A stretch of 35,872 bases of DNA, taken from the NCBI GenBank assembly GCA_016181265.1, contig JACOZP010000003.1, positions 1-35,872 on the forward strand. Reading direction: 5' to 3'. Source of the DNA: Candidatus Woesearchaeota archaeon (GTDB taxonomy: Archaea; Nanobdellota; Nanobdellia; Woesearchaeales; GW2011-AR9). The notes below the pieces were generated by a model. It was not told where the DNA came from and searched no databases. It saw only the letters and a program-made list of their open reading frames with translations. Made by a program: the position numbers and the translations under genes. This document shows, one piece after another, positions 1 to 35,872 of the stretch; positions within the stretch are counted from its first letter, which is position 1; the number at the start of each line of letters is the position of its first letter.

Positions 1-59
1 TCTGCTTTCGCCCACTGTTTCTGCCATTTCGTTTGGATTTTCGTCCAGTCGAGGGTCAT
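1..59 (-). CDS. leuS: Leucyl-tRNA synthetase, N-terminal fragment (gene runs off the window)
   Basis: The minus strand from the ATG at 59 reads MTLDWTKIQTKWQKQW and stays open to the window edge, giving only 19 codons. The W-x-KI-x-x-KWQ-x-xW pattern is the usual N-terminus of archaeal/eukaryal-type leucyl-tRNA synthetases, which charge tRNA-Leu in the cytoplasm. A TATA-like CCTTTAAAAAC at 81-91 sits about 27 nt upstream of the ATG, matching the leaderless promoters elsewhere in the window and supporting this as a true start. Catalytic motifs lie outside the window. Another class Ia synthetase (Val or Ile) is the main alternative. Confidence 0.6.
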   Translation of the reverse strand, partial: MTLDWTKIQTKWQKQWAKA

Positions 60-80
60 GTACTGCTTGAGGCACAGCTT

Positions 81-91
81 GTTTTTAAAGG
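81..91 (-). promoter_or_regulatory. TATA box of the leuS-like gene
   Basis: CCTTTAAAAAC on the minus strand is centred about 27 nt upstream of the ATG at 59, which predicts a leaderless or near-leaderless transcript. Confidence 0.5.
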
Positions 92-162
92 TTACGTGAA
101 CTAAACTTCCATTTTATACCTGCATTTTATTATTCTCTACATGAATCAAAAATAGAGGGATG

Positions 163-172
163 TTTTTTAAAC
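163..172 (+). promoter_or_regulatory. TATA box of the caspase-like gene
   Basis: TTTTTTAAAC is centred about 31 nt upstream of the ATG at 199. An AGGAGA at 191-196 is too close to that ATG to be an ideal Shine-Dalgarno site. Confidence 0.4.
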
Positions 173-198
173 AAATCCCCAAATCTCGCTAGGAGAAA

Positions 199-1065
199 AT
201 GGGAACAACTCTATCCGATACAAAATCCGGAATTAGATACTCCAAAATGAAATCTGTTACTCTTGGTGCGCTAGCTGGTACCTTGCTCTTTGGAGGGATA
301 GCAACGGTAGCAATTCTGACAAGTACATCCCCCTATGATGTCCGCTTAATGACCTCTGAACAGGTACAGCAACGCTTTTCAGAGAGACGGGAACTGACGT
401 TTGAAGAACATCAAGAACAGCGAAAATACGCTGTCATTATCAATGGGGATACTTCTGCTCTTCACAAAGGGAACGTCACAGAGGCTTACCATACTTTACG
501 AGCAGTAGGATACGCTGATGAAAATATTTTCCTTTTTACCAGTAACTTTCCGCGTGGCAGTGACTTTTCTTCAATCACGACTCTTGCTACGAAAGAGAGC
601 GTCGAGCTTGTCTTAACTCGTCTAGAAGACATTGTTGATGAAAATGATACTCTTCTCGTTTATACTACGGGGCATGGTAATAAAGACAAGAACGGAACAA
701 CGGTCGTCTTGGATGATGCAGAGCTCTCTGCAGATCGTCTTCGGGAATTGATAGAAAACACAAGAGCAGGAAAATATATCGTTGTTGCTGATCAATGTTT
801 TTCTGGTGGTATCGTCGCTGCCGTTTCTTCGATAGAGGGAGAAGTTGCTGCGTATTCAAGCACCGATGCAGACCATACCACCTATTGTAAGAGCTTCGCC
901 CGTCCTTTCTGGGAAAGTTTTAAAGACAGTAGTGCGGATAGTGATGGGGACGGAACCGTCGAGTTAGAAGAGGCATTTGACCATGCTGCTCACTCTCACC
1001 TAAATAAAGACGAAGAAGGTTCTCCTCAAAAGTTCCGTTCTCCTGGAGCACCAAACGAATTATAA
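199..1065 (+). CDS. Membrane-anchored caspase-like (clan CD) cysteine protease with EF-hand loop
   Basis: This is a 288-residue protein. Residues about 20-42 form one hydrophobic segment after a short polar N-terminus, so the rest is probably outside the membrane. Residues about 75-235 look like a clan CD (C13/C14, legumain/caspase) peptidase: a hydrophobic strand ends in TTGHG with His159, and a second ends in VVADQCFSGG with Cys200, the expected catalytic dyad. Residues 247-258 (DSDGDGTVELEE) match a canonical EF-hand calcium loop, with ligands at positions 1, 3, 5, 7, 9 and 12. The TATA position favours the ATG at 199; an ATG at 247 just before the hydrophobic segment is possible. The substrate is unknown. 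The convergent neighbour is a secreted VWA/MopE lipoprotein, but no operon links them. Confidence 0.75.
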   Translation: MGTTLSDTKSGIRYSKMKSVTLGALAGTLLFGGIATVAILTSTSPYDVRLMTSEQVQQRFSERRELTFEEHQEQRKYAVIINGDTSALHKGNVTEAYHTLRAVGYADENIFLFTSNFPRGSDFSSITTLATKESVELVLTRLEDIVDENDTLLVYTTGHGNKDKNGTTVVLDDAELSADRLRELIENTRAGKYIVVADQCFSGGIVAAVSSIEGEVAAYSSTDADHTTYCKSFARPFWESFKDSSADSDGDGTVELEEAFDHAAHSHLNKDEEGSPQKFRSPGAPNEL

Positions 1066-1086
1066 CCTGAGATTGAAGATACGTTC

Positions 1087-2493
1087 CTACTTCTGACATT
1101 CATCCACATACTCCCACTTGTGATCTTGGCTGCAGATAGAATATGTATAACTATCCGGCGCCAGCAAACTCAAAATTGTATCCAATACTGCTTCATCATC
1201 GGCCGCTTCCAGATGCTGGCCAAGATCTTTCGTCAAATCATCGTATTGAAAAAGAGAACTATAAAAGAATGGATAGCTATATACCTGTACGGCACTCAGA
1301 TAGATTCCTTTTCCCTGAAGCGCAGTTTTGACTTCTTCCAGGGTATATTCCGTCGTGGAATCATAATCTCCTCCCAAAACATCAAAATTAGAATCACTGA
1401 CTAGGATCGCATGATAATTTCCCGAAGCCGGCCAAGGAAAAGTTTGAGCTGCATCCATCAATGCATTGAGATGTCCTTCTGGTGAGCTGATATTCTTATA
1501 GCTAGCAACCCATTCTTTAAACTGTACCTCATCTACAGCGATCCCATAAGGTGTCTCTTGCACATAATCTCGAAACAAGATCATTCCCAATTCTCCCGCA
1601 ACATTATCTTTCTCGTGCGCATCGGCGAACTGTGTAAGCGCATCGCGCACAGCTGCCGTCGCCTCGCTTGTGCTTGCAGAAGCATCTACAATAAATGTAT
1701 AATGCGTCGGTGGACAAAGTTCTTTATCTTTGATCGCTCCCACCGGCTCGCAGCAAGTAGGATCATTCTGAACATAATCACAGATCAACGCACCGTTGAG
1801 ACACGCTTCAATTCCCGTTCCACACGCCGTCGTACAGCTTTTTTGTCCGATGTCATCGATAATTCCATTGCAATCATTGTCTTTCCCATCGCAAAATTCT
1901 GTGACGACGACTTCCATACACTGTGACCATTCACTCATTTTCCCTTCGAGACAATATTGAAATTGCAAGCCCTCGCAGAATGTAAACGAACCACCATTGC
2001 ACGGCTTGGCTATAGATGGTTGATCTTCATCGATCAGGAGATCACAATCATTATCCAACCCATCACAGATATCAGTCGCGTAAGGATGCACGGCTCCATT
2101 GTCATCCCATCCGTCGCAATCAAGGAGAGGAAACTTTGTTCCGGTCTTTGCCTGTAATTGAGTCGCTGTAATGTATACCTTGCCATCATCCGGCGCTTCG
2201 CAGGAAACAGCTGCTTTAGAGAAATAACCATCTCCATCTCGATCCACCAGCCACGTTGATGGCGGAAAACCACTTTCGCAGGCATACGTCGGGGGGGTCA
2301 TTATCACTTCTTCATCATGCGTTGTGGTTTCTGTAACTCCTTCCAGTGTATCCTGAGCATGATCTTCAGAGACGATAGCATCAAGAGTACTGTCCGGAGA
2401 AATGGTAGCACTTGATGTATTATTCTCGCCAGAACAGGAATAGAGACTTACCAGTGCTCCGGTTGCCAAAAAGAATCGTTTGAGAACGTTCAT
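1087..2493 (-). CDS. Secreted lipoprotein with MopE-type motifs and a VWA domain
   Basis: This is a 468-residue protein from the ATG at 2493. That start is preferred over an upstream one because a TATA box lies 28 nt before it. Residues 1-20 look like a lipoprotein signal ending SLYSC, with Cys20 the likely lipidation site. A Ser/Thr/Asp-rich spacer follows. Cys-rich motifs at about 127-156 and 199-214 contain CDGLDNDCD and CDGKDNDCN, the signature of MopE-like metal-binding repeats best known from bacteria such as myxobacteria. Residues about 265-450 form a von Willebrand A-type domain whose MIDAS begins DASAS (270-274). A Cys-rich tail ends the protein. The likely role is surface adhesion or metal-dependent binding. 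Bacterial origin by transfer is an inference. Confidence 0.75.
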   Translation of the reverse strand: MNVLKRFFLATGALVSLYSCSGENNTSSATISPDSTLDAIVSEDHAQDTLEGVTETTTHDEEVIMTPPTYACESGFPPSTWLVDRDGDGYFSKAAVSCEAPDDGKVYITATQLQAKTGTKFPLLDCDGWDDNGAVHPYATDICDGLDNDCDLLIDEDQPSIAKPCNGGSFTFCEGLQFQYCLEGKMSEWSQCMEVVVTEFCDGKDNDCNGIIDDIGQKSCTTACGTGIEACLNGALICDYVQNDPTCCEPVGAIKDKELCPPTHYTFIVDASASTSEATAAVRDALTQFADAHEKDNVAGELGMILFRDYVQETPYGIAVDEVQFKEWVASYKNISSPEGHLNALMDAAQTFPWPASGNYHAILVSDSNFDVLGGDYDSTTEYTLEEVKTALQGKGIYLSAVQVYSYPFFYSSLFQYDDLTKDLGQHLEAADDEAVLDTILSLLAPDSYTYSICSQDHKWEYVDECQK

Positions 2494-2514
2494 CAGGCGA
2501 TTGCCGTAGAAATC

Positions 2515-2528
2515 GTTTATAAATTTTA
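2515..2528 (-). promoter_or_regulatory. TATA box of the MopE/VWA lipoprotein gene
   Basis: AATTTATAAACG on the minus strand is centred about 28 nt upstream of the ATG at 2493. It lies inside the longest possible reading frame, which is why the shorter start was chosen. Confidence 0.55.
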
Positions 2529-2556
2529 TTGACAAAAGTTAAGGCGAGCTGAATAA

Positions 2557-4767
2557 TTACATCACTCCTTTCACTAGATTTCCAATCGTCACACCGAATT
2601 TAAACTCTTTCACCGATACTGCTTCCCCATGTAATAGTTTCTTATACAACGACACTAACGCAAAAACATCTTTCTCCGTATCGAGGAATAGCTGGGTTAT
2701 TCCTGCTTTCATAACTTCCGGCGTATGCTGCAGCGTTCCGATCGCTTTGGAATAGAGCATCTCTGTCGCCCCCGTACTCGTCTTACGCAACCTGAATGTA
2801 TATTCTTTCTTGTCGGTCAATGCAGAAACATCAAACGTTTCTTTAAAAGTCATTACTGCGGGATAACCGTGGGCGTAAAATATCAACTTTTCTTTATCCT
2901 GAAATCCCTGCAATTCTTTTAAGCTCAATTCGATTGATGCCACAGCAGGATGACCATAATGTTGTAGTTGATGATCATTAAAGATATTCATTTGATAACC
3001 CAATACCGTCGGAATATTCAAACCCATGCCTAACACGCCGGCATTGTTCACCATGACTCCCGTTGGTTTTGTCCTTTCCACCACTTTGCGCAGCCGCTCA
3101 ATATCTTTATCGACCATAACCATCGGTGTGTGCAAGAACAGTTTTTTACCTGCCAGTTTCATCGCCTCACTAAGATCTTCCGCGAAGGCATCATAATAAA
3201 TAACATCTGCTCCTGCTTCTAGCGCTTCACGTGCTCCCTTTAATGAATAGACTCTCACGTGAATTTTTTTCTCGCTGTTCTCTGTTTTTGGATATGTTGG
3301 TGGAGAAATGGTCTGCTTCTCGGTTTTAATCGGACAGAGAACATCTAATAACTTTTGTTCCAGTTCTTTTCGAAAAATCGTGATTGCGCTTTTAGCGATA
3401 AACGAATTGTCTGTTATTACGTTTATCTCTTTCCATTCAAAGATTTCACTCCGCCACTTTTCCAACTCTTTTGTCAATACTTCCGCAGTCATCGGATGTT
3501 TCTGCGGCGTTGTCGCCATTGTCGGCAGGGTAAGATCTAGCTCTTTTTCCCTTGTTATCAGTTTTATGTTCGGCTCCACTCCTTCATTCACCGTCATCAA
3601 TACTGAAACTGGAATCTTCCGGCTTACACTGAGAGGATCCTGCCCTTTATTTCTCGTCATCAGATAAACCTTTGATCCATTTTTGAAGCCATCCATCGCT
3701 AATCGTATGGATTGTCCTTTCTCTGCTCTGCTCACCCGTTCGTCATGAACATAGATCGCTCTAACATAGTCCCCCACCCTATTCCCTTTTTCAATAATTC
3801 CTACTCCGTCGTGGACTTCTAAATCTCCTTCGAGCTGCAGCACTCCATTACGCACTGTTCCCAAATAGATCCCTCGTTTAGATGAGTACGTTGGGTCGAC
3901 GATTTTCTTTTCATCGTTAAAATAACCAGAAGTAAACTCGCGATTGAACGCCAATTTCAATTCGTTCATCTTCTCTTCGCTAACTACTTCTTCTCTTCCC
4001 CTAATCAGCGCATCAATCTGCTCTCGATATGCTCTTGTCGTCGCCGCGACATATTCCGCCGGTTTCATGCGTCCTTCAATTTTTACCGTCGTCGCACCGC
4101 TCTCCACCACATCGTTCATATTTCGGATCATACACAGGTCTTTTGCCGAAAGAAGATATTGGTCTCCATTGTATTGCTTACGGCAGGAGCTAGCACACAT
4201 CCCTCTATTTCCCGAGCGTTCCCCGATCAGAGAAGAGATCAAGCATTGCCCTGAATAAGAAATACAGAGATGGCCATGCACAAATACTTCCAGACGCGCT
4301 TTTGTCTTTTCATAAATCTCCTTTACCTCTTTTTTTGTCAATTCTCGTGCCAGAACAAATTGATCCACGTATTTCTGCCAGTATGTTACTGCTGCCGCAT
4401 TCATGATTGTCGCTTGGGTAGATGCATGGATCTCCATTTCTGGAAAATACGTCTTGATCAATGGTGCAAATGTTAGATCCTGCATAATCAGAGCATCTAT
4501 CCCTAATTGCTGGGCAATGCTCACTTGATTCAGGAGGGGTACGATTTCACTATTTTTAATAAGCGTATTTAACGTTAGATATACTTTTACATTATACAGG
4601 TGTGCATATTGGACTGCTTTCTGCAATTCTTCTCTGTTAAAATTTCCCGCGAGCCGTCGTGCATTAAATAATTTCGCCCCAATATAAACGGCATCTGCGC
4701 CCTTCTGCACAGCTGCGACTAAAGCGGCGAAGCTTCCCGCTGGTGCAAGGATGGTCAGTTTACTCAT
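2557..4767 (-). CDS. Peptidase U32 family protein (RlhA/TrhP-like)
   Basis: The N-terminal half is a typical U32 TIM-barrel-like domain beginning LTILAPAGSFAALVAAVQ. Around residues 165-200 it has the family cysteine cluster LCISYSGQC ... GNRGMCASSCRKQY, four Cys thought to bind an iron-sulfur cluster. Characterised U32 members (RlhA, TrhP) hydroxylate 23S rRNA or tRNA nucleotides together with prephenate-derived chemistry, so the historic peptidase name is probably misleading here. The last 230 residues repeat a degenerate U32-like barrel segment. At 736 residues it is longer than most relatives. The ATG at 4767 has a TATA box 27 nt upstream; a TTG at 4773 is less likely. The substrate RNA cannot be told from sequence. 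Confidence 0.85.
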   Translation of the reverse strand: MSKLTILAPAGSFAALVAAVQKGADAVYIGAKLFNARRLAGNFNREELQKAVQYAHLYNVKVYLTLNTLIKNSEIVPLLNQVSIAQQLGIDALIMQDLTFAPLIKTYFPEMEIHASTQATIMNAAAVTYWQKYVDQFVLARELTKKEVKEIYEKTKARLEVFVHGHLCISYSGQCLISSLIGERSGNRGMCASSCRKQYNGDQYLLSAKDLCMIRNMNDVVESGATTVKIEGRMKPAEYVAATTRAYREQIDALIRGREEVVSEEKMNELKLAFNREFTSGYFNDEKKIVDPTYSSKRGIYLGTVRNGVLQLEGDLEVHDGVGIIEKGNRVGDYVRAIYVHDERVSRAEKGQSIRLAMDGFKNGSKVYLMTRNKGQDPLSVSRKIPVSVLMTVNEGVEPNIKLITREKELDLTLPTMATTPQKHPMTAEVLTKELEKWRSEIFEWKEINVITDNSFIAKSAITIFRKELEQKLLDVLCPIKTEKQTISPPTYPKTENSEKKIHVRVYSLKGAREALEAGADVIYYDAFAEDLSEAMKLAGKKLFLHTPMVMVDKDIERLRKVVERTKPTGVMVNNAGVLGMGLNIPTVLGYQMNIFNDHQLQHYGHPAVASIELSLKELQGFQDKEKLIFYAHGYPAVMTFKETFDVSALTDKKEYTFRLRKTSTGATEMLYSKAIGTLQHTPEVMKAGITQLFLDTEKDVFALVSLYKKLLHGEAVSVKEFKFGVTIGNLVKGVM

Positions 4768-4786
4768 TTTCAAGCCTATTCCTCAT

Positions 4787-4800
4787 GTTTTTAATAAACT
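4787..4800 (-). promoter_or_regulatory. TATA box of the U32 gene
   Basis: AGTTTATTAAAAAC on the minus strand is centred about 27 nt upstream of the ATG at 4767. Confidence 0.45.
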
Positions 4801-4838
4801 TTTAGCTGAATAATGGTCGGATGATTGTCAACACCAAA

Positions 4839-4847
4839 TTTATATAT
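4839..4847 (+). promoter_or_regulatory. TATA box of polX
   Basis: TTTATATAT is centred about 30 nt upstream of the polX ATG at 4874, so the message is likely leaderless. It lies back to back with the U32 promoter in a 106-nt divergent spacer. Confidence 0.55.
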
Positions 4848-4873
4848 CTGCTAATTTTCTTACTTTTAGATAG

Positions 4874-6583
4874 ATGAAAAACGGAGAAGTCGCTAAAATT
4901 TTGTATAACATCGCCGACATCTTAGAACTCCAGAACGTGCAATGGAAGCCGCAGGCGTACCGGAAAGCAGCACAAGCCATCGAATCGTTATCCGAAGATA
5001 TTGAAGATATTTGGCAGCGCGGCGAATTGGAAGAAATTCCCGGGGTCGGTGAGCATATCGCTGCGAAGGTCGAAGAATTCCTCAAGACGGGCAAATTACC
5101 TTATTATGAAAAACTAAAAAAGGAAGTCAAGATCAATCTTGAAGAGTTGAATCAGATCCCTTCCCTTGGTCCGAAAAAAATAAAACTTCTTTATCGGAAA
5201 TTAAACGTCAAAGACATCAAAGGTCTAGAAGAAGCGATTCAGAAACATAACGTGCAAAAGCTTGCTGGCTTTGGTGAAAAGACCGAGAAAACTCTTCTCG
5301 AAGGGATCCAATTCGTCAAGACAAAACCACAGCGGTTTCTGTATGTCTCGGCGCTGCCTATCGTCAATTCAATCCTCAAAACATTCCGTGCTTATCCTTT
5401 CATCCATCAGATGGAAGTCGCTGGCTCGTTCCGTCGAGGCAAAGAAACAGTTGGTGATCTTGATTTTCTTGCCGTCTCCGCGCAGCCAGAGAAGGTTATG
5501 CATCAATTCACTACGATGAAAGATGTCAAAGAGGTTCTCGCTAAAGGAACGACAAAAAGCTCCGTCCGTCTGAGTAATGGTCTGCAGATCGATCTCCGCG
5601 TTGTAAATGATAAAGAGTTTGGCTCGGCGATGAATTATTTTATCGGCAGCAAAGAACATAACGTCGAGCTCCGCAAACTGGCGTTGAGTAAAGGCTATAC
5701 ACTTAGCGAATACGGCTTATTTACCGTCAAAGGAAAGAAGTGGATCACCGGCAAGACTGAGAGTGAAATCTATCAGAAATTAGGCTTGCAATTCATCGAG
5801 CCAGAACTACGTGAGAATCATGGTGAGATTGCTGCTGCGCAAAAGAAAAAGTTGCCAGATCTGATTTCCTCCAAAGATGTTCATGGCATTTTTCATAATC
5901 ATTCCACTTGGAGTGATGGTTCTAACTCTCTCCTGGAAATGGCGCAGAAAGCAGAAGAATTAGAGTTAAAATTCATCTCATTTAACGATCATTTCGGCCC
6001 GGTTGGCATCACAAAACCGTTGACCGAGAAACGTCTTACTGGCTATCTCCACGAAATTGAGAAAGTGCGCAAGAAAGTGGGCATCCGTGTTTTTTCTGGC
6101 GTTGAGATAGATATTCTGAAAGACGGCACACTGCCGCTTCCGGCGAAGAGGTTGAAAGAATTAGATGTCGTCATCGCTTCTGTTCATCTCGCGACAAAAA
6201 TGTCTGCTGTAGAAATGACGAAACGCGTCTGTTCTGTGATGGAGAAATACCCGATCGATATTCTTGGCCATCCAACGGATCGTGTTCTTAATGAACGTCC
6301 CCCGATTAATTTGAATTTGGATGTTGTATTTGAGACGGCGAAGAAACATAATATTTTCTTGGAAATCAATGGTTCTCCTTCACGGATGGATCTTCCTGGT
6401 GAGCACGTTAAGAATGCTCGCGATCTTGGCTGTCAATTTGCGCTGAGTGCCGATGCACACGCCATTGGACATTTGCCTTATTACTCTCTTGGCGTAAATA
6501 TGGCGCGGCGTGGCTGGTTGGAGAAGAAAGATGTATTAAATTGCTGGACATTGTCCAAGATTGAGAATGCATTGAAGAAATGA
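4874..6583 (+). CDS. polX: DNA polymerase X with C-terminal PHP domain
   Basis: This is 569 residues, the normal length for bacterial/archaeal PolX, a repair polymerase for gap filling. Residues 1-150 carry helix-hairpin-helix DNA-binding segments (IPGVGEHIA, IPSLGPKKI, LAGFGEKTE). The nucleotidyltransferase core has GSFRRGKETVGDLDFL at about 182-197 with its two metal Asp residues, and the third Asp in QIDLRVV. From about 336 a PHP phosphoesterase domain follows, with HNHSTWSDG, NDHF, GVEID, SVH, GHPT and ADAH, a complete-looking metal ligand set usually linked to 3'-5' exonuclease or AP-endonuclease activity. The start is supported by a TATA box 30 nt upstream. Nothing is missing. Confidence 0.95.
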   Translation: MKNGEVAKILYNIADILELQNVQWKPQAYRKAAQAIESLSEDIEDIWQRGELEEIPGVGEHIAAKVEEFLKTGKLPYYEKLKKEVKINLEELNQIPSLGPKKIKLLYRKLNVKDIKGLEEAIQKHNVQKLAGFGEKTEKTLLEGIQFVKTKPQRFLYVSALPIVNSILKTFRAYPFIHQMEVAGSFRRGKETVGDLDFLAVSAQPEKVMHQFTTMKDVKEVLAKGTTKSSVRLSNGLQIDLRVVNDKEFGSAMNYFIGSKEHNVELRKLALSKGYTLSEYGLFTVKGKKWITGKTESEIYQKLGLQFIEPELRENHGEIAAAQKKKLPDLISSKDVHGIFHNHSTWSDGSNSLLEMAQKAEELELKFISFNDHFGPVGITKPLTEKRLTGYLHEIEKVRKKVGIRVFSGVEIDILKDGTLPLPAKRLKELDVVIASVHLATKMSAVEMTKRVCSVMEKYPIDILGHPTDRVLNERPPINLNLDVVFETAKKHNIFLEINGSPSRMDLPGEHVKNARDLGCQFALSADAHAIGHLPYYSLGVNMARRGWLEKKDVLNCWTLSKIENALKK

Positions 6584-6584
6584 A

Positions 6585-6949
6585 TCAATCTTGTGATTGA
6601 AAGAGTTTTTCTAAATTCCATTCCGTATTTCTGATCTCTCCATACCGTTGGTATAGCGCTTTGATCGTATCGACGTCATTCCAATCACCTTGAGCAAGGG
6701 CAATCATTTCACGCAGGTGATCATGAGTCACTTCTCGCAATACGGGAACTTGTGTATCCAGTTTACTTTGCAACCCAACACAGAAAGCCAGCTTCATCTC
6801 TACTGCGAGTGGTTCAGTATTTTCCCTCTCTCTCTCTCTGAGAAAATCTCTCTTACCTCTTTAGAACAATGATAATTTCTCATAAATCCCACATTATTTC
6901 CAAAATAGTGATCCAGCCATCCTGCCGTTGACTCTTCGTAAGTAACCAT
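6585..6949 (-). pseudogene. Frameshifted small protein, paralogue of the 8315-8647 gene, split at a (CT)7 tract
   Basis: From the ATG at 6949 the minus strand reads 49 codons to a TAG at 6800-6802. The +1-shifted frame then runs on to 6585. Both halves match the intact paralogue at 8315-8647: ESTAGWLDHY against ESTAGMLDHF in the first, and HLREMIALAQGDWNDVDTIK against HLQEMLILGEKDWEELDTLI in the second. The switch falls at a seven-unit CT dinucleotide tract (6826-6839). Losing one unit would restore a single 120-residue frame. The downstream part alone can start at an ATG at 6797 (70 residues). It is either a decayed gene, a slippage-prone on/off gene, or a sequencing error. The function of the family is unknown. 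Confidence 0.65.
6826..6839. repeat. (CT)7 dinucleotide repeat
   Basis: Seven tandem CT units lie inside the coding region of the frameshifted gene, exactly where the reading frame changes. Confidence 0.9.
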
Positions 6950-7027
6950 TCTTTTCCCAGTGACGTTAATTCTTTTTAAATGTAACCCCTAAAAATAACT
7001 CATCAAGAAAACAAAAAAAGATTTTCT

Positions 7028-7228
7028 TCACTGATTCTTATTATTTATTCCCATAACCGTATGCAGCCAGCACCACCCGCCAAGACTCTCTAGCAGTGCG
7101 ATCCAACCCACAACAGCAATGACAATATTCACCCATTGCAACGTGTATTGCGGCGTCCAGGGACCAAGCCACCAGAAAGCAAGGGCAAAACGCAGAATTC
7201 GATCTAATTTCCCCAGATTTTGTTTCAT
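7028..7228 (-). CDS. DUF2892 (YgaP-like) small membrane protein
   Basis: This is 66 residues. It begins MKQNLGKLDRILRFALA and ends GGWCWLHTVMGIN, the classic pattern of the DUF2892 family, with a G-x-x-DR-x-LR N-terminus and a GWC-x-L-x-x-x-GI end. There are two hydrophobic segments between. In bacteria the domain occurs alone or attached to rhodanese domains, and its role is uncertain. The ATG at 7228 is chosen because GAAGGTGA lies 5 nt upstream of it as a ribosome binding site. A GTG at 7237 is the alternative. Confidence 0.8.
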   Translation of the reverse strand: MKQNLGKLDRILRFALAFWWLGPWTPQYTLQWVNIVIAVVGWIALLESLGGWCWLHTVMGINNKNQ

Positions 7229-7354
7229 GATCTTCACCTTCTTTTTCTTTCGACTTTACTGTCCTTAACCAAGAAAGCAAATGAACATAATAAACATTTC
7301 CTTCCCTAAGAAAGGAAGGTTTGGCTCTCCATGATAAAAAATCGACCCAACAGC

Positions 7355-7362
7355 TTATAAAT
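7355..7362 (+). promoter_or_regulatory. TATA box of the 7384 gene
   Basis: TTATAAAT is centred about 26 nt before the ATG at 7384. This supports that ATG over an upstream TTG at 7321. Confidence 0.6.
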
Positions 7363-7383
7363 AAACCTCTCTTTTACATCAAA

Positions 7384-7665
7384 ATGGGCATCCTCTTCAA
7401 GACATATAACGGAAAACATCAGCTACATCTCTATCAGGAGACATGGCGTTTCGCTACCAAGAAAGAATTAGATGACGTCCTCTCGTTATTCTCCCCGATG
7501 GAAATGAAGAAAATCAAGATGAAAAACGTCGGTAATTTTATGGAATTAGAATTCAGTGGTGTTATCGTTGAATGTGCTGATCTGAAAGATCTCAAGCAGA
7601 AATTTAGTCTTCTTGCGGAAATGAAAGAGAAATTTCAGAAGATGGTCGAACAGAAGAAGAAATAG
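7384..7665 (+). CDS. Small hypothetical protein
   Basis: This is 93 residues beginning MGILFKTYNGKHQLHLY. It is soluble and Lys-rich, with short strands followed by a long C-terminal helix (LKQKFSLLAEMKEKFQKMVE). I do not recognise a family. The TATA box 26 nt upstream fixes the start and implies a leaderless single-gene transcript. It lies upstream of the toxin-antitoxin pair but has a separate promoter. Confidence 0.6.
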   Translation: MGILFKTYNGKHQLHLYQETWRFATKKELDDVLSLFSPMEMKKIKMKNVGNFMELEFSGVIVECADLKDLKQKFSLLAEMKEKFQKMVEQKKK

Positions 7666-7713
7666 ACTCGTTTTCTCATCTCAATTCAATACCCCTACAA
7701 TTAGGGCATAAAA

Positions 7714-7721
7714 TTTATAAA
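7714..7721 (+). promoter_or_regulatory. TATA box of the toxin-antitoxin pair
   Basis: TTTATAAA is centred about 27 nt upstream of the antitoxin ATG at 7744. Confidence 0.6.
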
Positions 7722-7743
7722 CTATCGTGGCTATAGCAACCAT

Positions 7744-7953
7744 ATGCCAACCACGATTCAATTAAGTAAAGAGACGAAAGATCTTATCGGGACATTTGGT
7801 AGCAAAGAAGATACATACGAAGATATTATCAAACGAATGTATTCCCTTGCTGTCAAAGAACAGCTGAGAGAATTTTTACTCTCGTCCGAAGGAACAATTT
7901 CTTTAGGCGAAGCAAAGAAGAGACTAAATCAAAAATGGCCAAAGTCGAAATAG
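7744..7953 (+). CDS. Antitoxin of a RelE-like toxin-antitoxin pair
   Basis: This is 69 residues. The N-terminus MPTTIQLSKETKDLIGTFG, followed by a helical KEDTYEDIIKRM segment, resembles ribbon-helix-helix type archaeal antitoxins that bind their own operator. The C-terminus TISLGEAKKRLNQKW is the likely toxin-wrapping tail. It overlaps the downstream toxin gene by 19 nt, the usual order for such pairs, and a TATA box lies 27 nt upstream of the ATG. The call rests on size, order and partner. No specific subfamily is certain. Confidence 0.7.
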   Translation: MPTTIQLSKETKDLIGTFGSKEDTYEDIIKRMYSLAVKEQLREFLLSSEGTISLGEAKKRLNQKWPKSK

Positions 7954-8276
7954 TGGAATCTTTATTTCGGCAAATAGAAGAGAAATTTAAGTCAAAAGCG
8001 CATGACATCATTGATTTACTTTATGCCCTTGAAGAGAATCCTCACAAAGGAAAAGCTCTCGGGACTGTTGGCGGCATTCTTATCAAAGAATTAAAATACG
8101 AGAATTTTCGGTTCTACTTTATCACTGATGGGTTTAAATTAAAATGTCTTGGAGAAAAAGAATTAATCGATCTTTTGCTGCGTTTTGTAAGAATGTCTGA
8201 TAAAAAACAACAGCAACAAACAATTGAGGAGATAAAACATATCCTTCGGATTATTGGTCCAAGTGGATTTCAGTGA
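7935..8276 (+). CDS. RelE/ParE-superfamily toxin
   Basis: This is 113 residues. The core segment NPHKGKALGTVGGILIKELK then YENFRFYFI fits the RelE/ParE fold, with an N-terminal helical hairpin, then strands carrying Lys/Arg residues. The tail FVRMSDKKQQQQTIEEIKHIL is typical of archaeal members of this group. RelE toxins cleave mRNA on the ribosome and ParE toxins target gyrase; which applies here cannot be told. It is translationally linked to the antitoxin by a 19-nt overlap. Confidence 0.7.
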   Translation: MAKVEIVESLFRQIEEKFKSKAHDIIDLLYALEENPHKGKALGTVGGILIKELKYENFRFYFITDGFKLKCLGEKELIDLLLRFVRMSDKKQQQQTIEEIKHILRIIGPSGFQ

Positions 8277-8314
8277 AACTTCAAAGCACATCCGAATCGA
8301 CTAATAACTAGAGT

Positions 8315-8647
8315 CTATTCTTCTAAACGGCATTCGATTTCATCAATTCCTCTTCGTAATGCTGCATAACGACGGTAAAGGGAGATCAATGTATCTAATT
8401 CCTCCCAATCCTTTTCTCCTAGAATAAGCATTTCTTGAAGGTGCGCTTTCGTTATTCCCCCATATTCTCGACATCCTTCTGTAATAACCCTACTTAATCC
8501 AGAGCAGTATCGTTCCTTCCGCTCACCGAGCAATCCTTTTTCAACTCTCTCTTCCATCAATCGTCTCAGGAGCACATCTGCGGGGTAATTTCTGACGAAA
8601 TGATCTAACATTCCAGCTGTAGACTCAAAATAATCATCTTTGCTCAT
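8315..8647 (-). CDS. Small helical hypothetical protein (paralogue of the frameshifted 6585-6949 gene)
   Basis: This is 110 residues from the ATG at 8647. A longer frame extends to 8752 but would run through the tRNA-Gln gene, so the internal start MSKDDYFESTAGMLDHF is preferred; it also matches the N-terminus of the paralogue. The protein is predicted mostly helical, with a C-terminal block HLQEMLILGEKDWEELDTLI and YRRYAALR that is the best conserved part between the two copies. No known family is recognised. It lies 27 nt downstream of the tRNA on the same strand, and the T-tract between them suggests separate transcription. Confidence 0.6.
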   Translation of the reverse strand: MSKDDYFESTAGMLDHFVRNYPADVLLRRLMEERVEKGLLGERKERYCSGLSRVITEGCREYGGITKAHLQEMLILGEKDWEELDTLISLYRRYAALRRGIDEIECRLEE

Positions 8648-8666
8648 GGTTAGGGATACTTTTTCT

Positions 8667-8673
8667 AAAAAAA
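8667..8673 (-). terminator. T-tract terminator after tRNA-Gln
   Basis: Seven consecutive T residues on the minus strand begin two bases past the tRNA discriminator base, a typical archaeal termination signal. Confidence 0.55.
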
Positions 8674-8674
8674 G

Positions 8675-8766
8675 TAGCCCCGCTCGGATTCGAACCGAGG
8701 TCTCCGCCTCTCTTCTCTGCATAGAGAGCCAAAGGGCAGAATGATAGTCCACTACACCACGGGGCT
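8675..8766 (-). tRNA. tRNA-Gln (TTG anticodon) with a 19-nt intron
   Basis: The minus strand folds as a cloverleaf. The acceptor stem pairs AGCCCCG with CGGGGCT, discriminator A. The D arm starts GTGTAGTGG. The anticodon stem pairs CTGCC with GGCGG (one G-U), and the T arm is CTCGG-TTCGAAT-CCGAG. The anticodon loop reads C-T-TTG-G, then 19 extra bases (8710-8728), then A38. The insertion lies at the canonical 37/38 site removed by the archaeal splicing endonuclease. The anticodon TTG (8730-8732) reads CAA, hence Gln; the A1-T72 pair fits Gln. CCA is not encoded. Exact splice points could shift by a base or two. Confidence 0.85.
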
Positions 8767-8807
8767 GTGACTATGCCACATCAGGGCCGCTACTTGCTTT
8801 TCATTGA

Positions 8808-8820
8808 TTATTTATAAAGA
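8808..8820 (-). promoter_or_regulatory. TATA box of tRNA-Gln
   Basis: CTTTATAAATAA on the minus strand lies about 47 nt upstream of the mature tRNA 5' end. This predicts a precursor with a leader of roughly 20 nt for RNase P to remove. Confidence 0.45.
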
Positions 8821-8845
8821 TTTTTGTTCTGAACCTGTCAAAAAT

Positions 8846-8854
8846 CTTTAAGAG
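8846..8854 (+). promoter_or_regulatory. TATA box of the 8877 gene
   Basis: CTTTAAGAG is centred about 28 nt before the ATG at 8877. Confidence 0.35.
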
Positions 8855-8876
8855 CAACTATCTTTCTCCCGTAGAT

Positions 8877-9611
8877 ATGCCCTCACCAGCTTATCAACGT
8901 CATCTCGCAGAATTACAACAAATCCAAGATTGTAAACCCCTTCCCTTTTTCGATCTTACAGATCTCGAGAGAATAGTTCGCTCTTCCGATACAAATTCTA
9001 CTGATGCTCTCTCTAGAAAAGCCATTTATCCTCATTCTACCTCTGCTTCTCAATTATTACATCAATTAACTGCTATGAGAAGTGATTTGGGCCAATTTCG
9101 AAACCATGAAGAAGATCTTGTTCGCACCTACGGTTTGCAATATTCTTCCTATCAATTTAACTTCCCTATCGCGCATGGCGAAATTCGTGAGGCATTACAA
9201 ACTGTGTACCCCCTCATCTCCACATTGACCGAAAGCGTCGATCAATTCTCCCAGTTACATGCTGCTGCAGAGAGAGATATCACTCACAAGATCCATCCAA
9301 ATTTAATCGTTGGAAAACAATATCTTGCTGAAGCAAGACTTCTGATTCCTGTTGCTCAACCCCACTTTGGAATTCGTGTCTTTACTCTCCGACCAAAGAA
9401 AGACACCGATCACCCTTCCTTTGATATCGAACAAGCCTCTGATAATCTTTATGCAACGCTCGATCTCGCACTCCGTAAAGAGACCGATCCTCGCCGTCTA
9501 GAAACCGTTCTTGTTGTTCAAAATACTGAGCAGTATTCGCTCCCGGAAACAGTCTTGCCTATCCTTGTGGGACGTTATGTCCGAATGATTGGTTCCACAG
9601 AAAAAGAGTAG
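8877..9611 (+). CDS. Hypothetical protein, 244 residues
   Basis: This is soluble, with no signal peptide or membrane segment. The N-terminal half is helical and Gln/Ser-rich. The C-terminal half alternates strands and helices (FGIRVFTLRPKK, LETVLVVQNTEQ, ETVLPILVGRYVRMIG). I do not recognise a family or a catalytic motif. It is a single gene on the plus strand with its own weak TATA element, between tRNA-Gln and a small membrane-protein operon. Confidence 0.6.
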   Translation: MPSPAYQRHLAELQQIQDCKPLPFFDLTDLERIVRSSDTNSTDALSRKAIYPHSTSASQLLHQLTAMRSDLGQFRNHEEDLVRTYGLQYSSYQFNFPIAHGEIREALQTVYPLISTLTESVDQFSQLHAAAERDITHKIHPNLIVGKQYLAEARLLIPVAQPHFGIRVFTLRPKKDTDHPSFDIEQASDNLYATLDLALRKETDPRRLETVLVVQNTEQYSLPETVLPILVGRYVRMIGSTEKE

Positions 9612-9626
9612 ATCACCCTCCGAAAC

Positions 9627-9634
9627 TTATAAAT
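9627..9634 (+). promoter_or_regulatory. TATA box of the 9672/10064 operon
   Basis: TTATAAAT lies about 42 nt upstream of the ATG at 9672. The transcript would have a short leader containing GAGGTG (9660-9665) as ribosome binding site. Confidence 0.5.
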
Positions 9635-9671
9635 ACCATTCTCCCCTCCTAGATAAAAAGAGGTGTCTCTG

Positions 9672-10067
9672 ATGAAAAAATTCCTACCCCTATCTATTCT
9701 CATCTTACTCTTCTCTCTTGTAGCCGTTTTCGCGCAACCAGCTGACCGTCCAGATATTCCCTTGGATCAGTTCCAGAATCAATTTGAAGGCCAGATCCCT
9801 TCTTCTGTCATTGAAGAATTAACCCAGCCACTGCAAGAAAGTTTTCAACCACTCATTGACATCGCTAAATATATCCTCGGCGGCATATTTGGGCTCTATT
9901 TCCTTTTACTTCTAACTCGGATCTATTACGAACGCAAGAAAGTAAATCTCCTCAAAGATATCCGTTTTGACTTGGATCACCTCAATAAACACTTTGACGT
10001 ACCTCATTCCGCGCACCGCAAAGGCTTCTTTGGCCGCCTTTGGGCGAAACTACGAGGGAGAGCATGA
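9672..10067 (+). CDS. Small secreted or membrane protein of unknown function
   Basis: This is 131 residues. An N-terminal signal-like segment (residues 1-20, KKFLPLSILILLFSLVAVFA) is followed by an acidic/Gln-rich extracellular stretch, one clear membrane segment at about 72-95 (ILGGIFGLYFLLLLTRIYY) and a basic cytoplasmic tail. GAGGTG six bases before the ATG at 9672 favours this start over a GTG at 9663. The stop overlaps the start of the next gene (ATGA), so the two are translationally coupled. The family is not recognised. Confidence 0.6.
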   Translation: MKKFLPLSILILLFSLVAVFAQPADRPDIPLDQFQNQFEGQIPSSVIEELTQPLQESFQPLIDIAKYILGGIFGLYFLLLLTRIYYERKKVNLLKDIRFDLDHLNKHFDVPHSAHRKGFFGRLWAKLRGRA

Positions 10068-10753
10068 AGGTTAGTATTGAACCGGCAGTCTTCACCCGTG
10101 TTCATCCCAAACTAAACTTTGTTCTTCTCCACGTCCATCAGATCAATAATTCTAAAGCGCAAGAAGCGGCACATATCCTTCATGAAGTTACTAAAGTTAT
10201 CCAAATGACGTTTCAAAAAGAGACTATCAAGAATCATATGTTACTTGCTCCGTGGAGCGTCGCTCAACAAGAATTTGGAAAAGATGCACGGCATTATCAG
10301 ACTTCGGTAGAACATCTCACGAAAGATGTTCTTCACGGTAAAGATCTTACTACAAAGACAACCATAACTAACCTTACCCGTTATATCTCATTAAAATATC
10401 TCGTCCCCCTTGCAATAGATGATTGCGCAAAGATAAAAGGTAATCTCCTATTTAATGTCCTTTCCGGCAACAAGCGGACTGGTCTTTTTCGCAGCCTGAA
10501 GAAAGGTGACGTCTATTACCATGACGATGCTCGAATCCTCGGAGCGAAATTAGACTATTGGAAAAATCCTCAGACACTTCCTTCTCCGGAAACAACGGAA
10601 GCGCTGATTCATCTCGATCTTCTTCCACCGATCACGAAAGAGATGCAACGAAAGATTGTCAGCGAATTGACCTCATTGATTGAAACATTCTGCAACGGCA
10701 AAGTTAGCATCTATACTCTAAATCGTGCGAAGAAGAGTGTAGCATTGAACTAA
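10064..10753 (+). CDS. B3/B4 tRNA-binding domain-like protein
   Basis: This is 229 residues from the ATG at 10064, which overlaps the previous stop codon. The central segment ITNLTRYISLKYLVPLAIDD then CAKIKGNL resembles the B3/B4 domain of phenylalanyl-tRNA synthetase beta subunits and its free-standing archaeal relatives, where a NLxxxISLxxxxPxGxxD pattern is typical. The N-terminus VFTRVHPKLNFVLLHVHQI also fits the first strand of that fold. Free-standing B3/B4 proteins are thought to bind or edit aminoacyl-tRNA, but this is not established for this protein. Coupling to a small membrane protein is unexplained. Confidence 0.55.
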   Translation: MKVSIEPAVFTRVHPKLNFVLLHVHQINNSKAQEAAHILHEVTKVIQMTFQKETIKNHMLLAPWSVAQQEFGKDARHYQTSVEHLTKDVLHGKDLTTKTTITNLTRYISLKYLVPLAIDDCAKIKGNLLFNVLSGNKRTGLFRSLKKGDVYYHDDARILGAKLDYWKNPQTLPSPETTEALIHLDLLPPITKEMQRKIVSELTSLIETFCNGKVSIYTLNRAKKSVALN

Positions 10754-10755
10754 TA

Positions 10756-11889
10756 CTATCTTCTTGGTCTTATCATTTTCTCCATCTTTCTCTCTAATGA
10801 AGCGTATTTATCTCTAATTTGTTCATCAACGCCAAAAATATAAGCTATTGTTCCCGCCCGTGTCCACATGCCATTACGCTGTGCTCGCCAGAGCATGATG
10901 CGTTTATCATCAATATAATCGAGACGTGGATCAATCTCTTCACGTTTTGGCATTGGGTGCATTAAGATTGACGTTTCCGGCATCATCCGCAGATGGTCTT
11001 CTGTAAAAACTAAATCAGTGGGATATTTCTCTGATTGAGAACCAGTTCCATATTCATCCTGAAGACGCGTCATATAATTCACATCAACAAATGAAGGCAA
11101 TTCGCCGATGCCTGTTGTAATCTTGTGAACTGTTACTCCCCGTTGTGCGATATAATCTTCTGTTTCTGCATCAATCTGTAGGTGTTCAGGTGCCACAAAA
11201 TAGACCGTCACTCCTTTGTGTAATGCTAAGAGCCGCGCCCCTGAGTGGATGACTCTACTGCGGAGACAATCCCCATAGAACGCAATTGTCTTCCCATCAA
11301 TTGAACCAAGAGATTCTTCTATCGTATAATGATCCAAAATTCCCTGCGTGGGATGTTCTTTCGTTCCAGAACCAGCATTAAATATATGAAGTGGTCTCCT
11401 GGAGTTCTGCATTGCCCATACTGTAAAATGTCCATAAAGATCGCTCGGGTGACGTACAACCATTCCTTCGTAGAACGAGGATTGCGTGCGCAGTGCATCG
11501 AGATCGGATTCTCCTTTAGCAGTGGATGATGTCTTGAGATCCCGCACTTCTTCTCGTTGAATCCCTAACTTTGATTCTGCTCGAGAGAATGATAAAAATG
11601 TTCGTGTACTTGGTTGCGGAAAATAATTTAAGACAGAAGTATGACGTAAAAGTCCTTTCAGAAACTCCGGCTCTATCTTGGAAATTCTTCGAGCGGCATT
11701 TGTCGTGTCGTGAATTGTCTTCAAGAGAGCGAGATCAAGATGTTCGGCACTTACCACATGCTTTAATCTCCCACCTTCATCTCGGCATGCTCTGGCAAAT
11801 TCTTCCGAGCCACCTGCTAGAAATTCTTCAAACCGTGAGCGGTGGTAACCCGCGAGTGTTACATCTGCTCCCCAATAAATCTTATCCAT
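10756..11889 (-). CDS. pyrB: Aspartate carbamoyltransferase-like protein
   Basis: This is a 377-residue member of the aspartate/ornithine carbamoyltransferase family, which makes carbamoyl-aspartate in pyrimidine synthesis. It has the carbamoyl-phosphate motif QPSTRTFLSF at about 90-99, a TAKGES loop, HPTQ at about 179, GDCLRSRVIHS in the second domain, and HPMPKREEI at about 309. It is about 65 residues longer than the usual catalytic chain, mainly from an N-terminal extension. The last motif has Lys where the Arg of HPLPR binds aspartate in the E. coli enzyme. No regulatory pyrI gene is adjacent. A perfect ribosome binding site GAGGTGAT (11895-11902) precedes the ATG. A carbamoyltransferase with different substrate choice remains possible. 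Confidence 0.8.
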   Translation of the reverse strand: MDKIYWGADVTLAGYHRSRFEEFLAGGSEEFARACRDEGGRLKHVVSAEHLDLALLKTIHDTTNAARRISKIEPEFLKGLLRHTSVLNYFPQPSTRTFLSFSRAESKLGIQREEVRDLKTSSTAKGESDLDALRTQSSFYEGMVVRHPSDLYGHFTVWAMQNSRRPLHIFNAGSGTKEHPTQGILDHYTIEESLGSIDGKTIAFYGDCLRSRVIHSGARLLALHKGVTVYFVAPEHLQIDAETEDYIAQRGVTVHKITTGIGELPSFVDVNYMTRLQDEYGTGSQSEKYPTDLVFTEDHLRMMPETSILMHPMPKREEIDPRLDYIDDKRIMLWRAQRNGMWTRAGTIAYIFGVDEQIRDKYASLERKMEKMIRPRR

Positions 11890-11894
11890 AAGAA

Positions 11895-11902
11895 ATCACC
11901 TC
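11895..11902 (-). promoter_or_regulatory. Strong ribosome binding site of the carbamoyltransferase gene
   Basis: GAGGTGAT matches the 3' end of archaeal 16S rRNA over eight bases and lies 5 nt from the ATG. This is one of the few first genes here with a clear leader. Confidence 0.7.
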
Positions 11903-11948
11903 AGAAATGAATAGTCGAATCATCAAAAATACTAAGCCCTATCTTACA

Positions 11949-11957
11949 CTTTAAATA
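11949..11957 (-). promoter_or_regulatory. TATA box of the carbamoyltransferase gene
   Basis: TATTTAAAG on the minus strand lies about 64 nt from the ATG. This predicts a leader of about 40 nt that includes the strong ribosome binding site. Confidence 0.45.
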
Positions 11958-11974
11958 CTTTTCCCCACCCGAAA

Positions 11975-11984
11975 ATATATAAAG
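11975..11984 (+). promoter_or_regulatory. TATA box of argS
   Basis: ATATATAAAG is centred about 26 nt before the ATG at 12006, so argS is probably leaderless. Confidence 0.6.
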
Positions 11985-12005
11985 AAACTTCGATTCTCTC
12001 AGGGA

Positions 12006-13703
12006 ATGGATTTTCGTGAAAAGATAATCAATTTGCTCGCTACAGAGGCCAAACTTCCTCGTACCGATATCGAGCGGATGCTGTCTGTTCCTCCCGACCA
12101 GAAACTCGGTGATTATGCTTTTCCCTGTTTTAAGTTAGGCGGGAATCCACGTGACGCTGCTCTCCAGCTCCAGAAGAAAATAAAACTTCCTGCCTTCCTC
12201 TCGCGGATTGAAATTGCTGGTCCTTATCTTAACTTTTATCTCAACAAATCGTTCTTCGCTAAAGAGACACTTACTCATATCAAAAAACTAAAACACAACT
12301 ATGGCAAAGGCAATAGCAAACAAAATATCGTCTTAGAGTACTGCGGTCCAAATACTAACAAACCGTTACATCTGGGTCACATTCGTAATATGGCTCTCGG
12401 CAACGCCGCTTTTCATCTTCTCCAATTTCAAGGCAACAAAGTTCATCCTGTTAATATTGTTAACGATCGTGGCATCCATATCTGCCAGTCGATGCTTGCT
12501 TATCAGAAATGGGGCAAGAAGAAGCAGCCCGACAAGAAAGGTGATCATTTTGTTGGAGACTATTACGTCATGTTCGCGCAGGCTGTAAAGAAAGAAGCAG
12601 AACAGAAAAAGGAAGAACTTCCTAAAGAAGCACAAGAGATGCTTTTAAAGTGGGAATTAAATGACAAGACAGTCCGTACGCTCTGGAAAAAGATGAATGG
12701 CTGGGTCTTAAAAGGCTTTGCGCAAACGTACAAACGATTTGGTATTGCCTTTGAAAAAGAATATTTCGAATCGAACTATTACCAGCATGGGAAAGACTTG
12801 GTCTATGAGGGCATGCGTAAAGGCGTCTTTGAAAAAGATCACACCGAAGCCATCACTGCTCCCTTAGAAAAGTATCATCTGCCCAACAAAGTCCTTCTCC
12901 GTGGAAATGAAACTTCTCTTTACATCACTCAGGATCTTTACTTAGCCCAACTACGCTATGATGATTACCAATTTGATAAGTTAATCTACGTCGTCGCGTC
13001 TGAACAGCAGTTGCATTTCAAGCAGCTCTTTGCTGTACTCGACCTCCTGAACAAGCCATACGCTAAGAATATGTATCACCTTAGCTATGGTATGGTCCAT
13101 CTACCTACCGGAAGGATGAAATCGCGTGAAGGCACGGTCATCGACGCCGATGATATCATGGATGAGGTTTCTGCGTTAGCAGAAAAAGAAGTCCGTTCTC
13201 GTTATAAGAATCTCTCTGAAAAAGAAATCAAACGCCGCGCCGAAGCGATCATGCTTGCTGCCATCAAGTTTTTCATGATCAAGACCGATGCGGTTCGCGA
13301 TATCATCTTCAATCCCGAAGAATCACTCAGCTTTGAAGGTGAGACCGGGCCGTACATCCAATACACCCACGCCCGTGCTTGTTCTGTCCTCCACAAAGCA
13401 GGAAAAAGAACGGTAAAGATCGATTACACCCAATTGCAACAACCTTCCGAATCAAGTCTCATCAGTCTTCTGTCCCAACTCCCCTCTTTCGTTGAAGACG
13501 CAGCCGTACATTATCGTCCCCATGTTATCTGTCGTTATCTTTTGGATCTTTCGCAGGCTTTTAACGAATTTTATCATGCCTGCCAGATCATTTCCGAAGA
13601 CAAAAAAAAGATGGCGGCACGTTGTGCTCTCGTCGATGCCACGCGCCAAGTTCTTGCTAATGGATTATCCATTCTCGGTATTGAAGCATTAGAAGAGATG
13701 TGA
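12006..13703 (+). CDS. argS: Arginyl-tRNA synthetase
   Basis: This 565-residue class I aminoacyl-tRNA synthetase charges tRNA-Arg. An N-terminal additional domain covers about residues 1-100. The HIGH-type signature is NKPLHLGHIRNMALGN near residue 120. The KMSKS-type loop is GRMKSREG near 370, a common variant in ArgRS. The C-terminal all-helical DALR anticodon-binding domain contains FEGETGPYIQYTHARA and ends with the family-typical LGIEALEEM. Length and motifs are complete. The 3' end overlaps the convergent GNAT gene by 47 nt. Confidence 0.95.
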   Translation: MDFREKIINLLATEAKLPRTDIERMLSVPPDQKLGDYAFPCFKLGGNPRDAALQLQKKIKLPAFLSRIEIAGPYLNFYLNKSFFAKETLTHIKKLKHNYGKGNSKQNIVLEYCGPNTNKPLHLGHIRNMALGNAAFHLLQFQGNKVHPVNIVNDRGIHICQSMLAYQKWGKKKQPDKKGDHFVGDYYVMFAQAVKKEAEQKKEELPKEAQEMLLKWELNDKTVRTLWKKMNGWVLKGFAQTYKRFGIAFEKEYFESNYYQHGKDLVYEGMRKGVFEKDHTEAITAPLEKYHLPNKVLLRGNETSLYITQDLYLAQLRYDDYQFDKLIYVVASEQQLHFKQLFAVLDLLNKPYAKNMYHLSYGMVHLPTGRMKSREGTVIDADDIMDEVSALAEKEVRSRYKNLSEKEIKRRAEAIMLAAIKFFMIKTDAVRDIIFNPEESLSFEGETGPYIQYTHARACSVLHKAGKRTVKIDYTQLQQPSESSLISLLSQLPSFVEDAAVHYRPHVICRYLLDLSQAFNEFYHACQIISEDKKKMAARCALVDATRQVLANGLSILGIEALEEM

Positions 13704-14295
13704 GAATTGAGTATGCCGGTCCAACATGAAGAAGAGGAAGAAAGTCCATTCTCTTAAAAATGTGTAGTGAATGACTGCTTTCAACAACAGTAACGTATAT
13801 TGCCGTTGCTCCACCTTCTCTGGAGCGACGTAGTTGCTCTCGTGCTAATGCCGAACCAATTCCTCTTCGAGCATAATCTGCGCTGACAAAAAGATCTCTT
13901 AAATATACATCTTTCGGTGAAACTTCTCTTCGTTGATTGGTCAATTCATGATGAAAGAATTCTAGCCTAAAAGTGCCCCCATATTTTTCTTGTCTTTTCT
14001 TATAAAATCGGCGGAGTTTTCCATAATAATCCCGTTTTCGCCGCGCCCAGTGGAGAACGGTTTCAACATACTCTCGTGCCAATGATTCTTCTGTCAACGT
14101 GAAGTACGTAGCTCCCCCCACGACCTGTTCATCAAGAAGCGCCACGAGCGTGTTATTTGCAGCTGCCGTCTGGTGGAAGTCAGCAACTCTGGAGCCTAAT
14201 TCGAGACCATCAATCAGTTGGAATTCTCTCTCATAGATTCGCATCAATGCGTCAAAATCACGTTCTTCAAAAGATCTTATGTTTAAAGAATTCAT
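13657..14295 (-). CDS. GNAT-family N-acetyltransferase
   Basis: This is 212 residues from the ATG at 14295, two bases after the stop of the upstream phosphoribosyltransferase gene, so the two form an operon. Residues about 135-190 carry the acetyl-CoA-binding core of GNAT enzymes: LRDLFVSADYARRGIGSALA, where RRGIGSAL is the pyrophosphate loop, then a strand and VESSHSLHIFKRMDF. A basic helical insertion (about residues 85-125) separates the first and second halves. The acceptor substrate is unknown. It overlaps the 3' end of argS convergently by 47 nt. Confidence 0.8.
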   Translation of the reverse strand: MNSLNIRSFEERDFDALMRIYEREFQLIDGLELGSRVADFHQTAAANNTLVALLDEQVVGGATYFTLTEESLAREYVETVLHWARRKRDYYGKLRRFYKKRQEKYGGTFRLEFFHHELTNQRREVSPKDVYLRDLFVSADYARRGIGSALAREQLRRSREGGATAIYVTVVESSHSLHIFKRMDFLPLLHVGPAYSILTSLLMLQYREWIIH

Positions 14296-14297
14296 GC

Positions 14298-14915
14298 CTA
14301 TGCATCCTTTCCCCAAGGGAAATAGACTCCCAAACCTTTACTTGTAAAATAATCAACCATTGCTGGATCCTTAGCAAAAAGACAGTATGTCCTTACTTCA
14401 GCAGCTCCTCGTTCTTTGACATGGTTTGTCGCCGCCCGTAAACTTGCGCCCGTCGCCACTTGATCATCCACCAGAAGAACTCTTCTCCCGCTTACATCGA
14501 TTGTACACGGTTCTCTGATCACCGCTTCTTGACTCATTTGTGTTATGGTCAGGGCGATACTTTTCGATTTATGTGAATAATGCGAAGCTTTCATGTAACC
14601 CACTTCATCAACACCAAGACTTTGAGCCACATAATTAGCAATAAATGCTCCTCCACTTTTGATCCCCACCACGACGTCAGGATGATATCCTAATTGAATT
14701 GTTTCGCAACCTCTGCGAATCAGATACTCAATATCTGCCCAAGTGTGTTTATGAGTGTCAAATACTTCGCGTGGAACTACAACTTTTAACGGCTGGCGTA
14801 CTGCCCAATCCAGTAATCTTTCGAACGGATTCATCCCTGATCGATCTCTCTTTCTTTCCAATAAGTCTACCAATGAGGAATCAAACCAGACTGGCGGTGC
14901 TTCGTATTGTGTCAT
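14298..14915 (-). CDS. Type I phosphoribosyltransferase
   Basis: This is 205 residues. The PRPP-binding signature RRVLLVDDQVATGASL occupies about residues 144-159, with the two Asp at 150-151. An upstream strand-loop VVVGIKSGGAFIANYVAQ fits the pyrophosphate loop. The flexible region MKASHYSHKSKS has Lys and Tyr residues common in purine-type enzymes. It could act in purine salvage, pyrimidine synthesis or a related reaction; no residue I can see decides the base. An aspartate carbamoyltransferase-like gene lies 2.4 kb away, so an orotate role is conceivable but not shown. A TATA box 27 nt upstream suggests a leaderless operon with the GNAT gene. Confidence 0.8.
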   Translation of the reverse strand: MTQYEAPPVWFDSSLVDLLERKRDRSGMNPFERLLDWAVRQPLKVVVPREVFDTHKHTWADIEYLIRRGCETIQLGYHPDVVVGIKSGGAFIANYVAQSLGVDEVGYMKASHYSHKSKSIALTITQMSQEAVIREPCTIDVSGRRVLLVDDQVATGASLRAATNHVKERGAAEVRTYCLFAKDPAMVDYFTSKGLGVYFPWGKDA

Positions 14916-14936
14916 ACTCTTTCTTTCAAACTAACT

Positions 14937-14949
14937 TCTATAAAAAATT
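14937..14949 (-). promoter_or_regulatory. TATA box of the phosphoribosyltransferase operon
   Basis: TTTTTTATAGAAG on the minus strand is centred about 27 nt from the ATG at 14915. Confidence 0.5.
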
Positions 14950-14958
14950 TCCGTTATT

Positions 14959-14967
14959 CTTATAAAA
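14959..14967 (+). promoter_or_regulatory. TATA box of the Cys-rich protein gene
   Basis: CTTATAAAA is centred about 27 nt before the ATG at 14990. It is only 10 nt from the divergent TATA box, so the two promoters may compete or be co-regulated. Confidence 0.55.
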
Positions 14968-14989
14968 CCAACCTCCCTTTTTCCCCTAA

Positions 14990-15460
14990 ATGGCTCTTCT
15001 CAGTCCTCTCTGTCAATTAAGTGGTGGTTGTATGGGCTGCTGCGGTCATGATTATCCCTCTGCAGAAAAAATCCGTGACGCCATTCGTGAAAATACTACT
15101 GAATTCAAAGCGGCTAATCCTCAGACAGAACAAGAATTTCTTCAATTTCGTGACCGTCGTTCTCCTATGGACTTACGTTTCGGTGTCTGCCGTAATCTTA
15201 TCCTTGAAAGTGGCTGTAACTTCTGCCCGCTTCATCCTGCACGTCATCAAGGAAAAGATCTGCGCATCAACCATTGTGATATCAACTACCTTTGCAAGAC
15301 CGCAAAAATCTTCGAGACATGGAGCGATGAGAAACAACAGCGCTTCGTCTTGTTCATCGAATCTAAAAAATTAGATAATATCACCTATTCATTGAAGATG
15401 GATAAAAGTCTTCTTCTTAATGAATTTCTCATCAAAGAAGACTCGTCCTCTGTAAAATAG
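14990..15460 (+). CDS. Cysteine-rich protein, likely metal or Fe-S binding
   Basis: This is 156 residues with nine cysteines in two groups. The N-terminal group is C8-x5-C14-x2-CC17-18 within CQLSGGCMGCCG. The second is C67, C76, C79, C96 and C102, with His82, His86 and His95 among them. This spacing suggests one or two Zn or iron-sulfur sites. No signal peptide is present, so it is probably cytoplasmic. I do not recognise the family. A TATA box fixes the start and makes it a single-gene leaderless unit. The next gene, for an exported thioredoxin-like protein, has its own TATA element, so a shared redox role is only a guess. Confidence 0.6.
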   Translation: MALLSPLCQLSGGCMGCCGHDYPSAEKIRDAIRENTTEFKAANPQTEQEFLQFRDRRSPMDLRFGVCRNLILESGCNFCPLHPARHQGKDLRINHCDINYLCKTAKIFETWSDEKQQRFVLFIESKKLDNITYSLKMDKSLLLNEFLIKEDSSSVK

Positions 15461-15461
15461 T

Positions 15462-15470
15462 TTTATAATT
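15462..15470 (+). promoter_or_regulatory. TATA box of the thioredoxin-like gene
   Basis: TTTATAATT is centred about 25 nt before the ATG at 15491. Confidence 0.45.
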
Positions 15471-15490
15471 TCTCCGACACTATTCCTCCG

Positions 15491-16144
15491 ATGACAGAAA
15501 GTAAGAATCTCTCTTCTCGAAGAGATTTTATGTCCCGTAGTATTGCTCTCGGACTATCAGCGCTTTTTCTTTCAGAGGCAGAAAGCTCAGCTAAAGAAAT
15601 CCCTCAATATCATGGCCTCGCTGACCCCCAGAAATTAATTGGCAAAACTGCCCCTCCCTTTTATCAACATAATGTTAACCAATCCTCACTTCGTCACGGA
15701 GAATATCTTGGCCCACAGGATTACACTGGTAAAGTCATTTTTCTTAATTTGTGGGCTAGTTGGTGCGGCCCTTGCGTCAGTGAATTTCAAGAATTTAATG
15801 CGTTTTATGATGCTAACCAAAACGATGCAACAGTTCTTACTCTGGAGGCAGTTTCTTCCAGCGATTGGCGCGAGGTTAACCTTCGTCCATACCATTTTCC
15901 CATCCTTGGAAAAAAAGGCAAACCCCCTTTTGACTTCTCCATTTGCACGAGTGACACCTGCACCCTCTACCGCAAGAACCAAGAATATCCTGAACTAAGT
16001 CAGGTTATCACACAATATCACTATGGGCTGCCTGGATTTATTCCCGCCACTTTTGTTATAGATCAAAAGCAGACAGTCCGTGAATTGATCATCGGAGCAA
16101 TGAGACAGAAAGAGTTAGAGCGGTTGTTAAAGAAATATGGATAA
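15491..16144 (+). CDS. Tat-exported TlpA/ResA-like thioredoxin-fold protein
   Basis: This is 217 residues. The N-terminus SSRRDFMSRSIALGLSALFL has a twin-arginine motif (Arg10-Arg11) followed by a hydrophobic segment, so the protein is probably exported folded by the Tat system. The mature part is a thioredoxin fold with WCGPC at 91-95 and a cis-Pro region FIPATFVID near 178. This matches TlpA/ResA-type thiol-disulfide oxidoreductases acting outside the membrane. A second cysteine pair lies in SICTSDTCTLY, an insertion not typical of the family. No DsbD/CcdA-like partner is visible in this window. Confidence 0.85.
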   Translation: MTESKNLSSRRDFMSRSIALGLSALFLSEAESSAKEIPQYHGLADPQKLIGKTAPPFYQHNVNQSSLRHGEYLGPQDYTGKVIFLNLWASWCGPCVSEFQEFNAFYDANQNDATVLTLEAVSSSDWREVNLRPYHFPILGKKGKPPFDFSICTSDTCTLYRKNQEYPELSQVITQYHYGLPGFIPATFVIDQKQTVRELIIGAMRQKELERLLKKYG

Positions 16145-16145
16145 A

Positions 16146-16154
16146 GTTATATAG
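16146..16154 (+). promoter_or_regulatory. TATA box of the 16176 gene
   Basis: GTTATATAG is centred about 26 nt upstream of the ATG at 16176. Confidence 0.5.
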
Positions 16155-16175
16155 CTATGATCATTTCTTTTGACT

Positions 16176-16730
16176 ATGGCTAAAATTCCTCTTGGTTTTG
16201 TTAAAGAACGTACTTCTGCAGAACAGAAGGGGGAGGAAGAAAATGTCACGCTTCGTGGTATTGACAATGATTTTGACAAGATGGTTTCCATTTTGCAGCT
16301 AGAAAAGAAGCAGCTTGTCAAAGATCTAAAGCTAGAGAAGAAAATAAAAAAAGAATTAGTCACCATTCACAAAAAAATCCAAAAATTAGAGAAAGAGATA
16401 AAGCAGCGGCAAACGCTCCTTGCTCAGGTGTATGCTATTCAAAAAGATAATCCTCGAAGAGCGTTGGTTCTGCTGGAAGAAATAGATCGAATGGATGCAC
16501 ATATCGGTCCCCAATTTAAACCAATTTCTGACAACTTGGAGAAGCACGCCGTCGCTGAGCTTTCTCTACTGTATCAAGGGATTAGCCTATCTCGAGAAGA
16601 AGTCGTTGCTATTCGCGGGATCGCCAACACCCTTAGTGCTCGCCTTAACCAATTAGGGAATCAGATTAATCTTCAAGAAACAGAGGGTATTCGGCGGAAC
16701 ATCTATTATCACAACCAGAACCTTCGTTAA
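16176..16730 (+). CDS. Coiled-coil hypothetical protein
   Basis: This is 184 residues beginning MAKIPLGFVKERTSAEQ. Residues about 25-90 form a strongly charged Lys/Glu/Leu coiled coil. A second helical region runs to the C-terminus. No membrane segment, signal or known domain is recognised. An upstream in-frame TTG at 16170 is less likely because the TATA box spacing fits the ATG at 16176. It lies just before the L10e gene, which has its own promoter. Confidence 0.6.
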   Translation: MAKIPLGFVKERTSAEQKGEEENVTLRGIDNDFDKMVSILQLEKKQLVKDLKLEKKIKKELVTIHKKIQKLEKEIKQRQTLLAQVYAIQKDNPRRALVLLEEIDRMDAHIGPQFKPISDNLEKHAVAELSLLYQGISLSREEVVAIRGIANTLSARLNQLGNQINLQETEGIRRNIYYHNQNLR

Positions 16731-16754
16731 CCTCACCTTTTTCATTGTAGAAAT

Positions 16755-16766
16755 CTTTATAAATAG
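16755..16766 (+). promoter_or_regulatory. TATA box of the L10e gene
   Basis: CTTTATAAATAG is centred about 27 nt before the ATG at 16787, a strong consensus-like element. Confidence 0.65.
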
Positions 16767-16786
16767 ACCTATTTTCTACCCAGAAC

Positions 16787-17302
16787 ATGGTAAAATTACG
16801 CAAGTTTGCAGCATACCAGAATCTGGAAAGACCATACACTCGTATTAGTAAATATACTAAGAAAAACTTTGTTCGTGGTGGGTTTCCCGCGCTTAAAATC
16901 ATCAAATTTGATATGGGTACTCCACAGAAACAATATAATACCCTCCTCGTTCTTAATTCTCTCGAAGCGATGAATATCCGTCAGAATGCGCTTGAATCAG
17001 CTCGGATGACCTCTAACCGCTTGTTAGAAAAAACATTAGGTAAAGAATATCATCTTCGCGTTAAAGTCTATCCTTTTCATGTTCTCCGTGAAAATGCCCT
17101 TGCTTCCGGTGCAGGTGCAGACCGTCTGAGTACAGGTATGAAATTAGCGTATGGGAAGCCTGTTGGTTCAGCCGCTCGCGTCCGGGAAGGCCAGACCCTT
17201 ATCGAATTACGCTTGGATAAAGCTAACCTTAAAGTTGGTCGTGAAGCCTTATCCCGTGCTGGAAAGAAATTCCCTTGCTCTTGTAAAATTGTCCTGCAAT
17301 AA
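16787..17302 (+). CDS. rpl10e: Large-subunit ribosomal protein L10e (uL16)
   Basis: This is 171 residues, the usual archaeal length. It starts MVKLRKFAAYQNLERPYTR, close to the conserved archaeal L10e N-terminus. It keeps the central RVKVYPFHVLRENA region and the internal loop GADRLSTGMKLAYGKPVGSAARV, which reaches towards the peptidyl-transferase centre and A-site tRNA. A strong TATA box lies 27 nt upstream. The last 54 nt overlap the convergent peptidase-like gene. Confidence 0.95.
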   Translation: MVKLRKFAAYQNLERPYTRISKYTKKNFVRGGFPALKIIKFDMGTPQKQYNTLLVLNSLEAMNIRQNALESARMTSNRLLEKTLGKEYHLRVKVYPFHVLRENALASGAGADRLSTGMKLAYGKPVGSAARVREGQTLIELRLDKANLKVGREALSRAGKKFPCSCKIVLQ

Positions 17303-17734
17303 GATTTCTTTTAATCTTTTAATGTCTTCTCTCTTAACATGTGTAAATGCAAACGGTATTGTCAATTTCTCTCGTTCTAAGAACGACTTGATTCTGTACA
17401 TTGTATAATTGCAAAAAGTAGATGATGGCTTTCTGGAAACTCTAAACGTTGTACTTTGCAAATCTGGTACATTCAATAACAATTCTTCTTCCCCTTCTTT
17501 TATCACGATTCCCGTTCTGTTAAATCTATTGACTGCTTTCGGTTCGAAAAGAGAATGTCCAGAATGTGTTGACGCCACACCGATGATCATTGTCGGTTTC
17601 TGTTCGAAAATTAATTTCGAGAAGCGTTGCACGTCTTCCTTCAATTTCCCGAAAATAAACAGACTATCGACCTCTTTTCTTAACTCCTCTGGATATGGAA
17701 ACGTCCGGAAAGTATACGCTAAAATAATCGCCAT
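17249..17734 (-). CDS. Small pyroglutamyl-peptidase (C15)-like protein
   Basis: This is 161 residues, shorter than the roughly 200-215 of pyroglutamyl peptidase I. The expected triad is recognisable: Glu64 in SLFEPKAVN (ITVERVAIN-like), Cys108 in STFCNYTMY, and His132 in FAFTHVK. The Cys-to-His gap of 24 residues equals that of the known enzymes. It lies 15 nt downstream of the giant-protein gene with GAGAGG seven bases before its ATG, so it is the last gene of that operon. C15 enzymes remove N-terminal pyroglutamate; whether this short form does so is unknown. Its 3' end overlaps the L10e gene by 54 nt on the other strand. Confidence 0.65.
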   Translation of the reverse strand: MAIILAYTFRTFPYPEELRKEVDSLFIFGKLKEDVQRFSKLIFEQKPTMIIGVASTHSGHSLFEPKAVNRFNRTGIVIKEGEEELLLNVPDLQSTTFRVSRKPSSTFCNYTMYRIKSFLEREKLTIPFAFTHVKREDIKRLKEILLQDNFTRAREFLSSTG

Positions 17735-17749
17735 TTCTCATTCCTCTCA

Positions 17750-20680
17750 TTAATTCATTTCTCTCTTGAATCTCTCTAATTCCTCTTCTATTTCTCTTAA
17801 TTCCTCTGATCGTATTCCCTTTCGTCGTTCCTTTTTTCTTCCTCCCTCGTCTCTGTAAAGAACAGCTCTCTCTTTATTTCCTACCATCTCTTGTTTCTTT
17901 TCTGTAAAGAAGCGCTTCAAGAAAGGTCTCGTTTTTTTCTGTCCAGAGTCCAGTTTTTCACTAATCTCAACGAATTCCCTTTGGCGTTTATCTTGTCGTT
18001 CCATTTCCCAATGCTCTCGTGGTCTGCGTGGTGGAATTGTTTCTCGAATATGTACTTGCGATCCATCAAGATGAAATGCGGATTCGACTTGTGCTAGTCT
18101 TCGATTAATTTTTTCTAACTCAGGAGTCGGCTTCACATATAATCCTCTCTCTTCCCCTCTTTCTCTTTGCCGTTGTAAGAAATTCCAATCTCTTTGTTTT
18201 CTGATCTCTGGTGAAGGCAGCATCGTTCGTACATGTATCTTCTCTTTAGTTGGTTCTTTCTCCACAACACCCAACTCTTTTTCGATTTTTGTCAGTTCTT
18301 TCTGTTGTCTGAAAGAAAGTTTGGTCTTAGGTTCCTTGAAAGGTCTTCTCTGACGTAACATCTCTTCCATCGCCATCTCCGAACCGAAGATGCTGACACT
18401 TGGCACACTAGTCACAACTTTCCCTTTTCTATTACGTGCCATAATCTCTTCAACTTTCTCTAGACTACGATCTATCTCATGCAATTCCGTAAAGATCTTT
18501 TTCTCCCTTCTTATTTCAGCATGATCTTTTGGTTGTCGTACTCTTTTTGCTAGCCACGCCTCTCGTTCTCTCTTTTCGATAACGTCCATCTCCTCACGGG
18601 AAGTCTTTGCCGCAATATCGGCTAGCGAAGGGATCGTCGTCCTCATTTTTATTCCGGGCCCCGTACTTCCTCCTTCTTCCAGCAAACGCGCTAATTTCTG
18701 TTGAACATGTTCTAGTTCACGGCTGGGTTTTGCTGCCGGACGCTGTTTCTGTTGCTCCTGTTTTTTCCCTGATCCTTGTTCTTCTCTATCTCTCCCGCGT
18801 TCCTGCTCTTTCCTCTGCGTATTCTCCGGTCTATATAACCACTGCCAAATCCTTGTCGACATCCTTTTTCTTCTCTTCAGAGGCAGATTATCTTCGAGAG
18901 GGTGTTGATGAATACTCGTCTTCATCTTCACGATCTTTGTCGGTGTTTTCTCTACAGAATCAATTGCTTGTTGGATCTCTTCTAACTCTTTTTTCCGTTC
19001 CTCCTTCCTCTTCTGTGACGATCCTTTTGCATATCTCCCCTCGATCTTTCCGAGGATACCTCTGATCGCCATTCTTTCATCTGCAAGGCGTTTATCTTCT
19101 CCTTTCAAAGATCTTGCCAGCTCTTGGTCAGTAGGGATGAGCTTGCGTATCTTCACTCTTGTTGCTGCGATCTTGTCCAACATCGCCAATTGCTGTTCAA
19201 CATCATGAAGTTCAGCAGTATCCCGCGGTTGTTGACGTTCCATCCCTTCTCGTTTTCTCTTTGGACGTGGAAAGATACTATCCATCCCTGAGGGCGCTAT
19301 TTTTGTGGGAATTGTCGTCTTCACATTCATCTGTTTTGTCGGGACGATTTCCCTTTCTGTCAACGCACGCTCTATATCCTCCAGCTCTTTGGTCCTCTTT
19401 CTCTCTTGAAGTAAAGCAGCGGGTTTATTCCGTTTGCCGGCAATCTTCCCGAGGATATTCTCGATTGCTGCTTTCTCCTCCAGTAGATTCTTTTCTTCAA
19501 CGATCACTTTTGTTAATTCGGTGGCAGAAGGCACAGTTGTCCTCATTTTTATTTTCTCTTTGGCTTCTTTCATCCTATCCAAAGCAGCTAATTGTTGCTC
19601 CACAGCCATTAACTCATTGCTTGGTCGGGGTTGTCTTCCTTCCAGCCGACGCGCAATCTTCAAGACATCTTTCATTGCTGTTCTCGCCGCCTTTGTCTCC
19701 CTTTTTCCTTCTCTGGAAAAGAGCTGTGCTAGCAATGATGTCGGTCTTTTCTCTGCGCGTGCTAGGGCGCCCGTTACTCTCTCTAGTTCTCGATCGATCG
19801 CTTTCTTTCGTTCACCAATCTGTGTTAATGGAGAATCCGCGGGGATCTGTGTCTTCATCTTACCATGTTTCATCAATACACTTTCTACCCCTTCAATTTC
19901 TCTTTCAATTTCCTCCAATTCTTTCGTCTTCTTGGTCTCACGTTCTAGAATTGCTTCTTTTCCTCTCATCGGCGCTTTTAAGAGGGTCTCTACCATCGCT
20001 TTCTCTTCTCGTAACCGCGCATTCTCATAAGCAACTTGTTTTGTGATCTCCTGCATCGAAGGAATCGTTGTTCTAACGTTCAACTTCTGCCCTTTCTCAC
20101 TCATCTTCTGCAGAGTAGCTAGCCGTTGTTCCACATCAACCAATTCATTGCTTGGTCTCTGCTGTCTTCCTTCCAGTCTACGCGTGATTCTCAGGACATC
20201 TCTCATTGCTAATCGGGCTGCCCGGGTCTCTCTTCTTCGCTCTCTGGAGAAGAGCTGTGCCAGCAATGATGTTGGTCTCTTCTCTGCACGGGCCAAAACA
20301 CCAGTTACTCTCCCTAATTCTTTGTCGATGATCACTTTTCGTTCGTGAAGCATATCTTTCGAAGCTGTTGCCATGGAAGGAATTGTCGTCTTCATCTTAC
20401 CATGTTTCATCAATACGCTTTCTACCCCATTAATCTCATTTTCAATGTCCTCCAATTCTTTCGTCCTTTTGATCTCCCGTTTTACGCCCGGCGCTGCCGC
20501 CTCTTCGCGTTGTAGCTTTTCAGCAACTGTCTGCAATTCTTTCTCCATCACTCTTTTTCTCTCATCAAAAGCATTACGTACAGAAAGAGGAGGAAGATGC
20601 CATCTAACCTTGACTTTTTCCGTCGCCATGTCCTCTACTTTGCTGATAGATTTTTCTACCGCCCGCAGTTCATCATCAAA
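17750..20680 (-). repeat. Twelve-copy helix plus TTIPS motif array in the cytoplasmic tail
   Basis: Each unit has the form ELxxIExxLxxVE, a short spacer, then K-M/V-K/R-T-T-I-P-S. In order, the motif cores are VRWHLPP, MKTTIPS, VRTTIPS, MKTQIPA, MRTTVPS, VKTTIPT, IRKLIPT, MKTSIHQ, MRTTIPS, VVTSVPS, VRTMLPS and IRETIPP. Two half-units with only the helix end the protein (EFVEISEKL and EELREIEEEL). Confidence 0.85.
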
Positions 20681-23600
20681 TAAAGTATATCTCTCTGGTA
20701 AAGGGATGACCGTCGGCTTTGGCGGGGTTATAACTCTTTCTTCCTGGCTCATTGTCAGCTTCTCTATTCTTCCTTTCTGTTTCAGAAGAAGACTGACTTC
20801 TTCCTCTTCTAGCGTAGATAGGCGGCGGTCGATTCTCGATAACTCTCTCTCCAAGAACGTAGAGCGTATCCCTCTTGGGATATATCGTGCAATCGTTCTT
20901 GGAAAAACTCCTTTCATGGGGCGGTGTGGCAAAGCACTCAGCGTTATTTTTCGGAGATAGGCAACTCCTACCATCAAGAAAAAGAGAAGGATGAGCAGTA
21001 ATGCGCCATCGACAATGTAAGAACTATACTGCTGTGCTTGGTTGGTGAATCCCGCAAAGATAGCCCTCCCCGTCGCCGTGAAACCTGTGAACAAAGAAGG
21101 CTCAAGACCATCTCTCACCGTTCCTGTGCTGAAATCAACAGTATAATCATTTTCCGCGATAAGAATTCCTTCCTCGTAGATCTTCAGACTGACGGGAAGA
21201 GTGCTTTGATACACGGTATTATCATAGGCCAGTTCCTGCGCGAAAATCTGATCCTTTGCAATTTCATATGGTCCGAAGAATTCCGAATAGCGTGAGCTGG
21301 AAAAGAAAAGAGATTGCCCCTCATTGATATCTAATTCCAGAAGATACTTCTTTCCTGACACCTCTTCCGTCTCGTCTCCTTTCGGGATCAGAACATATAC
21401 ATCAATGATCCCTTGCTCGGGATCTATGGTCAGCGCCGTTCCTACCCTTACCGCATCGGTCACAGTTACTTCTTTTGTGAGGAGATCTTCTCCTCCTGTT
21501 GTCAATGACAGTTTTATCGGCTTGGGGGTCAATGTAATCGGCAGGCGGATATCATAATCTTTCGTTACAGTCTGTCCCGGTTCTACAATTGTCTCATTTG
21601 GATTTAGAATTTCAGTCTTCAACAACCGACCCGTCGTATGCCCTCCCGAATACGAGACTGAACCGTCTGCAGTCGGTAAGAAGAAGACTCCTCTTTGCGA
21701 TGGCAACGCTTTTGTCGTTGAAATGAATTGAACTTTCTCCTCTTCTACACGCTTGATCGTCTCAATCGTATTGGCAACTTTCTGCTGCACTCTGTCCTCT
21801 TCAACTAATTGTAGAGAAAGCTGCTGTTCATCCTGTCGTTGATGTTCTAAGAGCACGTCGATCTTTGCTTCTGTCTCAGCAAGCGTCTTACTCTCCAGGA
21901 GATCGCGTAAAGATTCCTGTTCCTCCGCATCTCGTTTTTCTGGAAGCTCTAATTCTTGTTGTATGATCGTTCTCACTTCTTCGATGCTCTCTGCATCGCG
22001 CACTTGCGCTTGAAGATTCTCTGCTCGTGCAATCACCTTTGCCACTTCCTGCTGCTCCCTCCTCATCTCCTCAACTTCTTCAGCGGGTCGCTGTACGATT
22101 TGCGGAAGTGCTGCCCGTATCCTTTCTTCTACGATCTGTTCCGCTCTCTGTTGATTGGGCAGTTGGATGGTGCTTCTCTCTCTGATTGCTGGCACGATGC
22201 TTACCGCTACATCTGCCGTATTAGAAAAGGTCACGCTTACCCGTCGTACATTTACTAAGGACCGTCGTTCTACCGGCCGAGTAAGAGGAGTTCCGATTGC
22301 TCTTCCTGTCAATGCCGAATCAAGAGGAGTGAGTTGCTGCCGTTCTGGTTCCGTAAGAGTCAGGGCTGGACGGACAGTGATTGCAAAACGTTGTTCACTC
22401 AGTAGTTGTCTTGCCTCGCTGGGTGTAGCAACTCCTCGTGTCGTCCGCGGTGCACTTGGTGCAGCCGGTCCTTCTTCCCCTGTCTCTTCTGCTGGTGCGG
22501 CTCCACTTCCACCACCTCCTCCGCCCCCGCTACTTTCTCCCGTGGAAGCGGCAGCGGTGACCGTATAACTCCCCGTTGCATTAGCATTAATTCCCACATT
22601 ATCCGTAACCGTGCATGTTCCGGTTGTGAACGTTCCCGCTGTCGTTGTACTCGGTGACGTATCGCTGAACGACACAGTATTCACGCCGCTGCTCTGATCA
22701 TCTTCACCAGCACAGCTGCAGCTAACTGCGCTCCCCACCGTCACCGAAGAAGGCGAACACGTCACTGTTGCATTCGGTGCGGTCTGATCGACGAAAAATG
22801 TTCGCGAGACAGAATTGTTCATGTTGCCCACTGTGTCGTTAGCGAAAATAGTAATCGTTCTGTTCCCTTCTGCCACGCCGCTGCCGATGGTGATGCTAAA
22901 GTTATAGAGTGTACTATTTGTTGAGGAGGCTGTAACATTTACCAGACCGTTTGTTCCATTTTCAATTTGGAAGCGGACAACATCAATGATTCCCGCATCG
23001 GAGATACTAGCATTAAAAACTATAGTCTCTCCAGTTGTAAAATTCTGTCTGCTGGCAGGCGTGTTAAACCCTTGGACATTTGGGGCTGTGTCTTCTGTCA
23101 GAACAAGGTTAATTTGCGTGCTATGCGTTGATGAAATATTCACCGTTGTCGAGCTTTGGATATAATTTGTAAGAGTTGCATTAACTGTATGCGGCGTGAA
23201 GTAGTTAAAAATTAATGATGCTCCCGCTGTAGAACTACCATTTAGAGAATAATCTGTGAGATTAAACCGGGCTAGGCCGCTCGCCTCTGTCAAAAGAGTT
23301 TGTTCTATTCTCCCTGAAGAATTGTAGGCCGTAACGTTTGCACCACTTAATGGCGTTCCATTCGCTGCTGTGACGTTGACCAAGACATACCACTGAAACC
23401 AGAGTAATCCCCGATGATCAGTACCAAAACTGACATTAGTATTGTTAAACACGTTGTTGATAAAAAAAAGGGTCCCGGCAGAGTTTGTCAAGCGTACTTT
23501 TAGCGCCTGTGCTTTTGTCGTTATAAACGTATTATTGATAAAATAGGATCCTCCTGCCCCGTCTGTTGTCCAATCTACTGCTTGAGCACTAGAAGTCGTT

Positions 23601-26326
23601 CCATTAACATAAATAATGTTCCGGCTGAAAGTATGATTATGTCCAGAACTTGAACCAAAAGAAATGCCCACCCCCTGGCTCCCAGTAATATTCATAAAAT
23701 TATCCTCAAATGTAACATTTAATGGGCTAGAGCTCCCGAGAAAGCCATCTGCAAATTCTGTGAATGTCGTAAAGGTATTCCCGCGATAGGCGTTGTCATC
23801 ACTGCTGCCAGTACTATATCTAATTCCCTCACTCCCCCCGTAGACAAAAAACGTGTTGTTGGTGTAATTATTTCTCCTTCCATTTAAAACCCCGGCCCCA
23901 TCACCTCGATAAGTAACGATAGAGTTATTTGTAATCTCATTAAATCCCAAAAATATTGATCCAAAACCGATTACCCCGATTATTCCTGCTCCCGTTCCCG
24001 TTAACATTAACCGGTTCCCCTCGATAACATTATTAATTGCATTCGTGAGGAGTATTGCTTCTTCATCCGTTGCATTAACGGTATTATTTCGAAGGAGTGA
24101 TCCATTCGTTCGCACCAGATCAATCCCTTCATTTGAAGAATTTAAAACAGCGTTTTGAATGATACTCAGATTAAATGAGTTTACTGCCCTAATCCCGTCA
24201 TCAGAAGAGATATTGGCAGTAATATTAAAAACCGTGCTGTTGGATGATTTCGTTAAAAAAACTGCAGTGGTAAAATTATATAACACCATATTTTCAATCG
24301 TGACGTTATTAAAAGAAGTAACATTAACTCCAAAACCGCCGGTTCTGTTCCCCGTGACCATATATCCTTTCCCATCAACAATAATGTCACTGGCGTTCAC
24401 CACAAAACAACTTCCCCCGGTATTAATGTTATTCGTTAGATTGATATTGCCATTAATGTAACCACAATTTACAGTATCATTCACCGCCAGAACCAGATTT
24501 ATTTGAACACTTTGCGTTGCCGAAAGATTAACTGTTGTCGAATTGGGTAGATATCCCGCCGCGCTGACGTTAATAACGTGTGGTGTATGAAGAAATAAAT
24601 CGGCTGTTCTGTTCTCTTTCTTTTCAGTAAGGTTAAACTTAATGACGCCGCGATCATCTGTAAGAAATGATTGTTCCATTTCTCGTGTGAGATTAAATGC
24701 GGAGACATTAGCATCAGAAATCGGTGTTCCATTTGGCGCAGTGATATTCACTACCGCCCACCATTGATATTGGACATAATTACGGTGGAACGGGTTGGTG
24801 TCATAGCTGACATTGCTTAAATTATAAGTATTATTGATAAGTGTAAGAGAACTTAGAGAGCTGAGACCAATATTAATCTGGGCTCCTTTCAGCGGGTTGA
24901 TGAACGTATTATTGATGATAACTGCGGAAGCCGTAGAACTACTTGAGAAATCTAAAGGAAAGGCACCCACATTGGTATTGTTAATAATGACGATGTTTCC
25001 GACAATTAGATGATTAGTTCCTGCGTTCGTCGTAAACGATATCCCGCTCGACAAACTTCCCGTCATGTTAATAAAGTTCTCTTGGATAATAAGATCTGAC
25101 CCCGTTGCAGACCAACCAATACCTGAAGAACGTTGCGTGGAACCGAGCATCGTATTTCCTAGAATAAGATTGGCATTACCTATAGTTATTGCGTCTGTAT
25201 TTGTGCTAACGGGATTGACATAGAACGTATTGTTGGTAATATTATTGTTTAATCCATTTTCGATCCCAGCTGTGCCATGATAAATATTAAATGTATTATT
25301 GGCGATCGATAACTGCCGCCCATTGGTTCCCGCATCGATTATCGATATCCCACTCAAGCTTGCCGGACCTGAAGCAATAGTAAAGTTATTTCGTGTGATA
25401 TTCGTGAAAAAAGAATTTGAAGATGTGAATAGCATCAAGTTATCATCTCCATAAATAGTATTATTATCAAATAAAGAATAGTTCACGGAAGTGATCGTCA
25501 TCATTTCATTCGTTGCGTTAAAGATTGTATTCTGAGAAAAGTTCAATCGAAAGACATTCCGCAACTCTACCAAGCTGTCTGAACTATTATTTGCCGTATT
25601 GTTAAAGATCGTGCTGTTTTGTGAACGATGCATAAACAGCGCGATGGAGAAGTTATGAAGATTAAGATTTTTAATAGTGACATTGCTAAACCCCGTCACA
25701 TTGACACCATATACCAAACTTGCTTGGGATCCTTCTACCGTAAATCCATTCCCATCAATGACTACATTACTAGTGTTCACGACAAAGCACGTTGTCGGTG
25801 TATCTAAATTTTGCGCTAAGACGACATCCCCGTTAACATAGCCACATGAAGTTGAATTTGCATCTCCTTCTAGTCCGATTCCTCCTTCTGCAAGAAAAAT
25901 CTCTCCCTCAGCACTGAGCGGGGTGCTATACTCCTCAGAACTATTAACCTCATTGCTGCTATTGCTACCATTGGCAGTAGCAGGAGGAGCAATCTCTAGG
26001 ATTGGTGCTCTCTCCTTCCCTTTCGAACTGTCGAGGTCGTCACTACTATTGCTACTGCCACTACTGTTAGTATCGGGAGTTTCAATCCCTGGAATTAGAA
26101 TCAGGGTTCTATTTTCTCCTTCGGAACTATTTCCTGTTGAATTAACATCTTCTCCTATCCCGATCACTGCTCCGGTGGCCGCTTGCGATCCAAGAGTAAT
26201 AGAATTTCCTTTAAGTGAGAAGAGAACTAATAAGGCTATAGATATAAAGAAAAAGAATAGTCCGATCTTTACTTCTCTCTTCAATCCTCTCCGCTTTGTG
26301 TTCGCCTCTTTTTTTCTCATGGTCAT
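17750..26326 (-). CDS. Giant two-TM surface protein with duplicated beta-helix ectodomain and repeat-rich cytoplasmic tail
   Basis: This is 2858 residues. A basic N-terminus precedes membrane segment 1 (about 19-40). Residues 41-1770 are predicted outside. They start with a Ser/Asn/acidic linker, then two 460-residue modules beginning at Cys161 and Cys621. Each has a CGY-x-NG start, Asn-rich right-handed beta-helix (NosD/PbH1-like) rungs and a carboxypeptidase-regulatory-like domain. Ig-like domains (about 1080-1255), a poly-Gly linker near 1264-1272, a coiled coil (about 1390-1530) and a beta-rich domain follow. Membrane segment 2 is 1772-1791. The cytoplasmic remainder (about 1070 residues) is charged and helical, with 12 repeats ending in a TTIPS-like motif. 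Dozens of N-x-S/T sequons suggest heavy glycosylation. The ATGA overlap couples it to the upstream regulator. Function is unknown; a surface receptor or adhesin with an internal scaffold is a guess. Confidence 0.85.
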   Translation of the reverse strand: MTMRKKEANTKRRGLKREVKIGLFFFFISIALLVLFSLKGNSITLGSQAATGAVIGIGEDVNSTGNSSEGENRTLILIPGIETPDTNSSGSSNSSDDLDSSKGKERAPILEIAPPATANGSNSSNEVNSSEEYSTPLSAEGEIFLAEGGIGLEGDANSTSCGYVNGDVVLAQNLDTPTTCFVVNTSNVVIDGNGFTVEGSQASLVYGVNVTGFSNVTIKNLNLHNFSIALFMHRSQNSTIFNNTANNSSDSLVELRNVFRLNFSQNTIFNATNEMMTITSVNYSLFDNNTIYGDDNLMLFTSSNSFFTNITRNNFTIASGPASLSGISIIDAGTNGRQLSIANNTFNIYHGTAGIENGLNNNITNNTFYVNPVSTNTDAITIGNANLILGNTMLGSTQRSSGIGWSATGSDLIIQENFINMTGSLSSGISFTTNAGTNHLIVGNIVIINNTNVGAFPLDFSSSSTASAVIINNTFINPLKGAQINIGLSSLSSLTLINNTYNLSNVSYDTNPFHRNYVQYQWWAVVNITAPNGTPISDANVSAFNLTREMEQSFLTDDRGVIKFNLTEKKENRTADLFLHTPHVINVSAAGYLPNSTTVNLSATQSVQINLVLAVNDTVNCGYINGNINLTNNINTGGSCFVVNASDIIVDGKGYMVTGNRTGGFGVNVTSFNNVTIENMVLYNFTTAVFLTKSSNSTVFNITANISSDDGIRAVNSFNLSIIQNAVLNSSNEGIDLVRTNGSLLRNNTVNATDEEAILLTNAINNVIEGNRLMLTGTGAGIIGVIGFGSIFLGFNEITNNSIVTYRGDGAGVLNGRRNNYTNNTFFVYGGSEGIRYSTGSSDDNAYRGNTFTTFTEFADGFLGSSSPLNVTFEDNFMNITGSQGVGISFGSSSGHNHTFSRNIIYVNGTTSSAQAVDWTTDGAGGSYFINNTFITTKAQALKVRLTNSAGTLFFINNVFNNTNVSFGTDHRGLLWFQWYVLVNVTAANGTPLSGANVTAYNSSGRIEQTLLTEASGLARFNLTDYSLNGSSTAGASLIFNYFTPHTVNATLTNYIQSSTTVNISSTHSTQINLVLTEDTAPNVQGFNTPASRQNFTTGETIVFNASISDAGIIDVVRFQIENGTNGLVNVTASSTNSTLYNFSITIGSGVAEGNRTITIFANDTVGNMNNSVSRTFFVDQTAPNATVTCSPSSVTVGSAVSCSCAGEDDQSSGVNTVSFSDTSPSTTTAGTFTTGTCTVTDNVGINANATGSYTVTAAASTGESSGGGGGGGSGAAPAEETGEEGPAAPSAPRTTRGVATPSEARQLLSEQRFAITVRPALTLTEPERQQLTPLDSALTGRAIGTPLTRPVERRSLVNVRRVSVTFSNTADVAVSIVPAIRERSTIQLPNQQRAEQIVEERIRAALPQIVQRPAEEVEEMRREQQEVAKVIARAENLQAQVRDAESIEEVRTIIQQELELPEKRDAEEQESLRDLLESKTLAETEAKIDVLLEHQRQDEQQLSLQLVEEDRVQQKVANTIETIKRVEEEKVQFISTTKALPSQRGVFFLPTADGSVSYSGGHTTGRLLKTEILNPNETIVEPGQTVTKDYDIRLPITLTPKPIKLSLTTGGEDLLTKEVTVTDAVRVGTALTIDPEQGIIDVYVLIPKGDETEEVSGKKYLLELDINEGQSLFFSSSRYSEFFGPYEIAKDQIFAQELAYDNTVYQSTLPVSLKIYEEGILIAENDYTVDFSTGTVRDGLEPSLFTGFTATGRAIFAGFTNQAQQYSSYIVDGALLLILLFFLMVGVAYLRKITLSALPHRPMKGVFPRTIARYIPRGIRSTFLERELSRIDRRLSTLEEEEVSLLLKQKGRIEKLTMSQEERVITPPKPTVIPLPERYTLFDDELRAVEKSISKVEDMATEKVKVRWHLPPLSVRNAFDERKRVMEKELQTVAEKLQREEAAAPGVKREIKRTKELEDIENEINGVESVLMKHGKMKTTIPSMATASKDMLHERKVIIDKELGRVTGVLARAEKRPTSLLAQLFSRERRRETRAARLAMRDVLRITRRLEGRQQRPSNELVDVEQRLATLQKMSEKGQKLNVRTTIPSMQEITKQVAYENARLREEKAMVETLLKAPMRGKEAILERETKKTKELEEIEREIEGVESVLMKHGKMKTQIPADSPLTQIGERKKAIDRELERVTGALARAEKRPTSLLAQLFSREGKRETKAARTAMKDVLKIARRLEGRQPRPSNELMAVEQQLAALDRMKEAKEKIKMRTTVPSATELTKVIVEEKNLLEEKAAIENILGKIAGKRNKPAALLQERKRTKELEDIERALTEREIVPTKQMNVKTTIPTKIAPSGMDSIFPRPKRKREGMERQQPRDTAELHDVEQQLAMLDKIAATRVKIRKLIPTDQELARSLKGEDKRLADERMAIRGILGKIEGRYAKGSSQKRKEERKKELEEIQQAIDSVEKTPTKIVKMKTSIHQHPLEDNLPLKRRKRMSTRIWQWLYRPENTQRKEQERGRDREEQGSGKKQEQQKQRPAAKPSRELEHVQQKLARLLEEGGSTGPGIKMRTTIPSLADIAAKTSREEMDVIEKREREAWLAKRVRQPKDHAEIRREKKIFTELHEIDRSLEKVEEIMARNRKGKVVTSVPSVSIFGSEMAMEEMLRQRRPFKEPKTKLSFRQQKELTKIEKELGVVEKEPTKEKIHVRTMLPSPEIRKQRDWNFLQRQRERGEERGLYVKPTPELEKINRRLAQVESAFHLDGSQVHIRETIPPRRPREHWEMERQDKRQREFVEISEKLDSGQKKTRPFLKRFFTEKKQEMVGNKERAVLYRDEGGRKKERRKGIRSEELREIEEELERFKREMN
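19397..20470 (-). repeat. Tandem 179-residue duplication in the giant protein
   Basis: Copies cover about residues 1953-2131 and 2132-2310. Shared stretches include GVESVLMKHGKMKT, LARAEKRPTSLLAQLFSRE and RRLEGRQ-x-RPSNEL. The DNA is also visibly similar over these parts, so the duplication is fairly recent. Confidence 0.85.
23087..25846 (-). repeat. Two 460-residue ectodomain modules
   Basis: Module 1 is residues 161-620 and module 2 is about 621-1080. Both begin CGY[VI]NG, contain CFVVN and NVTI, and end with a VVNIT/VLVNVT-type domain closing in STTVN-[LI]-S and QINLVL. They are diverged, so this is an older duplication than the one in the tail. Confidence 0.8.
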
Positions 26327-26883
26327 AATTCTCGTAAGACGAGATCATAATTTGCCAATAATTGTTTTAACGGCTCAATCGCTAGAGAGTAATACTTATG
26401 CGGGGCCTCTTTCCGAACATGCAAAAATCCCAGATCGTGTGCCAGCTTCAGATGGCGTGAAGCCAATGACAATGAAATCTTATTAACCATCGCTAAATCT
26501 GTTACGGTCATTTCTTCTTCCGCCAGCAGACGAAGAGCTGTTCTTCGTTGCGCGGCGTTGAGAATACGCGCTAAGTTCTCTTCCCCTTTCTGGCTGATCT
26601 TAAACAATTTGTGGCGATGGACAGCATCATAATCCTGCAGCAGATCGGCCAGTTTTTGTGAACGTACAGAATAATGTTTATGGGGCGCTTCCTTCCGCAT
26701 AACGACCAATCCCGTATCTGCCAGAAACGTGAGGTGACGCGATGTTAAAGAAACCGATGAATGTACTGCCTCAGCAATCCGTGTCACCGTTAATTCTCGA
26801 TTGATGAGAAGCCGCAGAATCGTTCTTCGTGATTGTGCGCTAAGTGCGCGCGCTAATCGCTCCTCTTTTTCTCCTATCACCAT
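26323..26883 (-). CDS. Transcription regulator with two tandem ArsR-like winged-helix domains
   Basis: This is 186 residues made of two copies of a winged helix-turn-helix. In domain 1 (about 1-90) the recognition region is SVSLTSRHLTFLADTGLV and the wing is MRKEAPHKHYSV. In domain 2 (about 95-186) they are KISLSLASRHLKLAHDLGFL and VRKEAPHKYYSL. The near-identical wings show internal duplication. One chain may therefore act as a built-in dimer. No metal-binding Cys pair typical of ArsR sensors is visible. Its TGA overlaps the ATG of the giant-protein gene (ATGA), so the two are translated together. A TATA box 28 nt upstream and dyads in the divergent spacer suggest self-regulation and control of the phosphodiesterase gene. 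Confidence 0.85.
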   Translation of the reverse strand: MVIGEKEERLARALSAQSRRTILRLLINRELTVTRIAEAVHSSVSLTSRHLTFLADTGLVVMRKEAPHKHYSVRSQKLADLLQDYDAVHRHKLFKISQKGEENLARILNAAQRRTALRLLAEEEMTVTDLAMVNKISLSLASRHLKLAHDLGFLHVRKEAPHKYYSLAIEPLKQLLANYDLVLREL

Positions 26884-26905
26884 CTCTTTTTCTAAGAGGT
26901 ATTCC

Positions 26906-26917
26906 CGTTATATAAGC
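26906..26917 (-). promoter_or_regulatory. TATA box of the regulator/giant-protein operon
   Basis: GCTTATATAACG on the minus strand is centred about 28 nt upstream of the regulator ATG at 26883. Confidence 0.6.
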
Positions 26918-26934
26918 TTTCCGATTTGCTAGAT

Positions 26935-27004
26935 TGAACTATTGCACAGTTTCACAGCTATGAAACTACTTTCTGTACTTGTAAACAATCTTTAAAATAG
27001 TTCA
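26935..27004. promoter_or_regulatory. Dyad symmetries in the divergent spacer, likely operator sites
   Basis: AGTTTCACAGCTATGAAACT at 26948-26967 is a 20-bp palindrome with one mismatched pair. TGAACTATT (26935-26943) and AATAGTTCA (26996-27004) form a perfect 9-bp inverted repeat around it. The second arm overlaps the TATA box of the phosphodiesterase gene. Both fit sites for the neighbouring tandem winged-helix protein, which is an inference. Confidence 0.5.
26989..26998 (+). promoter_or_regulatory. TATA box of the phosphodiesterase gene
   Basis: TCTTTAAAAT is centred about 27 nt before the GTG start at 27021 and overlaps one arm of the inverted repeat. Confidence 0.5.
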
Positions 27005-27020
27005 TTCCTCCGTACTCAAC

Positions 27021-27944
27021 GTGGAACGTCGCCCCTTCTTAGAAACAGTCGTATCCGGATCTCTCGGCTTGCTGGTTGCTCATTGTTCTTTCCCTTTCTT
27101 AAGAGATGATCACCCTTTTCCGTATTCCTCTGGAAACAAACAGAAAGTTCTTCTTCTAGGCATTGATGGTGTCCGTCCAGACGCACTTTCTGTTGCTCGT
27201 ACTCCTCACCTAGATAACCTCATTGCCCATGGTTGTTATAGTGATGCAGCTCAAGCAGGTGAACATACCGTTAGCGCTCCCGGCTGGTCAAATATCTTCT
27301 GCGGTGTTTGGGAACGAAAGCATGGTGTGACCAACAATACTTTTTCGGGGAGTAAATACGACCAGTACCCTTCCTTGTTTACCCGGCTGGAGCAGCTGCA
27401 TCCCGAATTATATACCGTTTCGCTCGTTTCCTGGCGGCCGATTAATGACCACATCATACCTGCTGCCGATTTTCGTCTTTCATATTCTAATGATCGAGAT
27501 GGCGATCGGCAAGTTACCGAGCAAACAATTCAAGTTCTCTCTCGCGAAGATCCAGACGTCATGTTTGTCTATTTTGGGAATGTAGATATGGTCGGCCACA
27601 AATACGGCTTTCATCCTTCTGTAGCTCCCTATGTTCGAGAGATTGAGTCGGTCGATCGTCAGATCGGCTTGGTTCTGAGAACATTACAGCATCGTCGACA
27701 GTACGCCTCAGAAAACTGGTTGATCCTTTGTACAACAGATCATGGTGGAACAAAATCCGGCCATGGTCAAAATATTCCTGAGCATCGTACGGGTTTTTAT
27801 ATCGTCTCCGGGTCTTCAGCACAGTCTGGCCGTCTTACCGGACAGCCTCAGCAAGTCGATGTTGTTCCAACAATACTCACTCATTTAAAGATACCTCTCG
27901 ATCCGGCGTGGGGATTGGATGGAAAAGTGTGTGGACTACGATAA
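27021..27944 (+). CDS. Tat-exported alkaline-phosphatase-superfamily phosphodiesterase
   Basis: This is 307 residues from a GTG start placed 27 nt after a TATA box. The N-terminus ERRPFLETVVSGSLGLLVAH is a twin-arginine signal (Arg3-Arg4). The mature domain has type I phosphodiesterase/nucleotide pyrophosphatase motifs: metal ligand Asp49 in LLLGIDGVRPDAL, probable nucleophile Ser85 in VSAPGWSNIFCG (Thr is common in relatives), GNVDMVGHKYG, and TTDHGGTKSGHG. It likely hydrolyses phosphodiester or phosphate ester bonds outside the cell; the substrate is unknown. It diverges from the regulator/giant-protein operon across a dyad-rich spacer, suggesting shared control. The stop overlaps the convergent GTPase gene by 9 nt. 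Confidence 0.85.
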   Translation: MERRPFLETVVSGSLGLLVAHCSFPFLRDDHPFPYSSGNKQKVLLLGIDGVRPDALSVARTPHLDNLIAHGCYSDAAQAGEHTVSAPGWSNIFCGVWERKHGVTNNTFSGSKYDQYPSLFTRLEQLHPELYTVSLVSWRPINDHIIPAADFRLSYSNDRDGDRQVTEQTIQVLSREDPDVMFVYFGNVDMVGHKYGFHPSVAPYVREIESVDRQIGLVLRTLQHRRQYASENWLILCTTDHGGTKSGHGQNIPEHRTGFYIVSGSSAQSGRLTGQPQQVDVVPTILTHLKIPLDPAWGLDGKVCGLR

Positions 27945-28910
27945 AACTTCCGGCTGATCTGCTTCCCTCTTTAGAAATTCTTCTTTAATCTTCTCTTTCA
28001 ATTCATCTACAGAATAATATTTGTGCTTGAACTCTTCTAGGATTTCCGGGGGTGTCAGATCTAACTTTGTGACACAGACAAATACATTTTTCTCCCTACC
28101 TAAATTGTTGTACAACTGTTCTTGTTTCTTGACAGAATAGCCACTATATCCGCTGAGATCGAAGACAAACACGACCATGTTTGCTAATTCTTTCATGACT
28201 AGATCTGCTTGTCGTTCTATAATATTCATCCTTTCGCCGCGTGCCAACGTTCCCGGAACATCCAGAATCTGTACCTTCTTGTCTCCAACTTTCAAATAAC
28301 CAGCATTGATTGTCTTAGTCGTGAACGCATACGCTGCTGTTTCTGCTTTTGTACCTGTTAATCTATTCAGCAGCGTTGATTTTCCCACATTAGGGAAGCC
28401 GTAAAGACAGACCGTAAACATTTCTTTGATATCAGGATATGTTCGGAAGATCTTACGTGCTTCTTCTAGAAACGCAAGGTTTCCTTTGATCTGTTTGATC
28501 ACCGATGCGATTCTCCCATAGAATTGACGCGATAATTCACTGATCTTCCCTCTATCTGTCGTCTTGAAAATCCTCCTAACATATTCTCCTTGGAAAAAAC
28601 GGACTTTGTCGGCGGCCCACCCCAGGGATGCCAATGATTTTTTATACTCATCAAAATCAACCGTCAACTTCATCAGCTTGATATAAAATTCAGGTAATTT
28701 TTTGGGGTGAGTAAACGATCCGTGAATTTTTTCTAGCCGGCTCACCAGCGTGTCTTTAACAATGTCAATCTTCAAACTTTCCTTCTTTCGGATAATTTCC
28801 AGCCAATTTCCTTTCAGGTTCTTTTCGATCCCTTTCTCGCGCGCTTTGCGGAAGGCCAGATCTAGTAATGCTTTCTCCGATTCGACAGAAGCAATACTTT
28901 GGAAGTTCAT
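27936..28910 (-). CDS. NOG1-like GTPase
   Basis: This is 324 residues. An N-terminal helical domain (about 1-165) precedes a GTPase domain with G1 GFPNVGKST at about 172, a switch-I Thr in FTTKTIN, G3 DVPG, and G4 TKLD. This is the layout of archaeal NOG1/Obg-related GTPases, which act in large ribosomal subunit assembly. The protein ends soon after the G domain, as in short archaeal forms that lack the eukaryotic extension. A TATA box CTTTAATAAAAC lies about 26 nt upstream of the ATG. The 3' end overlaps the phosphodiesterase gene by 9 nt. Confidence 0.9.
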   Translation of the reverse strand: MNFQSIASVESEKALLDLAFRKAREKGIEKNLKGNWLEIIRKKESLKIDIVKDTLVSRLEKIHGSFTHPKKLPEFYIKLMKLTVDFDEYKKSLASLGWAADKVRFFQGEYVRRIFKTTDRGKISELSRQFYGRIASVIKQIKGNLAFLEEARKIFRTYPDIKEMFTVCLYGFPNVGKSTLLNRLTGTKAETAAYAFTTKTINAGYLKVGDKKVQILDVPGTLARGERMNIIERQADLVMKELANMVVFVFDLSGYSGYSVKKQEQLYNNLGREKNVFVCVTKLDLTPPEILEEFKHKYYSVDELKEKIKEEFLKREADQPEVLS

Positions 28911-28929
28911 AAAACCGTAAAAGGAAGCT

Positions 28930-28941
28930 CGTTTTATTAAA
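28930..28941 (-). promoter_or_regulatory. TATA box of the NOG1-like gene
   Basis: CTTTAATAAAAC on the minus strand is centred about 26 nt before the ATG at 28910. Confidence 0.55.
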
Positions 28942-28963
28942 GTGTTGGTCGAGAATTGTTCTT

Positions 28964-29500
28964 TTATTTCCTGAGCTCTGTTTTTAATATCCCCAAAAGG
29001 ACATCATCATACCATCTTCCTCTTCGTAGGGTTGCTCTACGTAATCGCCCTTCAGATCTAAAACCAGATTTCTCTAATATTTTTGCTGAGGCAATGTTCG
29101 GGTGAAGAACTTTCGCATAAATTCTTTCCAACTTTAATTTTTTAAAACCAAACTGAAGAATAAGCTTTACTGCTTCTTTCATTATTCCTTTACCCCAGTA
29201 TTTCTTCCCTAACCAATAACCAATTTCCGCGTTCTTGTTTTTCCCATCAATATTCATTAGACTAATCATTCCAATAATCTTTTCTGTTTCTGTCAATTCG
29301 ATACCAAATTCAAACGCTTTCTTTTTTTCCCTATTCTTCTTTGTATTGTTAATAAAATCAAGAGCATCTTTTAATGTATACGGATGAGGCAGAAGTGTAT
29401 ACCGGGCAATATCAAGATCATTAGCATGCTTAAACAGCGAACCCGCATCTTCTTTCTGTAATGGCCTTAAGATTATTTTTTCCCCTTGTATTTTCATCAT
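28964..29500 (-). CDS. RimJ/RimL-type GNAT N-acetyltransferase
   Basis: This is 178 residues. It starts GEKIILRPLQKEDAGSLF, the usual RimJ/RimL opening, with IGYWLGKKYWGKGIMKEAVK as the acetyl-CoA loop region and LHPNIASAKILEKSGF near the end. Relatives acetylate ribosomal protein N-termini, amino-sugars or antibiotics; the substrate here is unknown. It begins 8 nt after the antiporter stop codon, so it is the second gene of that operon. Two adjacent ATG codons (29500 and 29497) are both usable. Confidence 0.85.
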   Translation of the reverse strand: MMKIQGEKIILRPLQKEDAGSLFKHANDLDIARYTLLPHPYTLKDALDFINNTKKNREKKKAFEFGIELTETEKIIGMISLMNIDGKNKNAEIGYWLGKKYWGKGIMKEAVKLILQFGFKKLKLERIYAKVLHPNIASAKILEKSGFRSEGRLRRATLRRGRWYDDVLLGILKTELRK

Positions 29501-29508
29501 CTTACTCT

Positions 29509-31218
29509 CTACTCCACTTTCGGATGCTCATGTCCGAGAGTTTTACGCTTGCGCAGATGTTCAATATGCCGCGCTTTCTCCTCGTGCAACACCATATTTT
29601 TTCCGCGTACTTTCGTTATCAAATTGGAGACGTGCTCTCCCCCCAGGAAGTGCGGCAAGATCACATAATCTGCGCCTTCTCGATATAATCTCAGTGCCTC
29701 ATCGACTTCCGATGCCGTCACGATGATCTGTGCTCTTGTATTGTGGCTTCGTACTTTTCGGATCAGAAGAATATTATCGTTTACTGCCGGCACGGTTGAG
29801 ATCAGCATTGTGATCTTCGATAGATTCATGTGTTCTAAGACCTCATCATCTGTCACATCGCCATACACACTATGATATCCCTCTTTGATCACTTGCGTAA
29901 TCACTTCTGGGTTGAAGTCTACAATCAATAGTTTCTTCTTTTCACTGCTAAATCCCTGTGCGATACTGTAGCCGATACGATTATATCCGCATAATACGAT
30001 CGTTGGCTTTTCCATCGTTGGTAAGTATTCTAATCCTTCTGTCGTAAACCGGTCAAAGATGCGCAGCGGTTTCTGTAAAAATCTATATAACCGGTCGTCG
30101 TAATCCATAAAGTACGTAGACGTCGTGATTGTTGCGAGCATGATTACGATCACGATAGAGAAAAGATCTTGTGAGATATGACCCAGCGCCAGACCTTGTG
30201 CGGCAATGATGAGTGAGAATTCACCCACTTGCGCCAGAGAATTTGCCGTCAGGAAAGCAGGCTTTTTCGTGTAGCGAAAGAGAGAGCAGATCGTCATGGT
30301 GATCACCGGTTTAAGCAGTATTACTATTATCAATAAGATGAGTATGGGCAGCCAGAGCGTTTTGATCATCCCTGTCGATATTCCCATCCCTAATGAAACG
30401 AAGAAGAGCAAGGCAAAGAAATCTTTCAGGCTCTTAATCTTACCTGCAATTTCTACACTATATGTTAAATTTCCGAGAGTAACTCCTGCGATAAAAGCGC
30501 CGATGGCAATTGAAAAGCCGATCTTGTAAAAAGCGATGGAGAACAAAAAACATACTGCCAACGAACTGGTCAGCAGCAACTCCTGGTTTTTCGCCGCAAA
30601 CCGAAAGATGGAAGGGAAAAGATACTTGCTTGCCAAATAGGCAATTAAGAACATTGATATAAACTTTAGAAGCGAAATCCCCAAGACAATAAAACTGAAA
30701 TGATTAATCGAAGACAAGATCGATAAGACCAGAATGGCAATGACATCATTCGTCAATAAGATTCCGATTGCCAACCGACCGTGTAATGTTTGTAACTCTT
30801 TCCTATCAGAAAGAATTTTCATCACCACCATCGTTGATGAAAATGCGATCATCAACCCGAGGTATGCTGCTTCTAATCCTAAATAACCTAGAAATAATGC
30901 GGCAACATATCCGACTACGAACAGGATGATGATCTGAATCGTCCCCCCTAGACTAGATACGAGGGCAACATTCTTGACCGCTTTAAGGTCCATCTCCAAG
31001 CCAACAATAAACAACAAGAAAGCAATACCGATGACCGAAATAGAATCAATAATGCTTGTGTTGGTAATGATCTTGAATATCGGGGTAAGAAGGATCCCTA
31101 CCAAAACATATGCCAAAATCTGCGGTTGTCGCGCCAGGCGGAGAAGATAAGCTGTCACCGCTGTGATGATAAAGATTATCCCTAATTGCAGAAACGTCTG
31201 GCTTGCCCCATCTATCAT
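29509..31218 (-). CDS. Kef-type monovalent cation/proton antiporter with TrkA-N domain
   Basis: This is 569 residues. Residues about 1-385 hold 11 to 13 hydrophobic segments of the CPA2 fold, including the family core GIAFLLFIVGLEMDLKAVK and FSSTMVVMKIL. The conserved helix-5 site reads TNDVIAILVLS rather than the common QD. From about 410 a RCK/TrkA-N domain follows, with CGYNRIGYSIAQ as the nucleotide loop and VDFNPE at the end of strand 2, likely binding NAD(H). It probably exchanges K+ or Na+ for protons under nucleotide control. A TATA box 28 nt upstream makes it leaderless, and the GNAT gene follows in the same operon. Confidence 0.9.
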   Translation of the reverse strand: MIDGASQTFLQLGIIFIITAVTAYLLRLARQPQILAYVLVGILLTPIFKIITNTSIIDSISVIGIAFLLFIVGLEMDLKAVKNVALVSSLGGTIQIIILFVVGYVAALFLGYLGLEAAYLGLMIAFSSTMVVMKILSDRKELQTLHGRLAIGILLTNDVIAILVLSILSSINHFSFIVLGISLLKFISMFLIAYLASKYLFPSIFRFAAKNQELLLTSSLAVCFLFSIAFYKIGFSIAIGAFIAGVTLGNLTYSVEIAGKIKSLKDFFALLFFVSLGMGISTGMIKTLWLPILILLIIVILLKPVITMTICSLFRYTKKPAFLTANSLAQVGEFSLIIAAQGLALGHISQDLFSIVIVIMLATITTSTYFMDYDDRLYRFLQKPLRIFDRFTTEGLEYLPTMEKPTIVLCGYNRIGYSIAQGFSSEKKKLLIVDFNPEVITQVIKEGYHSVYGDVTDDEVLEHMNLSKITMLISTVPAVNDNILLIRKVRSHNTRAQIIVTASEVDEALRLYREGADYVILPHFLGGEHVSNLITKVRGKNMVLHEEKARHIEHLRKRKTLGHEHPKVE

Positions 31219-31239
31219 TAGAGTAAAGGAGGAAAACGG

Positions 31240-31251
31240 GTTATATAAACG
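31240..31251 (-). promoter_or_regulatory. TATA box of the antiporter operon
   Basis: GTTTATATAACC on the minus strand is centred about 28 nt before the ATG at 31218. Confidence 0.6.
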
Positions 31252-31298
31252 TTTTTATGCGCTTGTTCTTCCCTTTGGAGTAATTAATGGGGATAACA

Positions 31299-31307
31299 TT
31301 TATAAAA
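31299..31307 (+). promoter_or_regulatory. TATA box of the AlaE-like gene
   Basis: TTTATAAAA is centred about 25 nt before the ATG at 31328. It lies inside the longest possible reading frame and so rules out the upstream start at 31163. Confidence 0.6.
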
Positions 31308-31327
31308 CAGAAACGTACGACGATTCC

Positions 31328-31969
31328 ATGAGTCTCGAATCCGTCATTAAAACTGTTAAGGAATATTTTGTCCATGAATATTTTTCTCGGCGGTATATCT
31401 CTGATTGTACTGCAGTGGCTGTTGTCAGCACACCAGCATATGCTTTGATGGAAAAAGCAGTAGCAGGTATGTCGGATAAAGTCTCGCTGGACTCCCGTCT
31501 TTGGGCAGCAGGGCTTGGTTATGTTGGTCTCAATTCGCTGATTAGCCTTGGACGTGATTACTCTCGGAGAATGTTCGGAATTACCCATGATGATCAAAAA
31601 TTCTTCAGGAAGAATCATGATCCCATCTATTTTGGAGCCGCTGTCGTAGCAAGCAATCCCTTATTCTATCTGGCGATGGGCGCTCGTGACTTGAAAGAGA
31701 TTGTTGTTGGCACGCTTGCTGGGGCAGCCGTCGCTCTTGCCGTTGGTAAGCCAACCGGGTATGTTATCGATTGGTTTAGGGATTTCTTTGGTATCAAGAA
31801 AGCAGAACGCCTGCCTCGTTTCATGAAAAATGCCGGCCCTCAGAAGAAAAAACTGCTTGCTGCCGGCTTGATCGCTGCATCAGCAGCTTTAACGGGAGCG
31901 ATCTATACTGTATTTACGGACAATCAGGAAGCCATCGTCAGTTATGAAACACCTTCACGGAAAGAATAA
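31328..31969 (+). CDS. AlaE-like small membrane protein
   Basis: This is 213 residues with four likely membrane segments. The pattern RRYISDCTAVAVV, then MSDKVSLDSRLWAAGLGYVG, a cytoplasmic R-DYSRRMF, a third helix beginning DPIYFGAAVVASNPLFYLA, and a last helix ending GYVIDWFRDFF parallels the bacterial L-alanine exporter AlaE. There the same landmarks are an Asp-Thr in helix 1, GMSFEQSFYSRL, RDLFMR and YFLDYCRRLF. The C-terminus adds a further hydrophobic segment and tail. If homologous it would export a small amino acid, but the similarity was judged by eye. The start follows the TATA position. Confidence 0.55.
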   Translation: MSLESVIKTVKEYFVHEYFSRRYISDCTAVAVVSTPAYALMEKAVAGMSDKVSLDSRLWAAGLGYVGLNSLISLGRDYSRRMFGITHDDQKFFRKNHDPIYFGAAVVASNPLFYLAMGARDLKEIVVGTLAGAAVALAVGKPTGYVIDWFRDFFGIKKAERLPRFMKNAGPQKKKLLAAGLIAASAALTGAIYTVFTDNQEAIVSYETPSRKE

Positions 31970-32037
31970 TCCTTTGAACTTCTGATCTCTCTTATTCAAT
32001 ACCTTCTTTTCAACCTAATCTCTTCATTCAAATAATC

Positions 32038-32047
32038 CTTATTAATC
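32038..32047 (+). promoter_or_regulatory. TATA-like element of the TctA-like gene
   Basis: CTTATTAATC is centred about 26 nt before the ATG at 32068, a weaker match than the others. Confidence 0.35.
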
Positions 32048-32067
32048 TCTCTTCTGCGTTGAACTAG

Positions 32068-33273
32068 ATGTTCATTGAAACACTCCTCGCTACACTGCTT
32101 GGTATCGGCACAGGGATCATTACCGGCCTCGTTCCAGGTATCCATATCAATTTAGTTTCCATGCTCGTTGTCGTCTCTTCCCCTCTCCTTCTCATTTATA
32201 CATCTCCTCTGACCCTTGGTACATACATCATTAGCCTCGCCTTGACACATACTTTTCTGGATGCGATTCCGGGAATTTATCTTGGCGCGCCGGACGAAGC
32301 GCAGGCCTTAAATGTCCTTCCCGGCCATCGGCTGCTTCTTCAGGGATTAGGCCATAATGCTGTTCTCTATACTGTCATCGGTTCGTTAGGTAGTGTTCTT
32401 CTTAGCATTCTTTTCTTTCCACTCTTTATTTCTTCTATGGTCTGGCTCCAGCCGCTAGTCGCCGGCATTATCGGATACCTTTTGATTATCATCACCCTCT
32501 TCATGATTTGGCGGCAAAAAGGAAAGCGGTTATATGCCCTGTTAGCATTTCTCTTATCTGGCGTCCTCGGTCTCCTCGTCTTTAATATCTCGTTGTTAAA
32601 ACAACCTCTCTTTCCCCTCCTCTCAGGTCTCTTCGGCATCTCTCTTCTTCTCATCAGTCTCTCCGAGAAAACATCTATCCCTTCGCAGAAAACCGATGCA
32701 CCATTGACCATTTCTAAAAAAAATATAATCAAGACCATTTCTGCTGCTTCTGGCGTTGGTTACCTTGCCGCGTTTCTCCCCGGATTTGGCAGCAGTCAGG
32801 CCGCGATTGTCGCTACAGGCGCAGTCGGCGACGTCGGAGACGAAGGATTCCTGACGCTCGTCGGTGGAATTAACACCGCCAACATGCTCATCTCCATCGC
32901 TACTGTCTATATTTTGCAGAAAGCGCGCAACGGCGCGATCGTTGCTGTCCAACAGCTGATGGACACAATCACACTCTCGCACTTGTTTCAATTTATCGCT
33001 GTCTCTCTCATCGCTGCGGGGATCGCTTCCATCCTAACTATCTATTTCTCTAAAATTTTTGCTTCGGTTATCGTTAAAATCCCTTATGCGAAACTGATTC
33101 TCGGAATCGTGATCTTCATTACGGGGTTCACTCTTTATTTTGATGGCTTGTTAGGATTGCTTGTCTTGCTCACCTCCACTGCACTCGGCCTCTTGGTAAC
33201 GCAGTGGGGCGTGGGCAAGAATCATTTATTGGGCTGTTTAATTCTACCGGTGATTTTGTATTTTACGTTGTGA
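32068..33273 (+). CDS. TctA-like (DUF112/COG1784) membrane permease
   Basis: This is 401 residues with about ten membrane segments. It has the two Pro-Gly motif regions of the TctA family: ITGLVPGIHINLVSMLVV in the first half and AAFLPGFGSSQAAIVATGAV, then DEGFLTLVGGINTANML, in the second. Bacterial TctA works with TctB and a periplasmic binding protein for tricarboxylates. Archaeal COG1784 members like this one stand alone, and no TctB or TctC gene is seen here, so the substrate is open. It is slightly shorter than bacterial TctA (about 500 residues). Confidence 0.8.
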   Translation: MFIETLLATLLGIGTGIITGLVPGIHINLVSMLVVVSSPLLLIYTSPLTLGTYIISLALTHTFLDAIPGIYLGAPDEAQALNVLPGHRLLLQGLGHNAVLYTVIGSLGSVLLSILFFPLFISSMVWLQPLVAGIIGYLLIIITLFMIWRQKGKRLYALLAFLLSGVLGLLVFNISLLKQPLFPLLSGLFGISLLLISLSEKTSIPSQKTDAPLTISKKNIIKTISAASGVGYLAAFLPGFGSSQAAIVATGAVGDVGDEGFLTLVGGINTANMLISIATVYILQKARNGAIVAVQQLMDTITLSHLFQFIAVSLIAAGIASILTIYFSKIFASVIVKIPYAKLILGIVIFITGFTLYFDGLLGLLVLLTSTALGLLVTQWGVGKNHLLGCLILPVILYFTL

Positions 33274-33291
33274 TCTGGTCAATTTCACAAG

Positions 33292-33301
33292 TTATATATA
33301 A
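33292..33301 (+). promoter_or_regulatory. TATA box of the riboswitch-crcB transcript
   Basis: TTATATATAA lies so that transcription would begin near 33317-33322, just before the aptamer. Confidence 0.6.
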
Positions 33302-33324
33302 GTCTAAATAGGTACTTACTACTT

Positions 33325-33380
33325 CGGTGATGAAGTCCGCCTTGGCCTTTGCCAGAACCGCAACAGCTGATGACTTCTAT
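33325..33380 (+). ncRNA. Fluoride riboswitch (crcB motif)
   Basis: GGTGATGAAGTCCGCC at 33326-33341 and GCTGATGACTTCTAT at 33366-33380 match the two conserved halves of the crcB aptamer. In the known Thermotoga example these read GGCGATGAGGCCCGCC and GCTGATGGCCTCTAC. GGTG pairs with CGCC, and GAAGTC pairs with GACTTC. A small optional hairpin GGC-CTTT-GCC sits between them. It lies directly upstream of a fluoride channel gene, the classic target. Confidence 0.9.
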
Positions 33381-33388
33381 TCAAACTT

Positions 33389-33399
33389 GCCAAGGTGAG
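33389..33399 (+). promoter_or_regulatory. crcB ribosome binding site and its possible sequestering helix
   Basis: AAGGTGAG (33392-33399) is the ribosome binding site, 3 nt from the ATG at 33403. GCCAAGGTG (33389-33397) can form nine base pairs, one of them G-U, with CGCCTTGGC (33338-33346). That strand includes the CGCC needed to close the fluoride aptamer, so the two helices exclude each other. This predicts translation off without fluoride and on with it. Confidence 0.7.
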
Positions 33400-33402
33400 A
33401 TC

Positions 33403-33777
33403 ATGAATTTAGTATTGCTGGTTGGAATGGGTGGATTTATCGGAGCGATTTTGAGATCTCTTCTCAGTAGCTTGGTTCAGAAAAGTTCTTTTTCATTTCC
33501 TTTTGGAACACTAACAGTAAATGTTCTTGGAAGTCTCATCCTCGGTATAATTATGTGTCTCCCCGAAGCTAAAGGACTATTTCCTGGAGAAAGCAGACTC
33601 TTTCTAACGATGGGACTGATCGGGGCTTTCACAACAATGTCAACATTTAGTTATGAATCCTTTCACTTGTTAGAAGAGAAAGAAATAGTTCTCTTCACTC
33701 TCTATGTCATTGGAACAATGGCTTTAACTATTTTAGCAGTATATCTTGGAAGAGTAATTGTTTTCTGGTTGAAGTAG
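33403..33777 (+). CDS. crcB: Fluoride ion channel CrcB/FluC
   Basis: This is 124 residues with four membrane segments, the length of a single-domain dual-topology Fluc that works as an antiparallel dimer. Family motifs are GMGGFIGAILRSLLS, PFGTLTVNVLGSLILG (conserved Asn) and GLIGAFTTMSTFSYES (the TT-x-STF pore and Na+ site region). It exports toxic fluoride from the cytoplasm. The ATG at 33403 is chosen because AAGGTGAG lies just upstream; any longer frame would start inside the riboswitch. Regulation by the fluoride riboswitch is strongly supported. Confidence 0.95.
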   Translation: MNLVLLVGMGGFIGAILRSLLSSLVQKSSFSFPFGTLTVNVLGSLILGIIMCLPEAKGLFPGESRLFLTMGLIGAFTTMSTFSYESFHLLEEKEIVLFTLYVIGTMALTILAVYLGRVIVFWLK

Positions 33778-33858
33778 GATTATTTTCAACACCAAAATGC
33801 ATATTAAGAAAAAAATATTCTTTCTTTTATCCCTGTGGGAAAAGAGGTTGATAGAGGT

Positions 33859-33900
33859 GTGGCCCTGGAAGAGAAATCTTCTGGGGCTACATTTTTCTTT
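33859..33900 (+). terminator. Hairpin terminator downstream of crcB
   Basis: Bases 33859-33872 pair with 33877-33890 as a 14-bp stem with three wobble pairs and a GAAA tetraloop, followed by ATTTTTCTTT. A smaller hairpin (CTTTTATCCC-TGT-GGGAAAAG) precedes it near 33821-33841. The T-run is only on the plus strand, so it serves crcB rather than the convergent gene. Confidence 0.6.
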
Positions 33901-33907
33901 AAAATGC

Positions 33908-34258
33908 TTAGTCCTTCTTTAATCGCTGATACTCCTCTAAAATCTTCGCCACGATGTCATCAGCCACAGTCCAAATAGATGGCTCTCCTTGTAGATTAAT
34001 GACACTGGGAAATTCAACCGAGTAAAAATAATCCCCGCTAATCTCAAACCCATATTTCTTCGGCTCTAATTTGTGTGATTCTCCAGAGAATCCATTCAAA
34101 GCATCTTCAGAAAAGTATTCTTTTACAATTCCCCAGATCGTCTCGCCAGCAACAACATCACCAATACTTTCTGGAATATATAAAACTGTTTGACCATAAA
34201 ACCGTTCTATTGAGATCTCGTCTCTCTCTTCAGCTTCTCTAAACTTTTCCAGATTCAT
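33908..34258 (-). CDS. Hypothetical protein
   Basis: This is 116 residues, acidic and soluble, with alternating short strands and a C-terminal helix (DDIVAKILEEYQRLKKD). I do not recognise a family. The ATG at 34258 is preferred because GTGGTGA lies 3 nt upstream as a ribosome binding site; a TTG at 34273 is the alternative. It lies 11 nt downstream of the helicase-like gene and is probably cotranscribed with it. Confidence 0.6.
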   Translation of the reverse strand: MNLEKFREAEERDEISIERFYGQTVLYIPESIGDVVAGETIWGIVKEYFSEDALNGFSGESHKLEPKKYGFEISGDYFYSVEFPSVINLQGEPSIWTVADDIVAKILEEYQRLKKD

Positions 34259-34269
34259 GGTTTCACCAC

Positions 34270-35817
34270 TCAAAATTTCATTAAACTTAACTGTCCTTTA
34301 CGTGTTCCTTTTGGAATCTCCACAACTGCTTCCACTCCTACTTGCTTTTTGATATCTTCTGCAACGGCTTTTCCAAGGATCTGTCCGAGAGAAGTTGCAT
34401 CAACTTTCTTTACATCTCCCAAGTCTTTAATTCCCGCCGCATATAGACGTCGCGCTCGTACCCGACCAATTCCCCTCAACTTTAATAGCGTCAGCAATTC
34501 TTCGCGCACGCCGTTCTCCACCCGTATTCGTAATACTTGAATTGCTTTTTCTACATCACGAAATTGGCACAACGCCGCCAATTCTTGGCTTGCGTACAAC
34601 AGCCACTCCGCGATATCTAATTTCACTTTGATCTCGCCTGGACGTACATCGTATTTCTCCAGAAGATAATCCTCATCTTTCTCCTGGATCCATTCGTCGA
34701 AAAACAAGGCAGTTTTAATTGAGTTCATGAATAAAGCATATTCCATATCAAAAACACTCGGCTCTTTTTCCAGAAGAAGACCATATCGCTTATTCAATTC
34801 CTCTTGAACAAGCTCTTCTTCTTTCTTCTTCACGGACAGCGGCGGTCTCATCTCAATCGTATGGCAGATCATCTGCAATAATGAGAACGGTCCGCTCTTC
34901 GTAGTGTAATTATGCAAGCAATCCAGCAGATGGCGCGCCGTCAACGGATCGAGATACAATTCTGATGTTCTCTTTCCTAACGCCGTCGCTCTGAGTGTTC
35001 TTTCTTGCTTTTTTCCTAATGCGGCCGCGTTGACAAAACCACGTTCTTGTTCTAGAGAACCGGCGGAACCCGTGATCGTCACAAACTCCCACTGTTCGAG
35101 CAACGTCAACATCCTCATCAATATCTCTTGCAACTTCTCCATATCTTTAAACTGATGCGCCCAAAATGTTTTGGAGAAAAATTCTTTCATCCCTTGCTCG
35201 TCACGGATGATACCTGATGCGATTAACGAAAGGAGATACGTTCGAAGCACTGGTTCGACGGCAAGTTTAGAATAGATCTCTTCCGGTACACCGCAGACGT
35301 ATTTCTCATGCAATTCCTCTTTCTCTCGTTCATCTCTTGCCAGCATGATCGCTTGCCCTTCTTTTTCATACTCTGGTCGTCCTGCTCTCCCGGCCATCTG
35401 CAAATATTCTAAGACCGGAATCCAATCCATCCCCCAGCCGCCGCTGAAGCGCTTTAAGCTCTTGATGATCACGCGATATGCTGGGAGAGAAACTCCTGCT
35501 GCCAGCGTCGGTGTCGCGCAGATAATTTTTATTTTCCCTTGACGGAATGCATCTTCTACAAGCTCTTTCTGCGCGCTGGTCAATCCCGAATGATGAAATG
35601 CTACTCCTTTCTTGACGCAATGCGACAACCGGCGGCATTGTTTTGTCGGAGACGTGACAACTTTTAACACTTCCTGTTCTAATTCCGGAAGAGAACATTG
35701 TGTCAGCTTAGCAATATCTTCTGCCGTCTTTTCTGCGCTCGCTCGGCTAGGGAGAAAGATCATCGCCTGCTTTTGCAGTTGGATTGTTTCCAGAGAAAGT
35801 TTGAGCAGATCGTCCAT
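34270..35817 (-). CDS. Hel308/Ski2-like helicase lacking the first RecA domain
   Basis: This is 515 residues. It has the second RecA domain with motif IV (AMIFLPSRASAEKTAEDI), motif V (ICATPTLAAGVSLPA) and motif VI (LQMAGRAGRPEYEKEG). A winged-helix and ratchet region follow, then a helix-hairpin-helix (LKLRGIGRVRARRLYAAGI), the order found in Hel308. The Walker A, DExH and SAT motifs of the first RecA domain are absent. Upstream, all three minus-strand frames hit stop codons within the last 40 bases, including an in-frame TAG at 35836-35838 and TAA at 35869-35871. A TATA-like CTTTAATAAAAT sits about 27 nt before the ATG. So either this is a free-standing truncated protein with its own promoter or the 3' remnant of a broken helicase gene. 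As seen it should not hydrolyse ATP. Confidence 0.75.
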   Translation of the reverse strand: MDDLLKLSLETIQLQKQAMIFLPSRASAEKTAEDIAKLTQCSLPELEQEVLKVVTSPTKQCRRLSHCVKKGVAFHHSGLTSAQKELVEDAFRQGKIKIICATPTLAAGVSLPAYRVIIKSLKRFSGGWGMDWIPVLEYLQMAGRAGRPEYEKEGQAIMLARDEREKEELHEKYVCGVPEEIYSKLAVEPVLRTYLLSLIASGIIRDEQGMKEFFSKTFWAHQFKDMEKLQEILMRMLTLLEQWEFVTITGSAGSLEQERGFVNAAALGKKQERTLRATALGKRTSELYLDPLTARHLLDCLHNYTTKSGPFSLLQMICHTIEMRPPLSVKKKEEELVQEELNKRYGLLLEKEPSVFDMEYALFMNSIKTALFFDEWIQEKDEDYLLEKYDVRPGEIKVKLDIAEWLLYASQELAALCQFRDVEKAIQVLRIRVENGVREELLTLLKLRGIGRVRARRLYAAGIKDLGDVKKVDATSLGQILGKAVAEDIKKQVGVEAVVEIPKGTRKGQLSLMKF

Positions 35818-35838
35818 ACTCTCTTCAGGCGGTGACTA

Positions 35839-35850
35839 TTTTATTAAAGT
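35839..35850 (-). promoter_or_regulatory. TATA-like element before the truncated helicase gene
   Basis: CTTTAATAAAAT on the minus strand is centred about 27 nt before the ATG at 35817. It is nearly the same as the NOG1-like gene's TATA box (CTTTAATAAAAC). Confidence 0.45.
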
Positions 35851-35872
35851 ATCGTCAAGAAGTACGTATTAA

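Follow-up and report, generated by a model that had tools for sequence, protein, structure and literature searches.

A giant woesearchaeal surface protein with a repetitive, predicted cytoplasmic tail belonging to a family-specific locus

The SPEARE-type giant surface proteins of Nanohaloarchaeota consist of a signal or transmembrane (TM) segment, a very long Ig-like ectodomain, a TM segment, and a cytosolic part, which is a VirB4/TraG-like ATPase domain (PMC10266531). The archaeal adhesin-like proteins (ALPs) of Methanobrevibacter and Methanosphaera have ectodomains of beta-helix and repeat type, anchored by TM segments at the N-terminal end, the C-terminal end, or both (PMC11532034).

DPANN archaea are thought to be attached to other cells, and the link from their giant proteins to the cell interior is the gap addressed here. 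The window, which is the whole 35,872-nucleotide stretch of contig JACOZP010000003.1 (assembly GCA_016181265.1), comes from a Candidatus Woesearchaeota archaeon with a genome of 1.0 Mb in 23 contigs. It encodes a giant membrane protein, P0001, with the following parts.

17750..26326, minus strand: giant membrane protein P0001, 2858 aa (uninterrupted open frame; ortholog in a sister species, 46% identical in juxtamembrane domain and tail)
26204..26272, minus strand: N-terminal TM segment or signal anchor, residues 19-41, preceded by Lys/Arg (hydropathy)
21029..26203, minus strand: ectodomain, residues 42-1766 (Pfam matches and sequon count)
21107..21889, minus strand: membrane-proximal ectodomain, residues 1480-1740 (relatives search)
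20957..21025, minus strand: second TM helix, residues 1768-1790 (hydropathy)
17753..20956, minus strand: predicted cytoplasmic tail, 1068 aa, with neither sequon nor Cys (composition and sequon count)

Two TM segments were identified by hydropathy, at about residues 19-41 and 1768-1790, and they bracket the ectodomain. The Pfam scan showed that the ectodomain contains NosD, Beta_helix, and Big_7 domains above the gathering scores; a carboxypeptidase-regulatory-like match was also found there. Residues 1480-1740 are common to many other woesearchaeal surface proteins. The ectodomain has 86 N-x-S/T sequons and 8 Cys, versus none of either in the tail, and the tail contains 248 K/R versus 181 D/E (net charge +67). 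These differences in sequons, Cys, and charge support a cytoplasmic location of the tail. The topology proposed in the initial annotation, a giant ectodomain followed by a TM helix and a cytoplasmic tail, is borne out by the two TM segments and the sequon counts.

The same annotation had described the tail as twelve copies of an amphipathic helix plus a TTIPS-like motif. This repeat is real, with 12 units that all lie within 17750-20680 and start at the residues given below.

20777..20845, minus strand: first tail helix, residues 1828-1850, without TTIPS (alignment with the first helix of short-form tails)
20696..20719, minus strand: KPTVIPLP segment, 1870-1877 (aligns with a family-wide KPxVIExP segment)
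20588..20671, minus strand: unit 1, 1886-1913 (unit search)
20375..20458, minus strand: unit 2, type A, 1957-1984 (unit search, pairwise scores)
20057..20146, minus strand: unit 3, type B, 2061-2090 (unit search, pairwise scores)
19838..19921, minus strand: unit 4, type A, 2136-2163 (unit search, pairwise scores)
19526..19615, minus strand: unit 5, type B, 2238-2267 (unit search, pairwise scores)
19304..19387, minus strand: unit 6, type A, 2314-2341 (unit search, pairwise scores)
19130..19213, minus strand: unit 7, type B, 2372-2399 (unit search, pairwise scores)
18905..18988, minus strand: unit 8, type A, 2447-2474, H for Pro (unit search, pairwise scores)
18626..18718, minus strand: unit 9, type B, 2537-2567 (unit search, pairwise scores)
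18398..18487, minus strand: unit 10, 2614-2643 (unit search)
18212..18298, minus strand: unit 11, 2677-2705 (unit search)
18029..18121, minus strand: unit 12, 2736-2766 (unit search)
17753..17803, minus strand: C-terminal helix EELREIEEELERFKREMN, 2842-2858 (sequence)

A loose regular expression (helix plus [IVL]P) matched the tail 11 times; 2000 shuffles averaged 0.009 matches and never gave more than 1. The unit profile, built from 26 rows that include these P0001 units themselves, gave exactly 12 matches in the genome, every one in P0001 (E 3.5e-20 to 1.4e-10). Each unit has an EL..IE..L..V helix and then a [VMI][KR]xx[IVL]P segment. Only a few units carry TTIPS in its strict form, and what stays constant is [VMI]-[KR]-x-x-[IVL]-P, with the Pro replaced by H in the unit at 2447. 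The helices at 1828 and at the C-terminus (2842-2858) are two more that lack the motif.

The linkers had been said to vary greatly. Their lengths do differ, with unit spacings of 71, 104, 75, 102, 76, 58, 75, 90, 77, 63, and 59 residues, but they are not random. Along the early array the spacings alternate (104/75/102/76), and pairwise scores are 60-204 among the units at 1957, 2136, 2314, and 2447 and 48-143 among those at 2061, 2238, 2372, and 2537. These two observations show that A-type and B-type units alternate, and that a super-repeat of two units, about 178 aa long, was duplicated. The A+B blocks 1957-2135 (179 aa) and 2136-2313 (178 aa) are near copies, and the pattern decays toward the C-terminus. 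Each block begins with helix 1 and a basic extended Ile-Pro link; the long helix 2 comes next, then a stretch that is both hydrophobic and basic (RPTSLLAQLFSRE is one example), and helix 3 leads to the next helix 1. The tail appears to have been expanded by tandem duplication in the window's genus.

AlphaFold2 models of the second super-unit (12-row alignment) and of a short-form tail (8-row alignment) had pTM values of 0.22 and 0.28, respectively; with alignments this shallow, a low pTM is no proof that a fold is absent. Both models contain confident single helices, joined at the Ile-Pro segments by irregular links with pLDDT of about 55. This agrees with the earlier suggestion of a design that repeats but does not fold compactly. 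A known coiled-coil or structural domain was considered and rejected: there was no Pfam match beyond chance, no NCBIfam match, and no PDB sequence match in the tail, and Foldseek with the low-confidence tail model returned no fold match. In the open literature searched, nothing relevant was found on giant proteins of woesearchaea that have long cytoplasmic tails. The repeat tail and its locus were not found in Pfam, NCBIfam, the PDB, or that literature.

An ortholog of 2115-2123 aa (genome G002) was found in a sister species, Candidatus Woesearchaeota RIFCSPLOWO2_01_FULL_44_20 (JAGVZN010000009.1), the NOG1 of which is 90% identical. Over the full length of the juxtamembrane domain and tail it aligns with P0001 at 46% identity, and almost nothing is common between the N-terminal ectodomains. 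Within the window's genus, the outside of the protein differs and the inside is kept. The tails average 45% identity, against 90% for NOG1 in the same species pair, and with such fast evolution some of the tail may be spacer under weak constraint. Almost every unit has a one-to-one counterpart in the ortholog, in the same order. The helix E and L are identical in 11 of the 12 units, the two hydrophobic link positions are aliphatic in 12/12 and 11/12, and 10 of the 12 units retain the Pro. For the T, T, and S of TTIPS, identity drops to 5, 4, and 3 of the 12 units, at or below the tail average of 45%. The motif had been called conserved, and loss of TTIPS in orthologues had been named as grounds for refutation; the ortholog shows this in part, as the claim holds for the aliphatic-Pro and the EL helix, but not for the TTIPS letters. 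Judged from these alignments, the positions under selection are the helix heptads, one basic residue, and the aliphatic-Pro. TTIPS looks like a basic extended link ahead of the next helix.

The unit profile also picked up small proteins elsewhere in this woesearchaeal family, in other genera. Short relatives (326-367 aa) combine two TM helices with a tail of about 220-280 aa; others, of 537 and 876 aa, have no predicted TM segment. In these genomes the conserved order is CPA2 antiporter, NOG1-family GTPase, tail gene, and convergent L10e. The two landmarks of the window are as follows.

27936..28910, minus strand: NOG1-family GTPase, upstream landmark (Pfam, synteny)
16787..17302, plus strand: ribosomal protein L10e (L16p/L10e), convergent downstream landmark (Pfam, synteny)

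NOG1 was found in 45 genomes of the family (single copy, split matches aside), and the adjoining genes were read in each. The tail gene lies between NOG1 and convergent L10e in the window and in most of these genomes. The giant ectodomain form occurs in 21 of the 45, several of these genes ending at a contig edge with the tail on another contig or unseen. The short TM+tail form occurs in 10, and a probable TM-less tail in 6, of which three score below 1e-3 (G014, G025, G032) and three are weak (G016, 0.019; G018, 0.53; G017, no score). One genome (G008) has a relocated tail protein. The site is cut by a contig end in two (G001, G004). At the NOG1 site, five genomes lack a tail gene (G020, G023, G024, G027, G068), so the tail is not indispensable. 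The relocated giant protein (L157:853-5343, G008:C1) has the tail end EELEKIEEELRILQEK and lies near a ribosomal protein L11-like gene. The TM-less tail proteins at L047, L086, and L102 share an ELQxKW-like element, which is unseen in the giant tail.

The short-form profile, trained on five short-form tails only, matched the P0001 tail with E=5.8e-28, the G002 tail with 4e-37, and most other locus tails below 1e-3; the best of several hundred background ORFs scored 0.03, and shuffles 0.27. With this profile match (E=6e-28), the tails of the giant and short forms are homologous. Most tails of the family have a pI above 9, lengths range from about 120 to about 1070 aa, and an EL..I...L helix terminates most of them, as EELREIEEELERFKREMN does in P0001. 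The core profile found the locus protein and little else in the family genomes. The genome search found no second tail copy in the source genome, and a public genome scan with the raw P0001 tail gave no match. Among 242 genomes of the order searched for the tail outside the family, there was a single chance-like match. This 86-aa match in G242 (E=5e-6) has an internal stop codon, no TM segment, and no synteny, and was rejected as a tail homolog.

Phylogenetic distribution also bears on how the locus arose. NOG1 adjoins L10e without a tail gene in genomes outside the family. Since this adjacency is older than the tail, the tail gene was most likely inserted once between older neighbours, and synteny therefore marks descent more than function. 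A functional coupling to NOG1 argued from synteny alone is weakened accordingly. The idea of the giant ectodomain as the defining part of the protein is weakened, since relatives drop it, and probably the TM segment as well, and keep the tail. The tail, not the ectodomain, is the part that evolution has kept at this locus. On sequence, topology, homology, and locus, the P0001 tail is an expanded form of a family-specific cytoplasmic module.

Several neighbours of the window may be mentioned. A 161-aa ORF without a family match (17249-17734) lies between the tail gene and L10e and overlaps the L10e 3' end on the opposite strand. Between NOG1 and the operon of the giant gene, a phosphodiesterase/sulfatase-like gene (27021-27944) runs on the opposite strand, and a shorter related ORF is found at the same place in G002. 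The window also encodes a Peptidase C13 (legumain-like) protein whose N-terminus carries a hydrophobic segment (199-1065) and a protein with MopE-type metal-binding motifs (1087-2535).

The giant gene shares its operon with a regulator-like gene.

26323..26883, minus strand: tandem ArsR-type winged-HTH protein, 186 aa (Pfam/NCBIfam; 4-bp stop/start overlap with the giant gene)

A small HTH gene lies upstream of the giant form in all 21 genomes, versus none of the 16 short forms (TM+tail plus TM-less). The HTH is of the ArsR type in 19 of the 21 and another tandem HTH in G061 and G062. ArsR alone is associated with the giant form (Fisher p=1e-8, with genomes counted as independent and phylogeny ignored). 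In the window and at loci L095-L124 and L149, the ArsR-type regulator was seen in two versions: the window's genus has a fusion of two winged-HTH domains (186 aa), nearly all other genera a single domain of 90-92 aa, with the 4-bp overlap with the giant gene being usual. A different small HTH gene precedes other giant surface-protein genes (L031:2570-3061 and 11567-12061; also L125 and L123); by eye, these proteins are tandem sigma-70-region-4-like. These observations suggest that one HTH gene per giant gene is a general pairing in these archaea.

What the tail does is best approached from its modular construction. The A/B super-repeat, the retention of the tail after ectodomain loss, and the separate helices favour a helical docking strip at the cytoplasmic face, multivalent and under weak sequence constraint, to which we give slightly less than an even chance. 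The initial annotation had also proposed a multivalent scaffold, and a multivalent strip is still the most economical reading of the modular tail. The module consists of short basic amphipathic helices (EL..I...L..L) and extended basic links that end in aliphatic-Pro. The helices would not pack into one domain but would form a strip along the inner membrane face, in which every EL helix touches a common cytoplasmic partner or surface through a single weak contact. The TTIPS segment would serve as link and N-cap, orienting the next helix and setting the register. Tandem duplication of the two-helix-unit module (about 178 aa) would lengthen the strip and raise its avidity. The ectodomain is a putative swappable adhesive or contact part, and the dedicated HTH protein encoded beside it in the operon probably regulates how much of the costly giant form is made. 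Candidate partners include a cortex, a homotypic network, and the 50S/NOG1. A broader and rather doubtful possibility is a lineage-specific family of cytoplasmic adaptors, in which a basic string of EL helices connects interchangeable ectodomains to the cortex or the ribosome/50S, with the number of units tuned by duplication and a free cytoplasmic form also occurring.

Other explanations for the tail were considered. The helices might pair with those of neighbouring molecules as coiled coils, giving a spectrin-like submembrane network (a homotypic cortex) that clusters the giant proteins. The heptad-like L2-I5-L9-V12 spacing in every unit, the long helix 2 in every A/B module, and the different helix numbers of relatives, as a network would predict, are consistent with this. 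The units are however short (about 18 residues) and Pro-broken, the helices are net positive rather than balanced knobs, and short forms with only 3-5 helices exist, which makes such a network unlikely. Tethering of the ribosome would place a basic tail on rRNA, the large subunit, or NOG1, keeping ribosome assembly or translation near the membrane. The helices with their extended basic segments resemble many rRNA-binding extensions, the tail is highly basic, its gene lies between NOG1 and L10e in most family genomes, and the short forms overlap NOG1 by 4 bp or follow after tens of bases. However, the NOG1-L10e pair predates the tail gene, the position of which can thus be a single ancestral insertion; moreover, in the window an opposite-strand gene parts NOG1 from the tail operon, and the G008 tail is located elsewhere. 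We consider this tether improbable.

A largely neutral expansion appears improbable to the same degree. Here a charged, low-complexity helical tail would tolerate duplication, and only the terminal helix and the juxtamembrane part would be functional. Fast divergence (45% identity), decay of the A/B pattern toward the C-terminus, and the wide range of tail lengths (about 120 to about 1070 aa) would fit. On the other side, two species whose tails are 45% identical still have nearly all units in one-to-one correspondence and in the same order, the heptad and Ile-Pro positions are kept well above average, and the tail was independently retained after ectodomain loss. Docking regulated by phosphorylation of the T-T and S of TTIPS, the proposal of the initial annotation, is highly improbable: the acceptors are flanked by basic residues and Pro, but they are identical in just 5, 4, and 3 of the 12 ortholog units and missing from most family members, and their poor retention beside a kept aliphatic-Pro disfavours it.

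The locus, single-copy and conserved across a woesearchaeal family, with the inner tail conserved and the outer part exchanged or lost, provides a defined, testable candidate for an inside-out linker in these DPANN cells. The short, apparently TM-less, and expanded forms are natural experiments that could separate the roles of ectodomain, membrane anchor, and repeat number.

In comparison with known systems, the tail bears a superficial likeness to the ESCRT MIM1/MIM2 motifs in combining an amphipathic helix with a Pro-containing extended segment. Docking of the MIM1/MIM2-MIT type was rejected: MIT was over the cut-off in 0 of 49 family genomes (the Sulfolobus control was positive), and Snf7 was not found above the cut-off in the family genomes. 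Spectrin-like and coiled-coil scaffolds also have repeated amphipathic helices at the inner membrane face; however, the P0001 units are short, interrupted by Pro, and not packed together in the model, with no PDB sequence or fold match. The ALPs and P0001 both have a beta-helix ectodomain with TM anchors, P0001 being also Ig-like (Big_7). The ALPs belong to a different lineage, and the portion of the report used here (PMC11532034) describes no long cytoplasmic repeat tail, whereas P0001 has one. The SPEARE proteins and P0001, likened here by description, are both DPANN giants with a long ectodomain, a TM segment, and a sizeable cytosolic part. No VirB4/TraG-like ATPase was detected when all of P0001 was scanned against Pfam and NCBIfam; inside the membrane, SPEARE has an ATPase, whereas P0001 has an enzyme-less repeat of basic helices without a Pfam match. 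P0001 is of the giant-surface-protein kind, and it carries an undescribed tail family.
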